From the NCBI GenBank assembly GCA_012522505.1, contig JAAYKJ010000149.1, positions 1-54,049 of the forward strand: 54,049 bases of DNA. Reading direction: 5' to 3'. How positions within the stretch are numbered: position 1 is the stretch's first letter; each line of letters starts with the position of its first letter. Positions 1 through 54,049 of this stretch are shown one piece after another. A model generated the notes under the pieces. That model was not told the DNA's origin. It did no database searches and saw nothing but the letters and a program-made list of their open reading frames with translations. The DNA is from Clostridiaceae bacterium. GTDB lineage: Bacteria; Bacillota; Clostridia; DSM-8532. The position numbers were made by a program, and so were the translations under genes.

Positions 1-41
1 AGCTAAGAAAAACTTCTGTTTCGTAAAAACAGTAGTAACCA

Positions 42-71
42 TTGACAGTATGGCACAAATGTGCATATAAT
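42..71 (+). promoter_or_regulatory. Promoter of the aro operon
   Basis: A perfect -35 TTGACA (42-47) and a perfect -10 TATAAT (66-71) are separated by 18 bp. Transcription would start near 78. That gives a leader of about 215 nt before aroF, containing the leader peptide and terminator listed separately. No other sigma-A-like site of this quality was seen in the first 300 bases. Confidence 0.85.
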
Positions 72-99
72 AATAAAAACCCATTGGAGGATCAAAATC

Positions 100-222
100 A
101 TGGAAATCCTCAGAAACATTGCACCGTTTTCATTTTTTTACTTTTTTACCCTGGCTTTTTATTTTCAGTACAGCTCAGGGAAATTAATATGTAAAAAAAT
201 GTTTGGAACAATGGGGTTATAA
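100..222 (+). CDS. Phe/Tyr-rich leader peptide of the aro operon
   Basis: This is an ATG-initiated 40-codon ORF, nine bases after a GGAGG ribosome site (86-90) and about 22 nt inside the predicted transcript. Residues 10-24 read FSFFYFFTLAFYFQY, with seven Phe and three Tyr in fifteen codons, an enrichment like that of the enterobacterial pheA leader. The ORF ends at TAA 220-222, 24 bases before the terminator hairpin at 247. Within the codons, CCCTGGCT (149-156) can pair with AGCTCAGGG (172-180), giving 8 bp with one bulge, which fits a pause or 1:2 hairpin. The ribosome site can also pair with codons 3-4 (87-92 with 106-111). The inferred role is cis-acting: stalling at Phe/Tyr codons when charged tRNA is short would favour read-through. 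I could not identify a convincing antiterminator helix by eye; a five-pair bulged match between 172-176 and 247-252 is the best I found. Confidence 0.8.
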   Translation: MEILRNIAPFSFFYFFTLAFYFQYSSGKLICKKMFGTMGL

Positions 223-246
223 ATGGATATCTATAAACGATAACGG

Positions 247-277
247 GAGGCTCGATTGCGAGCCTCTTATTTTTTTT
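247..277 (+). terminator. Attenuator terminator upstream of aroF
   Basis: A perfect 8-bp stem, GAGGCTCG (247-254) with CGAGCCTC (259-266), has a four-base loop and is followed by TTATTTTTTTT. It lies between the promoter and the first enzyme gene and directly after the aromatic leader peptide. It must therefore be conditionally read through for the operon to be expressed. Confidence 0.88.
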
Positions 278-292
278 AGGAGGAGGATGGAT

Positions 293-1312
293 ATGGTTGT
301 TGTATTGAAACCCAATGTACCCGTTGAAAAAAGGAATGATTTGATCCGCGAGATTGAATCAATGGGCGTTCGGGTCCAGATAACGGAAGGCACGGAGACT
401 TCCATACTGGGCTTGATCGGAGACACGACGAATCTGAACAAATACAGAATCGCATCAAATGAAATCGTAGCCAATATTTTACGGGTACAGGAGCCGTTTA
501 AAAAGGCGAATAAAATGTTCAAGCCAGACGATACCATTATCGAAGTGGCCGGAAGAAAAATCGGTGAAGGTTATTTCAGCATCATAACCGGGCCGTGCTC
601 CGTCGAAAGTGAGGATCAGATAGAAGGCATCGCAAAAGCAGTGAAGGATAGCGGCGCAACCTTCCTAAGAGGAGGAGCCTATAAACCCAGGACATCCCCA
701 TATGCCTTCCAGGGGCTTGGCCTTGAAGGTTTGGAATACCTAAAGCATGCACGAGAAAAAACAGGGTTGCCGATTGTTTCAGAGATCATGTCGGTAGATA
801 TGGTTGATCGGTTTGCTGAAGATGTGGACATTATTCAGGTAGGCGCAAGAAACATGCAGAACTTTGTTCTGCTTAAGGAACTGGGCAAAATCAGAAAGCC
901 CGTCCTTTTAAAGCGCGGTCTCGCAGCTACCATTGAAGAATGGCTGATGTCGGCTGAGTATGTTTTGAGTGAAGGAAATGAACAGGTTATCCTGTGTGAA
1001 CGGGGTATTCGCACTTTTGAAACATTCACAAGGAATACGCTGGACATCAGTGCTATCCCTACGATAAAAAAACTAAGCCATCTGCCAGTTATTGTTGATC
1101 CAAGCCATGCCACAGGAAAGGCCTGGATGGTAGAGGCCATGTCCAAGGCGGCTGTTGTAGCGGGCGCAGATGGTGTGATCATTGAGGTTCACAATAACCC
1201 TGCCTGCGCACTGTGTGATGGGCAACAATCGATTACACCCACACAGTTTCAGCAGCTGATGGTAAAGATGAAAAAGCTGATCGATTTGGAAGGGAAGAAG
1301 TTGGAAGGGTGA
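293..1312 (+). CDS. aroF: 3-deoxy-7-phosphoheptulonate synthase (DAHP synthase, type I beta)
   Basis: This enzyme condenses phosphoenolpyruvate and erythrose 4-phosphate to DAHP, the first step of the shikimate pathway. The 339-residue length fits the subclass with an N-terminal ferredoxin-like regulatory domain (about 1-70), which in relatives mediates feedback inhibition by aromatic amino acids. The metal ligands are visible: Cys102 in GPCSVES, His272 in DPSHATG, Glu298 in IIEVHNN and Asp309 in LCDGQQS. The PEP-binding segment RGGAYKPRTSPYAFQG is intact. I chose ATG 293 because AGGAGGAGG (278-286) precedes it at good spacing. The in-frame ATGs at 203 and 287 are upstream of the attenuator or on top of the ribosome site. 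It is the first enzyme gene of a seven-gene operon. Confidence 0.95.
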   Translation: MVVVLKPNVPVEKRNDLIREIESMGVRVQITEGTETSILGLIGDTTNLNKYRIASNEIVANILRVQEPFKKANKMFKPDDTIIEVAGRKIGEGYFSIITGPCSVESEDQIEGIAKAVKDSGATFLRGGAYKPRTSPYAFQGLGLEGLEYLKHAREKTGLPIVSEIMSVDMVDRFAEDVDIIQVGARNMQNFVLLKELGKIRKPVLLKRGLAATIEEWLMSAEYVLSEGNEQVILCERGIRTFETFTRNTLDISAIPTIKKLSHLPVIVDPSHATGKAWMVEAMSKAAVVAGADGVIIEVHNNPACALCDGQQSITPTQFQQLMVKMKKLIDLEGKKLEG

Positions 1313-1379
1313 AGAGAGCCTTACAGATCATTGGCTGGCCACCTATCCCGGTATCCCACGTAGGAATGGAGTGTTGAAT

Positions 1380-2459
1380 ATGCATGAACTTACTGTAAAG
1401 CTAACCCATAATGACTATCCGATTTATATAGAAAACGGGCTTTTTAACTCTGCAGGAGAGTATATCAAACGTTTTTTTCCGGATAGGAAGGCCTTTATCA
1501 TAACCGACAGCAATCTTGTTTCACTTTACGCAGACAGTCTGCTCCGACAACTTAAAGATTTAAACATATCAGCCGGTGTATTTGCCATTCCTGCGGGAGA
1601 ATGCAGCAAAAGTCATGACCAGCTACTGGCACTTTACGAGGCTTTTGGATCATCGGAGATTACCCGTAAGGATGTCGTGATTGCACTGGGAGGAGGGGTA
1701 ACCGGTGATTTGGCAGGTTTTGCGGCTTCCACCTGGCTAAGGGGTACCAGGTTTATGCAGATTCCTACTTCTCTTCTGGCCATGGTGGATTCCAGTATTG
1801 GCGGAAAGGTTGCAGTTAACTTGGCTATGGGGAAGAACCTTGTTGGAAGCTTCTATCATCCGGAAGCCGTGCTAATCGACCCACTGCTGTTAAAATCTCT
1901 TCCAGACAGGCATTTTGCCGACGGTATGGCTGAGATCATAAAGCATGGATGTATTCGGGATAAGGAATTGTTTCTCATGCTGGAAACGATAGGTAGCTGT
2001 GATGAGATCATGAAAAATATCGAAGAAATCATCTTCAGAAACTGCATGATCAAAAAAAGTATTGTCGAAAAGGATGAACGGGAATCCAATCTTCGGATGA
2101 TTCTGAATTTTGGACACACTTTCGGTCATGCACTTGAAAAAGCTTTTTGTTATGAAAAATACACGCATGGTGAAGCGGTTGCGATCGGTATGGAGTTTGC
2201 AACAGAACTGTCTGTAAGGCTTGGATTCTGTGAAGAAGAAGTACTATACAGAATTCGTAAACTATTAAAACAATTTCAACTGCCAACTGACTGGCCTGCA
2301 GTCGATTCACAAACGATCAGGGACACGGTATTGCTGGACAAAAAGGCGATGACAAACGACATGACACTTGTACTGATCAAGGATATTGGAAACGCTTTTC
2401 TTAATAAATATTCAAAAGACAGGATTGGAGGCTGGATCGATGAAAAGCTTAACCCTTAA
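1380..2459 (+). CDS. aroB: 3-dehydroquinate synthase
   Basis: This enzyme converts DAHP to 3-dehydroquinate, using NAD and a divalent metal. The 359-residue length is normal. Clear family motifs are GGGVTGDLAGFAASTWLRG (nucleotide binding), PTSLLAMVDSSIGGK, KNLVGSFYHP, MAEIIKHG, and the metal-binding histidines in NFGHTFGHALE and HGEAVAIGM. The start at ATG 1380 lies eight bases after TGGAG; the GTG at 1371 is in frame but overlaps that ribosome site. The gene follows aroF after 67 bases and its end overlaps the start of aroA by 20 bases, which suggests translational coupling. Confidence 0.95.
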   Translation: MHELTVKLTHNDYPIYIENGLFNSAGEYIKRFFPDRKAFIITDSNLVSLYADSLLRQLKDLNISAGVFAIPAGECSKSHDQLLALYEAFGSSEITRKDVVIALGGGVTGDLAGFAASTWLRGTRFMQIPTSLLAMVDSSIGGKVAVNLAMGKNLVGSFYHPEAVLIDPLLLKSLPDRHFADGMAEIIKHGCIRDKELFLMLETIGSCDEIMKNIEEIIFRNCMIKKSIVEKDERESNLRMILNFGHTFGHALEKAFCYEKYTHGEAVAIGMEFATELSVRLGFCEEEVLYRIRKLLKQFQLPTDWPAVDSQTIRDTVLLDKKAMTNDMTLVLIKDIGNAFLNKYSKDRIGGWIDEKLNP

Positions 2460-3726
2460 ACCAACCGGTCTTTCAGGACGAATTCAGATCCCGCCATCAA
2501 AGAGCATGGCACACCGGGCGATAATTTGTGCCTTCCTATCAGAAGGAGAAAGCAGGATTGGCAATGTAGAACTTTCCAACGATATCATTGCCACCTGCCG
2601 GGCGGCAGAAGCATTGGGAGCTGATATCGATATCCTTGAAGGAGGGATTCCCGGACGTAAAACATTGGTCATTCGGGGCAGGGGAAAGGTTGCGGTAATA
2701 AACAATCGTATTCATTGCGGTGAATCCGGAACCACGGCACGTTTTATCATTCCTGTAACACGGCTGACACATGATGAGGTTACAATTACAGGAGAAGGAA
2801 AGCTGGTTGATAGACCCTTCGGTGTTTTTTATGAGATATTTCAGGCTCAAGAAGTTCAATATGAAACACAGGATGGCAAGCTTCCACTTAAATTAAGCGG
2901 AAGACTGAAGCCAGGAAGCTTCAGGGTAAGGGGAGATATAAGCTCCCAGTTTATATCCGGCCTTTTACTTGCTCTGCCTCTTCTTGACGGGGATTCCATC
3001 ATAGAAGTAACAACGCCATTGGAATCTGCCGGGTATATCGATATGACGCTGCAGGTACAAAAAAAGTTTGGTATACGAATTGATTATAACCGGGCGGAAA
3101 ATCGCTTTTTTATACCAGGCTGGCAGAAATACATTCCCCAGCAATATCAAGTAGAAGGCGACTGGTCCCAGGCTGCCTTTTGGTTGGCGGCAGGTGTTCT
3201 TTCAGGAAAGATAGAAGTAGAAGGACTAAATCCAAACTCTCTTCAGGGCGATAAAATCATTGAAGCAGTTTTACAGAAGATGGGAGCAAAGTTATTCTGG
3301 AAGGATGAAGTCATTACCGCGGTGAAAAGCGAATTGCGGGATATATCCATCGATGTCTCACAATGTCCGGATCTGGTTCCGATTCTTGCGGTTCTGGGTA
3401 GTATGTGCAGTGGCAGAACTGAAATACTGAATGCCGCAAGGCTCAGGCTGAAGGAATGTGACCGACTGAATGCAATATCTACCGAACTTAGGGCACTGGG
3501 GGCCCAGATAACACAGAGACAGGACGCTCTTTTCATAAAGGGTAAGAATAAGCTTTCCGGAGGCAGGGTTTACGGGTGGAACGATCATCGGATCGTCATG
3601 GCAGCAGCCATTGCTGCGGTTGTCTGTGAAAAAAACGTTATCATTGAAGGCTGTGAAGCTGTGAATAAATCGTACCCTTCTTTCTGGGATCACTATGTCG
3701 CGTTGGGAGGAAAAGCCTGTGAGTAG
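2440..3726 (+). CDS. aroA: 3-phosphoshikimate 1-carboxyvinyltransferase (EPSP synthase)
   Basis: This enzyme transfers the enolpyruvyl group of PEP to shikimate 3-phosphate. The 428-residue protein shows PPSKSMAHRAIICA near the N terminus, HCGESGTTARF (the classic LGNSGT-like loop), GDISSQFISGLLLALPLL, VEGDWSQAAFWLA and a C-terminal SGGRVYGWNDHRIVMA. The TAR-type loop and overall motif set suggest a class II-like enzyme, but I cannot assign sensitivity class by eye. ATG 2440 has GGAGG at 2427-2431. An upstream in-frame ATG at 2386 lies deep inside aroB and has no ribosome site. The gene overlaps aroB by 20 bases and aroC by 8. Confidence 0.95.
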   Translation: MKSLTLKPTGLSGRIQIPPSKSMAHRAIICAFLSEGESRIGNVELSNDIIATCRAAEALGADIDILEGGIPGRKTLVIRGRGKVAVINNRIHCGESGTTARFIIPVTRLTHDEVTITGEGKLVDRPFGVFYEIFQAQEVQYETQDGKLPLKLSGRLKPGSFRVRGDISSQFISGLLLALPLLDGDSIIEVTTPLESAGYIDMTLQVQKKFGIRIDYNRAENRFFIPGWQKYIPQQYQVEGDWSQAAFWLAAGVLSGKIEVEGLNPNSLQGDKIIEAVLQKMGAKLFWKDEVITAVKSELRDISIDVSQCPDLVPILAVLGSMCSGRTEILNAARLRLKECDRLNAISTELRALGAQITQRQDALFIKGKNKLSGGRVYGWNDHRIVMAAAIAAVVCEKNVIIEGCEAVNKSYPSFWDHYVALGGKACE

Positions 3727-4873
3727 TATTTGGGGTAAGTGTATCAAGATTTCTGTTTTTGGAGAATCCCATGGCACAGCGATCGGCGTTGTGATCGATG
3801 GCCTGCCACCTGGGATTCAACTCGACAAAGAAGAAATACAAAAGGAAATGGATCGAAGGAAACCAGGGCTGGATACCTATTCCACACCGAGAAAGGAAGG
3901 GGATATGGTTGATATTGTCAGTGGTTTCTTTAATGGTCATACTACAGGTACTCCGCTATGCGGTATTATCCGGAACATTGATAAGCGTTCGAAGGATTAC
4001 GACGAACTGAAAGATATCATGCGCCCCGGTCATGCAGATTTTGCCGGAAGGCTTCGGTACAATGGCTATAACGATTATCGTGGTGGAGGTCATTTTTCAG
4101 GAAGGTTGACGGCGCCAATCGTTTTCGCAGGTGCGATCGCAACCCAATATTTGAGGCAACAGGGGATCACCATTGGCACACATTTGCTTCAGGTTGGCAG
4201 AATAGAGGATACTCGCGTGGACTTGGTTAATATTCAGAAGGAACAGTTAACCAACTTCCGCAATATGCGCTTTCCGGTCATTGATCCGAAGGCTGCTGAA
4301 AACATGAAAATGGAAATTGATAATGCAAGAATGGATCAGAACTCAGTTGGCGGAATGCTTGAAACAGCCATTATTAACCTGCCAGCTGGCCTGGGTTCTC
4401 CGATGTTTGAATCGGTAGAGTCAAGGCTCTCAGCTTTTGTCTTTTCCATTCCGGGCGTAAAAGGTATTGACTTCGGTACTGGCTTTGGTTTTGCGTCGAT
4501 GTGCGGCAGCGAAGGTAACGATGGCTTTAAGGCTCTTCCACTAGAGGGCGCGCCCCCAAACCCTATGCCAAACAGCACGAAGACAAAGGATTTGGAATCC
4601 TGTCCATTGCTTCACACAAATCACAGCGGTGGAATAAACGGCGGTATCACAAATGGAATGCCCGTTGTTTTCAGAACGGTATTTCGGCCTACTCCTTCCA
4701 TTGGAAGACCGCAACAGGCCTTGGACATGAAAACCATGAAAGCGAAAAAATACTGCATTCATGGAAGGCATGATCCTTGTATTGCTTTGCGGGCTGTGCC
4801 CGTTCTGGATGCAGCAGCTGCACTGGTTGTCCTGGATCTGGTCATGAAGGCGAAAGGACACTCGAGGGAATAA
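3719..4873 (+). CDS. aroC: Chorismate synthase
   Basis: This FMN-dependent enzyme forms chorismate from EPSP by 1,4-elimination. The 384-residue protein carries the three family signatures in order: GESHGTAIGVVIDGLPPG, the RPGHADF and RGGGHFSGRLTAPIV region, and the NHSGGINGGITNGMPV and RPTPSIGRPQ region near the C terminus. The start is GTG 3719, eight bases after GGGAGG (3705-3710) and overlapping the aroA stop by 8 bases. Upstream in-frame ATG 3695 precedes the ribosome site. A 122-base spacer follows before pheA. Confidence 0.95.
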   Translation: MSSIWGKCIKISVFGESHGTAIGVVIDGLPPGIQLDKEEIQKEMDRRKPGLDTYSTPRKEGDMVDIVSGFFNGHTTGTPLCGIIRNIDKRSKDYDELKDIMRPGHADFAGRLRYNGYNDYRGGGHFSGRLTAPIVFAGAIATQYLRQQGITIGTHLLQVGRIEDTRVDLVNIQKEQLTNFRNMRFPVIDPKAAENMKMEIDNARMDQNSVGGMLETAIINLPAGLGSPMFESVESRLSAFVFSIPGVKGIDFGTGFGFASMCGSEGNDGFKALPLEGAPPNPMPNSTKTKDLESCPLLHTNHSGGINGGITNGMPVVFRTVFRPTPSIGRPQQALDMKTMKAKKYCIHGRHDPCIALRAVPVLDAAAALVVLDLVMKAKGHSRE

Positions 4874-4995
4874 ACTGATCATCCTGCAGGGATTATTACC
4901 GGGCGATAGAAAAGGCGGTAATTGTGTAACCCGGATCACTTGACACTGGGGCAGAGATTGAACAATTGCGTTTCCATGGATAAAGGAGAACAGAA

Positions 4996-6141
4996 ATGGC
5001 ATTGAATCTGGAATCACTAAGAAAAACAATTAATGAAACAGACAAAGAAATGGTTGCTCTTTTTGAGAAGCGAATGGATGCAGTAGCTAAAATTGCTGAG
5101 TTTAAAAAGCAGCACAATATGAAGATACTGGATTCTGGTCGGGAAAAAGAGGTGATAACCAGGGCTGTTTCATATTTGGAAAATCAAGACCTTGAAACCA
5201 GTCTGAGGTTTTTCATGGAAGATTTGCTGACTATTTCAAGGCAATATCAGATCGCTCGTCTGGGAACGGAAAAGACGCTGCATAAGGAACAGACAAAAAT
5301 AGAAATAAAGCCGGACAGCATAATCGGTTATTACGGTTCAACAGGCTCCTACAGCGAAGAGGCAGCATTGGAGCATTTCGGAGACAACATTTCCAAAAAG
5401 GAATATATGACCTTCGATGCGGTGGTCACGGCTTTATTAAATCAGGAAATCGATATTGGCATTTTACCGGTTGAGAATTCTTCAACAGGGATCATTTCCA
5501 CAGTCATGGATTTAATTCGTGACAACCCGGTTTGCATTATCGGTGAGCATGTTAAAAGGATATGTCATCATCTGCTCGTGAACCCCGGAACAAAGCTTGA
5601 GGACATCGAAAAGGTGTATTCCCATCAGCAGGGTCTCGAGCAGAGCAGCGAATTTCTGAAGCAGTTCTCCTGGGAACAGATTGTCTATAAAAGCACTGCT
5701 GGCAGCGCAGAAATGGTGAGTAAAACCCGAGATAAAAAGAAGGCCGCCATAGCATCCGAAAGATGTGCAGACATATATGGTCTGGAGATACTCATTCCAA
5801 ATATTCATTATAATCAGGACAATTACACCCGCTTTATCATCATCGGAAGGGAACCGGTTTTGAACCAGCATTGTAATAAAATCAGCATTGTCATGGGTAT
5901 TTCACACAAACCCGGTGCTTTATATGGTATTCTTCGGCTTTTTAATGAACGGAACCTGAACCTGATGAAAATCGAGTCCAGACCTATTATCGGAAAACCA
6001 TGGGAGTATCTCTTCTTTTTCGATTTTGAAGGAAACTTAATGGATGACAGGGTGAAGGAGTTGCTGGAGTGCCTGAAGGATGCCACTCATGGTTTTCGCG
6101 TGCTAGGCAATTACAGGGCATACGAGCCTGGCGGCTGCTAA
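4996..6141 (+). CDS. pheA: Bifunctional chorismate mutase / prephenate dehydratase (P-protein)
   Basis: This protein makes phenylpyruvate from chorismate in two steps. The 381 residues divide into an AroQ-type chorismate mutase helix bundle (about 1-90, with LRKTINETDKEMVALFEKR), a prephenate dehydratase domain (about 107-290, with GSTGSYSEEAA, LPVENSSTGI and the catalytic TRF at 278-280) and a C-terminal ACT domain. The ACT domain carries the Phe-binding motifs GALYGI and ESRP (327-330), so feedback inhibition by phenylalanine is expected. ATG 4996 follows AAAGGAGAA. No tyrA or trp gene accompanies it, so the cluster is biased towards phenylalanine, consistent with the aromatic leader peptide. 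Confidence 0.95.
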   Translation: MALNLESLRKTINETDKEMVALFEKRMDAVAKIAEFKKQHNMKILDSGREKEVITRAVSYLENQDLETSLRFFMEDLLTISRQYQIARLGTEKTLHKEQTKIEIKPDSIIGYYGSTGSYSEEAALEHFGDNISKKEYMTFDAVVTALLNQEIDIGILPVENSSTGIISTVMDLIRDNPVCIIGEHVKRICHHLLVNPGTKLEDIEKVYSHQQGLEQSSEFLKQFSWEQIVYKSTAGSAEMVSKTRDKKKAAIASERCADIYGLEILIPNIHYNQDNYTRFIIIGREPVLNQHCNKISIVMGISHKPGALYGILRLFNERNLNLMKIESRPIIGKPWEYLFFFDFEGNLMDDRVKELLECLKDATHGFRVLGNYRAYEPGGC

Positions 6142-6214
6142 ATGTAATAAGTGTTTTCTACATATTGAAGCAATCGCTGGAATCTTAGGATCTGCTATTT
6201 TTCGGGAGGTAGCT

Positions 6215-7024
6215 ATGATTTATGGTCTGATCGGGGAAAAACTGAGCCATAGTTATTCGCCGCAAATACACCGGACATTTTTTGATATTACAGGGATGAA
6301 AGGGGACTATCGTCTTTTTGAACTTCGGAATGATGAACTGGAAGCGTTCCTTAAACGCGCTGTCCGTCAGGGGTACCGTGGTCTGAATGTGACCATTCCA
6401 TACAAAACAGAAGTTATTCCCTTCCTGAAGCAGATTTCAACGGAGGCTTCCCATATTGGCGCTGTTAATACGATCACGCTCAATGGAAGCCTTGTGGGTT
6501 ATAATACCGACTATTTTGGCATTGATTATACCTTCAAAAAAAACAATGTGGAACTGCAGGGAAAAAGAGCTCTTGTTCTGGGCAGTGGGGGAGCAGCCAA
6601 ATCTGTGGTCGCCTATCTTTTGGATTCGGGCATTGAAAGCATTTTCCTGGCCAGCAGATATCCAAATCGGGTGTCGGAGGATTATCAACTGGTGAACATG
6701 GTATCGTATGAGCACATTTCAAAATTCATCCCCTTTGATATCATTGTGAACACAACACCTGTCGGAATGGTTCCGAAAACCGGATTATCACCCTTGAAGC
6801 CAGACCAATTGAAGGGCACGGGTTTTTTATTCGACCTGATCTATAATCCAGCCAAAACCGAAATGATGAATATTTGCGATTCTTTGGGGATTCCCAGTGT
6901 GAATGGCTTGTACATGCTTATTGCACAGGCTGTCAAGGCACAGGAAATTTGGAATGATGAAAGCTATGGATTGGATATGGTTGATGCGATTTATAAACAT
7001 ATTAATGCATGTTTTGAAAACTAA
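6215..7024 (+). CDS. aroE: Shikimate dehydrogenase (NADP+)
   Basis: This enzyme reduces 3-dehydroshikimate to shikimate. The 269-residue protein has the shikimate-binding SHSYSPQIH and NVTIPYKTEV (catalytic Lys) at the N terminus, GAVNTI and NTDYFG, the nucleotide-binding GSGGAAKSV, NTTPVGM, and the C-terminal NGLYMLIAQAV. ATG 6215 follows GGGAGGT. It sits between pheA (73-base gap) and aroK (65-base gap) in the same orientation. Confidence 0.95.
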   Translation: MIYGLIGEKLSHSYSPQIHRTFFDITGMKGDYRLFELRNDELEAFLKRAVRQGYRGLNVTIPYKTEVIPFLKQISTEASHIGAVNTITLNGSLVGYNTDYFGIDYTFKKNNVELQGKRALVLGSGGAAKSVVAYLLDSGIESIFLASRYPNRVSEDYQLVNMVSYEHISKFIPFDIIVNTTPVGMVPKTGLSPLKPDQLKGTGFLFDLIYNPAKTEMMNICDSLGIPSVNGLYMLIAQAVKAQEIWNDESYGLDMVDAIYKHINACFEN

Positions 7025-7089
7025 CTATACCGTGTCACCATTATAGGTGAAGGTTTCAGAAGTTTGAACATAAAAAGAAAGGATATCTT

Positions 7090-7617
7090 ATGAAGCCTAA
7101 AAATATCGTCTTTACCGGGATGATGGGGTGCGGAAAAACAACCGCCGGTAAAATGGTTGCACAGCTAAACCAAATGCAGTTTCTTGATCTGGATCAGATG
7201 ATTGAACAAAGATGGGGGAGCATCCCTTCGCTTTTCGAAAGGGGAGAAGCGTATTTCAGGGCTGTCGAAAGCGAAGCCGTATCAGAAGTCAGCGAAATGG
7301 AAGGTCTGGTAATCGCTACTGGCGGTGGAGTGGTTAAAAATCTGGAAAACATTACAGCACTGAAGAAAAAAGGAATCATCTTTTTTATCGATCGTCCGAT
7401 TGAGGATATTCTGACCGATATCGATTTATCAACCCGTCCGCTTTTAAAAGAAGGAAAAAACAGGCTGATCCAGCTGTTCCATGAAAGGTACCCGCTATAT
7501 GTCAAAACCTGTGATATTCATCTGAAAGACGCAAAACATCTGGAGGACACAGTTCAGAAGGTAATCGAGCTTTGGAGCAATATATCCGGTAACCAGTTGA
7601 ATCAGGTGCCAGAATAA
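7090..7617 (+). CDS. aroK: Shikimate kinase
   Basis: This enzyme phosphorylates shikimate at the 3-hydroxyl with ATP. The 175-residue protein shows Walker A GMMGCGKTTAGK, the shikimate-contacting FLDLDQMIE and ERGEAYFRAVE, and the GGGVVKN motif. The lid arginine lies in STRPLL. It is the last gene of the aro cluster. I see no intrinsic terminator in the 200 bases after it. Confidence 0.94.
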   Translation: MKPKNIVFTGMMGCGKTTAGKMVAQLNQMQFLDLDQMIEQRWGSIPSLFERGEAYFRAVESEAVSEVSEMEGLVIATGGGVVKNLENITALKKKGIIFFIDRPIEDILTDIDLSTRPLLKEGKNRLIQLFHERYPLYVKTCDIHLKDAKHLEDTVQKVIELWSNISGNQLNQVPE

Positions 7618-7720
7618 CGATGCCAGCAAATCACCCTAACCATGCTAGCTTTTATTGGTGTGAACAGTAACGATTAATCGCAAAAAATTCAGTAAAAAAA
7701 CATAGAATATAAATTTCATA

Positions 7721-7749
7721 TTGATTATGGTAAAATAAACATTAATACT
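7721..7749 (+). promoter_or_regulatory. Possible promoter of the two-component genes
   Basis: TTGATT (7721-7726) and AATACT (7744-7749) are 17 bp apart. An overlapping alternative is an extended -10, TGGTAAAAT (7728-7736). Either would start a transcript 75-90 bases before the response regulator. The match is moderate. Confidence 0.35.
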
Positions 7750-7822
7750 AAGTAATCCAAGAATATTCATAGTGGGTTTTCTTTTCGACAAAACACAGAC
7801 AAAGAACGGGAAGGAAGTAAAC

Positions 7823-8587
7823 ATGTACGGTATGATAATTGCAGACGATGAATTGATTATTCGTCAGGGATTGATGACAATACCATGGAATAATTATGGT
7901 ATCCAGGTTTTGGGCGTTGCGTCAGACGGAAAGGAAGCTCTGTCGCTGCTGAAATCGAAATGCCCTGAAATTCTTTTAACGGATATCCGCATGCCTGGTA
8001 TTGACGGTTTGAAGCTGATAGAAGCGGCAAAAAATGAAAATCCGGAAATACAGTCCATTCTGTTAACAGGCTATGAAGATTTCAATTATGCACTTGAAGC
8101 CATACGACTTGGTGCAGTCGGATATATTCTTAAGCCTTCCGAGCCTGAGGAGATTATTGAAAGCATTTTAAAAGCCAAAAAGAATCTGGACCTATTCAGC
8201 AAAAAAGAACCTCTCCTTACCAAAACCTCCGGCATCCGGAATAGAGCAATTGAAGCAATCTTTGAGTACATTGAAAAGAATTATGCACAAGAAATTACCC
8301 TGTTTACAGCTGCAGAGCATGTGCATATGAATCATATCTATATAAGCCGCCTGTTCAAGAAGAATGTTGGCAAAACCTTTTTGGATGTCTTGACAACCGT
8401 TCGAATGAAGAAGGCCTGTGAACTTCTTGCCGATAACTCCTTCAGGATCTATGAAATTGCTGACATGGTTGGTATTCAGGACTCAGGCTATTTCAGCCAG
8501 GTTTTTAAGAAATATTACAATATGACACCAACCGAATATCGGGACATGCTGTTTTCAAAAGCTACGGGCACAAGTGGTAAAGGGTGA
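7823..8587 (+). CDS. Response regulator, receiver plus AraC-type DNA-binding domain (YesN-like)
   Basis: This is probably the transcriptional activator paired with the adjacent sensor kinase, and it likely controls the sugar importer downstream. The 254-residue protein has an N-terminal receiver domain with acidic IADDE, the phospho-acceptor Asp in LTDIRMPG, and a Lys in YILKPSEP. It ends in a two-helix-turn-helix AraC domain (about 150-250: MNHIYISRLFKKNVGKTF, then IADMVGIQDSGYFSQVFKK). ATG 7823 follows GGAAGGAAG. The in-frame start at 7772 has no ribosome site. Confidence 0.92.
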   Translation: MYGMIIADDELIIRQGLMTIPWNNYGIQVLGVASDGKEALSLLKSKCPEILLTDIRMPGIDGLKLIEAAKNENPEIQSILLTGYEDFNYALEAIRLGAVGYILKPSEPEEIIESILKAKKNLDLFSKKEPLLTKTSGIRNRAIEAIFEYIEKNYAQEITLFTAAEHVHMNHIYISRLFKKNVGKTFLDVLTTVRMKKACELLADNSFRIYEIADMVGIQDSGYFSQVFKKYYNMTPTEYRDMLFSKATGTSGKG

Positions 8588-8648
8588 AAAGAACAATGCT
8601 GTATCCTGTACTGTTCAGCGACAGCGAGTTTGAGAATGGAGAACAGGG

Positions 8649-10433
8649 ATGAAAAGAACCGGGCGAAGAAGAATCCGAAAATTTATAAGAAACTTACCGA
8701 TACAAAGGAAATTGTTTTTTTCCTTCCTTCTTTTGATCATCTTTCCGGCATTGCTTATCGGTATTCTTTCGTTTTACCGATCCAGTGAACTTTTAAAGCA
8801 TAAAACAGGGCAATACACCCGTGACATTCTGCTGGAAACCTGCAAAAACATAGAAGTGAAACTTCGCGAAGCTGAGCGCATGTCTGTCCAGGTGGTTTCC
8901 AACACAGACATTCATGATACGCTGAGGCTAATCAATAAAGGAAACCTGAATGAGCAGGAAAAGGTTCAATATGAGCGGCTCCTCGATAAACAACTGCGTG
9001 AAATCATAGCATCCGTTTCTGGTATTGCAGCCATTCAGGTGATCTCAAACACGGGTGATACGCATTATATTAATCCCGCGTCCATTTCCCTACATACCAT
9101 GCAGGTTGATGAAGAGATGAAAAGAACCCTGGAAAGTGCCATGGGTAGTGTTTGCTGGTTTGATACAGACCCCGATTCAAGGACAACCGCCATGGGTAGG
9201 GTGATAAACAGCCACCGCACCCAGCAAAAAATTGGATATGTGATGGTCTATCTCCGGGAGAGTGTTATCTCAAGCACTTTCAGCGAGACCGAGCTTTTTC
9301 GTAATGTCGAACTTTTTATAATCAATGAAGCTGGAAACATCATTTCTTGCCGTGATAAAAGCATACTTGGCTCACAAAACCAGTATACTTCTTCAGAAAT
9401 CATCAATGTCGTATCCGATGATAATTTCTTTACGGCAAAGGTTAACGGAAAAAACTATTATGTTACTTCCCGAGCGATACAGGATACATCATGGCGGATG
9501 TTCAGTTATTTTCCAGCAGTTGAGTACGACAAAGAAGTTGTCTGGTTAAGGAATTGGATTTGGCTGATCATACTCTTTGCATGTCTGCTATCAGTTGCCT
9601 TTTCCATAGCCATCGCTAACGGAATATCAAAACCAGTGAGGGATTTATCCAAAAAAATGCTGAAAATCGGGGACGGAGACTTCTCTGTATCCAGCACTTA
9701 CGACTCAAAAGATGAAATCGGTGTATTAAGCCTTCACTTCAACAAGATGGTGGTTCAGCTAAAAAAGCTTATCCGTAAAGCCTATCAGGAGGAACTTCTG
9801 AAGCAGAAGGCTGAACTGAAGTCACTACGCATGCAGATTAATCCACATTTCCTATACAATTCGCTCGAATCCATCAACTGGATGGCTAGAATTCGTGGTA
9901 TCCCGGAAGTTGGGAAAATGGTGAAGGCTTTGGGTGATCTGATGCGTTCAAGTATTGGTGGAGAAGATTTTATTACCATTGAAGAGGAAATACGAAATAT
10001 TGAAAATTATCTGACCATTCAAAAGTTCCGTTACGGCGACAAGGTATCCGTTGAAATCAGTATCGATCCGAAGATACGCAAGTTAAAAATTCCTAAGCTT
10101 ATCCTGCAGCCTATCGTTGAAAATGCCATCATACACGGAATTGAAAACAAGGTCGGAAACGGTAGAATCGCCATTACTGGAAAGGATAACGACGGCAAAA
10201 TTCTGCTGCAGGTTGAGGATGACGGGCTTGGCATGGAAGAAGAAATAATAGCCGAGATCCTTTCCGAAAAACCAAGGCAGGTGACGAATGAGCATACGCA
10301 TATTGGGATTCGAAATGTAGATCGCCGCATCAGAATGTATTACGGTGATCAGCACCATATAGTTATTTCCAGCACCCTGGGAATTGGTACATTGGTATCG
10401 ATCAATATTCCACCTATCTGTGAAACCAAATAA
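8649..10433 (+). CDS. Sensor histidine kinase, YesM-like (Cache-HAMP-His_kinase)
   Basis: This membrane sensor has 594 residues. A transmembrane helix spans about 21-42, followed by an extracellular Cache-like domain (about 45-295), a second helix (about 302-325), HAMP (about 326-380) and the kinase core. The His-containing motif is QINPHFLYNSLESINW. The ATPase motifs are LILQPIVENAIIHGIE, VEDDGLGM and HIGIRNVDRRIRMYYG. These mark the LytS/YesM class, which in clostridia usually senses carbohydrates and regulates a neighbouring ABC importer. It follows the response regulator by 61 bases. Confidence 0.92.
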   Translation: MKRTGRRRIRKFIRNLPIQRKLFFSFLLLIIFPALLIGILSFYRSSELLKHKTGQYTRDILLETCKNIEVKLREAERMSVQVVSNTDIHDTLRLINKGNLNEQEKVQYERLLDKQLREIIASVSGIAAIQVISNTGDTHYINPASISLHTMQVDEEMKRTLESAMGSVCWFDTDPDSRTTAMGRVINSHRTQQKIGYVMVYLRESVISSTFSETELFRNVELFIINEAGNIISCRDKSILGSQNQYTSSEIINVVSDDNFFTAKVNGKNYYVTSRAIQDTSWRMFSYFPAVEYDKEVVWLRNWIWLIILFACLLSVAFSIAIANGISKPVRDLSKKMLKIGDGDFSVSSTYDSKDEIGVLSLHFNKMVVQLKKLIRKAYQEELLKQKAELKSLRMQINPHFLYNSLESINWMARIRGIPEVGKMVKALGDLMRSSIGGEDFITIEEEIRNIENYLTIQKFRYGDKVSVEISIDPKIRKLKIPKLILQPIVENAIIHGIENKVGNGRIAITGKDNDGKILLQVEDDGLGMEEEIIAEILSEKPRQVTNEHTHIGIRNVDRRIRMYYGDQHHIVISSTLGIGTLVSINIPPICETK

Positions 10434-10453
10434 CCGGGTTTTGTCATCTAAAA

Positions 10454-10474
10454 TATTCCACCTGAAATGGAATA
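10454..10474 (+). promoter_or_regulatory. Inverted repeat between kinase and binding-protein genes
   Basis: TATTCCA (10454-10460) and TGGAATA (10468-10474) form a perfect 7-bp inverted repeat with a seven-base spacer. It is 20 bases after the kinase stop and about 60 bases before a TATAAT at 10534. There is no T-run, so an operator or mRNA-processing hairpin fits better than a terminator. Confidence 0.4.
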
Positions 10475-10533
10475 AGTTAATATTTTCAATGGTCAGGTTT
10501 ATTCTCTCCAGTGTTTTTACCATAAAGGTTCAT

Positions 10534-10539
10534 TATAAT
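10534..10539 (+). promoter_or_regulatory. Candidate -10 element of the sugar-binding protein gene
   Basis: TATAAT matches consensus exactly, but no TTGACA-like -35 lies 16-18 bp upstream. That pattern is common for promoters needing an activator such as the AraC-type regulator encoded just upstream. The link is inference. Confidence 0.35.
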
Positions 10540-10584
10540 TGAATCAGGCAATCGATTTGCCATATAGTGAAGGAGGGAAAATGA

Positions 10585-11946
10585 ATGAAAAAGCTCTCAG
10601 TTTTACTTTTATGCGTAGTGCTTATGAGTGCTTTGCTCTTGACCAGCTGTACAATACCTGGATCAACGGGCGAATCAAACGATGGATCAACTGGTGGAAC
10701 AAGCAATCCTATTAGCGACAACACAAGTGGTGCAACCACCCCGCCCAAAGAAAAAGCTTCTCTGAAAATTGAAGCATGGGGAATAGAAACAGACCAAAAC
10801 TCTGTCATCATTAAGGAAGCGGTAGCTTTGTACAATGAAAGATACAAGGACACTGCCGAAATCTCTGTTGAATTCACCGAACAGGAACAATTTAAAACCA
10901 AGATCGCTACTTTAATGGCATCCAATGAAGCCCCTGATCTTTTCAACACCTGGGCAGCTGGTTTTCTGAAACCATTTGTTGAAGCAAATAAGGTTTATAG
11001 TATCAGCGATGACCTGGAAAAGGACCCCACCTGGAAAAACCGTTTTGTCGGTGGAATATTCGGCGGCTTTACCTTTAATGGTAAGATCTATGCTTCCCCA
11101 AACACACAAACCGTTGTATGCCTTTTCTACAACAAGGAAATCTTTGATACATACAATCTGAAAGTCCCTGAAACCTTTGAAGAACTAAAAACTGTTTGTG
11201 ACACATTGAACAGCAACAACGTTACACCATTTGCGCTGGGCAATAAAGCCCCGTGGGTTGGTGCAATGTATGCCGAGTTGATTGCAAACCGCATAGGCGG
11301 TAGCGATCCCTTCAATAAAGTAGCTTCAGGCGAAGGCACATGGCTGGATTCTTCTTTTATCGAAGCTGGGAACAAAATGTATGAGCTTGTCCAGATAAAT
11401 GCATTTCCTGAAGGGTTTAATGCTTTGGACAATGACCCGTCACGTGCAGATTTTCTTGATGGAAAAGCAGCTATGCACATTATGGGAAGCTGGGCAATTC
11501 AACAGCTTACCTTTGAAGACAGCCCGCTAATCGGCAAGGTTGATGTAGCCAAATTCCCGGCCATTGAAGGCGGAAAAGGGGATATGAACGCATGGCTCGG
11601 TCAGCCCGACCAAAGCTTCGCCATCAGCACTAACTGCAAAGATAAGGAAGCAGCCGTCAATTTCCTGAAACTGATGTCTGAACCTGAAACCCAGTTAAAA
11701 TTTGCCGCAGCAGGTAACCTAATCGCGACCACAGCACAATTGGATCCTGCAGAAGCTAACCCAGTGGCAACAAAGGTTTCTGAGCTGCAGAAGGATATGA
11801 CCGAATTATTCCTGTTTTATGATGTCGCTTTGGGTTCAACCATCGGTAACGAGTTCAACAACGCCATCCAAGCCATTACAGCAGGGACTACACCTGAAGA
11901 AGCCCTCCAAACGCTGCAGGATTTCACTGAAGCGAATTTGGAGTAA
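10585..11946 (+). CDS. Sugar ABC transporter substrate-binding lipoprotein (family 1)
   Basis: This 453-residue lipoprotein should capture a carbohydrate outside the membrane for the two permeases downstream. The signal peptide ends in a lipobox, LLTSC, with the modified Cys at residue 22. A Gly/Ser/Thr-rich linker (about 23-55) follows. The binding domain has family-typical segments such as YNERYKDTAEISVEF, APDLFNTWAAGF, GKIYASPNTQTVVCLFYN and AAMHIMGSWAI. ATG 10585 follows GAAGGAGGG. The specific sugar cannot be read from the sequence. Confidence 0.9.
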   Translation: MKKLSVLLLCVVLMSALLLTSCTIPGSTGESNDGSTGGTSNPISDNTSGATTPPKEKASLKIEAWGIETDQNSVIIKEAVALYNERYKDTAEISVEFTEQEQFKTKIATLMASNEAPDLFNTWAAGFLKPFVEANKVYSISDDLEKDPTWKNRFVGGIFGGFTFNGKIYASPNTQTVVCLFYNKEIFDTYNLKVPETFEELKTVCDTLNSNNVTPFALGNKAPWVGAMYAELIANRIGGSDPFNKVASGEGTWLDSSFIEAGNKMYELVQINAFPEGFNALDNDPSRADFLDGKAAMHIMGSWAIQQLTFEDSPLIGKVDVAKFPAIEGGKGDMNAWLGQPDQSFAISTNCKDKEAAVNFLKLMSEPETQLKFAAAGNLIATTAQLDPAEANPVATKVSELQKDMTELFLFYDVALGSTIGNEFNNAIQAITAGTTPEEALQTLQDFTEANLE

Positions 11947-11958
11947 TTCCCCTATAAT

Positions 11959-11989
11959 ACAGTCAGGGTTTGTTGGTAGCCCTGACTGT
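11959..11989 (+). terminator. Stem-loop after the binding-protein gene
   Basis: ACAGTCAGGG (11959-11968) pairs perfectly with CCCTGACTGT (11980-11989) around an 11-base loop. Only a weak pyrimidine tract follows. It could be an inefficient terminator or a 3' mRNA stabiliser that makes the binding protein more abundant than the permeases. Confidence 0.6.
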
Positions 11990-12343
11990 CTCCTTACCTT
12001 ACGCGTTTTGTGTACAACATAAGTTTTTGCTTGCAAAATACACTATACACTGCGAGCTTATATTATCAAATGTTACTTCTACTGCCCCCAACTGAAGTAT
12101 CATTTTTCCCCCGCCTATTCGTATTTTTAGTCCTCGCGGCTAATAAATACACTTACTATATTTGTGGCCCTTTAGGCCACAAGAGGCAGGGGCTTAGTAG
12201 CATTTGTTAATTTGCCAACTGAAACCAATGTGATGTCTGTTTCGAATAATTCAGAACAATATTCCTTTATAATTAAGCAGTTTTATTGCCAGCGCCATTG
12301 AAAATGATTCAAAACAAGATTTTATGCCCAAGGAGATAACACC
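11990..12343 (+). promoter_or_regulatory. Leader region of the permease genes
   Basis: This 354-base stretch has no convincing gene. It contains a second perfect hairpin, TTGTGGCC (12162-12169) with GGCCACAA (12175-12182), and a TATAAT at 12268-12273 without a clear -35. The permeases may thus have their own, possibly activator-dependent promoter. Confidence 0.4.
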
Positions 12344-13228
12344 ATGGAGTCCATGCTGAAAAAGAAAAGAACGATCCTCGCATTTGTTCTACCAGCATTA
12401 TTGATCTATATCGGAATTGTATTAATCCCAATTTTCGATACAATTTATCACAGTGCATTCAAATGGAATATATTAGGTGACAAAAAATTTATTGGGTTTG
12501 ATAATTTCATCAATTTATTCACAAAAGACAAAATTTTCATGTTAGGGATGAAAAACACCTTTATGCTGATGTTACTGTCCCTCGCTATACAAACTCCGCT
12601 GGCGATATTGCTTGCAATTGCGTTAAGCGGAAAAATTAAAGGAAAACGATACTTTAAAACAGTTTTTTTCCTTCCCAATATTTTATCGAGTGTTGCAGTG
12701 GGCCTTTTGTGGACCTTCATATATCATCCCGAGTTCGGAATTATCAACAGTGTGTTGGAATCCATAGGGCTTGATAGCTTAACCCGTCTATGGCTTGCAG
12801 ATAAAAGAACCGTATTGCCTTCTATTATTGTCGTCATATGCTGGCAATTTGTTGGATATCACATGATCCTGTACCTGGCTGCCGTTGAAAATATACCGAC
12901 AGAAATTAAAGAAGCAGCTTTGATTGACGGCGTTACTAAAAAATCGATGATTTGGTACATAACCTTGCCACTTATCAGGCATATGATTCGAATTGACCTG
13001 GTACTAATGGCTACCGGATCGCTTCGGTTCTTCGATCTGATCTATGTCATGTCAAACGGAGGTCCGAACCATGCCAGTGAGGTAATTGCCTCATACATGT
13101 ATTATAAATCATTCAGAGATTATCAATATGGTTACGGCAGTGCTGTTTCGGTCGTTCTGCTCGTGCTATGCCTAATGGTAACCTTAATCCTGAATAAGTT
13201 ATTTCATACCGAAAAAATAGAGTATTAA
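12344..13228 (+). CDS. Sugar ABC transporter permease (CUT1, MalF-like)
   Basis: This inner-membrane channel subunit has 294 residues and about six hydrophobic helices. The cytoplasmic EAA loop that docks the ATPase reads EIKEAALIDGVTKKS followed by LPLI. ATG 12344 follows AAGGAGAT by eight bases. The second permease starts 28 bases after its end. No ATPase gene is present, so a shared MsmX-type ATPase encoded elsewhere is likely. Confidence 0.92.
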   Translation: MESMLKKKRTILAFVLPALLIYIGIVLIPIFDTIYHSAFKWNILGDKKFIGFDNFINLFTKDKIFMLGMKNTFMLMLLSLAIQTPLAILLAIALSGKIKGKRYFKTVFFLPNILSSVAVGLLWTFIYHPEFGIINSVLESIGLDSLTRLWLADKRTVLPSIIVVICWQFVGYHMILYLAAVENIPTEIKEAALIDGVTKKSMIWYITLPLIRHMIRIDLVLMATGSLRFFDLIYVMSNGGPNHASEVIASYMYYKSFRDYQYGYGSAVSVVLLVLCLMVTLILNKLFHTEKIEY

Positions 13229-13256
13229 AGGTTTTAAAGGAGAGCTGAAAGAATCG

Positions 13257-14117
13257 ATGAAAGAGTCGGTAGCAGATAATCAAACACAGAAAATAAAACA
13301 AGGATTTGGGACATTTTTTTTCTATGCTGGCCTGGTTGCTTTGTCCCTAACATGTATATATCCTTTAATATGGCTTTTAATGAATTCCATGAAAACCGAT
13401 ACAGAACTGTTTAACAATCCTTGGTGGTTTGGTTCTGGGTTTGAAATTTCGAACTATAGCACTGCATGGACTGCCGGTAAAATTGGCAGAAGCTTTGTTA
13501 ACTCTGCTTTTGTTGCTATATCTTCTGTAGGAATAACTATAATCGCATCATCGATGGCTGCTTTTGGTTTTACCAGGCTAAAATGGAAATTATCCACCCC
13601 GATATTAAGTTTGATCTTGCTTGGCGTTATGATTCCAATACATTCTACATTGATCCCACTATTTACAATATTCAGCAAGTTGGGGATAACCAATCGTTAT
13701 TTGGCCCTGATTCTTCCTTATGTGGCTTTTGCACTGCCAACATCCATCTTCATTCTTTCAGGTTTTATGAGCACCTTTCCGAAGGAAATAGAAGAAGCAG
13801 TAATCATTGATGGTTGCAGTATGGCAGGTGTTTTTTGGAAGATTGTTTTTCCTTTGTCAAAAACGCCCATCGCAACCATATCCATTTATAACTTTGTATC
13901 GATGTGGAATGAGCTGATGTTTGCCTTAATCCTGCTGCAGGATCAGTCAAAAACCACTCTTCCGGTCAGCCTTACAAGGTTCAAGGGGCAATACTCAACC
14001 AACTGGACCATACAGTTGGCAGCAGTTGTGATTATGGTCATTCCCAGCATCATGGCCTATATGTTTTTGAACGATAAGATCATTGAATCCATGACCATCG
14101 GAGCAGTAAAGGGCTAA
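13257..14117 (+). CDS. Sugar ABC transporter permease (CUT1, MalG-like)
   Basis: This is the partner channel subunit, 286 residues, with six predicted transmembrane segments. Its EAA loop is EIEEAVIIDGCSMAG followed by FPLSKTP. The ribosome site AAAGGAG is about 14 bases from ATG 13257, wider than usual, but no better start is in frame. The gene ends the importer cluster and is convergent with the L,D-transpeptidase gene. Confidence 0.9.
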   Translation: MKESVADNQTQKIKQGFGTFFFYAGLVALSLTCIYPLIWLLMNSMKTDTELFNNPWWFGSGFEISNYSTAWTAGKIGRSFVNSAFVAISSVGITIIASSMAAFGFTRLKWKLSTPILSLILLGVMIPIHSTLIPLFTIFSKLGITNRYLALILPYVAFALPTSIFILSGFMSTFPKEIEEAVIIDGCSMAGVFWKIVFPLSKTPIATISIYNFVSMWNELMFALILLQDQSKTTLPVSLTRFKGQYSTNWTIQLAAVVIMVIPSIMAYMFLNDKIIESMTIGAVKG

Positions 14118-14183
14118 AATCATGCGGTAAAGGGCAAAAACCATATCTTTCATCTCATATTAATAGCTCTTTACAATACCGTT

Positions 14184-14939
14184 TCACTCCAGAAGGCTTT
14201 CCTCATATTGCTCCATCAACTTCTTCCAGGTACTGATGTTTACAACACCAGTTTCAGCGAGTTTAGCGTTCTTCTGGTAAGACAATACCGCTTTTTTGGT
14301 ATCTGTACCGTACTTGCCATCGCACCAATTGTGAAAGTAGCCCAATTGCTTCAGTGCTTTTTGTACCTGATACACGTCCGAGCCAAAATCCCCATCCTTC
14401 AAATTTCTGAAAGGACAGTTCTCATAAACGATAACCACTCTTGTGCCATGTGGAATGTATTCATACAATTCATGCACATCTTCATTTTTCATTCGGATAC
14501 AGCCATGGGAAACATTCTCTCGTCCAATTGCCCACGGGGTTCTGGTGCCATGAATCCCATATTTACCCCAGGGTACATTCAACCCAAGCCAGGCGCCTCC
14601 GTAACTATCACCCCATCTAGCCTTATGTATGATAACCCATTCACCGATGGGGGAGGGAGTACCGGCTTTTCCTCCAGAAACAAGATAAGTTTTATACAGT
14701 TCATCATTTTTAAATACATACATGCTCTGTTCATCCAGATTGATATGTATGCGATATTCGCTTTTAGCAGAAACGAAACTATTTGCATCAACAACCATGT
14801 CTTCGAAGTTGAAGTTTATCCGCACAACCAGATTCTTAATCAGCAAAAGAAGGGCAAGGATGAGGGCAAGGAAAATCCAATCCTGTACCATTCTTCGCAC
14901 TATAGAACTGCTGAAACGGTAAAACTGCAAATAAAACAC
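14184..14939 (-). CDS. L,D-transpeptidase (YkuD) with peptidoglycan-binding domain
   Basis: This enzyme probably forms 3-3 peptidoglycan cross-links or tailors peptide stems outside the membrane. The 251-residue protein has an N-terminal transmembrane anchor (about 22-40) and a YkuD domain (about 62-172). The catalytic motif is HGTRTPWAIGRENVSHGCIRM, read as His130 and Cys147 (two separated pieces of the motif). A C-terminal PG_binding_1 repeat spans about 186-245. The longest start is GTG 14939 with a poor ribosome site. ATG 14891 (Met17), just before the membrane helix, is a possible alternative. It is divergent from the D,D-carboxypeptidase gene, another wall enzyme. Confidence 0.88.
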   Translation of the reverse strand: MFYLQFYRFSSSIVRRMVQDWIFLALILALLLLIKNLVVRINFNFEDMVVDANSFVSAKSEYRIHINLDEQSMYVFKNDELYKTYLVSGGKAGTPSPIGEWVIIHKARWGDSYGGAWLGLNVPWGKYGIHGTRTPWAIGRENVSHGCIRMKNEDVHELYEYIPHGTRVVIVYENCPFRNLKDGDFGSDVYQVQKALKQLGYFHNWCDGKYGTDTKKAVLSYQKNAKLAETGVVNISTWKKLMEQYEESLLE

Positions 14940-15112
14940 CCCTGTATACTATATGAATAAATGGCGGATTGTTATCACAGAGAATTGAACTGGTTGTACT
15001 ATTTATTCAGTAAATTCAATATATATGGTAATAGTTACAGGTTCTTGATTTCAGTTAACTACTGGATGAAGTCTGTATGTTGGTATTATCCCTTTCCCGG
15101 GAGGAAGTTGCT

Positions 15113-16291
15113 TTGAAAAAGATTCTTTTTTTCATCACGATGACTATGTTTTTTTTCCTTTTCGCGGTCCATGCGGATGATCTGAATGAGGAGGAGTTTG
15201 TCACATCTGTTTTTGAGGATTATTCGATTGAGGTGTTTGGCGAAAATGAACCGGAAATCAACGCGCGTTCAGCCATCGTCATGGATTTTGATTCAGGAAG
15301 GGTATTGTATGAAAAAAACGCATGGATTAAAAGGCCGATGGCAAGCACGACAAAAGTGATGACAGCTATTGTTGCTCTTGAAAATGGAAATATGGATGAC
15401 ATCGTGACGGTTAGTAAAAAAGCAGCATCCATACATGGTTCGGTGATTCATCTTACGGCCGGTGAAAAATTATCCTTCAGAGAATTGATGTATGGACTGA
15501 TGATGCGTTCAGGAAATGATGCTGCCATTGCGATAGCTGAACATGTTGGCGGCAGTGTGGAAGGATTCGTGGCTATGATGAACGAAAAGGCTAAATCCAT
15601 CGGAGCTTTGAATACCAACTTCACAACACCTCATGGACTGGATGAGGTAGGGCATCATTCCACTGCTTACGATATGGCATTGATCACACGATATGCCCTT
15701 CAGAACCCGATAATCAATGAGATCGTCAAAACAACATATGCACAGGTGGGTAAACGTTCAATGGTGAATACGAATGAAATGTTATCCGGTTATGCCGGGG
15801 CAGATGGTGTGAAAACCGGGTATACCGGAAAAGCTGGTAGATGTCTGATTACTTCAGCCACACGGGAAGGAAGACGATACATCTCTGTGGTTCTGTTCTG
15901 TGACAGTAAAAACCTACGGGCATTAAGCAGTAAAAAGATACTGGATTATGCCTTTGCCAATTATTATCCTCATACACTGATTAATAGTGAGTATATTGGT
16001 TCCCTGCCTGTGTATAAAGGCTTTGAGAAACAAGTTCCGATATACGTTGAAAAGAACATCACACTGCCCATTACAACCGAAGAAAAGAACAATCTTTATA
16101 CAAAAGTATCTCTTCCCGATATCCTTCATGCACCAATTCAACAGAAAGAAGCTGTTGGTACCGTGTCCATATATGTGGGGAATAAAATCTTATGTGAGTA
16201 TGTAATTCGACCCGGGAAAACAATTCGTCAAAAGACGATGCCTCAATATATTCTGGATGTCTTTATCGCTTTGTTCAAGCTGTTCAAATAG
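15113..16291 (+). CDS. D-alanyl-D-alanine carboxypeptidase (S11 penicillin-binding protein)
   Basis: This enzyme removes the terminal D-Ala from peptidoglycan pentapeptides. The 392-residue protein has a signal peptide (about 1-22) and an S11 domain with all three active-site motifs: Ser78-Thr-Thr-Lys81, Ser133-Gly-Asn and Lys234-Thr-Gly. A C-terminal PBP5-like beta domain and a hydrophobic tail follow. I chose TTG 15113 because GGGAGG (15099-15104) precedes it by eight bases and the signal peptide begins there. The ATG at 15077 would add 12 unrelated residues before the signal peptide. It is DacF/DacA-like; which one cannot be said. Confidence 0.93.
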   Translation: MKKILFFITMTMFFFLFAVHADDLNEEEFVTSVFEDYSIEVFGENEPEINARSAIVMDFDSGRVLYEKNAWIKRPMASTTKVMTAIVALENGNMDDIVTVSKKAASIHGSVIHLTAGEKLSFRELMYGLMMRSGNDAAIAIAEHVGGSVEGFVAMMNEKAKSIGALNTNFTTPHGLDEVGHHSTAYDMALITRYALQNPIINEIVKTTYAQVGKRSMVNTNEMLSGYAGADGVKTGYTGKAGRCLITSATREGRRYISVVLFCDSKNLRALSSKKILDYAFANYYPHTLINSEYIGSLPVYKGFEKQVPIYVEKNITLPITTEEKNNLYTKVSLPDILHAPIQQKEAVGTVSIYVGNKILCEYVIRPGKTIRQKTMPQYILDVFIALFKLFK

Positions 16292-16472
16292 CCATAGCCT
16301 ATTGTCAGCAGATGCAGTACATTTTTGAAATGAAATCATTTTTGTATTATTCCAATATCATCGAGCTACTGGAATTTTTCCTGTTTCTACACATCAATTA
16401 CACCAATTATGAATTTTTAGAAAGTCAAACTTGCAAATCATAGTTAAATATAATATGATAATGTAAGCGTAT

Positions 16473-16517
16473 AAAGGGCTTTTCGAAGAAAGACCTCTTA
16501 TTTCTGTAATGCCCTTT
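16473..16517 (+). promoter_or_regulatory. Stem-loop in the aminotransferase leader
   Basis: AAAGGGC (16473-16479) pairs with GCCCTTT (16511-16517), 36 bases before the coding region. The function is unknown. No T-run follows, so a terminator is unlikely. Confidence 0.3.
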
Positions 16518-16553
16518 CAGCCATAATAAGATAACGGAACAAGGGGAATGAAT

Positions 16554-17834
16554 ATGAAGATGTATCAAGGTTTTAACCGAGAACAGCTAGAAGAGCGGAT
16601 GCGTATGATGGAAAACAGGTTTGAGCAGCACAAGGCACAAAGCTTGAAGCTTGATATGTCTCGGGGAAAACCATCAAAAGAGCAACTGGACCTGTCAGAT
16701 GGGTTATTTAAGAATATCACCAATTTTGAATCAGAAGACGGAATTGATTGCAGAAACTACGGAGTTATCGATGGTCTTCCAGAGATGAAAAGAATTTTTG
16801 CACAAATGTTGGAAGTGGATCAGGATGAGCTTATTGTTGGTGACAGCTCAAGTCTAAACATGATGTATGATGTGATTGCAAGGGCTTATAACCACGGACT
16901 GATGAATGCAGAACCCTGGAGCAGGCTGGACAAAATTAAATTTTTGTGTCCCTGTCCCGGTTATGATCGTCATTTTGCCATCTGTGAGCTCTTTGGGATT
17001 GAAATGATCACCATACCAATGAATGAAGACGGCCCGGATATGGATATGGTTGAAGCACTGGTAGCAGAAGATCGATCCATAAAGGGGATCTGGTGTGTTC
17101 CAAAGTACAGCAATCCAACAGGTATTATTTATTCCGATGAAGTAGTCAAAAGGCTGGCACACATGAGAACTAAAGCGAATGATTTCAGGGTTTTTTGGGA
17201 TAATGCCTATTGCGTTCATCATTTATATGAAGAAAATTCCTTATTGAATATTCTTGCTGAATGTAAAAAAGCCGGAAACGCAGACAGGGTTTTTATGTTT
17301 GCTTCCACAGCGAAGATTTCGTATGCCGGGGCTGGTGTTGCTGCCATGGCTGCCAGCAGAGATAATATCAGGCATACGCTTGGACAAATCGCTATTCAGA
17401 CGATCAATCCGAACAAGGTAAATCATTTATTACATGCTCGCTTCTTTAAGGACTTGGATGGCATTAAGGAGCATATGAAGAAGCATGCAGCAATCTTAAG
17501 ACCCAAATTTGAAACAGTCACCTCAATTCTGAAGAAAAATTTGGAGAACCTGAATATAGCCAGATGGACAACCCCACGAGGGGGATATTTCATCAGTTTG
17601 GATGTTCCGGAAGGCTGCGCACGGAAGGTGGTTGCGAAAGCGAGGGAAGCCGGTGTTACCCTGACAAAAGCAGGCGCAACCTTTCCTTATGGCATAGAAC
17701 CGGAAGATAAAAACATAAGACTTGCACCCTCGTTTCCAACACCTGCTGAGCTTGCCAGTGCAATTGAAATTGTGTGCACCTGCATTGAACTTGTGGCACT
17801 AGAGAAGATATTGTTAAATGAAGTAAACAGGTGA
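16554..17834 (+). CDS. PLP-dependent aminotransferase, putative aspartate aminotransferase
   Basis: This class I/II-fold aminotransferase has 426 residues. The PLP lysine is in FASTAKISYAGAG, and cofactor-contacting residues are in VPKYSNPTG and FWDNAYCVHH. Its length and motifs (DMSRGKPSKEQLDLS near the start, CPCPGYDRHFAI) match a family annotated as MocR-type or aspartate aminotransferase-like, without a separate DNA-binding domain. It may serve aromatic or aspartate transamination; the substrate is not readable. AAGGGG at 16541-16546 fits ATG 16554 (seven-base spacing) better than ATG 16548. Confidence 0.85.
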   Translation: MKMYQGFNREQLEERMRMMENRFEQHKAQSLKLDMSRGKPSKEQLDLSDGLFKNITNFESEDGIDCRNYGVIDGLPEMKRIFAQMLEVDQDELIVGDSSSLNMMYDVIARAYNHGLMNAEPWSRLDKIKFLCPCPGYDRHFAICELFGIEMITIPMNEDGPDMDMVEALVAEDRSIKGIWCVPKYSNPTGIIYSDEVVKRLAHMRTKANDFRVFWDNAYCVHHLYEENSLLNILAECKKAGNADRVFMFASTAKISYAGAGVAAMAASRDNIRHTLGQIAIQTINPNKVNHLLHARFFKDLDGIKEHMKKHAAILRPKFETVTSILKKNLENLNIARWTTPRGGYFISLDVPEGCARKVVAKAREAGVTLTKAGATFPYGIEPEDKNIRLAPSFPTPAELASAIEIVCTCIELVALEKILLNEVNR

Positions 17835-17863
17835 GTGTAAACCCAGCAATATATACAGAGCGA

Positions 17864-18080
17864 GAATAGAGATGCTTTCGAAGTAAACATGAGTGCATAT
17901 GAACCATCCGCCACATTCGAGCCAAATCAATAGAGGTGATTATCGAAGTAAAACATGAATGCATATGAACCCCCCGCTACATTCGAGCCAAATCAATAGA
18001 GGTGATTATCGAAGTAAAACATGAATGCATATGAAGCACCCGCCACTTTCGAACGAAACCGATATTGGTAATTATCGAAG
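17864..18080 (+). repeat. Three tandem 65-66 bp repeats, each holding a 14-16 codon micro-ORF
   Basis: Three head-to-tail copies begin at TCGAAGTAAA, at 17878, 17943 and 18009, and the pattern ends near 18080. Each contains an ATG-started short frame: 17889-17933 (MSAYEPSATFEPNQ), 17955-17999 (MNAYEPPATFEPNQ) and 18021-18071 (MNAYEAPATFERNRYW). Several differences between copies are synonymous. No strong ribosome site precedes them (AGAGGTGAT is 14 bases away). The rest of the 565-base gap, 17835-18399, holds an AT-rich stretch with TATAAT at 18298-18303 but no clear -35. Confidence 0.75.
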
Positions 18081-18399
18081 GAAATAATTCTATTTCCAGG
18101 TAGTGTCGGATGAACCAGTAAATGTCGGTTGCGAAAAATAGCATTGTCTGAAACAGGATGATGCTTTTTTGTTTGCATATAAGACGAGAATCAGAAATTT
18201 TAGTCAGCAATTGTCCAAGAAAACGACGAAATACGTTAGGATTTATTATCCTCAAAAAAAACCTTCTTTTTGTCTGGATTTTTATGTGAAAAGAATATAT
18301 AATAAGAATTGTTCACAGAATATCAATTAAGATGTGAGAACAACAAGCTGTCATTACAATACATATTCCAGTTTATTTTTCCCCGTGGAGGACATTGTC

Positions 18400-19830
18400 T
18401 TGCAGAAAAATACCTATGAAAGTCCTTTAAACGCTCGATATGCCAGTCCAGAGATGCAGGTTCTTTTTTCTCCGGATACAAAATTCAGAACCTGGCGGAT
18501 CCTTTGGATTGCATTGGCAGAAGCGGAAAAAGAATTAGGAATCCCGATAACCCAGGAACAAATTGATGAGTTGAAGAGATTCCAAAATGATATCAATTAT
18601 GAAGAAGCCGTAAAAAAGGAAAAGGAAGTGCGCCATGATGTCATGGCACATGTATATGCTTATGGGGCACAATGCCAAAAGGCGAAAGGGATCATCCACC
18701 TTGGCGCAACTTCTTGCTTCGTTTGTGACAATACAGATATTATCCTTTTTTCCAAAGCACTTCACCTGATCCGAACCAAAGTGCTGAATGTAATTTCGAA
18801 GCTGGCAATTTTCGCAGAGAAATATAAGAATATGCCAACGCTTGGTTTTACTCATTTTCAGCCTGCACAGTTGGTAACGGTAGGGAAACGAGCCTGTCTG
18901 TGGATACAGGATTTGCTTTTTGATATTGATGAGCTGGATTTTGTTTTGAACCATTTGTATCTGCTTGGTAACAAAGGAACAACAGGTACCCAAGCCAGTT
19001 TTTTAAGTCTTTTCAATGGTGACCATGACAAAGTAAAACAGCTTGAGCGTCTTATTGCAGAAAAAATTGGGTTTGAAAGAATTATACCTGTTTCCGGGCA
19101 AACCTATACCAGAAAGCAGGACTCCAGAATACTTAATGTTTTAAGCTCTATAGCACAAAGTGCGTATAAGTTCAGCAATGATTTAAGGCTTCTACAGAAC
19201 TTAAAGGAACTGGAAGAACCTTTTGAGAGCAGTCAGATCGGCTCCTCCGCTATGGCTTATAAACGAAACCCTATGCGCAGCGAAAGAATATCTGCTCTGG
19301 CCAGATACGTGATTGTGGATGCACTGAACCCCGCAATCACGGCCTCAACTCAATGGCTTGAACGCACGCTGGATGATTCTGCAAATCGTCGCATAAGTAT
19401 TCCAGAAGGTTTTCTGGCAGTTGATGCAATTTTGAATATCTATATCAATATTGCTGAAGGTCTGGTTGTTTATCCCGAAATGATTCGTAAACGGGTTATG
19501 GAGGAACTCCCTTTCATGGTCACTGAAGATATTTTGATGGCTGCAGTGAAAAAGGGTGGAGACCGACAAGCCCTTCACGAAAGAATACGAATACACTCCA
19601 TGGCTGCTGCAAAAAGGGTTAAGCAGGAAGGTCTTACCAACGATCTTATCGAACGGATCTCTCGGGACGATGCCTTTGGAATGAGTTTGAACGATTTGAA
19701 GGAAATCCTTGATCCAAGACTGTACATCGGAAGAAGTACTGAGCAGGTGGAAGAATTCCTGCAGGGCTATGTGTTACCATTATTGGAAGAAGACAGCTTT
19801 CAGGACGTACATGTACAGCTGAATGTATGA
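18400..19830 (+). CDS. purB: Adenylosuccinate lyase
   Basis: This enzyme acts twice in purine synthesis, cleaving SAICAR and adenylosuccinate to release fumarate. The 476-residue protein is longer than the ~430-residue Bacillus type and resembles the longer form seen in many clostridia. The superfamily signature reads GSSAMAYKRNPMRSE. Other landmarks are IHLGATSCFVCDNTD and GFTHFQPAQLVTVGKR. TTG 18400 lies eight bases after GTGGAGG (18385-18391). The in-frame ATG 18334 precedes that site. It stands alone, with no other pur genes nearby. Confidence 0.94.
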   Translation: MQKNTYESPLNARYASPEMQVLFSPDTKFRTWRILWIALAEAEKELGIPITQEQIDELKRFQNDINYEEAVKKEKEVRHDVMAHVYAYGAQCQKAKGIIHLGATSCFVCDNTDIILFSKALHLIRTKVLNVISKLAIFAEKYKNMPTLGFTHFQPAQLVTVGKRACLWIQDLLFDIDELDFVLNHLYLLGNKGTTGTQASFLSLFNGDHDKVKQLERLIAEKIGFERIIPVSGQTYTRKQDSRILNVLSSIAQSAYKFSNDLRLLQNLKELEEPFESSQIGSSAMAYKRNPMRSERISALARYVIVDALNPAITASTQWLERTLDDSANRRISIPEGFLAVDAILNIYINIAEGLVVYPEMIRKRVMEELPFMVTEDILMAAVKKGGDRQALHERIRIHSMAAAKRVKQEGLTNDLIERISRDDAFGMSLNDLKEILDPRLYIGRSTEQVEEFLQGYVLPLLEEDSFQDVHVQLNV

Positions 19831-19882
19831 CAATCATAAGCAAATATATACAACCGAGAATAAAATCCCAATTAAATTATAC

Positions 19883-19911
19883 TTGATTATTTTGCGAAAA
19901 ATTGATATGAT
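19883..19911 (+). promoter_or_regulatory. Promoter of the GntR regulator gene
   Basis: TTGATT (19883-19888) and TATGAT (19906-19911) are 17 bp apart, about 130 bases before the gene. Confidence 0.5.
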
Positions 19912-19939
19912 GTTAAAACATAATAACAACATTACAACA

Positions 19940-19955
19940 TGATTCAGTGGAATCA
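19940..19955 (+). promoter_or_regulatory. Palindrome, possible autoregulatory operator
   Basis: TGATTC (19940-19945) and GAATCA (19950-19955) form a perfect inverted repeat around AGTG. It lies just downstream of the predicted transcription start of the GntR-family gene, a usual place for an autorepression site. The binding claim is inference. Confidence 0.4.
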
Positions 19956-20044
19956 TTGTATTGGTGTATCAATAATCCACCTGTTACAAAAGACGAACCA
20001 CGAAAGAGAGAAAAGCATCATAATTAAAACTGGGGGTAATGGTT

Positions 20045-20788
20045 GTGTCACGCATTAACAAGTACAGTACAGTACCTTTATACTGTCAGTTGAAACAAAT
20101 TCTTCTCGAAAAAATTGAAACAGGGGAGTATGCTGAAGAATCCAAGATTCCTTCCGAACAGGATTTATGTGAACAGTATGGCATCAGCCGCCCCACGGTT
20201 CGACAAGCTATCAATGAACTGACAAACAACGGACAACTTTACAAACTGAAAGGGAAGGGCACCTTTGTATCCAAAAGGAAATCAAGTGTACACATCAATG
20301 ATTACAGCGGGTTTACCGATTCTATTCTAGACAGCCTTGATCCAGAAAAGAAGGATGTATTATCGGTATCTTCCGTTACATCCGATGAATTTATCAAACT
20401 TAAGGAAGTCTTTGCTATAAAGAATGAGAATTACGATTTCACCTGTATTACTTATGTGAACAAAAGAAATGATGAAGTGTTCTCGGTCAATACCTCATAT
20501 ATTCCGAAAAGCCTCTTTCCGGAAATCGCTGACGACATCACAGGCAAGAAACCTTCATTTGAAATATTACGAGGTAAATATCCTTTGGTACCATGCAGCT
20601 CAAAAAGCACACTAGAGGTTATCTATACGGATCAGGTGGATGCAGGTCTTCTGCAAGTACAGCCAGGGCAAGCTCTTATCGAGGTATGTAATACTCTGTA
20701 TTCGAAGAGCGGTCAAGCGGTTGAATATATTGTTTCAAAATACAGGGCAGACAAATGCAGATTAATGTTTGAAAATTATAAAAAGTAG
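20045..20788 (+). CDS. GntR-family transcriptional regulator (HutC subfamily)
   Basis: This 247-residue regulator has an N-terminal winged helix (about 5-72, with EQDLCEQYGISRPTVRQAINEL) and a C-terminal UTRA ligand-binding domain (about 90-245). Such proteins usually repress sugar or amino-acid genes until a metabolite binds. GTG 20045 is eight bases after the GGGGG ribosome site; ATG 20039 is only two bases from it. The target genes are not evident. The neighbouring gtrA and queA genes are not typical UTRA targets. Confidence 0.9.
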   Translation: MSRINKYSTVPLYCQLKQILLEKIETGEYAEESKIPSEQDLCEQYGISRPTVRQAINELTNNGQLYKLKGKGTFVSKRKSSVHINDYSGFTDSILDSLDPEKKDVLSVSSVTSDEFIKLKEVFAIKNENYDFTCITYVNKRNDEVFSVNTSYIPKSLFPEIADDITGKKPSFEILRGKYPLVPCSSKSTLEVIYTDQVDAGLLQVQPGQALIEVCNTLYSKSGQAVEYIVSKYRADKCRLMFENYKK

Positions 20789-20857
20789 CGCAGAAAATTT
20801 GCATTTTTTCTTTGCAAAAAGCAGATAATAACCCATTGATATGAAGGCGGTTGTGGA

Positions 20858-21355
20858 ATGAGAAATAAACAGAAAATTTTACTGTGGCTTTCTAAAAGAA
20901 AAGAGAAAAAAATAGCCGCCTTGCTATACAGGTTTTATGAACCCATTACCTATCTGATATTTGGCATTCTCACCACAATTGTTAATGTTGTTGTTTTCAC
21001 GCTTCTTGAAAATCTGCTGGGTCAGGAAAACTGGTATTTGTCTAATTTACCTGCTATTTTTTCTGCCATTCTGTTTGCGTACTTAACAAACCGCTCCTTT
21101 GTTTTTGATTCTGACGGCAACTTTTGGGTGGAAATGTACAGGTTCTTTTCTGCAAGAATTGTCGTTTCTCTTGTGTTTGAATATGGCACCACTTATGTTC
21201 TTTTCAATGTTCTGCATTTGGATTATCAACTCGATCTGCACTATGTCAAAGTATCCCTGTTTAAGATCATATCCTTGGTGTTGGTGCTCGTTGGAAACTA
21301 TATCGCCAGTAAAATATTTGTTTTCAGAACCGAACAAACCAAAAATGTACTTTGA
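20858..21355 (+). CDS. GtrA-family membrane protein
   Basis: This 165-residue protein has four predicted membrane helices and the GtrA-type opening EPITYLIFGILTTIVNVVVF. Family members are thought to help move or present lipid-linked sugars for glycosylation of surface polymers. The basic N terminus (KRKEKKIAALLYR) suggests a cytoplasmic start. It lies 69 bases after the GntR gene in the same orientation. Confidence 0.85.
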   Translation: MRNKQKILLWLSKRKEKKIAALLYRFYEPITYLIFGILTTIVNVVVFTLLENLLGQENWYLSNLPAIFSAILFAYLTNRSFVFDSDGNFWVEMYRFFSARIVVSLVFEYGTTYVLFNVLHLDYQLDLHYVKVSLFKIISLVLVLVGNYIASKIFVFRTEQTKNVL

Positions 21356-21421
21356 TCAATAGCCCTTTTTTATGTATGATGGTACTATTGAATTTTGGTA
21401 TATTTACAGGCAGGGTTTATG

Positions 21422-22447
21422 ATGATATTGAAGGATTTTTATTATGAGCTTCCACATAATTTAATCGCGCAGAATCCAGCGCAAAAGAGAGACATGTCCA
21501 GGCTATTGGTATTAAGCAAGGAAACAGGTCAGATAACACATCTTCATTTTCAGGATATCAAAAACAGTCTGAAACCAGGGGATTGCCTGGTAATCAATAA
21601 TACAAGGGTTATTCCTGCTCGGCTTTTGGGCCAAAGGGAGGATACGGGAGGAAAGATTGAATTTGTTCTTCTGAAGAAACATGGGGAAGATCTTTGGGAA
21701 GTTCTTCTGAAACCAGGCAAGAGAGCGAAGCAAGGATCCCGTTTTGTGTTTGGAGACGGCCTTCTGAAGGCAGAAGTTATCGATATCCTTGAAGAAGGAA
21801 ACCGTCTCGTGAAATTCTATTATCAAGGAATTTTCGAACAAATTCTGGATCAGGTAGGCATCATGCCACTGCCTCCATATATATCCGCAAAACTTGAAGA
21901 CAGGGAACGTTATCAAACCGTCTACTCCAAATGGAATGGTTCAGCGGCGGCGCCTACTGCGGGTCTTCATTTCACAAAGGAACTGATGGAAGAGCTAAGG
22001 CAAAGAGGCGTGATGTTCGCTGAACTTACGCTGCATGTTGGAATCGGTACTTTTAGACCTGTAAAAACCGAAAACATCCTGGAACATCATATGCATTCCG
22101 AATTTTATATGATCGACCAGAAGGCCTGTGATATAATTAATCAAACAAAAATAAGGCAGGGGAGAGTAATTGCAGTTGGAACAACAAGCTGCCGTGTTTT
22201 GGAAACCGTCAGTACCGAGGACGGTTTTGTTCACCCCAAAGCAGGAGATACGGATATTTTCATCTATCCAGGATATCGGTTTAAGTCAATCGATGGTCTG
22301 ATCACGAATTTTCATTTACCCGAATCCACCCTTTTGATGCTGGTCAGTGCTTTTGCCGGTAGGAAGAATGTACTGTCTGCCTATGAAGAAGCTATCCGTT
22401 TACAGTACCGTTTTTTTAGCTTTGGAGATGCGATGCTGATTCTATAA
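21422..22447 (+). CDS. queA: S-adenosylmethionine:tRNA ribosyltransferase-isomerase
   Basis: This enzyme adds the cyclopentenediol precursor to 7-aminomethyl-deazaguanine in tRNA during queuosine synthesis. The 341-residue length matches the family. Motifs include [16 protein letters not shown] at the start, [31 protein letters not shown] and the C-terminal [17 protein letters not shown]. The second of two adjacent ATGs (21422) gives the usual N terminus. It pairs functionally with tgt, from which it is separated by one membrane-protein gene. Confidence 0.94.
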
Positions 22448-22563
22448 CGTGTTATGAAATACTTTTTCTTTTAATGAAATTCTAATGAAGAACTAAGAGG
22501 TTTTTCATAGTCACGTATTATAATGGACAATGTAAACTAGCTCTTATTAGGAGGAAGGAAAAC

Positions 22564-23148
22564 ATGAATAATAATTATAATCAAAGCAATAAATCCGGAA
22601 AAGTTGGTTGGGGAATCATCCTGGTAGGAATAGGGGCTTTCCTTTTATTAAGCAATATGGGCCTGGTGCCTAGTTTTGGGGAACTGATTGGAGCCTTCTG
22701 GCCTATGATTATTATTTTTGTAGCCTTGATGTTCCATGTTGGATTTTACTCAAACAAGAATCGTGTAGGTTTGCTGGTGCCCGGGGGGATACTTTTAACT
22801 ATCGGAATTGTTTGTCAAAGCGCTACATTATGGAATTTGTGGCGGTTTATGTGGCCCGGTTTCATTCTTGCACCTGCAGTCGGGTTGTTTGAGCTTTATA
22901 TCTTTGGAAAACGTAATAAAGGCCTGCTTATTCCGATTGGTATTCTTACGGGTTTGTCACTAATATTCTTCTCCATGTCTTTCCGCAGCCTTGGAGGAAT
23001 GGCAAGATACATTGTTCCCGCAATGCTGATCTTAATTGGAATTGCTGTACTGGCTAAAGACAAAAAGCAGCAGAATGGATATGCCTACCATGAAAATCAC
23101 CAAAGCAACGAACAACAGAATTATTACGATAACAGCAGCGATATATAA
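22564..23148 (+). CDS. Predicted membrane protein, LiaI/LiaF-type transmembrane domain
   Basis: This 194-residue protein opens with a polar tail and then WGIILVGIGAFLLLSNMG, the hallmark of the small LiaF-like or DUF5668 membrane domain. About six hydrophobic helices follow, and the end is polar, rich in Gln and Asn. A good ribosome site, AGGAGGAAGG, precedes ATG 22564. Related domains occur in envelope-stress regulators. No LiaRS-like system is nearby, so a role is not assigned. It interrupts the queA-tgt pair and has its own terminator. Confidence 0.7.
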   Translation: MNNNYNQSNKSGKVGWGIILVGIGAFLLLSNMGLVPSFGELIGAFWPMIIIFVALMFHVGFYSNKNRVGLLVPGGILLTIGIVCQSATLWNLWRFMWPGFILAPAVGLFELYIFGKRNKGLLIPIGILTGLSLIFFSMSFRSLGGMARYIVPAMLILIGIAVLAKDKKQQNGYAYHENHQSNEQQNYYDNSSDI

Positions 23149-23164
23149 TCCGACAAATGAAGGA

Positions 23165-23195
23165 AAGGACAGGGTTAAGACTCTGTCCTTTTTTC
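23165..23195 (+). terminator. Intrinsic terminator after the membrane-protein gene
   Basis: AAGGACAG (23165-23172) pairs with CTGTCCTT (23183-23190), followed directly by a T-run. Confidence 0.85.
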
Positions 23196-23226
23196 ATGAA
23201 TCACCTCTCGCAATGTCGTATCTGTC

Positions 23227-23255
23227 TTGACCACCGGGTAAAACTGGGTTAAGAT
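23227..23255 (+). promoter_or_regulatory. Possible tgt promoter
   Basis: TTGACC (23227-23232) and TAAGAT (23250-23255) are 17 bp apart, after the preceding terminator and about 100 bases before tgt. Confidence 0.4.
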
Positions 23256-23348
23256 AGTGCGGTAAGAATTCATCAGGGTGCATGGCGCATCGTCTGTCAT
23301 ATCAACGCAGATGATGTGCAAATCAGACATTATGTTAAAGGAAGTTGA

Positions 23349-24509
<1,161 letters not shown>

Positions 24510-24891
24510 CAGAATTCTGTTGTACGCTTTAATCATTCGATGTGTATCCTGGACAATCTTCAGCCCGAATCTTCAGCCCGAGTGAATACTAAGATACTCA
24601 TCCTGTAACCCTTCAAAACCAGCTAGGAAACAGCTGTGATGAAAGAAATAAATGGGTTGAATTGGCTTGTTTTATTGTGTATAATGTTTCTATGCTTACA
24701 GGCAGGCAATATAGGTACTGGTTGCAGGGCAGAATGATAATGAATACGCTGTAAGGCGGTTATTATTGGTTTTGCATTTCAGCCTAATGGATATCCCGCC
24801 TTAGTGAATATATGTTTGAAATAAAATTAGCAATGCATTCAGATGATATACGTTTGTTGTAATTGCTTGCAATTTCGAAAGGAGAAAAAAT
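24510..24891 (+). promoter_or_regulatory. Intergenic region with yajC promoter and structured leader
   Basis: No gene is apparent in this gap. It holds a 13-bp tandem duplication, AATCTTCAGCCCG (24555-24567 and 24568-24580). A promoter follows, TTGAAT (24657-24662), 17 bp, then TATAAT (24680-24685). The roughly 200-base leader contains a perfect long-range stem, TAAGGCGG (24752-24759) with CCGCCTTA (24796-24803). I could not match the leader to a known riboswitch. Confidence 0.55.
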
Positions 24892-25236
24892 ATGAACTGG
24901 TTGTTAACTGCTTTTGCTGAGGGTACCACCCCAGTAGATCAAGCAACTGATGGAAATGGTCTTCTGGTTTTTTTGGTTCAGTTTGGACCTATTATTCTGC
25001 TGTTTGGGTTAATGTATGTCATTCTGATTTTACCGCAAAGGAAAAGGGAAAAAAAGACTCGTCAGATGATCGATTCTGCCATTGTTGGCGATAAGGTTAT
25101 ATCTATTGGCGGAATAAGCGGCAAAATCGTTAATATCAAGGATGATGAATTTACCATTGAAACCGGTAATGAAAGAACAAAGATAACCGTTAAGAAATGG
25201 GCCATTAAGGAAGTCGACAAACCAATTTCTGAATAA
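24892..25236 (+). CDS. yajC: Sec translocase accessory subunit YajC
   Basis: This 114-residue protein has one membrane helix (about 22-45) followed by a basic cytoplasmic segment (LPQRKREKKTRQM) and the typical VGDKVISIGGISGKI stretch. YajC associates with SecDF in the holotranslocon. A Q/T/D-rich N-terminal stretch precedes the helix. secD and secF do not follow here; instead a strong terminator does. Linkage to tgt is conserved in many bacteria. Confidence 0.92.
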   Translation: MNWLLTAFAEGTTPVDQATDGNGLLVFLVQFGPIILLFGLMYVILILPQRKREKKTRQMIDSAIVGDKVISIGGISGKIVNIKDDEFTIETGNERTKITVKKWAIKEVDKPISE

Positions 25237-25240
25237 TTTT

Positions 25241-25271
25241 AAGCCCCGGTTATACAGACCGGGGCTTTCTC
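25241..25271 (+). terminator. Intrinsic terminator after yajC
   Basis: AAGCCCCGGT (25241-25250) pairs perfectly with ACCGGGGCTT (25258-25267), followed by TCT and further pyrimidines. Confidence 0.85.
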
Positions 25272-25347
25272 AAATGCCCCGGGTTTAAACACTTGGTTCA
25301 GTTCGCGGTCATTGATTGATATATCACAGATGCCGGAGGATGATGTT

Positions 25348-25857
25348 TTGGAAGAGTACCTGGTAGTCGGAAAAATAGTGAATACTCATGGTGTTAACGG
25401 TGAGTTGAAAGTGCTCCCTTTAACCTCCGATGTTAGTCGTTTTGATTACCTGAAGCTTGCCTGGATTGAAGAGAAGGGAAAGCATACAGAGCACTATGTC
25501 GAAAAAGTACGCTATCACAAAAACTTTGTACTTCTTACACTACGAGGTATTGACACACTGGATAAAGCGTCTTTGTTAAAGGGTTGCGATTTGAAGGTGA
25601 GTCGGAAATATGCCCGCCCTTTGGAGGAAAATGAATACTTTATCGTTGATTTGATTGGCTGCAAGGTTTATGAAAATAATCTTCTTCTTGGGACAATCAC
25701 CGATGTGCTGCAGACCAGTGGCAATGACGTGTATGTAACCACAGGCGGCAAGTATGGTGAAATCCTTATTCCTGCTGTAGAACACGTAGTCCGGGAGGTT
25801 GATATTGAAAACAAACGAGTGCAGGTGGTTCTACCAGAAGGGTTGATTGAAGGATGA
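25348..25857 (+). CDS. rimM: 16S rRNA processing protein RimM
   Basis: This factor assists 30S subunit maturation. The 169-residue length matches the family when TTG 25348 is used, which sits eight bases after GGAGG (25335-25339). The ATG at 25312 would add 12 residues upstream of that site. Motifs include VGKIVNTHGVNGELKV near the start and the PRC-barrel segment YFIVDLIGCKVYE. It overlaps trmD by four bases (ATGA). rpsP, the usual upstream neighbour, is absent. Confidence 0.94.
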   Translation: MEEYLVVGKIVNTHGVNGELKVLPLTSDVSRFDYLKLAWIEEKGKHTEHYVEKVRYHKNFVLLTLRGIDTLDKASLLKGCDLKVSRKYARPLEENEYFIVDLIGCKVYENNLLLGTITDVLQTSGNDVYVTTGGKYGEILIPAVEHVVREVDIENKRVQVVLPEGLIEG

Positions 25858-26564
25858 TTTTTGATGTGCTAACCCTTTTCCCGGAGGATGTTGACAGGTT
25901 CTTGTCCGGAAGTATTATCGGCCGTGCCAGGGAAAAAGGAATTCTAACCGTTCGTACCCATAATATCCGGGACTTTTCGCAGGATAAGCATAAAAAGGTG
26001 GATGATTACCCATACGGTGGAGGTGGCGGTATGGTCATGACTCCTCAACCCATCCACGATGCTTGGCTTCATGTGACCAGGGATTTGCCCTATAAACCGA
26101 AAACCATATACATGAGTCCCCAGGGAAAAGTGCTCAATCAAGATATAGCTAAGGAGCTTATGCAGGAAGAGCATATCATCATCCTGTGCGGACATTATGA
26201 GGGGGTTGATGAGCGTATTCTGGAAGAGATCGTGGATGAAGAGATTTCCATCGGGGATTATGTATTAACCGGTGGTGAGTTGCCAGCTATGGTGCTGATC
26301 GACTGTGTCAGCAGGATGGTTCAGGGTGTATTGCCGTCGGAAGAAGCGTTCTCAGACGAATCTCATTTTCATGGTCTGCTGGAGTATCCCCAGTACACCA
26401 GACCACCGGAATATCTCGAAAAAAGTGTGCCAGACATCCTGTTGTCAGGACATCACGCCAATATTGAAAAATGGCGATTTGAAAAGAGACTCGAACGAAC
26501 CAGGGACAGAAGACCGGATTTATACGAAAAATATATTAGAGAACAAAAGGGAGATCAAAAATAG
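25854..26564 (+). CDS. trmD: tRNA (guanine-N1)-methyltransferase
   Basis: This enzyme methylates G37 of tRNAs to prevent frameshifting. The 236-residue SPOUT-fold protein has DDYPYGGGGGMVM, YMSPQGK, the SAM-binding knot LCGHYEGVDERI and SIGDYVLTGGELPAM. It is translationally coupled to rimM through ATGA. rplS does not follow, which departs from the common rpsP-rimM-trmD-rplS order. Confidence 0.95.
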   Translation: MIFDVLTLFPEDVDRFLSGSIIGRAREKGILTVRTHNIRDFSQDKHKKVDDYPYGGGGGMVMTPQPIHDAWLHVTRDLPYKPKTIYMSPQGKVLNQDIAKELMQEEHIIILCGHYEGVDERILEEIVDEEISIGDYVLTGGELPAMVLIDCVSRMVQGVLPSEEAFSDESHFHGLLEYPQYTRPPEYLEKSVPDILLSGHHANIEKWRFEKRLERTRDRRPDLYEKYIREQKGDQK

Positions 26565-26703
26565 GAATTCGGTTATCAGCCGATTTTCCCATATTCTTCA
26601 GGGATAACCCTTTGTCAATACATCAACGACGGAAATAAGCAGTATAGCGCACAGGAATCGTTATGCTTATCGTATCAGGAAGAAATCATGAAAGGTGGTA
26701 CCT

Positions 26704-28014
26704 TTGGATCAGAAAAAAAAGAAAGCACCTCTGGCTTACAGGATGATGCCAAGAATGCTTGAAGATTTTATTGGACAGGAACATATCGTCGGTAAGGGCA
26801 AACTTTTACACAGGATGATTCAGGCAGACCAGATTTCATCCATCATTCTTTATGGTCCTCCCGGTACAGGAAAAACATCCCTTGCACGGATCATAGCCAA
26901 TACGACCAAATCCGTCTTCCACCAGTTAAACGCTGTCACAGCCGGTGTAAAGGATATCAAGCAGGTTGTAGAGGAAACAGGGAATGCTTTTTTGAATCCT
27001 GCAGGGCGTTGTGTGCTGTTTATCGATGAAATCCATCGATTTAATAAATCTCAGCAGGATGCATTGCTCCCATATGTGGAAAAAGGTCTTGTGGTACTGA
27101 TCGGTGCAACAACTGAAAATCCTTTTTTTGAAGTGAATAAGGCATTAATCTCCCGATCCACGGTTTTTATGTTAAAACCCCTAACGGTGGAAAACATCGC
27201 TCAGATCCTTCAGCAGGCTCTAAGTGACCCCGAACGTGGCTATGGCCAGCTGAAAATCGACATTGATAAAGAAGCCCTGCTTCTTTTATCAAGGCTTTCG
27301 AGTGGCGATGCGCGTGTTGCACTGAATGCCCTTGAATTGGCGGTCTTAACATCCGAAATCGACAGCGAGGGTCGATATACCATCACGACTGGAGTGGTGG
27401 AGGAATGCATTCAAAAAAAGGTGGTGCGATTTGATAAGTCCTCGGAAGCGCATTATGACAATATCAGTGCTTTTATCAAGTCCATGCGCGGCAGCGATCC
27501 CGATGCAGCGCTGTTCTATTTGGGAAGAGCTCTATACGCGGGAGAAACGCCGGAGTTTTTGATCCGCCGGATTATTATCTGTGCTTCAGAAGATGTTGGT
27601 ATGGCCAATCCAAATGCATTGAATCTCGCTGTTTCAGCAGCACTGGCTATTGAAAGAATTGGAATGCCAGAGGCCAGGATTTTGCTTGCTCATGCTGCGG
27701 TAATGGTTGCAACAAGCCCCAAATCCAATTCCTGTTACAAGGGTATCGACCAAGTGATCTCCGATATTGAATCGAAAGACACGGGTGAGGTTCCAATGCA
27801 CCTTCGTAATGCTCCAGCCAGCGGAATGAGCGATCTTGGATATGGCAAAGGCTATTTGTATGCTCATGATTTCCCCGGACATATTGTAGATCAGGAATAC
27901 CTTCCTGAAGAAATGAAAGGTACCAAATATTATCATCCTTCCCAAAACGGGTATGAAGCAAGAATATCCGAGTGGCTTCAGGCTCGCAGAGATAAAGGTA
28001 ACAAGAAGACGTAA
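26704..28014 (+). CDS. rarA: Replication-associated recombination AAA ATPase RarA (MgsA)
   Basis: This 436-residue clamp-loader-like AAA+ protein acts at stalled replication forks. Walker A is GPPGTGKTS and Walker B is LFIDEIHRFNKSQQD. The sensor 1 region reads IGATTENPFFEVN, and the C-terminal tetramerisation region contains MRGSDPDAALFYLGR and HAAVMVATSPKSNSCY. I chose TTG 26704, six bases after AGGTG; the in-frame GTG 26695 overlaps that site. A small membrane-protein gene follows after 25 bases. Confidence 0.93.
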   Translation: MDQKKKKAPLAYRMMPRMLEDFIGQEHIVGKGKLLHRMIQADQISSIILYGPPGTGKTSLARIIANTTKSVFHQLNAVTAGVKDIKQVVEETGNAFLNPAGRCVLFIDEIHRFNKSQQDALLPYVEKGLVVLIGATTENPFFEVNKALISRSTVFMLKPLTVENIAQILQQALSDPERGYGQLKIDIDKEALLLLSRLSSGDARVALNALELAVLTSEIDSEGRYTITTGVVEECIQKKVVRFDKSSEAHYDNISAFIKSMRGSDPDAALFYLGRALYAGETPEFLIRRIIICASEDVGMANPNALNLAVSAALAIERIGMPEARILLAHAAVMVATSPKSNSCYKGIDQVISDIESKDTGEVPMHLRNAPASGMSDLGYGKGYLYAHDFPGHIVDQEYLPEEMKGTKYYHPSQNGYEARISEWLQARRDKGNKKT

Positions 28015-28039
28015 GTTAATCTGGAAAGGTAGGGCTGTC

Positions 28040-28312
28040 ATGACAAAGAAAAGAATTTTTGCATGGATAGCGTTGATATTTTTCGTTTTCAACGTAGTAA
28101 ACATACTGTTCTTGCATTTTTATGTGACAGCAAGTGCTACTGTTTTTCTAATGTATGTGCTGGTTTTCTATTTTGGAAACAGAAGGGGCCTATACAGTAA
28201 CACTCAACATAATATTGACGATAATCCTGAAAATGGCGAAGACATAAAAAACATACAGAATACGAACCCTGATGAAGAGCTACAGGGAAACAAGGTTACA
28301 GATGACAATTAA
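28040..28312 (+). CDS. Small membrane protein of unknown function
   Basis: This 90-residue protein has two adjacent hydrophobic segments (about 7-24 and 28-45), then a short basic turn (GNRRGLYS) and a polar acidic tail rich in Asn, Asp and Glu. ATG 28040 follows GGAAAGGTAGGG. I recognise no family. Its position 25 bases after rarA suggests co-transcription. Confidence 0.6.
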   Translation: MTKKRIFAWIALIFFVFNVVNILFLHFYVTASATVFLMYVLVFYFGNRRGLYSNTQHNIDDNPENGEDIKNIQNTNPDEELQGNKVTDDN

Positions 28313-28419
28313 CGCATTCAACCGATATTTGGCAAATGCTCCTAAAACCCTGTCTCCTGTGATCCAAAGTCCAAAAATAAGTTCGTGAAGATACAGTATC
28401 ATTTGTTTGGGGATTGGAA

Positions 28420-28875
28420 GTGGTTTTGTTGATTCAAAGAAAAAATGAACTATCACAGCTATTAAGGAAAAAAGGTTACAAAATAACCTCACAAAGAAAA
28501 GCCGTTCTGGATGTTGTCATTGAAAATGATGGCGAACACCTCAGTAGCCAGGAAATATATGAACTGGTAAAGAAAAAACACCCTGACGTAGGAATCGCCA
28601 CAATCTACAGAACCCTTCCGGTGCTTGAAGAGCTGGGTTTTGTATATGCGGTTGACTTGGAGGATGGTTGTATCCGGTATGAATTGAACCGTGTCGATCA
28701 GCTGCACAGACATCATCACCTTCTTTGTGAAAGGTGTGGTAAAGTAACCGAGGTAAAAGATGATTTGCTGGATGAAATCGAAGCAAAGATTTATAAGAAC
28801 TACGGTTTTACCATTAAGGATCACAGAGTTAAATTCTACGGGATCTGCGCAGAATGCCAAAGAAAAGCCTTGTAG
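28420..28875 (+). CDS. Fur-family metalloregulator
   Basis: This roughly 151-residue repressor has a winged helix (about 8-85, with KITSQRKAVLDVV and VGIATIYRTLPVLEELG) and a dimerisation domain. The domain carries a His-rich HRHHHLLCERCGKV and a second Cys pair, CAEC, which together suggest a structural zinc site. Fur, Zur and PerR cannot be separated by eye. The start is uncertain: GTG 28420 follows GGGGA by six bases, while TTG 28429 would use GGAAGTG. A terminator follows. Confidence 0.88.
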   Translation: MVLLIQRKNELSQLLRKKGYKITSQRKAVLDVVIENDGEHLSSQEIYELVKKKHPDVGIATIYRTLPVLEELGFVYAVDLEDGCIRYELNRVDQLHRHHHLLCERCGKVTEVKDDLLDEIEAKIYKNYGFTIKDHRVKFYGICAECQRKAL

Positions 28876-28951
28876 CTATTGTCTGTCTCTGTTCTAAACT
28901 ATGTAAAAGTCGCATAAATCCATCGAGTCATTCATGTGAAAAACGAAACCC

Positions 28952-28975
28952 AGGCCTTGATCGGCCTTTTTTTTG
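28952..28975 (+). terminator. Intrinsic terminator after the Fur-family gene
   Basis: AGGCC (28952-28956) pairs with GGCCT (28963-28967), followed by a run of eight T. Confidence 0.75.
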
Positions 28976-29213
28976 TCATAAATGATGGACTGGTTCAATA
29001 TATTATAACAACGAATGAAATGCACATGCTTTATGATTGGGTGACCCGTTTTGAAGTTTTTCACAGGAGATCGATAAAAATAAATCCTCCAGCGGACTCC
29101 GGGAAATACCTAAAGCTCTATTCCCCGGAATATGATCGGAAAAGAGTATTTTTACCGACCCTGATGACAAAGCCAAATGTATTTTGTGAGATTGAAACAG
29201 AGGGGGATACGCT

Positions 29214-30695
29214 GTGGAAAGAGATTACAGGATCTATGAAGATATAGCCCAGAGAACCAATGGGGATATTTATATCGGAGTTGTCGGTCCTGTCAGGACC
29301 GGGAAATCAACGTTTATCAAAAGGTTTATGGATAATCTGGTCATCCCGAATATCACAAACCCTTATGAACGAGAACGTGCCATTGACGAAACACCGCAAA
29401 GCGGTTCAGGGCGGACCATCATGACGACAGAACCAAAATTTATTCCCAATGAAGCAGTTGAAATCACGATGGATAACAATGCGGCCATGAATGTCAGACT
29501 TGTGGATTGTGTTGGGTATCTGGTGAAAAGTGCTTTGGGGTATATGGAGGATGAGCTTCCACGCATGGTGAATACACCATGGGCAGAGCAGGCAATTCCG
29601 TTTGAAGAAGCTGCCGAGTTGGGTACAAGGAAGGTCATTCGGGAACATGCATCCATAGCGATTGCGATGACCACCGACGGATCTTTCACCAATGTCCCCA
29701 GACAGGAATATGAAGAGGCAGAAGAAAAGGTAGTTGCAGAGCTGGAAGCGAACGAAAAACCGTATGTGATCATCCTGAATTCTGCATTTCCCGATCAGCT
29801 CGAAACCAGACAGATGGCTGAAAGGCTGATGGAAAAATACAATAGGCCGGTTATCCCAATGGACTGCCTGAATATGTCTGCCCGAGACATACATGATGTT
29901 ATGAAGACTATCCTATATGAGTTTCCAGTACGCGAGATCGCAATCGACATACCCAGGTGGGTCACAAGACTGGACAGACAGCACTGGTTACGAAACGATA
30001 TTATCAATTATGTTCGGGATGTTCTGTCGGATAATGCTAACATCCGATACATTAACAATAATGTCGGGCGGTTTGAAAACTGTGATTTTATCAAAAGCGG
30101 ACGAATTGCAGAAATGCAGCTTGGCCAAGGTCGCATTAATCTTGAATTGAGCATGGCAGATGGATTGTTCTACAAAATTCTAAATGACGAAACCGGCCTG
30201 GATATTCAAGGAGAGCATGAACTGTTTGGCGTTTTGAAGAAACTCTCCTCTATAAATGATGAATATAAGAAGATTGAATTTGCATTACATGAAGTGAAAA
30301 CAAAGGGTTATGGTGTAGTTACACCACAATTGGATGAATTGACCCTCGAACCGCCGGAAATCATCCGTCAGGGAAATCGGTTTGGGATTAAGCTTCGGGC
30401 CAGCGCACCTTCAATACACATGATTCGTGCAGATATCGAAACCGAGATCGCTCCTCTTGTTGGTTCCGAAAGACAATCGGAAGAGCTGGTGAATTACCTG
30501 CTGAAAGAATTTGAGGGACAGCCCGAAAAACTATGGGATTCCAACATCTTCGGTAAATCCTTATACGACCTGATTACAGAAGGTTTGCAGAATAAGCTGT
30601 ACAGAATGCCAGAGGATGCTCAAATGAAGCTGCAAGAGACACTGCAGAGGATTATCAATGAAGGAAGCGGCGGATTAATCTGCATTATTTTGTAG
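29214..30695 (+). CDS. spoIVA: Stage IV sporulation protein A
   Basis: This ATPase assembles the basement layer of the spore coat around the forespore. The 493-residue protein aligns from memory along its whole length with Bacillus SpoIVA. It shares the P-loop GVVGPVRTGKST, QSGSGRTIMTTEPKF, RLVDCVGY, NTPWAEQAIPFEEAAE, the late APSIHMI block and the conserved C terminus INEGSGGLICIIL. GTG 29214 follows AGAGGGGG by seven bases. Its presence shows a spore former. A sporulation sigma (SigE) promoter is expected, but I could not place one with confidence. Confidence 0.96.
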   Translation: MERDYRIYEDIAQRTNGDIYIGVVGPVRTGKSTFIKRFMDNLVIPNITNPYERERAIDETPQSGSGRTIMTTEPKFIPNEAVEITMDNNAAMNVRLVDCVGYLVKSALGYMEDELPRMVNTPWAEQAIPFEEAAELGTRKVIREHASIAIAMTTDGSFTNVPRQEYEEAEEKVVAELEANEKPYVIILNSAFPDQLETRQMAERLMEKYNRPVIPMDCLNMSARDIHDVMKTILYEFPVREIAIDIPRWVTRLDRQHWLRNDIINYVRDVLSDNANIRYINNNVGRFENCDFIKSGRIAEMQLGQGRINLELSMADGLFYKILNDETGLDIQGEHELFGVLKKLSSINDEYKKIEFALHEVKTKGYGVVTPQLDELTLEPPEIIRQGNRFGIKLRASAPSIHMIRADIETEIAPLVGSERQSEELVNYLLKEFEGQPEKLWDSNIFGKSLYDLITEGLQNKLYRMPEDAQMKLQETLQRIINEGSGGLICIIL

Positions 30696-31066
30696 CAGGC
30701 TTTTGTATAAAATGCCTTGTATTCACCAATATAACTTTTGCACTTCTTCACCCGGTTCTACCCGGGTTTTTTTTTATACCGCACGAGTAACCTGTGAACA
30801 GTATAACCCACAAAGCAAAATTCCCATATGGATTTATTGAAATTCTGGTTTTTTAGTGGTTTCAGTGGTATAATATGAATGAAGAAAATCGAATTCTACG
30901 GCATAACGCAACCCATTCCAAGAATTTCGCAAACTCATTCATTGAGCTGTGAGTAGGCAGATTCAGATACTTTTATTTTCGGGTTTTTGCAGCTTGCAAA
31001 GCTCTAAGCAAAAGCAGCCTTGTAGAACAGCTGCAATATTTTTATACAGAGAAAGGGGAATATTTA
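30696..31066 (+). promoter_or_regulatory. Intergenic region: spoIVA terminator and aminopeptidase promoter
   Basis: ACCCGG (30750-30755) pairs with CCGGGT (30762-30767) before a long T-run, a clear terminator for spoIVA. Further on, TGGTATAAT (30866-30874) is an extended -10 for the downstream aminopeptidase, without a good -35. In the leader, TTGCAGCT (30987-30994) pairs with AGCTGCAA (31029-31036). No gene is visible. Confidence 0.6.
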
Positions 31067-32503
31067 ATGGATGAAATGAAGGAAAAGAGCAAAGGTCAGA
31101 AGCTTTTAGACAAGCTTACTTATAATAGTAAGAATGCGTGGGAAGTAATCCCGGACAGAGAGCTAATTTTCAGTTTCTGTGATGGTTACAAGGCTTTTCT
31201 GGATAAGGCTAAAACGGAACGGACATATGTCCGCGAAGCAGTTCAAGAGGCTGAAAAGCTCGGGTTTGAAGATCTGGATATGATGATAGCCGAAGGGTTA
31301 CCAATTAATCCGGGGGATAAGGTTTACCGTGTTGTCCGGAACAAGGCCGTTATTTTTGCCGTCATAGGAAAACAACCTGTTGAAAAAGGCACCCGTATGG
31401 TTGGAGCGCATGTGGATTGTCCAAGGTTGGATATAAAGCAAAACCCACTGTACGAGAACACCGAAATGGCATTCCTGAAAACGCATTATTATGGCGGAAT
31501 CAAGAAATATCAATGGCTGACAATTCCACTTGCCCTGCACGGTGTAATTTTGAAAAAGGATGGCAGCGTAGTAGATATTTGTATTGGTGAAGACCAGGGA
31601 GACCCAGCTTTTACGATCACAGATCTGCTGCCACATCTTGCTAAGGATCAGATGCAAAAGAAACTGCACGAAGCCATCTCTGGTGAAGGTATGAACGCTC
31701 TATCCGGTTCCATTCCATATGATGATAAGGAAGTTAAGGATAAGGTAAAGCTGAATATTCTGAATCTACTCAACGAGAAATATGATATCACTGAAGAAGA
31801 TTTGATTTCGTCCGAGTTAGAGCTTGTGCCCGCCTTCAAAGCAAAGGATGTCGGCTTTGACAGAAGCATGATCGGAGCGTATGGACAGGATGACAGGGTT
31901 TGCGCGTATACAGGGATGATGGCTTTATTCGATGTGAAAGATCCTGATTATACTGCCATTTGTGTTCTAACCGATAAAGAAGAGATTGGGAGCGTAGGAA
32001 ATACGGGAGCAGAATCACGATTTTTGGAAGATTTCCTTGCTGACCTATGCGATATGACTACAGACAATTATTCGGATATTCTGCTGCGCCGTTGCCTGAA
32101 CAATTCGGTTATGCTGTCAGCTGATGTCAATGCCGCATTGGATCCGAATTTCGAAGGAACCCATGATAAGTTCAACGCTGCATACCTTGGAAAAGGCTTG
32201 GCTATTCTTAAGTTTAGCGGCGCACGAGGTAAATCAGGCGCATCGGATGCCCATGCCGAGGTCGTTTCAAGGATCAGAAAGTTATTTAATGACAATGACA
32301 TTCCATGGCATACTACAGAGTTAGGTGCAATTGACAAAGGTGGCGGTGGCACAATCGCCCAATTTATTGCAAACCTTGGAGTGGATGTCATCGATTGTGG
32401 TGTTCCCGTGCTCAGTATGCACTCTCCATTCGAGATTACTTCAAAGGCAGATGTTTATGCTGCATACAAGGGCTATAAAGCTTTTCTGAAAAAACTCGAA
32501 TAG
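31067..32503 (+). CDS. M18-family metal-dependent aminopeptidase
   Basis: This 478-residue cytosolic aminopeptidase is of the aspartyl-aminopeptidase (M18) family, which forms dodecameric cages. The zinc ligands sit in GAHVDCPRL, GQDDRVCAYT, the catalytic-Glu motif TDKEEIGSVG, SADVNAAL and LSMHSPFEI. ATG 31067 follows AAAGGGGAA by seven bases. It is likely a housekeeping peptidase releasing N-terminal, often acidic, residues. It has its own promoter region. Confidence 0.93.
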   Translation: MDEMKEKSKGQKLLDKLTYNSKNAWEVIPDRELIFSFCDGYKAFLDKAKTERTYVREAVQEAEKLGFEDLDMMIAEGLPINPGDKVYRVVRNKAVIFAVIGKQPVEKGTRMVGAHVDCPRLDIKQNPLYENTEMAFLKTHYYGGIKKYQWLTIPLALHGVILKKDGSVVDICIGEDQGDPAFTITDLLPHLAKDQMQKKLHEAISGEGMNALSGSIPYDDKEVKDKVKLNILNLLNEKYDITEEDLISSELELVPAFKAKDVGFDRSMIGAYGQDDRVCAYTGMMALFDVKDPDYTAICVLTDKEEIGSVGNTGAESRFLEDFLADLCDMTTDNYSDILLRRCLNNSVMLSADVNAALDPNFEGTHDKFNAAYLGKGLAILKFSGARGKSGASDAHAEVVSRIRKLFNDNDIPWHTTELGAIDKGGGGTIAQFIANLGVDVIDCGVPVLSMHSPFEITSKADVYAAYKGYKAFLKKLE

Positions 32504-32521
32504 TCGCGTATCAATTAGAAT

Positions 32522-32570
32522 GCAAGGGGACAGATCACATTCACAAAAGCATTAAGACAGGTTCCCTTGC
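32522..32570 (+). terminator. Long-loop stem after the aminopeptidase gene
   Basis: GCAAGGGGAC (32522-32531) pairs with GTTCCCTTGC (32561-32570), ten pairs including one G-U, followed by TTT. The loop is 29 bases, so it is a weak or atypical terminator. Confidence 0.4.
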
Positions 32571-32699
32571 TTTCAAAACAATCAAGAGAGGTCAAATCCT
32601 TATTGACCATAGAAAACCTTGCCCAAATTGCAGCTATTTACCAGCATATTACATACTGTCAGTTACCTGAACCTTAGCCGGAGGGGAAAGGACGATCCC

Positions 32700-35600
32700 A
32701 TGAAGAAAATAGGATTCCTTTTGTTTACATATATAATTCTTTTCATTTTGCCTGTTCCTGTTTTTGCTGTAGAAGACAAGCAAGAACCGGAAATTAAGGT
32801 TTATGTTAACGATACCAAACTACAATTCGATGTCCCTCCAATTTTTATCAACGGTCGCACCATGGTACCAATCAGGATGGTATTTGAATCTCTTGGCGCT
32901 GATGTTGAGTGGAACAATGACACCAAAACCGCCTCCATCTCAAAGGGGGGAAAAAATGTCCTCGTACAGTTAGATAACAGAATTGCACAAGTAGACGGAA
33001 AAGCTGTTCAAATGGATGTGCCGGCAACCGGTATTGACGGGCGTATTTTAGTACCTGTCCGTTTTATCAGTGAAAATCTTGATTTAAAGGTGGATTGGGT
33101 GAATTCAACAAAAACCGTCTTTATCAATGAACTGGCTGAAGGCAACATCACAGGGAACCAGAGTAGGGGAAGGTTTGCATCCGATAATGTATGGAATTAT
33201 TATATTCTGCAAAACAATACTCTGATCAGAGAGCACATCGCTACAAAAAATCAGAGCAAGGTAGCCGATCACATTCTATCTGATCTTCACTTCTACAAGG
33301 AATGGATTTATTGTGTCGGGATTGATCAGGGCGTACATAAAGTAATCCGGCTTAGAAAAAGTGGCATAGGAAAAGAGGTTATTGTCGATACGCCAGTAGA
33401 TTCATTTCAGATCGCCAACGACTGGATTTATTACAGCGATTCCAGAGATCAAACCGTTCTTTACAGAACGAAAACAGACGGTTCTGAAACCATGGAAGTC
33501 ATCCATGATGGTAACTTTTCACCAAAGAGTTGGTTTGTCCGTGATGGATGGGTTTTTTATCAAAATCTGCGTACAAATACAATATCCCGTACCCGCATTG
33601 ACGGATCAGATTCATTTAGCCTAACAAGCTTGTTTGCCGGGTCAGAAATCATCACAAGCAAAAGTAAAGATGACGCAAAGGTGACCTTTGATTTGAAATT
33701 AATGGACGATAGGTTTCTGTATCTCATCCTTGATACGGGACATAACCAGTCATCCGGAATATACAGGCTTCTCCTTACTGGTGGCAGACCACAGTTGATT
33801 ATCAATAAGCTTCCTTTGTCCATCAATATGGATAAAGAGTGGCTGTACATGGCTGTGGAAGAGCAGGGAAACAGTAAGTTGATAAAGCTTAAAAAGGATG
33901 GTACCGCACAACTGACCATAAATGAGTATAAGGAAAATGACATTCCTCAAGATATTTATGTTCACAATTCTTCCCTATACTATACATTGCTTCGTGGGAG
34001 TAATAAGCTGGAATTCTTTAATATGAACCCGGATGGAGAAAATATCGAGAAGATTGTCTGGGAATATAATACATATTATTCGAGGGTTAAAAAGGTTTTA
34101 TCAGAAACCGCTTCTGCTCACTCCTCACTAAACAGTATCAGCACTTTTCAGGTTTCCCAACTGAAAACCAAAGAACAGTCTCAAACCATTGCAAGTGAGC
34201 ACAAAATTAATCAAACCGACTCTCTATACTATCAAGTAATCGAAGAAAATGATACTGATCTGGAAATATGGATGGATTACAAATATATTTATTCACGAAG
34301 GTACGATGAAAAAACCTGGGGTATCAGAGAGCATGACAGTGGCAAGAATTTTATGCAAAAAACTGTTTTCGCATCCATAGTGCCCAGCGAAGAGTTGTGT
34401 AACAACCTTACCATATCAGAACAAAATGATAAAATCATTCTTCGTGGATCAGGAGCGTTTCAAGACCTGATGTATGCCATTGCAGGCGGTGAAGAGCTTA
34501 TATTTAACAACCCTTCCGACTTTTTTGAAACAGTGACCTTGGAAATTGTTATCGATAAAGAAAGCTATCTGATAGATGCATTGACGCTGGAGATGATTTA
34601 TTACCACGGGACAGACCAACAAGGGGTTCAAAGTCAAACCTGCCGTTATTCCTTCACAAACAGTCAATTCAACAGAACGCTGTTATACAGGCCTCCTTCA
34701 CTGGACGAATCTTTGAATCTGAAAAAGCAGACCGATTATAAGATAGAGCTGGCGCAGAACCTGATCAAAAAAAGTGAGTACCAGGAGGCAATCCAGCTTC
34801 TGGATGATGCCATCAGTCTATACAGTAAGGCGCAAAATGCCTATTTATACAAAGGACATGTGCTGTATAACCTTGGTAATTATAAAGAAGCCATACTGGC
34901 TTATGAACAGTACCGTGAATTTGCGCCATACAATATTAACGTACATTCCCATGAAGGTTGGTGTTACTTGAAGCTTGGGAACATTGCAAAAGCCGAACAG
35001 ATGGCCAAAATAGTGCTTAATTTGGATCAGAATAATACTCAAGGGCTAAACCTGATGGGATCGATTGCCGCCATAAATGAAGATTACAACGATGCGAGTG
35101 AATTCTTACAGACCGCGTTCTCCCTTGACAGCAATTATTATGAGCCGCATTTGAACTATGCTTCAGTCTTATTTAGTTCAGGTAATTTTACCAGGTGCAT
35201 TCAGACGGTAGACGAATTTTTGCATCGTTTCCCATATGACAGGGAGCTAATGTATCTTAAAGCACAAAGCTTATCCAGGCAGGGTAAGTCAGCGGAAGCG
35301 ATCCGGGTATATAATCAAATCCTGGATTTAAATCCGTCGAATGATTTTGTAACGATGACTTATATCGCCATTGAATATGAATCCCTTCAGAACTATACAA
35401 GAGCGAAGGAATATGCGAATAAAGCGCAGGCGATATACCCTGAATACAGTCTTTTAAAAAACCTGCTTGAAAAGCTGATCTATGATCAGTCAACAACTTC
35501 ATCCCAGAAGCTTGTGGATTTCATCCGGAAATATTATTTGTTTTACAGGGAAGATGAAACGGTTATCAAGGCATTTGAAGAGATCACTGCGAAGCTTAAT

Positions 35601-36287
35601 AGCTATACAATCCAAGATGTTGAAAAGCTATTGGAAACCATAAAAAACCCCCAGGACAATTCCAGCTATGTATTGTCCGGCAAAGACTACTCCAATTATA
35701 TGACGGGGTTTAACAAATCTTTTATGAAAACAGAAATTAAAGGAGACATCGTCTATTGTGGAATGCAGACCTTTCCACAGGTAATTGGCATCCAGTTCAC
35801 TGAATTTATTCAAGACATCGAGAAAACGGAAGAAAAAACACTCATTCTTGATTTGAGGGATAACAGCGGTGGACTATCGAACGAAGCGAATATTATCCTT
35901 GATGCACTTTTGCCTGAATGCACGCCCAGTTATATTATTGAAAGGAACGGGTACATAAGTACTTTCCGGTCTGGAAAGAATTATACACAGTTTAAAAAGA
36001 TCGGCATACTGGTGAATGAAAACACCGCCAGCAGCTCGGAATTACTTGCCCTCGGGTTAAAAACCTATTTAGACAATGTTACAATTATTGGAAAACATAC
36101 AGTAGGGCAGGGGGTAGGCCAAACTGTTTACCTGGACCGCATGAAACAATATGCTATTTTCCTTGTAAACCACTACTGGAATGTTTTGCAGGATAACATC
36201 CATGACGAAGGCCTACCCATCGATATCATCGTCGGTGATGAAGATCCCGATTATGCGAAGGCACTTGATAAATTCCTGAAAGAATAA
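32700..36287 (+). CDS. Secreted multidomain protein: stalk domain, beta-propeller, TPRs, S41-protease-like end
   Basis: This 1195-residue protein has several visible modules. A signal peptide spans about 1-23. A Cu-amine-oxidase-like stalk domain (about 28-145) carries two GR(T/I)(M/L)VP(I/V)R motifs. A repetitive DUF5050-like propeller region spans about 160-460. TPR repeats fill about 677-960, and an S41/CtpA-like domain covers about 1000-1195. In the last, LILDLRDNSGG and ENTASSSELLALGLK are typical, with the nucleophile position at Ser1111. The expected catalytic Lys of the GKG motif is Gln1137 (GKHTVGQGVGQ), and no PDZ domain is visible. ATG 32700 follows AAAGGA. A degenerate copy of part of its TPR region (35233-35369) lies at 37828-37978. 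Confidence 0.82.
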   Translation: MKKIGFLLFTYIILFILPVPVFAVEDKQEPEIKVYVNDTKLQFDVPPIFINGRTMVPIRMVFESLGADVEWNNDTKTASISKGGKNVLVQLDNRIAQVDGKAVQMDVPATGIDGRILVPVRFISENLDLKVDWVNSTKTVFINELAEGNITGNQSRGRFASDNVWNYYILQNNTLIREHIATKNQSKVADHILSDLHFYKEWIYCVGIDQGVHKVIRLRKSGIGKEVIVDTPVDSFQIANDWIYYSDSRDQTVLYRTKTDGSETMEVIHDGNFSPKSWFVRDGWVFYQNLRTNTISRTRIDGSDSFSLTSLFAGSEIITSKSKDDAKVTFDLKLMDDRFLYLILDTGHNQSSGIYRLLLTGGRPQLIINKLPLSINMDKEWLYMAVEEQGNSKLIKLKKDGTAQLTINEYKENDIPQDIYVHNSSLYYTLLRGSNKLEFFNMNPDGENIEKIVWEYNTYYSRVKKVLSETASAHSSLNSISTFQVSQLKTKEQSQTIASEHKINQTDSLYYQVIEENDTDLEIWMDYKYIYSRRYDEKTWGIREHDSGKNFMQKTVFASIVPSEELCNNLTISEQNDKIILRGSGAFQDLMYAIAGGEELIFNNPSDFFETVTLEIVIDKESYLIDALTLEMIYYHGTDQQGVQSQTCRYSFTNSQFNRTLLYRPPSLDESLNLKKQTDYKIELAQNLIKKSEYQEAIQLLDDAISLYSKAQNAYLYKGHVLYNLGNYKEAILAYEQYREFAPYNINVHSHEGWCYLKLGNIAKAEQMAKIVLNLDQNNTQGLNLMGSIAAINEDYNDASEFLQTAFSLDSNYYEPHLNYASVLFSSGNFTRCIQTVDEFLHRFPYDRELMYLKAQSLSRQGKSAEAIRVYNQILDLNPSNDFVTMTYIAIEYESLQNYTRAKEYANKAQAIYPEYSLLKNLLEKLIYDQSTTSSQKLVDFIRKYYLFYREDETVIKAFEEITAKLNSYTIQDVEKLLETIKNPQDNSSYVLSGKDYSNYMTGFNKSFMKTEIKGDIVYCGMQTFPQVIGIQFTEFIQDIEKTEEKTLILDLRDNSGGLSNEANIILDALLPECTPSYIIERNGYISTFRSGKNYTQFKKIGILVNENTASSSELLALGLKTYLDNVTIIGKHTVGQGVGQTVYLDRMKQYAIFLVNHYWNVLQDNIHDEGLPIDIIVGDEDPDYAKALDKFLKE

Positions 36288-36446
36288 AGACAATATGACA
36301 TGCTATGATAGATGCATATCAATAAGTATTATCGCTTAGAAATAAAATAATAATGTTTTATTAGCCGGGTGTAAAGAATCCCTTGCTAATAGGTAATAGG
36401 ATAGTGGGAAAGAGAGCCTGATTATGCTGTAAAGGATACCGCTTTG

Positions 36447-37433
36447 TTATTCTTTGTTCATCTGGGACGGGTGAAAATTGGATAAAGGATTGCTGTCTAC
36501 AGCGGTTTTTAGCTGTTGTGCGTCAAGATGCGTATATATTTCGGTAGTAGAGATACTTTCATGGCCAAGCAGTTCCTGCAAAGACCGTATATCCACATGG
36601 CCATATCGGTACATCAGAGTAGCGGCCGTATGTCTTAGTTTATGCGTTGAATATCGCTTTGGATCCAAACCTGCAGATACAATGTATTTTTTAACAATAT
36701 GCTGCACAGTAGCCTTGCTGATGCGTTGCTTACGTTCACTAAGAAACAAGGCATTTTTATCTTTTACGCCCTCTACAGGGCGCGCTTTCATATAATCTCT
36801 GATAGCTTCAGTACAAGCAGAGTTTAAAGGTATGATTCTTTCTTTATCACCCTTACCAATGACCGTTAAGGTATTATTTCTTATATTATTCAGGTTAATT
36901 CCTACCAATTCAGATAATCGAATACCGCAATTCAGGAACAGTGTTAGAATAGCGTAATCACGAACGCCATGTTTCCCATCAACTGATTTTAACAGCTTTT
37001 TGCTTTCATCAATGTTCAAATATCGCGGCAGACGCTTAACGATTTTAGGTGATTCCAGCTCCAAAGCAGGGTTTTTATCCAATACTTTTGCTTTGTTCGT
37101 TAAATAATTGAAAAAGGATTTCAAACTTGCAACTTTTCTTGCTCTTGCATATGCCGAATTAGAACGACTATTGCTTACAAATGACATATATGAATATAAA
37201 TCACTTAATGTTATGTGTTTCAAAAGTTTTTCATCTATATCCGAAATATCTATTGTATTATAATCAACAGATGCTGGAACCAGTTTTCTTTGCAGTTTTA
37301 AAAAACGCAAAAACACACGAAGATCGTAAAAATAAACTTGAACGGTGTTGGGGGATTTTCCCTTTATTGTTTGCATATAGTTTAAAAAATCAATTAATAT
37401 GATTGGAGCGCCTTCAAATTTATCATTTATCAT
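36447..37433 (-). CDS. Tyrosine recombinase (XerC/XerD-like)
   Basis: This 328-residue site-specific recombinase has an N-terminal core-binding domain (about 10-115) and a C-terminal catalytic domain. The active-site residues are in place: Arg in CGIRLSELVG, Lys in VIGKGDKERIIP, His-x-x-Arg in STHKLRHTAATLM, His in LLGHESISTTEIYTH and the nucleophile Tyr in the same motif. ATG 37433 follows GAGG by about eight bases. It could be a chromosome-dimer-type Xer or a remnant integrase. It stands alone, with no phage or element genes, but abuts a repeat-rich 900-base gap. Confidence 0.92.
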   Translation of the reverse strand: MINDKFEGAPIILIDFLNYMQTIKGKSPNTVQVYFYDLRVFLRFLKLQRKLVPASVDYNTIDISDIDEKLLKHITLSDLYSYMSFVSNSRSNSAYARARKVASLKSFFNYLTNKAKVLDKNPALELESPKIVKRLPRYLNIDESKKLLKSVDGKHGVRDYAILTLFLNCGIRLSELVGINLNNIRNNTLTVIGKGDKERIIPLNSACTEAIRDYMKARPVEGVKDKNALFLSERKQRISKATVQHIVKKYIVSAGLDPKRYSTHKLRHTAATLMYRYGHVDIRSLQELLGHESISTTEIYTHLDAQQLKTAVDSNPLSNFHPSQMNKE

Positions 37434-37788
37434 ATGTAAAACCTCGAATATAAATTGCTTCTTTTATTAATTGCCTGATTTAATGATATCGAATATAAGC
37501 ATTAAAATCAAGCACAACGGATAAAGGAAAGTATCGGTTATCAACCGCCTGTAAAAGAATCCAACGATATAGAATAATATGATTTTAACAATTATCACAA
37601 TCAGACATGTTACACATTATCAAATTGTTATACATGGATTTAAAAATTCATATAGGTTTTGACGTCATTAATGCTAACACCGGTGATTCTAAGAAATCCA
37701 ATTAAGTTCAGAGGAAAGTAAAATTGAAGATAAATTAATTCCAGCTAGGTAATTACAAATTATATAAAAGGTAATAAATATATTTTTA

Positions 37789-38005
37789 GCTGAAATCAGC
37801 TCATGCATGACGCGCAGATATTTCATGCATATGACAGAGAGCTGATGTATCTTAAAGCAAGCACAAAGCTTATCCAGGCAGGGTAAGTCATCGGAAGCTA
37901 TCCGGGTTATATATATTCAAATCCTGGATTTAAATCCGTAGAATGATTTTGTAGCGATTATAGATTATAGATAGCGCCGAAACCGAGTCATGCAGGATAC
38001 GCAGA
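37789..38005 (+). repeat. Imperfect 30-bp direct repeats flanking the duplicated fragment
   Basis: The segments 37789-37818 and 37976-38005 match at 22 of 30 positions without gaps (both end in ACGCAGA or GCGCAGA). They bracket the pseudogene fragment. No such repeats were noticed at the parent locus. Confidence 0.45.
37828..37978 (+). pseudogene. Degenerate duplicate of part of the TPR/S41 gene
   Basis: This stretch matches 35233-35369 of the large secreted-protein gene in the same orientation. About 125 aligned bases show six substitutions and a few small indels. A four-base AAGC insertion breaks the frame, and a TCG codon became TAG. It is a non-coding relic about 2.6 kb from its parent, with the recombinase gene in between. 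Confidence 0.85.
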
Positions 38006-38040
38006 GTTATATATCATATATAGCTTTACTTACCCCTCCT

Positions 38041-38070
38041 CATTCAACGAAATTATTATTTCGTTGAATG
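38041..38070 (+). repeat. Perfect 13-bp palindrome
   Basis: The arms 38041-38053 and 38058-38070 are exact inverted copies around a four-base TATT loop. The arm core is ATTCAACGAAAT. A T-rich but interrupted stretch follows, so it may be a terminator remnant or a recombination site. Confidence 0.7.
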
Positions 38071-38116
38071 TTAGATTATTTTATACACATTGATTCATAG
38101 AAAACAACTGTCCCCT

Positions 38117-38207
38117 GCTTTTATAACAATGCAAACACGCTTTTTATTATAATGCAACCGCGCTTTTTATTATAATGCAAACACGCTTCTTATAACAATG
38201 CGAACAC
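38117..38207 (+). repeat. Four tandem 22-23 bp repeats
   Basis: Units start at 38117, 38139, 38162 and 38185. The consensus is close to GCTTTTTATTATAATGCAA followed by ACAC. There are no spacers, so this is not a CRISPR array. The remaining 37434-38346 gap holds no recognised gene. Confidence 0.75.
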
Positions 38208-38346
38208 GGCGGCTTTCTGCTCCATATGCCACAAGATGCTCCATGTATCTGGCGAACTGCTTTTTCTTACAACTATAGCTTGCTTACTCAGACCGAAATC
38301 AACACACTGGGTATTTCTTCTCACCAATCGCGCAGACATTTTGCAT

Positions 38347-39618
38347 TCATTCACTATTTACCGAAAAGTAGTTGTATTCGATACTTGCTTTTTCCTGAGC
38401 ATCAATTCTAACCCTATCCACTGTATCATAATTCTCCATCAGGATGGATAATGCATATGGGCAAAGTGCCTGCCTTTTTTCCATAGACTTAAGCACCTTT
38501 TTTACGTCATCTACGCTCATACTTTTCCTGTATGGTCGGTTTTCGGAAATTGCAGTAAAAACATCTGCAACAGCCATAATTCTGGATCCCAGAGAAAGGC
38601 ATTTACCATTCAAACGAAATGGGTACCCACTGCCATCCATCCTCTCGTGGTGAAAGGATGCCCATTCATTAATTGTTTCAAATTCTTTGACCGATTGCAG
38701 CAAACGGTAAGTATAGAATGTATGGCTTTTAATTTCATTCCTTTCGTTTGAATCCAGGCCCGATGGTTTCTCCAACAATTCGTTTCTAATCGCTAGTTTA
38801 CCCAGATCATGTAAATATCCGGCTATAAGCATCATTTTGCACTCGCTTTCAGAAAAACCAGCGAGCTCTGCAAGCTTTTCAGCAGTCTTGGCTACCCCTG
38901 CCGAATGATTTGCAGTGAATGGGCTTCGAAAATCGATAATCTTTGAAAAAAGCTGTGCCAGAAGGATAACTTCATCCCAATTCAGCTCCATCGTATCAAG
39001 CGTTGTAAGAACCGGTAATATACAATGCAAAGGCTTATAGACTAAATCAAGCCATATATATTCGTAATTACTCAGCGCTAAAAAGGCATCCACTAGATCG
39101 GGTGAAAAAACAGTGTTTACCCGGCTTTGAATTGAGTTTCTTATTTCATGAATCTGTCCAATAACTTCTCTTTGTGGATCAACCAAAACCGTAACACGAT
39201 CCGCAAGGTGCAAGATATGACTCATATGTGAAACCTGGTTTCCTCTGAAGTGCTGTCCTTCCCCGTTTTTCCAGGGTATATGATGGAACCGTATAATTTC
39301 GGCCACTTCTTGTAGCGGTGGAAACCCGTGCAACAGGCCTGCTCCCTTTTCAGCATGACTCTGTGCTGTCGGTGGTTCGTTATCGATCAATTCAATCCTA
39401 TCGTTGTAGGATAAGGCGCCGACATCATGCAAAAGACCAGCCAGCAACAGTTTCTTTTGCTCTTCCCTTGTCAGGTTCATCTGCCCTCCGATACGGTAAG
39501 CCAGATAGGCAACCTTTTGATGATGGGCCGTCAATCGTGGATTAACCAGATCCGCTGCATTTGCTAAGCAAAGTAAAAGCTCATGCATGTTTATTCTTTT
39601 GTAATCCATGCTGTCCAT
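38347..39618 (-). CDS. HD-GYP protein with two HD domains (putative c-di-GMP phosphodiesterase)
   Basis: This 423-residue protein has two metal-dependent HD domains and no receiver or sensor domain. The N-terminal HD (about 30-150) shows HHQKVAYLAYRIG and LLHDVGALS with His64-Asp65. The C-terminal domain (about 235-390) is HD-GYP with His238, YLHDLGK (His270-Asp271) and HHERMDGSGYP (323-333). HD-GYP proteins hydrolyse cyclic di-GMP, which often controls pili and biofilm in clostridia, but a link to the pilus-like operon is only suggestive. ATG 39618 follows GGGGATGAT. Confidence 0.85.
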   Translation of the reverse strand: MDSMDYKRINMHELLLCLANAADLVNPRLTAHHQKVAYLAYRIGGQMNLTREEQKKLLLAGLLHDVGALSYNDRIELIDNEPPTAQSHAEKGAGLLHGFPPLQEVAEIIRFHHIPWKNGEGQHFRGNQVSHMSHILHLADRVTVLVDPQREVIGQIHEIRNSIQSRVNTVFSPDLVDAFLALSNYEYIWLDLVYKPLHCILPVLTTLDTMELNWDEVILLAQLFSKIIDFRSPFTANHSAGVAKTAEKLAELAGFSESECKMMLIAGYLHDLGKLAIRNELLEKPSGLDSNERNEIKSHTFYTYRLLQSVKEFETINEWASFHHERMDGSGYPFRLNGKCLSLGSRIMAVADVFTAISENRPYRKSMSVDDVKKVLKSMEKRQALCPYALSILMENYDTVDRVRIDAQEKASIEYNYFSVNSE

Positions 39619-39847
39619 AAAAAATCATCCCCATGATGTAGTCTGTTGATGTGTACATATATACCCTAATAGATATGGTTTCAAAACCATAAATCAAATG
39701 CTCACTGTTTTATCGTGCGTGATGTACCAATACTGTCAAGGAGAGCTGCGAGCTGTGGCCATCATTTTCACCATGATATAGACAGCGATACAACCATCCA
39801 TTTATAACCATCCATTTATGTGGTAAGTGACTCCTTGGGAGGTTTCA

Positions 39848-40972
39848 TCATGACAGTTTACGGATATAGCATCTTCTTCTCCTGTGTTGGCGTTTGTCGA
39901 AAAAACGCCACATGGAATGTACCGCATGATTATCTTCCAACTGCGGTGAAGCGATGGCCTTCTTCACACCGTTTCTTAGTGCATTGTCCAGACAATACGT
40001 CAGCATTGCTGCTGGTAACCCGGTTTTTTTATATTCTGGCCTGACTGCTACCAAATATAAATCAAGAGTATCATTTTTTCGGATTGCTTTTAAAACATCG
40101 ATAAACCCGATGGGAAAAAGCCTTCCCCCATGTTTTTTAACCGCCTTTGACAATGAGGGCATATTAATACCAAAGCCTGCCAAACGCCCGCTTTCTTCGA
40201 TGATCAGAGCAATGTAATCAAGATGTACAAAAGATAAGTACTGTTCGATGTATGCGTCAATTTGTCTGTCAGTGAGTGGAACAACGCCATACAGGTTTTC
40301 ATAAGCAATATTGATAATTTCAAAGACCTCTTTGTAATAAGGTGCAATATCACTCTTCTTCTTAAGCTTAAAAATGGTCAACGCATTCTTCTCAAGGGAT
40401 CGCTGTGCTATCTTGTTCAGCCTATCCATCTGATCAAATTGTGGCAGATCCAGTTCAAATTCCAGCCAGTCAGTATCTTTTGCATATCCAAGTTCTTCAA
40501 GATGCTTCATATAGTAAGGGTGATGATAATTTGTGATAATGGTTCCCATCTCTTCAAAGCCTTCCACCAGAAGACCTTCCTTATCCAGATCACAAAACCC
40601 AAGTGGTCCGTGGACCGCCTCCATACCATTTTCTCTTGCCCATTCCTCAACAGCATTGAGCAAAGCTGCAGAGACTTCCATGTCGTCGATAAAATCTATC
40701 CATCCAAAGCGTGTATATTTGTTTCCCCACTTTTTTACATAGGCATGGTTTTGAATTCCCGCAATTCTCCCTGCCAGTTTTCCGTCCTTATAGCAAAGCC
40801 AATATTTTGCATCGCAGTACTCAAATGCCGGGTTTTTTATTTTGTCGAGTGTGTTGTATTCATCCATGATCAGCGGAGGTACCCAATAGGGATTATCCTT
40901 GTACAAGCAAAATGGGAAATAAATAAATTCTTTTAATTGCTTCCTTGTTTTTACTTCAATCATCTCTATCAT
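39848..40972 (-). CDS. GNAT-family acetyltransferase-like protein
   Basis: This 374-residue protein belongs to a long GNAT-related family seen in clostridia. Recognisable parts are PFCLYKDNPYWVPPL near the start, AVHGPLGFCDLDKEGLLVEGF in the middle, and an acetyl-CoA-type segment with LYLVAVRPEYKKTGLPAAML near the end. The start at ATG 40972 is seven bases after GGAGG; an upstream in-frame ATG at 41047 precedes that site. The substrate is unknown. The last residues (RQHRRRRCYIRKL) are strongly basic. Confidence 0.75.
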   Translation of the reverse strand: MIEMIEVKTRKQLKEFIYFPFCLYKDNPYWVPPLIMDEYNTLDKIKNPAFEYCDAKYWLCYKDGKLAGRIAGIQNHAYVKKWGNKYTRFGWIDFIDDMEVSAALLNAVEEWARENGMEAVHGPLGFCDLDKEGLLVEGFEEMGTIITNYHHPYYMKHLEELGYAKDTDWLEFELDLPQFDQMDRLNKIAQRSLEKNALTIFKLKKKSDIAPYYKEVFEIINIAYENLYGVVPLTDRQIDAYIEQYLSFVHLDYIALIIEESGRLAGFGINMPSLSKAVKKHGGRLFPIGFIDVLKAIRKNDTLDLYLVAVRPEYKKTGLPAAMLTYCLDNALRNGVKKAIASPQLEDNHAVHSMWRFFDKRQHRRRRCYIRKLS

Positions 40973-41087
40973 TCGTATCCCTCCACAATAAAGAAAAATA
41001 TCTACAGTATTTACAGAATGATGTGAATCAATTATATCACAATTCATATCTGGATACCAAAATATAAATCTTCTGATTCCAATTATT

Positions 41088-41260
41088 GGTTAAGCAGGTG
41101 CCTTGTTACAGGCACCTGCAATTAATTTGAATTTAGTATAAAGACAGCTAATTCCATAAACCTAGAGCTGATTCACTAAACTTAGATTTGAAACTTTATC
41201 GCGGAATTATTTTTGGTAGTTAAGCAGGCGCCTTGCTACAGGCACCTGCAAATGATTTGA
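41088..41260. repeat. Two copies of a 43-bp hairpin repeat
   Basis: Near-identical 43-base copies occur at 41088-41130 and 41218-41260. Each contains a ten-pair stem: 41094-41103 with 41110-41119, and 41224-41233 with 41240-41249 (one pair is G-U on the minus-strand RNA). They lie 3' of the Trp-rich protein gene and 5' of the acetyltransferase gene on the minus strand. They may act as tandem terminators without U-runs, or be a dispersed REP-like repeat. Confidence 0.75.
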
Positions 41261-41272
41261 TACCCAATCGGG

Positions 41273-43156
41273 CTAATCATTCTTTTTCATTTTTCCGTTA
41301 TTGAACCATCCGAATTTGTTACCATTGCCGTTTTTGTTGTTACCTTCACCATTCCAGTTATACCATTGATTCCAGTCGAAGCCTTCCCAGTTCCAGTTAT
41401 CTTTTCCCCAACCGTTTTCATCTTTGACTTTGCTCCAATCGAATTTATCCCAGTAATCTGACCATTTTTGCCAATCAAAGTTTTCCCAGGAATCTCCGTC
41501 GAATTCTCCCCAGTGGAAATCTCCATATGGGAAGTCCTTCCAGTAGCCTTCCCAATCATCCCAGCTGAATTCCTCCGAATAAGAATCTTTCCAGTTGAAG
41601 CCAGGCCAGTTTTTCCAGTCGAAATCTTTCCAGTCTTTCCAGTCATAATCTTTCCAATCGAAATCTTCCCAGTTAAAATCCTTCCAGTCGTAATCCTTCC
41701 AATCTTTCCAGTTATAATCCCAGCCGCAATTGAACCAACCCTTCACATTGTTAAACCATTTCGTCTTGTATTTGTTGTTTGTGAATGGTTTGAAAACATC
41801 CCAAAGTACCTTTAAGTCCTGATAATCCATATCATGCTTTTCATATTGCTCAAGGTCCTTATCAAACCCTTCATGTTCATATTTATTCACAATAACCTTG
41901 GCCAAATCCAGCAGATCGAAAACATTGACATATCCATCACCATTCAGATCGTATTTGGCATCGTTTGGTATCGGTGTAGGTGTAGGTGTTGGCTTTGCTG
42001 GGTCTTTTTTCAGGATGCTGAGGTTTATACCGGTTATTTTGTTATCGACTGGTTTTACCATGGTAGCTTTTTTCGAAGAAGTCACTGTTCCATCTTTACT
42101 ATAGAACCCTTCGGCTTGATAGCCAGTACTTTTTGAGACAGTATACGAGACCAAATAATCGGTACTAGTGACCGGAACAACCATGCTGTAGTCGACAGAA
42201 TTGGCGCCCTTTTTGATTTGTACGGTTTCCATGAAGCTGAAATCATCATTGATGGAGGACGAACTGCCCTTGTTCAAAGCCGTGATGCTCGCTTCAAGAC
42301 CAGCAGCGGGAGCTTTCTCTCCATCAGGTAAGAGCAGTTTTCCGGAAATTATGGCAAAGGGATTTGTGATAAGATTGATACCGGTAACAGTGTTGCTAAC
42401 ATCAATCATCGTAACCTTGCTTTCGGTTCTTGATGTACAGCTGGTATGATAATAACCTGTTTCCCTGTATACGTCATTTTGATATGCGTAATATACCATA
42501 TAACCTTTTCCGGATGAATTCTGCGGTACTAATAGTTGGTAGGAAACATCGTCTTTACCTTTCGGAATCGTAACATCCTTTGATATGATGATATCATCAT
42601 CCGCGGAGTTGTTGTTCGAACCTTTTTGAATTGCAGTAATGGTGAATTTCATATCCTTCGGCAAGGTTGTTTTATTATTTCCAAGGGTAAGCTTTCCGGA
42701 AATGCTTTTCCCGGCAAGGATTTCAATATCAATACCTTTAACATCGCCCTTATTTAGGTTGATTTTGGTACGTTCTTCCTTGATGGCTGTTGTTCTGTCT
42801 TTGCTATACCAGCCGAAAGGAGCATAATCATTTCCTACGGTATAGAATACGGTGTATGTTGCATTCTTATTATCACTCTTAGGGACCTTCACACTGAAGG
42901 TGTGCGAATTTTTTCCCTTTGGGATTGTGATTTCATGTTCAATTTCAACATCGTCTTTTTTGTTAGATGGTGTGAGGTTATCAGTGCCGATCAGCAGTTT
43001 AACCTTGACACCTCCGGATGGTGCTTTCTCGTTACCAGGCAGTGAAATCGTTCCGGTTACATTTGAATATTTGGTGTCAGCCACAGAGGTTGTAGGGAAT
43101 AACATGAGCAGTAGACAAAAGCTGACGAATAGGGATAAAACTTTTATTTTTTTCAT
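41273..43156 (-). CDS. Secreted repeat protein with dockerin-like module and Trp/Asp/Lys-rich tail
   Basis: This 627-residue protein has a signal peptide (about 1-27) and three related beta-rich repeats of about 115-130 residues (up to about 388), each ending in a TxGI-type motif. A Pro-Thr linker follows (390-398). A dockerin-like EF-hand segment (about 400-425, DLNGDGYVNVFDLLDLAKVI) comes next; the second calcium repeat is degenerate. The last 160 residues are a low-complexity tail with about 29 Trp, built from units such as DWKDYDWKDFNWEDF. ATG 43156 follows AGGAGGT; upstream ATG 43240 precedes it. A cellulosome, polysaccharide or surface-binding role is possible but not shown. I know no family for the tail. 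Confidence 0.8.
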   Translation of the reverse strand: MKKIKVLSLFVSFCLLLMLFPTTSVADTKYSNVTGTISLPGNEKAPSGGVKVKLLIGTDNLTPSNKKDDVEIEHEITIPKGKNSHTFSVKVPKSDNKNATYTVFYTVGNDYAPFGWYSKDRTTAIKEERTKINLNKGDVKGIDIEILAGKSISGKLTLGNNKTTLPKDMKFTITAIQKGSNNNSADDDIIISKDVTIPKGKDDVSYQLLVPQNSSGKGYMVYYAYQNDVYRETGYYHTSCTSRTESKVTMIDVSNTVTGINLITNPFAIISGKLLLPDGEKAPAAGLEASITALNKGSSSSINDDFSFMETVQIKKGANSVDYSMVVPVTSTDYLVSYTVSKSTGYQAEGFYSKDGTVTSSKKATMVKPVDNKITGINLSILKKDPAKPTPTPTPIPNDAKYDLNGDGYVNVFDLLDLAKVIVNKYEHEGFDKDLEQYEKHDMDYQDLKVLWDVFKPFTNNKYKTKWFNNVKGWFNCGWDYNWKDWKDYDWKDFNWEDFDWKDYDWKDWKDFDWKNWPGFNWKDSYSEEFSWDDWEGYWKDFPYGDFHWGEFDGDSWENFDWQKWSDYWDKFDWSKVKDENGWGKDNWNWEGFDWNQWYNWNGEGNNKNGNGNKFGWFNNGKMKKND

Positions 43157-43489
43157 AACTACCTCCTGAATTCCTTTCCTGCGAACAATTCGCAATTCAA
43201 AATAGAATTGTGTTTCGATATTTAGACGAGTATTTTCCATATTTGTTCCATATCACCCCTGTTTTTCGTTACCATGATAGGCTTTTTTAACATTGTCCTC
43301 GAGCAACAAAAAGGAGATGATCCTGGTAAACCATAGCAATCGCCTTACATTATTGATATGTTTTTTTCCATCAATTTATAGACTTTAGTAAAATCTGTTA
43401 CAGAGTTGATATAAACTTGCAATTGGATTGAAACATTGTAAATTGCGTCTGCCGCGAGAAGCTGGTAATATGACATCCATAACCAGATG

Positions 43490-43621
43490 GATTACGGTTG
43501 ATAAGAAGTCTATTAATATCCAATGATTACGTTTGACAAGAAGTCTAATATTATCCAGTGATTACGTTTGACAAGAAGTCTAATATTATCCAGTGATTAC
43601 GATTTATAAAAGTCTATTGTA
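43490..43621. repeat. 35-bp tandem repeats
   Basis: Three full units and a partial fourth start exactly 35 bases apart at 43490, 43525, 43560 and 43595. Units two and three are almost identical and contain GATTACGTTTGACAAGAAG. They lie upstream of the Trp-rich protein gene and downstream of the VWA operon. The rest of the 535-base gap 43157-43691 is AT-rich, with no gene and no clear promoter found. Confidence 0.85.
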
Positions 43622-43646
43622 AAAGCTTACTGGGGTATAATTACCA

Positions 43647-43674
43647 AAAAAGCGCCTCTTGCGAGGCGCTTTTT
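43647..43674 (-). terminator. Terminator of the pilus/VWA operon
   Basis: A perfect 12-bp stem, 43647-43658 with 43663-43674, has a four-base loop and T-runs on both strands. It follows the VWA gene stop by 18 bases on the minus strand and could work in both directions. Confidence 0.88.
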
Positions 43675-43691
43675 AAGTAGTCTAAGTAATA

Positions 43692-46256
43692 TTAGTTAAT
43701 ATCAATAGCGTGATATAGATCTTTGACATCCGTTTCTCCTGATGTCCCATCGGGTAGTTGGTATTCGATCTTTGCCTTGTAGGATTTGTATATGTTCAGC
43801 CCAACAACTTCGTCATTGACTATTGTGTATGGATTGCCATCTTCATCGACCAACTTGACTGTGGCACCTGCTGGTCTGCTGATGGATATCTTCACGATAG
43901 CCTCTTCTCCGATCCTTCTTGTTCCAAGAACATTGAAATCTACATCATCAGAAACTTCAAATAAGCCATCCTTAACAGTGAGATCCAATTCAGCAAAATA
44001 CCTTTCCATGTTATCATTATTGATGTCTTTGTAAGTTAATATGGAAGTATTCCCGCTACCAAGGATATAGTCACCAGCATTGCTGCCTTTCAGTTTAATG
44101 AAAAAGTCTTTCTGATTGTTGGAGACAAACCGCCCTGAATCAGCATCATATGTATAGCTAATGTCTCCAAGATTCCCAGTAACAGTTTGTCCATTTATGA
44201 CCAGCCCTCCGGAAGCTTCGACAGGAACCAGACCTTCTGGGAAGACCTCTGAAAATTGAACGTTTAAAACAGAGTAATCGCTTATCACAATTTGAGAAAT
44301 CTCCTGATAGATGGTGTTAAGCGCTTCGGCATTTTCTGCTTCCTTGTATTGAGCCCCTGCTTCTGAAGCTGCCTCCTCAAGTGCATTCACCCGTGTTGAA
44401 AAAGCGATGAAGTAATTATTGATATCTTTTGTATTCAGCAGCTTGTCAACAACCTCCAAGCAGTATTCCTTGGCCTTTATAGTATCCGTTTTTGTATGCG
44501 GTGCACTTTCGCTACCAAGATAATAATCTTCGATATTGTTTGCCTTCTTTGTATACTGGGTAGGCTCACCGTCTGTTAAAAGAACAATGAACTTCTCTGC
44601 TGTGCTGCTGCCATTTTCCAGAATGTAGTAAGCCATTCTCAACCCATCACCAATGTTTGTGCCCATAATTGTGGGTAGAGCTTGTACTTCAGTTTTAATT
44701 TGTTCCAAATTACTGGTTAACTCGCTGCGTATTACTGCAGAAGCACTGAAAGATACCAATGCAACCTTAACTCCAGTTTTTTCTTTTAAACCATCGATAA
44801 AACTCAAGGCTGCGGCCTTTGCAATCGTTTCTCTGGAATCTTCGTTCCACATTAAATTACTGTTTCCACTAAGCCCTTTTTGCATACTGGTTGAAGTATC
44901 GAAAACCAGCACAATCTCTTTATCCTGATTTGTACTTGCAATCTGCATGGATTCTGGTGTAATGTTATAGCTTACCGTTGCAACATCGTCCAATTCTATT
45001 TCATCTTTGTCAAGTTCTCTATACATGGTTATCGGAGCGTTGATTTGCTTGACGGTCACATTCACCTCGTCAAAATACAGCTGCTGAGTATTATTATCCA
45101 GATCCTTATAGGTCATCTTCGAGGTATTGCCAGCACCCAGCACATAATCACCGGCAACATTCCCCTCCAACCTGACAGAGAATTCAATGGGATTGGCTTC
45201 ATATAAACTCGTATCAGCGTTATAACGGTACTTAATGGACGGAAGATTTCCAGATACATTCTGTCCGTTAACGGTTAATCCTTCTGATGCAGAAAGAACA
45301 GACAGCCCTGTCGGGAAGCTTTCTTCAAAGGCAACGTTCTGAATGGTGAAATCATTGATTATCGAATCGGAAATTTCATTATAAACACCATTCAAAGCTT
45401 CTGCATCTAAAGCCTGTTTGTATGTACCCCCGGCCTTTTGAGCGATATTGCTAAGAATATTCTGATCCGATCCGGTTGTAAAAGCAATCATGTAGGATTG
45501 TATGTCACTGGTTTTAATAAGCTCTTCAGCAACCTTGTAGCAATACTCCTTGTCTTCAAATGTGGCAGAAGAACCTCCGCCTTTGTACCTGTATGGAATA
45601 CCCTCTTCCATCATATATGGGTATTCCCCTATCATGTTTCCTCTACGATCATAACTGGGGTCATTCTTGATGCTGTGGTATGTTGGCTGACAATCGGTTA
45701 ACAGAATGATGTATTGATCTGCGTTGCTGTTTGATTTAATCAGTTCATAATACGCCGTGCGAAGACCATCACCAATATTGGTGCCAGTATTGGCTGTTAT
45801 TTTGTTTACTGCAGTTTTTACCTTACCGAAATCTGTAGTAAGACGGCACTTTATACTGGCAAGATCATCGTATGTGATCAAGCCTGCCTTTACATTGTCT
45901 AAGGAATCCAGCTTATTAAGGAAATTTATAGCTGCCTGTTTGGCGACCGCCAGCCTTGTTTTTCCATTCAGATTAGTATTCATACTGCCAGAGGTATCGA
46001 TAATAAGATAGAATTCCTTCGGTGTAGAGACAGTTATTGGCCCGGATACAGATTGCGGTTGAATCTTGTAGTTTACCGAAAACTGCTGATTCATCTGCAG
46101 AATGGTGTCGGATGAACTTCTGGTTAGAGCCATGGGTGTGGAAACACTTTGCGCTGAAGCACTAATCATATCAGAAGCCATGAAGCATATTAAAAGTGTA
46201 AACATGCTGACAAAGGATAGCGCTTTTTTCACAGAGTCTTTCTTCATCAGATTCAT
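43692..46256 (-). CDS. Secreted protein with two von Willebrand factor A domains
   Basis: This 854-residue protein has a signal peptide (about 1-36) and two tandem, homologous halves (about 80-405 and 446-760). Each half begins with a VWA domain bearing a MIDAS motif, DTSGS at Asp87 and DTSTS at Asp453. A beta-rich region follows each, with the shared motif GDYVLGAGNTSKMTYKD or GDYILGSGNTSILTYKD. No sortase motif or membrane anchor is visible at the C terminus. VWA domains bind ligands through a metal ion and cap several pili. As the last gene of a pilus-like operon, it may be a tip or adhesive component. This is inference. Confidence 0.82.
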   Translation of the reverse strand: MNLMKKDSVKKALSFVSMFTLLICFMASDMISASAQSVSTPMALTRSSSDTILQMNQQFSVNYKIQPQSVSGPITVSTPKEFYLIIDTSGSMNTNLNGKTRLAVAKQAAINFLNKLDSLDNVKAGLITYDDLASIKCRLTTDFGKVKTAVNKITANTGTNIGDGLRTAYYELIKSNSNADQYIILLTDCQPTYHSIKNDPSYDRRGNMIGEYPYMMEEGIPYRYKGGGSSATFEDKEYCYKVAEELIKTSDIQSYMIAFTTGSDQNILSNIAQKAGGTYKQALDAEALNGVYNEISDSIINDFTIQNVAFEESFPTGLSVLSASEGLTVNGQNVSGNLPSIKYRYNADTSLYEANPIEFSVRLEGNVAGDYVLGAGNTSKMTYKDLDNNTQQLYFDEVNVTVKQINAPITMYRELDKDEIELDDVATVSYNITPESMQIASTNQDKEIVLVFDTSTSMQKGLSGNSNLMWNEDSRETIAKAAALSFIDGLKEKTGVKVALVSFSASAVIRSELTSNLEQIKTEVQALPTIMGTNIGDGLRMAYYILENGSSTAEKFIVLLTDGEPTQYTKKANNIEDYYLGSESAPHTKTDTIKAKEYCLEVVDKLLNTKDINNYFIAFSTRVNALEEAASEAGAQYKEAENAEALNTIYQEISQIVISDYSVLNVQFSEVFPEGLVPVEASGGLVINGQTVTGNLGDISYTYDADSGRFVSNNQKDFFIKLKGSNAGDYILGSGNTSILTYKDINNDNMERYFAELDLTVKDGLFEVSDDVDFNVLGTRRIGEEAIVKISISRPAGATVKLVDEDGNPYTIVNDEVVGLNIYKSYKAKIEYQLPDGTSGETDVKDLYHAIDIN

Positions 46257-46280
46257 TTTAATTCAACTCCCTTATAAATA

Positions 46281-47411
46281 TTACTGAACGATTTCTTTAT
46301 TTTGAATGAAATACAATTTGTAGACTAAACGCTCGTCGCTCTCCCCCAATGTTTCAATATTGAAGGAATCGGTGTCGTTTATCTGTACTGAAATATTAAT
46401 TTCTTCATTTGTTTTCATCTTAAGAATATATTCATCGAACAATTGAAGTGGCTCCAGATGTCTGTCGTATGTAGTAAGAAGTTGTCTGAAAGCTGTAGAA
46501 AGCAAATCGTCAGTGGCGTTATGTACCAATGCGAAGATATTTTTCTCGAAGTCGTTATTATTCAGTGAAATTGTGTTATCACCTACGGCAACAACGGTGC
46601 TACTTTCCCATAAGCTGATTATACCAATATTTTGGTTATTTGACAACTCTTTTAAAACATTAAATGTTTCAATTCCGTAACAATCTACAAATTGATTAAC
46701 AATTTGTACGCTTGGGGTATTATTTTCAAGTGAAATGTCACTTAATATCAGTGTTCCATAAACACTTTCAAGGAGATGCTCGGTGTTGGCAAGGCGGTAT
46801 AACAGAGCAATTGACTGTTCTATGGTAGCATTCCCCAGGGGATCCATAACGTTTCCGCCATAACCATTCAGAATACCATTCTCAAAGCAATAATCAACAT
46901 AGTATACAGCCCAGTCGCTGAGCTGAGCACTATCGGCGTATTGATAGGTACCTTTCAGGGTGAAATCACGGTCTGGCGAGATCTGATTCAACAAGTTAAC
47001 AACCAGGGAAGCAATTTCCTGTCTGGTAATATTATTATCTGGGAAAAAGTTTCCCTTTCCATCCCCTTTGATGATACCAGCATTATAGGCCTTGATGATA
47101 TCAGCTTCATACGGATGGTTTTCTGTATCCTTGAATGGATTGCTGTCTGCTATCTCGACGGTTTTCCCGGAAAGGTTAAAAACTTCAAGGGCAATAAGCA
47201 CATATTCGTATCGCTTGATGTTGGTTTGATAATTCCCCTGCAAAACAGATGGAACAAGTTTTTTTTCAATCGCAGCGTATATTTCGGGTTCGGCCCACGA
47301 ACTTGGCTGGTTAGTAGCAGCAGCAAAAGATGTAAATCCAATAATGTTTTGAATTATGAATATCGCAACGATGCCTATCAGAAAACACTTCCCTTTACAA
47401 TTTTTTATCAT
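46281..47411 (-). CDS. S-layer homology (SLH) domain surface protein
   Basis: This 376-residue exported protein has a signal peptide (about 1-32), then three SLH-like modules over about 35-215. The second is the clearest, with AYNAGIIKGDGKGNFFPDNNITRQE. SLH domains bind pyruvylated wall polymers, so the protein should sit at the cell surface. The C-terminal 160 residues match nothing I recognise. ATG 47411 follows GGGAGG; an in-frame ATG at 47453 precedes it and overlaps the upstream gene. The gene is ten bases after the lipoprotein gene. Confidence 0.82.
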   Translation of the reverse strand: MIKNCKGKCFLIGIVAIFIIQNIIGFTSFAAATNQPSSWAEPEIYAAIEKKLVPSVLQGNYQTNIKRYEYVLIALEVFNLSGKTVEIADSNPFKDTENHPYEADIIKAYNAGIIKGDGKGNFFPDNNITRQEIASLVVNLLNQISPDRDFTLKGTYQYADSAQLSDWAVYYVDYCFENGILNGYGGNVMDPLGNATIEQSIALLYRLANTEHLLESVYGTLILSDISLENNTPSVQIVNQFVDCYGIETFNVLKELSNNQNIGIISLWESSTVVAVGDNTISLNNNDFEKNIFALVHNATDDLLSTAFRQLLTTYDRHLEPLQLFDEYILKMKTNEEINISVQINDTDSFNIETLGESDERLVYKLYFIQNKEIVQ

Positions 47412-47421
47412 TATATCCTCC

Positions 47422-48642
47422 CTATCCATTATTCTGAATAACATAGTATTCATTTAGTTTAATCTTTTCAATAACCAGAGAGCCACTCTCATTCGAAAGA
47501 ATTACCAAGTAATCGTAACGATATAAGTAGTCTTCATCGGTTATACCATTTGTTTTCTGAACATAAGCGTCAAAATTAACGAAATACCATTTAATCTTAT
47601 CTGAGTAAGCTGGATGTGGCACAACATTGAAGTTGTCAACACTTTTAATCTTTTCCATATCAAAACGTAATGGCAGTGATTCATATGGAAAATTGGTTGT
47701 ATAATCTTCTGTCAGCTCAATATCTTTTGCAATTCCAAGACTATCCCAGTAACCACGGACATCATCCAACCCCTGAGTCCATTTATGGGACAAAAGGTTC
47801 ATCCGCGTTCTGTCAAGCAGTGACAAGTTCTCAAAGAAATTTACAATAATCCCCTTCTCTTTTTCGTAAATTTCTCCGTCTGCAGGATTATTGTATATAC
47901 TTCCATCAGCAGTCTGTGAAATGTCAATATATGGTAGCCTGGTAATGCTTTCATTGTTTAATATGAATAGCCTGTTTTTTAACCCCGGCTTAATATTAGA
48001 CTCGATAGCCTTGACTATCTTCAGATCACCGTTAGTGTTTTCCAATTCAACATCATACCTGATTTCAACTCGCATGCCGTCTATATCTGTAGGGAAAATC
48101 TCCTCCTTCTTCAAATAAGTGTTATCCAACTGAACTAAGAAGCTTTTCTCGAACGTCTCGTTAGGAATTGCTCTTACCTTGGCATTTATTTTACAGAAAT
48201 ATATTAGATTGTCACCATTTTCCCCAACAAAGCCTGCGGTTACATCGGGTTTGGAATCTTTACCCAGACGTACAACATCATATCCAATAATAGTCATTCC
48301 GTTTAAGCTTATATATCGTGGGAGATGGATCCCTATTTCTGGATTTCCGTTGCCTTCCTTGATCGTCTGTTCGGATATATATTTTACAATTGATTCGGGA
48401 ATCGTTCCCGTTGCTGTATTTTCTGTATAGATATCAACCGATGGAACTGTAAATAGAATTGAAAAATATTCCGAAATCAATTGTTTCGCAGCCTCATCTA
48501 ACTCACGGCTAACCTTTGGAATCTGTGGTGTTTGAACAGGAGGTGGCTGTATTTCCACAGGTGCTCCGACATTAAGGATACAGCTTGAAGCTGCTGTTAA
48601 TAGTATGAGTATGAGTAACAGATAGTACAATTTCTTCATCAT
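47422..48642 (-). CDS. Lipoprotein of unknown function in the pilus-like operon
   Basis: This 406-residue protein has a hydrophobic N terminus ending in a lipobox, AASSC, with lipidated Cys at about residue 21. A Pro-rich spacer (PPPVQTPQIPK) follows, then a domain with no family I recognise. Its ATG overlaps the stop of the preceding PilX-like gene (ATGA), so it is translationally coupled to the pilus genes. Membrane anchoring next to a pilus suggests an assembly or anchoring role, comparable in place, not sequence, to pilotins. Confidence 0.65.
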   Translation of the reverse strand: MMKKLYYLLLILILLTAASSCILNVGAPVEIQPPPVQTPQIPKVSRELDEAAKQLISEYFSILFTVPSVDIYTENTATGTIPESIVKYISEQTIKEGNGNPEIGIHLPRYISLNGMTIIGYDVVRLGKDSKPDVTAGFVGENGDNLIYFCKINAKVRAIPNETFEKSFLVQLDNTYLKKEEIFPTDIDGMRVEIRYDVELENTNGDLKIVKAIESNIKPGLKNRLFILNNESITRLPYIDISQTADGSIYNNPADGEIYEKEKGIIVNFFENLSLLDRTRMNLLSHKWTQGLDDVRGYWDSLGIAKDIELTEDYTTNFPYESLPLRFDMEKIKSVDNFNVVPHPAYSDKIKWYFVNFDAYVQKTNGITDEDYLYRYDYLVILSNESGSLVIEKIKLNEYYVIQNNG

Positions 48643-51017
48643 GGTGATGGTTCCTCCACATTAAAAATATCAAACAAATCTAAGGAGCGGCTCCCAGGGT
48701 TATCATCCCGAAATTTCTCCAATAAATCCCTTGCATTAGTAAAATAAATGCTTCCGCCATTCTTTATTTCAATGGCCGTATATTTCTTTAGCCTGCCAAA
48801 TTCATCAGCATATGGACCTTCGGTGGGATCTACCCTTGGCAGATGGTCATCAGAATCAGCCGCAGATCCCTTAACACTACCTTCATGATATCCTCGTCCA
48901 GCAGCAATGATTGATCCATTCACGACACCATTTTCTTCAATGATCACTTTTCCTACGGTAAATATCAGTCCGGAAAATTCATCGGAGACTATCAAGGTAT
49001 TCTCGGGATCCTGATTGACAACAAGAAAATGATAGTCTTGATAGTTTTGACCACTACTTATATAGGCATTCTCAAGAACCTGATTGATAAACGTTTGCTT
49101 ATCCACTTCCATACCGTCATCAGGTATACTGAGTACACAGCGGTGAAACGGATCGTTGGGAAATTCGGTCGGATCGGATAATCTCTGTTTCAACCGGCCA
49201 AATTCTGTAACTCCATTTGGCGCTCTTTTCAATTGGTAATTATATTCACCGCCAGAGGCCTGTTTGCTTGCAAAAACCTGAACATGGCTCATCAAAAGAT
49301 TCATAAGGTCGTCCAGCTTTTTCGGAATGCCGATATCTAAGCTCGTATAACTCCACCAATCTGACGGATCCATCTGAAGCATTTTTGCTGTTTCATCTGG
49401 ATTTGATAAGTATTCTATTTTATGAACAACATCCAAATAAACGGTTGATATATGGGATGTATCGAAGTTCGTTTCATTGAACTGATAAAACCGGTTATTT
49501 GCTGCAATTCCTAAATTACAATACCCACGTAACGCAATGGAAGATGGTACGCCAATAGCGGCATTATTATTATTGCTTATACCATTGGCGGGGTTGACGG
49601 CACTTTTAATATCGCTTATCCAATTCTTCCACAGTTCCCAGTTACCTTTAACATCAGGACCTGCGTTATCATAGGCCCAGTTCACCTTCCACAGCACCGA
49701 AAAACCATCCAAGTCTGAAAGATTATCTTCAATCCTTTGGTTATATGCATTCTGGGTTGAATTAAAAGGAATGTTTTTAGCTAAATGAAAAGGTTTATAT
49801 TCTCCTGATGCGTTAGGCATCCAGTTCATAGCAACTGATTCCAGCTTATGCCCTGCGGTAGTTTCACCACCATCCTCTTCCACTCTGAATGTAACCCCAT
49901 TGATGAAGACATCTCCATTGATAACACTTCTGGACCGTCTGTATTCCGGGCTGGTGCCATACATAGGCGCCACATTAATTACGCTACTGGAAGCATCATG
50001 CTCGTTCTCTCTCCCTTCACACAGTCCAAAATAATTCCTGTTAATGGCAATAATTGAGTTTGCACCATTCATTTCCACATCATCGAAGGTATACGCATCA
50101 CGACAAACAACAATATTATCATTAGAACCGAAAACCTGAATTCCTTGGGCAACAACATCGTTATCAACAATAATATTTGCTTTTGCGGACAATCCATCGG
50201 AATCATCAAATGTTCCTGAACGAACCAGGTTGCGTGTGAATATACTACCGTTCTTAACATGCAGGATGGAATTTTCCATCGCACATACACCGCCCAGATA
50301 GTATTGTTGCATACGATTTGTTTTGTCCAAACCTGTTCCAAACGCATAAATATCTCCCTGTATAGTGGAATGATTACCATCGATGTTAATATCTTTGCCT
50401 TCTGTGACGATCAGATCACCGAGTGTATAGGCTGCTCCCCTTAATGTGAATTTTGAATAAATGGAAACTTCAAAATCTCTTACAGCGACCACCTTTCTGC
50501 CATAAGACTTGAACGCGTCATCAACCATTTCGCTCTGTGCGGTAATTTGTAATGGAAAAATTAGTTTGCTACCCGTATTGGTAAAGGTAGTAGAGTCAAA
50601 CCTGTCAAACCTGACACTCACTTGTGCTTCATTCATCTCGTCATGGACTTTGACATTATAATCTTTACGAATTAAAGTATCTGCGTTGATCTGTGCAATT
50701 AGTTCATTCAAATACTGATTATCGTTGCCGGAATAAATTACACCTCTGCTGGCTGCGTAGTCGGTTTGAGTAATGGTATCCAGTAAATCGGCGATACTGT
50801 TTTCAACCGTGTTTTCCGCAGCTATATAGGCGAGTTGATCATGATAACCGTCACGGGTTATTGTGAACATCTGCATGGTGGAATAAGCTACGGATCCACC
50901 AACCAGCAACAGAACCATAACTAGCAGCATCACAAGCGGCATTGCGTTTCCCGTTGTGTTCCAGAGGAATAATGAAACGATATTTTTGCACTTATGAGTG
51001 GTTCGTTTATTTTTCAT
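48639..51017 (-). CDS. PilX-like pilus-associated surface protein
   Basis: This 792-residue protein begins with a basic stretch and a hydrophobic helix (GNAMPLVMLLVMVLLLVGGSVAYS). That resembles the N terminus of PilX-type minor pilin-associated proteins, though the canonical Gly-Phe cleavage motif and Glu5 are absent. The body contains repeated beta-strand patterns (for example ILHVKNGSIFTRNLVRSG and GVVNGSIIAAGRG), suggesting a beta-helix or bactofilin-like fold. It lies 12 bases after a prepilin gene. It may be a large minor subunit at the pilus base or tip. Confidence 0.65.
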   Translation of the reverse strand: MKNKRTTHKCKNIVSLFLWNTTGNAMPLVMLLVMVLLLVGGSVAYSTMQMFTITRDGYHDQLAYIAAENTVENSIADLLDTITQTDYAASRGVIYSGNDNQYLNELIAQINADTLIRKDYNVKVHDEMNEAQVSVRFDRFDSTTFTNTGSKLIFPLQITAQSEMVDDAFKSYGRKVVAVRDFEVSIYSKFTLRGAAYTLGDLIVTEGKDINIDGNHSTIQGDIYAFGTGLDKTNRMQQYYLGGVCAMENSILHVKNGSIFTRNLVRSGTFDDSDGLSAKANIIVDNDVVAQGIQVFGSNDNIVVCRDAYTFDDVEMNGANSIIAINRNYFGLCEGRENEHDASSSVINVAPMYGTSPEYRRSRSVINGDVFINGVTFRVEEDGGETTAGHKLESVAMNWMPNASGEYKPFHLAKNIPFNSTQNAYNQRIEDNLSDLDGFSVLWKVNWAYDNAGPDVKGNWELWKNWISDIKSAVNPANGISNNNNAAIGVPSSIALRGYCNLGIAANNRFYQFNETNFDTSHISTVYLDVVHKIEYLSNPDETAKMLQMDPSDWWSYTSLDIGIPKKLDDLMNLLMSHVQVFASKQASGGEYNYQLKRAPNGVTEFGRLKQRLSDPTEFPNDPFHRCVLSIPDDGMEVDKQTFINQVLENAYISSGQNYQDYHFLVVNQDPENTLIVSDEFSGLIFTVGKVIIEENGVVNGSIIAAGRGYHEGSVKGSAADSDDHLPRVDPTEGPYADEFGRLKKYTAIEIKNGGSIYFTNARDLLEKFRDDNPGSRSLDLFDIFNVEEPSP

Positions 51018-51029
51018 CTTTACTCCACC

Positions 51030-51479
51030 TTAATCAGGATAAGTTTCGATCGAATACTTTGCCAAAACAGGCCCATCCGTTCTCTTACGGATCGTAATCA
51101 TGTATTTTTTCACACCGTTTGATAATCCATCATAGGTAAGATCAAATACATATGGATAACTTTTATCGGTCAAATCCTTAACCGGTAAATTTTTCAAAGT
51201 CATATCAGCGAGTGAATCAGCATCGGATGCTTTAAACCCTGTTGCATATATGGAAGTATCAGTTTTGATGGATCTTACAACATTCTCTTTAACAACCCTT
51301 ATTACTGCGTTGATAATCAACTGTTCTTCTGACAATTTTGAAATCCTTGATAGCGAGAAAAACATGGATGTTATACCAACTGAAACAATCGCAATCAATA
51401 ATATGGCTATCACAGCTTCCAATAAAGTAAACCCTTTGTTATTTAGCTGTATTTCATTTAGGTACTTTTTCATCATCAA
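51030..51479 (-). CDS. Type IV prepilin-like protein
   Basis: This 149-residue protein has a classic class III signal: NNKG followed by FTLLEAVIAILLIAIVSVGIT, with cleavage after Gly and Glu at mature position 5. The globular part is short (about 100 residues), as in minor pilins or pseudopilins of the PilV/GspI kind. It overlaps the upstream PilO-like gene by four bases. Confidence 0.88.
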   Translation of the reverse strand: MMMKKYLNEIQLNNKGFTLLEAVIAILLIAIVSVGITSMFFSLSRISKLSEEQLIINAVIRVVKENVVRSIKTDTSIYATGFKASDADSLADMTLKNLPVKDLTDKSYPYVFDLTYDGLSNGVKKYMITIRKRTDGPVLAKYSIETYPD

Positions 51480-52588
51480 AAATATACCTTCTCCTTGTCA
51501 CTTTTTGCCTCAATGACATTTCCGTCACGATCCATTATCTTGATTCGGTTACCCGTCTGTTCCAATTTAGCGAGAATTTTATTGCTTGAGTCGTTTTTTA
51601 TCGTAATATTTACCTGCAAATTACTGTTTTCTTTAACTTGTGGATCAAGGTTCGATTGCATGTAAAATGTCAATGTTCTGTTGGGTATACTCCCAGTAAA
51701 TACATCCCTGTTTCCTTCGCTGTCCAGAGATTCAAGAGTATAACTTGAGCCTTCTATGGTTAAAAACACATCCACCTTTTCTTTGGTCGTCATTCTTGAC
51801 CTTTCGGATGAATTCAATGATGAAAAGGTTTCAAAATTATACCCACCAAATAGATATCCTCGGTGAAAGACAATAAAATCCGCATTGAAGATAGTTATTT
51901 TGCCGTCATCAGATTTTTCATTCGATGCTGTTGAGGGGAAAACTGGCAGGTTATCATTGTCTTTAATAAAGAGTGGTTTGCCTTCACGATCTTTAAATTC
52001 CTTAAACTTTGAACGGCTGAATTCAAAAAGCTTGTCTGCAGAACCTCTATTGATAGAGTAGAACATAAGGCTCAGTGATACATCATAATAATCATTTTCT
52101 TTCGATGGTATAAGGCTAAAACCAGTGACACCTACTTTTTGTGAGCCCCCCTCACAATACCGAATTATTTCTTGAAATTTGTCATAGGTGAAGGAGGCAG
52201 CGAATGAAACAGGAAAACCATAATAGCTGATGTCATTGGAGGAAATAGCCTTGGGGGCTCCCAAGGAGATGCTCAACAGTTCGGTATCCAGCATCATGGC
52301 CAGATCTTCAACAAACTTAATGCTGTCACTTAGGCTGGCATTGTCCATCAGATAGTCTCCAAGACGTTCATCAACAACAGCTTTCGCTTTTGTTTCAGCC
52401 TTATAGGCTTCAATATTTAAGTAATCGGCATCAAGCGCCGCCTTTTGCGCCTGTACTTGAGCAAGTGTCTCCTTCTTCATCTCGATTTGAGGAAGCCCAT
52501 TCATGACAACTACTTTAGCAAAGGCAAAAGCATATACTAATAACAACAGAACTATAATCATCGCTTTTTCTTTTTTATTTAAGGCCAT
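51476..52588 (-). CDS. pilO: PilO-like pilus assembly protein
   Basis: This 370-residue protein has one N-terminal membrane helix (about 8-28), a coiled-coil (about 35-75) and a C-terminal alpha/beta region. The order and place directly after the PilN-like gene match PilO, which aligns the pilus assembly platform. It is longer than Gram-negative PilO (about 210 residues); the extra C-terminal 170 residues have no recognised domain. The assignment rests on topology and context more than on motifs. Confidence 0.65.
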   Translation of the reverse strand: MALNKKEKAMIIVLLLLVYAFAFAKVVVMNGLPQIEMKKETLAQVQAQKAALDADYLNIEAYKAETKAKAVVDERLGDYLMDNASLSDSIKFVEDLAMMLDTELLSISLGAPKAISSNDISYYGFPVSFAASFTYDKFQEIIRYCEGGSQKVGVTGFSLIPSKENDYYDVSLSLMFYSINRGSADKLFEFSRSKFKEFKDREGKPLFIKDNDNLPVFPSTASNEKSDDGKITIFNADFIVFHRGYLFGGYNFETFSSLNSSERSRMTTKEKVDVFLTIEGSSYTLESLDSEGNRDVFTGSIPNRTLTFYMQSNLDPQVKENSNLQVNITIKNDSSNKILAKLEQTGNRIKIMDRDGNVIEAKSDKEKVYF

Positions 52589-52601
52589 TATATACCTCCC
52601 G

Positions 52602-53153
52602 TTATTTCTTTACCGTGTATTGCAAGCTGTATTCGACTGGTACAAGGGATTGTTCCATCGACAATGCGCCAGCATGGCTTTCTAATTGCTGTAGTCTGTC
52701 GAGATTGCTGACAAACTCGGCATAAACGATGCTGCTTCCGGCAACACCTGACAAGCTGATGGTACTTCCGCTAAAATTAATGCTTTTGATATAGCAATCT
52801 GCTGGTACCGCTTGCTTAACAAGGAGAAGGATCTGAGACGCTGAAGGATTTTTTTGATCAATATCTTTGATGACGGTTTTTTTTCTATCTACTACCTGGG
52901 TAATTGTCATCAGATCTGCTTTTGCACTTCGTAATGCTGCATATTTTGGGTCAGTCATGCTGTGTTCTACGTCAGAAATCTGTTTTTCTATTCTGTCGAT
53001 CATTATGCCTGGAATAAAAAGAGCCAGTACTGCTATTGATAAACAGAGAATAAAAATGATAATTTGTACAGCAGGAACACTCTTTTGCTTTCCCTTGGCT
53101 CCTTCTTTTGTGGAAGCCAAAGGTTCTGTAACGAGAAAATTAATATCTTTCAT
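52602..53153 (-). CDS. pilN: PilN-like pilus assembly protein
   Basis: This 183-residue protein starts with the typical cytoplasmic MKDINFLV tail, which in PilN docks onto PilM. A membrane helix (about 28-52), a coiled-coil and a small ferredoxin-like C-terminal domain (with YIKSINFSGSTISLSGVA) follow. The ribosome site is GGAGGCGATAGA. A pilM gene is not seen in the window; it may lie beyond the right edge or be missing. Confidence 0.75.
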   Translation of the reverse strand: MKDINFLVTEPLASTKEGAKGKQKSVPAVQIIIFILCLSIAVLALFIPGIMIDRIEKQISDVEHSMTDPKYAALRSAKADLMTITQVVDRKKTVIKDIDQKNPSASQILLLVKQAVPADCYIKSINFSGSTISLSGVAGSSIVYAEFVSNLDRLQQLESHAGALSMEQSLVPVEYSLQYTVKK

Positions 53154-53238
53154 TCTATCGCCTCCATTTTCATTGCTTTATTCAATACACCGATATGGAT
53201 CTACTCAAAAAAGCAATGATAGACCAAATGTTCACATA

Positions 53239-53793
53239 TCATGGCACCGGTAAAGATAATGAATGTTTTCTGTTCAGCAGGCTGTATGCTGCGGTGATTG
53301 GTTCATTCATGTTCAGCGCATTTCTACCGGTACTGGTCTTATCAGGTTCAAGAAGAACAGTCAGGCAATCATACCCATAGATAAAGGCACTGTTGTCGGT
53401 AAGCCCTTTAACAATGCTCGTAAAATTGGCAACACTGTCATCCGCGCGGTACCAAAGTTCACCGTTTTCCAGTTTGTATTCTCCAATCCACTGCTTATCT
53501 CCTTCGTTTGGCATATATGCAAACAGTTGAATAGACCTGTATTCCGGGTGTGAAATCTCATCACAGATGATCACCTGCGAGGCAGCTTCAATATCCCTGT
53601 TCAATCTAGAAAAAGCATCCTGAACTGTATACTGTTGTCTGCCATACAGGGAGAATGCTTTTGATGAAGTAATATTGAAGCCGAGAAGCTGTGTAACGAT
53701 GACCGATATTAAACCAATAATAATTAGTGCCAGCAACACTTCTACGATGGTAAAACCTTTTTTATTTTTAATAGAAATCCCTCCAATGACCAA
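53239..53793 (-). CDS. Type IV prepilin-like protein (PilW/GspJ kind)
   Basis: This 184-residue protein carries a prepilin signal: NKKG followed by FTIVEVLLALIIIGLISVIV, with Glu at mature position 5. The start is odd. TTG 53793 uses a GGGAG site that is inside the upstream hairpin. A second, free GGAGGG lies at codons 4-5, followed six bases later by an in-frame ATT (53772-53770). That ATT would give the typical short leader MKNKKG. I list the longer form. Confidence 0.82.
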   Translation of the reverse strand: MVIGGISIKNKKGFTIVEVLLALIIIGLISVIVTQLLGFNITSSKAFSLYGRQQYTVQDAFSRLNRDIEAASQVIICDEISHPEYRSIQLFAYMPNEGDKQWIGEYKLENGELWYRADDSVANFTSIVKGLTDNSAFIYGYDCLTVLLEPDKTSTGRNALNMNEPITAAYSLLNRKHSLSLPVP

Positions 53794-53795
53794 GG

Positions 53796-53832
53796 TTCAC
53801 TCCCGCCATTTCATAGAAATGGTGGGAGTGAA
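53796..53832 (-). terminator. Large hairpin between pilin genes
   Basis: The arms 53796-53812 and 53816-53832 pair at 16 of 17 positions around a three-base loop. It follows the upstream pilin stop by seven bases. There is no U-run, so a partial terminator or mRNA stabiliser separating an abundant pilin from minor components is likely. Confidence 0.7.
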
Positions 53833-53839
53833 GTAAAAA

Positions 53840-54049
53840 TTAAGTACCTGAACCTGAAGAAACAAATGAAACTACTGCTTTGGTTTCATCATCAGTTGGT
53901 AATACATCAACCACCTGCATTCTTGTGTCAACATTAATTATCCAGCCTTTTGTATTTGGGGTTTTCGGTGACATATCTTTTGTCAGGTCCAGGAAAGGCA
54001 CGAATGTTCAAGCAAAATCAGAAGCATCCTTTTTAACACCAGCACCAGG
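53840..54049 (-). pseudogene. C-terminal end of a pilin-like gene with in-frame UGA, cut by the window edge
   Basis: A frame read leftward from the window edge gives PGAGVKKDASDFA, then a UGA stop (54010-54008). It continues in the same frame through TFVPFLDLTKDMSPKT and GWIINVDTRMQVVDVLPTDD to a proper stop at 53840. Composition and position, just upstream of minor prepilin genes, suggest the C-terminal domain of a pilin. The UGA may be a point mutation (for example of TGG), a sequence error, or recoding. The N-terminal part lies outside the window, so the identity is tentative. Confidence 0.5.

Follow-up and report, generated by a model that had tools for sequence, protein, structure and literature searches.

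A conserved lipoprotein and family-specific SLH and VWA proteins encoded at the end of a putative clostridial type IVa pilus operon

Gene content and boundaries of the locus

The window analyzed here, 54,049 nucleotides from a Clostridiaceae bacterium, is an entire contig (C54), the right-hand part of which (nt. 43692–53793, minus strand) is, by its gene content, the distal part of a putative type IVa pilus operon. All eight full-length open reading frames named in a preliminary description are present in the order and on the strand it gave, and its reading of prepilin, PilN, SLH, and VWA genes is supported by Pfam and NCBIfam, which agree in their assignments for these window proteins. The lipoprotein, SLH, and VWA genes adjoin the pil genes and are merely adjacent to them, not "fused" as had been worded. 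From prepilin 1 through the VWA gene, the intergenic distances are 85, 13, −4, 12, −4, −32, and 24 bases. Two ATGA junctions had been described; the one between the pilX-like and lipoprotein genes holds and is the only one, as the pilO/prepilin 2 junction reads TTTTTGATGATG, which can be read as a TTGA overlap or as an ATG just past the stop codon. For the SLH gene, a later ATG with its own GGAGG upstream is the probable start.

The single strong terminator proposed for the unit was recovered as an intrinsic hairpin at nt. 43646–43674 on the minus strand (12-bp stem, U-rich 3′ arm, −23.6 kcal/mol, z −6.17). Our terminator scan did not report this genuine hairpin; pairing of the T run inside the stem is the probable cause. 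The promoter scan returned 41 candidates against 33.7 (sd 7.2) in shuffled sequence, showing no excess and hence staying silent on internal promoters.

At the other end, the "pilin remnant" of the preliminary description (nt. 53820–54049, minus strand) is instead an ordinary pilA gene (major pilin), truncated by the contig end to its 3′ part and located in the same place as pilA in relatives. Its tail (..SDFA*TFVPFLDLTKDMSPK..GWIINVDTRMQVVDV) aligns with that of pilA in the relative G002 (..SDFAGTFGPFLDLTKDMAPK..GWIINIDTTLQVVDV), and an in-frame TGA lies ~40 bases from the contig edge (near nt. 54008), where a same-genus relative has Gly. Since the window is the whole contig, the assembly holds no DNA to the right of nt. 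54049 in which further pil genes could be sought, and a search of the same genome found no contig overlapping this end. The genome does carry pilB, pilT, and the beginning of pilM on another contig, C148, whose link to the window is through gene order alone; pilC was not located in this genome, and its position is known from the operons of relatives. The expectation that pilM, pilB, and pilC belong with this operon was thus correct, as judged from C148 and the relatives' copies, and extends to pilT. The genome's pilB also contains one in-frame TGA (C148:1185), and with one such codon each in pilB and pilA, this copy of the operon may be defective or mis-sequenced.

Downstream of pilA, on the same minus strand, lie a minor pilin, prepilin 1 (nt. 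53239–53793; Pfam N_methyl, 3.7e-6), whose position is kept in relatives, and PilN (nt. 52602–53153; Pfam PilN, 1.1e-7). The next gene (nt. 51476–52588) encodes a PilO with a C-terminal extension, 370 a.a. in length compared to 173–179 a.a. in the family's other pil operon, and alignment of the homologues shows its C-terminal half to be conserved. The window PilO was identified through its homologues and not by a Pfam match of its own; among 16 homologues, five match Pfam PilO (best 2.8e-6) and nine match T2SSM. A second minor pilin, prepilin 2 (nt. 51030–51479; N_methyl, 8.8e-7), is followed by a large PilX-like minor-pilin candidate (nt. 48639–51017), assigned on its N-terminal hydrophobic helix and its position. 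PilX_N was matched weakly in 3 of 17 homologues (best 1.2e-3), and the protein contains a bactofilin-like stretch (weak Bactofilin match, 0.017); the gene is kept in all carriers. Neither PilP nor a secretin homologue was found among the operon's window proteins using Pfam and NCBIfam.

By sequence, class III prepilins with the N_methyl motif, PilN, and PilO are those of a type IVa pilus, and the PilB and PilT ATPases and PilC platform expected of such a system are identified in the locus from G010 and other relatives. The preliminary description had left the choice between a pilus and a pseudopilus, of which the first is favored, given that PilT in the operon points to a retractile pilus. A secretion pseudopilus of the type II kind, exporting wall- or fiber-degrading proteins with the SLH and VWA proteins as cargo or receptors, would accord with the PilO/GspM-type similarity and with the dockerin-type protein encoded beside the operon; however, a PilT-type ATPase occurs in every operon copy extending that far, the operon lacks a secretin, and Sec cargo of a monoderm cell needs no such system, leaving this a very unlikely explanation.

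Conservation of the operon and its three additional genes

The complete genome G010 carries the unbroken order pilB-pilT-pilM-pilC-pilA-prepilin-pilN-pilO-prepilin-pilX-lipoprotein-SLH-VWA, and parts of the operon occur in this fixed order in G002, G004, G006, G007, G012, G016, G019, and L039, which agrees with the original view that the surface genes are part of the pilus operon. The order is retained across other genera and families at protein identities of 25–60%, indicating an arrangement beyond chance. The same 9 of 33 order-level genomes have this pil operon type and at least one of the three extra genes, with absent ones at contig breaks (hypergeometric 2.6e-8, uncorrected for kinship and assuming that the few unread pilN loci are of the other type).

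The lipoprotein was found above noise in 14 genomes of a 391-genome class sample, in all 14 of them in such a pil operon, and in two further Clostridia families, f51 and f26, homologous operons lacking SLH and VWA end in it. The phylum-wide search returned the window's genome only, plus two weak N-terminal matches; four candidate carriers (G003, G169, G257, and G279) were set aside as weak N-terminal, signal-peptide-like matches. On this sequence evidence, the putative lipoprotein is a constant, previously unannotated part of a pil operon type in three bacterial families.

Within the genomes searched, the SLH and VWA genes turned up in the window's family alone, where they are always terminal in the operon. 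It had been proposed that finding these surface genes unlinked to pilus genes would speak against the association, and the check did not contradict it. VWA genes occur in 8 of the 33 order-level genomes, each in the pil operon or, at contig breaks, somewhere consistent with it, while the C-terminal domain of the SLH protein occurs in 4 of 391 class-level genomes, every one in the window's family, f1. Because VWA was searched across the class at a strict cut-off (1e-30), distant VWA relatives may have gone undetected. In one alignment (A5), which had a full-length row, the profile covered 155 positions and the extra columns were handled as insertions. As query of the genome contigs, the VWA protein retrieved no relative, whereas the lipoprotein alignment did; one unrelated genome (G119) was rejected as a carrier, as it matches the generic VWA part alone.

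SLH and VWA proteins are widespread in Clostridia, and the two may be independent surface proteins, co-expressed for an attached lifestyle but not physically linked to the pilus. The absence of both from the f51 and f26 operons lends weight to this, given that the pilus there needs neither protein, and neither can be a general requirement of pilus assembly. However, within the family, the two were never found away from the operon and invariably follow the lipoprotein gene, and we consider their independence improbable. The SLH and VWA genes are, judging by these distributions, a putative family-level addition; the extra component conserved more widely is the lipoprotein, to which the preliminary description gave no particular emphasis.

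Predicted structure of the lipoprotein, SLH, and VWA proteins

The lipoprotein (nt. 47422–48642, minus strand) has a lipobox-like stretch and a Cys21 that is invariant in 18 homologues, and matched no family in Pfam, NCBIfam, or the PDB sequences. Its AlphaFold model (m4dfd28aeb30a, pLDDT 85) predicts two NTF2-like domains (residues ~45–236 and ~250–402). The best PDB match using Foldseek was TcpC (3ub1, E 1.2e-7), and all eight chains at E ≤ 0.001 were TcpC or OrfG, VirB8-like wall proteins of Gram-positive conjugation; a VIA comparison gave Z 10.0 over 222 residues, across both domains. This likeness holds per domain, with a poor rigid whole-body superposition (rmsd ~18 Å, TM ~0.19 by query). 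An ordinary NTF2-like enzyme was rejected as an identity, since, although single-domain matches exist, the only top-ranking Foldseek matches to span both domains are the double-domain conjugation proteins. The protein thus has, by prediction only, the two successive extracytoplasmic NTF2-like domains of the VirB8-like family, while having no sequence-family match to it and pil rather than conjugation (T4SS) genes as neighbors.

The SLH protein (nt. 46281–47453, minus strand) combines an SLH domain (Pfam SLH, 1.2e-18) with a C-terminal domain of unknown family. Its model, of modest confidence (pLDDT 68, seven sequences), matches the solved, wall-polymer-binding SLH domains of Sap and SpaA (3pyw, 6bt4, and 7sv4; TM 0.71–0.78 by target), and the SLH motifs are predicted to form a wall-polymer-binding prism; the third motif, judged by eye, is without the usual Arg (ATIEQ). 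The genome also encodes a CsaB-type pyruvyl transferase (269.9 bits, cut-off 213.1).

The terminal gene (nt. 43692–46256, minus strand) encodes a secreted protein of 854 a.a. with VWA domains in two stretches (VWA_2, 1.9e-35), each with a MIDAS-type motif set (DTSGS/DTSTS, GTNIGDGL, LTD); the two halves are 40% identical. The double VWA reported earlier is accurate for the window and was seen only there; seven relatives carry one VWA domain. A VWA domain with MIDAS is a feature shared with PilY1/PilC1, and no PilY1 beta-propeller was found in the protein using Pfam and NCBIfam, in keeping with the earlier remark that it is built from different parts than PilY1.

The preliminary description had placed this protein at the pilus tip as a metal-dependent, PilY1-like adhesive cap, with the SLH protein coupling the pilus to the S-layer. 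The MIDAS motifs are intact in all family VWA copies read, a vWA module is the adhesin in PilB of Streptococcus sanguinis (PMC8179133), and the large PilX-like subunit could present the VWA protein, all of which suit this idea. Against it, the protein has neither a prepilin motif nor a beta-propeller match, leaving its placement on the filament unsupported, and wall retention by the SLH protein is simpler; we regard the tip cap as unlikely.

A possible envelope module and its likeness to known systems

On how the type IV pili of monoderms traverse their thick cell wall, a review is limited to speculation about PilO, enlarged in monoderms and suggested to act in wall crossing or anchoring; the pilus model in that review names no lipoprotein or SLH component (PMC6916266). 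We give about even chances to a model in which a lipoprotein/PilO collar, an SLH anchor, and a VWA module form the envelope module of a retractile monoderm type IVa pilus. The lipoprotein would sit on the outer face of the membrane via its lipid anchor and, with the extended PilO, may form a collar through which the filament leaves the PilN/PilO ring and enters the wall. Such a collar would take the role filled by PilP and the secretin in Gram-negative cells and would resemble the wall complex that VirB8-like proteins form in Gram-positive conjugation, where OrfG/TcpC are reported to trimerize and build the wall part of the channel (PMC11753425). The SLH protein would tie the collar to the secondary wall polymer, and the secreted VWA protein, held by the SLH protein or the filament, may bind ligands through its MIDAS sites. 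The conserved, predicted double-NTF2-like architecture, the matches to solved SLH domains, and CsaB are consistent with this collar and anchor, whereas NTF2-like folds are widespread with many functions, and VirB8-like proteins have a transmembrane helix in place of a lipobox.

Going further, the lipoprotein might supply the missing part with which type IV pili of Clostridia cross the wall, as a lipid-anchored VirB8 relative or look-alike that multimerizes into a conduit from the PilN/PilO ring to the surface and is locked to the wall by the SLH protein in one family; if true, the pili and conjugation machines of monoderms would share one solution for thick-wall passage, though we regard this reading as less likely than not. 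The specific, conserved lipoprotein in which these clostridial pil operons end is a new wall-crossing candidate that makes the question testable, its predicted architecture being otherwise seen in wall-crossing conjugation proteins, with the SLH anchor and VWA module family-specific. Pili genes of Clostridium thermocellum are reported to be expressed (PMC5327387).

Several known systems share parts of this arrangement. The TsaP/FimV-type anchors of Gram-negative pili are wall-binding proteins proposed to fix the pilus machine in the envelope; they use LysM on peptidoglycan rather than SLH on secondary wall polymer and are without homology to the SLH protein. The PilY1/PilC1 tip proteins likewise have a VWA domain with MIDAS and are encoded with type IV pilus genes, whereas the window protein lacks the beta-propeller, has two VWA domains amid beta-rich repeats, and has other gene neighbors. 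PilB of S. sanguinis (PMC8179133) also brings a vWA module with MIDAS into the type IV pilus operon of a monoderm, grafted there on a pilin and here part of a separate Sec-type secreted protein. TcpC of pCW3 (3ub1) and OrfG of ICESt3 (7pkw/8s7l) share with the lipoprotein two successive NTF2-like domains, predicted here, outside the membrane in a wall-crossing machine, while the lipoprotein differs in its lipobox, larger domains, other domain arrangement, pilus neighbors, and undetected sequence similarity. Finally, the monoderm type IVa pili of S. sanguinis and Clostridium perfringens (PMC6916266) have in common with the present operon PilB, PilT, PilC, PilM, PilN, an enlarged PilO, class III prepilins, and no operon secretin. 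The operon described here additionally encodes a conserved lipoprotein with two predicted NTF2-like domains and a PilX-like subunit of very large size, joined in one family by the SLH and VWA proteins.

The pilus operon in the window and in relatives

The distal part of a type IVa pilus operon lies on the minus strand at positions 43692–53793, where every gene is an open reading frame, the spacing is tight and the run closes with a strong hairpin past the VWA gene, in agreement with the closely packed gene run and strong terminator of the preliminary description. Domain searches of the window proteins recovered two prepilins, PilN, the SLH protein and the double-VWA protein; PilO and the PilX-like protein were recognized via their families (Pfam PilO in 5/16 and T2SSM in 9/16 PilO homologues; PilX_N in 3/17 PilX-like homologues). 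The "pilin remnant" reported at the right edge of the window, which is the entire contig (C54), is indeed a pilin, but represents the end of an ordinary pilA. This gene carries a single in-frame TGA near the contig edge (~54008), and the pilB of the same assembly another (C148:1185, locus L023), right behind the Walker A motif at a position where relatives encode Leu. Either nonsense mutations or assembly errors, these codons place pilus production by this particular strain in doubt.

A separate contig of the assembly (C148, 3196 bases) contains pilB, pilT and the 5′ portion of pilM. In the complete genome of a relative (G010), the order is unbroken: pilB-pilT-pilM-pilC-pilA-prepilin-pilN-pilO-prepilin-pilX-lipoprotein-SLH-VWA. 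In line with the preliminary description, the surface genes accompany pilus genes in relatives, with lipoprotein, SLH and VWA ending the G010 operon. The same order is kept as far as contigs extend in G002, G006, G007, G012, G016, G019 and the MAG contig DUNZ01000234 (L039), and is divided over two contigs in G004. The relatives bearing names, such as Ruminiclostridium sp. JAAYJG010000508, are Clostridia MAGs.

Between the operon terminator and an adjoining dockerin-type gene, a 35-bp unit is repeated in tandem (43490–43616, 3.7 copies, 90% matches). The secreted 655-aa product of that gene (41273–43240) combines a dockerin-like stretch with a repetitive Trp/Asp/Lys-rich tail, and a 52% identical relative of this protein (L110_12) adjoins the other pil operon in G019.

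Lipoprotein, PilO and PilX-like protein

In the lipoprotein (47422–48642, minus strand), Cys21 is common to all 18 homologues and follows a hydrophobic stretch, and family members gave no convincing match to Pfam, NCBIfam or PDB sequences. An AlphaFold model (18 sequences, mean pLDDT 85) displayed two domains, each a helix then a sheet. At E ≤ 0.001, Foldseek returned eight matches, divided equally between chains of TcpC (3ub1; four) and OrfG (7pkw, 8s7l; four). Both are VirB8-like proteins of Gram-positive conjugation systems. Alignment to 3ub1 with VIA-align covered 222 residues across both domains (Z 10.0) at an rmsd of 17.6, indicating that the domains match individually but are arranged differently. 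Many NTF2-like proteins matched the second domain as well (Z 8 to 9.6). The lipoprotein is predicted to take a double NTF2-like form; the fold match is that of one predicted chain, to a widespread fold. OrfG is reported to be trimeric and TcpC to share this assembly, and VirB8-like proteins are reported to make up the portion of the conjugation channel that lies in the wall (PMC11753425).

PilO measures 370–449 residues in this operon versus 173–179 in the family's other pil operon, and enlarged PilO has been noted for monoderms generally (PMC6916266). The PilX-like protein spans 742–866 residues, with weak bactofilin similarity.

The other pil operon encodes a protein with Secretin_N and STN matches and no match for the secretin barrel (L021:490–2175, on contig C114 of the same assembly; L103:1684–3111; L110:1046–2467), the C114 copy also having a LysM domain. 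It is a candidate barrel-less, wall-binding PilQ-like protein in a monoderm; PilQ homologues were earlier reported in some Gram-positives (PMC3244431).

SLH and VWA proteins

The SLH protein (46281–47453, minus strand) was modeled with modest confidence (pLDDT 68), and its SLH part matches the domains of Sap and SpaA, for several of which structures were determined together with pyruvylated units of the wall polymer; the same assembly encodes a CsaB-type pyruvyl transferase. The VWA protein (43692–46256, minus strand) consists of two halves that share 40% identity, and the VWA domain in each half has the DxSxS, T and D motif residues. The two-VWA architecture described earlier holds for the window but not for the seven relatives read, which have one DxSxS motif apiece. 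Where found, their second repeat aligns without the VWA insert, which suggests that VWA was inserted within a beta-rich repeat. Family VWA proteins also share a conserved short tail at the extreme C terminus (..AIDIN, ..GVNVN; 43692–43720, alignment A2).

Distribution and proposed assembly

The lipoprotein was above noise in 14 of 391 class-level genomes, belonging to the window's family (f1) and two other Clostridia families, f51 (three genera; one genome a single contig of 3,843,301 bases) and f26. In all ten f51 and f26 loci read, the lipoprotein gene comes after pilX and closes the pil genes, with no member of the window's SLH and VWA protein families encoded downstream. Statistics on the linkage of these genes to the pil operon do not account for kinship among genomes. 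A phylum-wide lipoprotein search gave no convincing match outside the window. In the class-level search, the SLH protein's C-terminal domain was restricted to f1, as was the VWA protein except for one match to its bare VWA part. Where family members lack this operon, either they carry other pil operons or they have no pil operon, and the lipoprotein, SLH and VWA genes are likewise absent (pilN loci of G009, G042 and G047 left out). Given these taxonomic reaches, this operon type constantly includes the lipoprotein, and SLH and VWA were added to it at the level of one family; the suggested pilus linkage extends across all three families for the lipoprotein, but only within f1 for the other two.

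In f51 pil operons (L066–L072, L074), searches revealed no pilM in the stretch from pilT to pilC, and the two gaps translated, those of L066 and L068 (360–460 bases), contain no pilM-like reading frame. A genome from a different family of the same order (G025) has a pil operon with a 445-aa protein at the PilO position (C213, L101), and no lipoprotein of this family was found in that genome; C213 stops shortly after the operon.

The operon and its lipoprotein are conserved, and SLH and VWA domains are present. The lipoprotein and PilO extension may form a collar through the wall, which the SLH protein would anchor, with the VWA protein possibly binding a ligand. We found no description of the lipoprotein as a pilus part in the open-access literature; other accounts may exist. 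The monoderm type IVa pilus is an already known theme, to which this operon adds a new lipoprotein family and the SLH/VWA addition.
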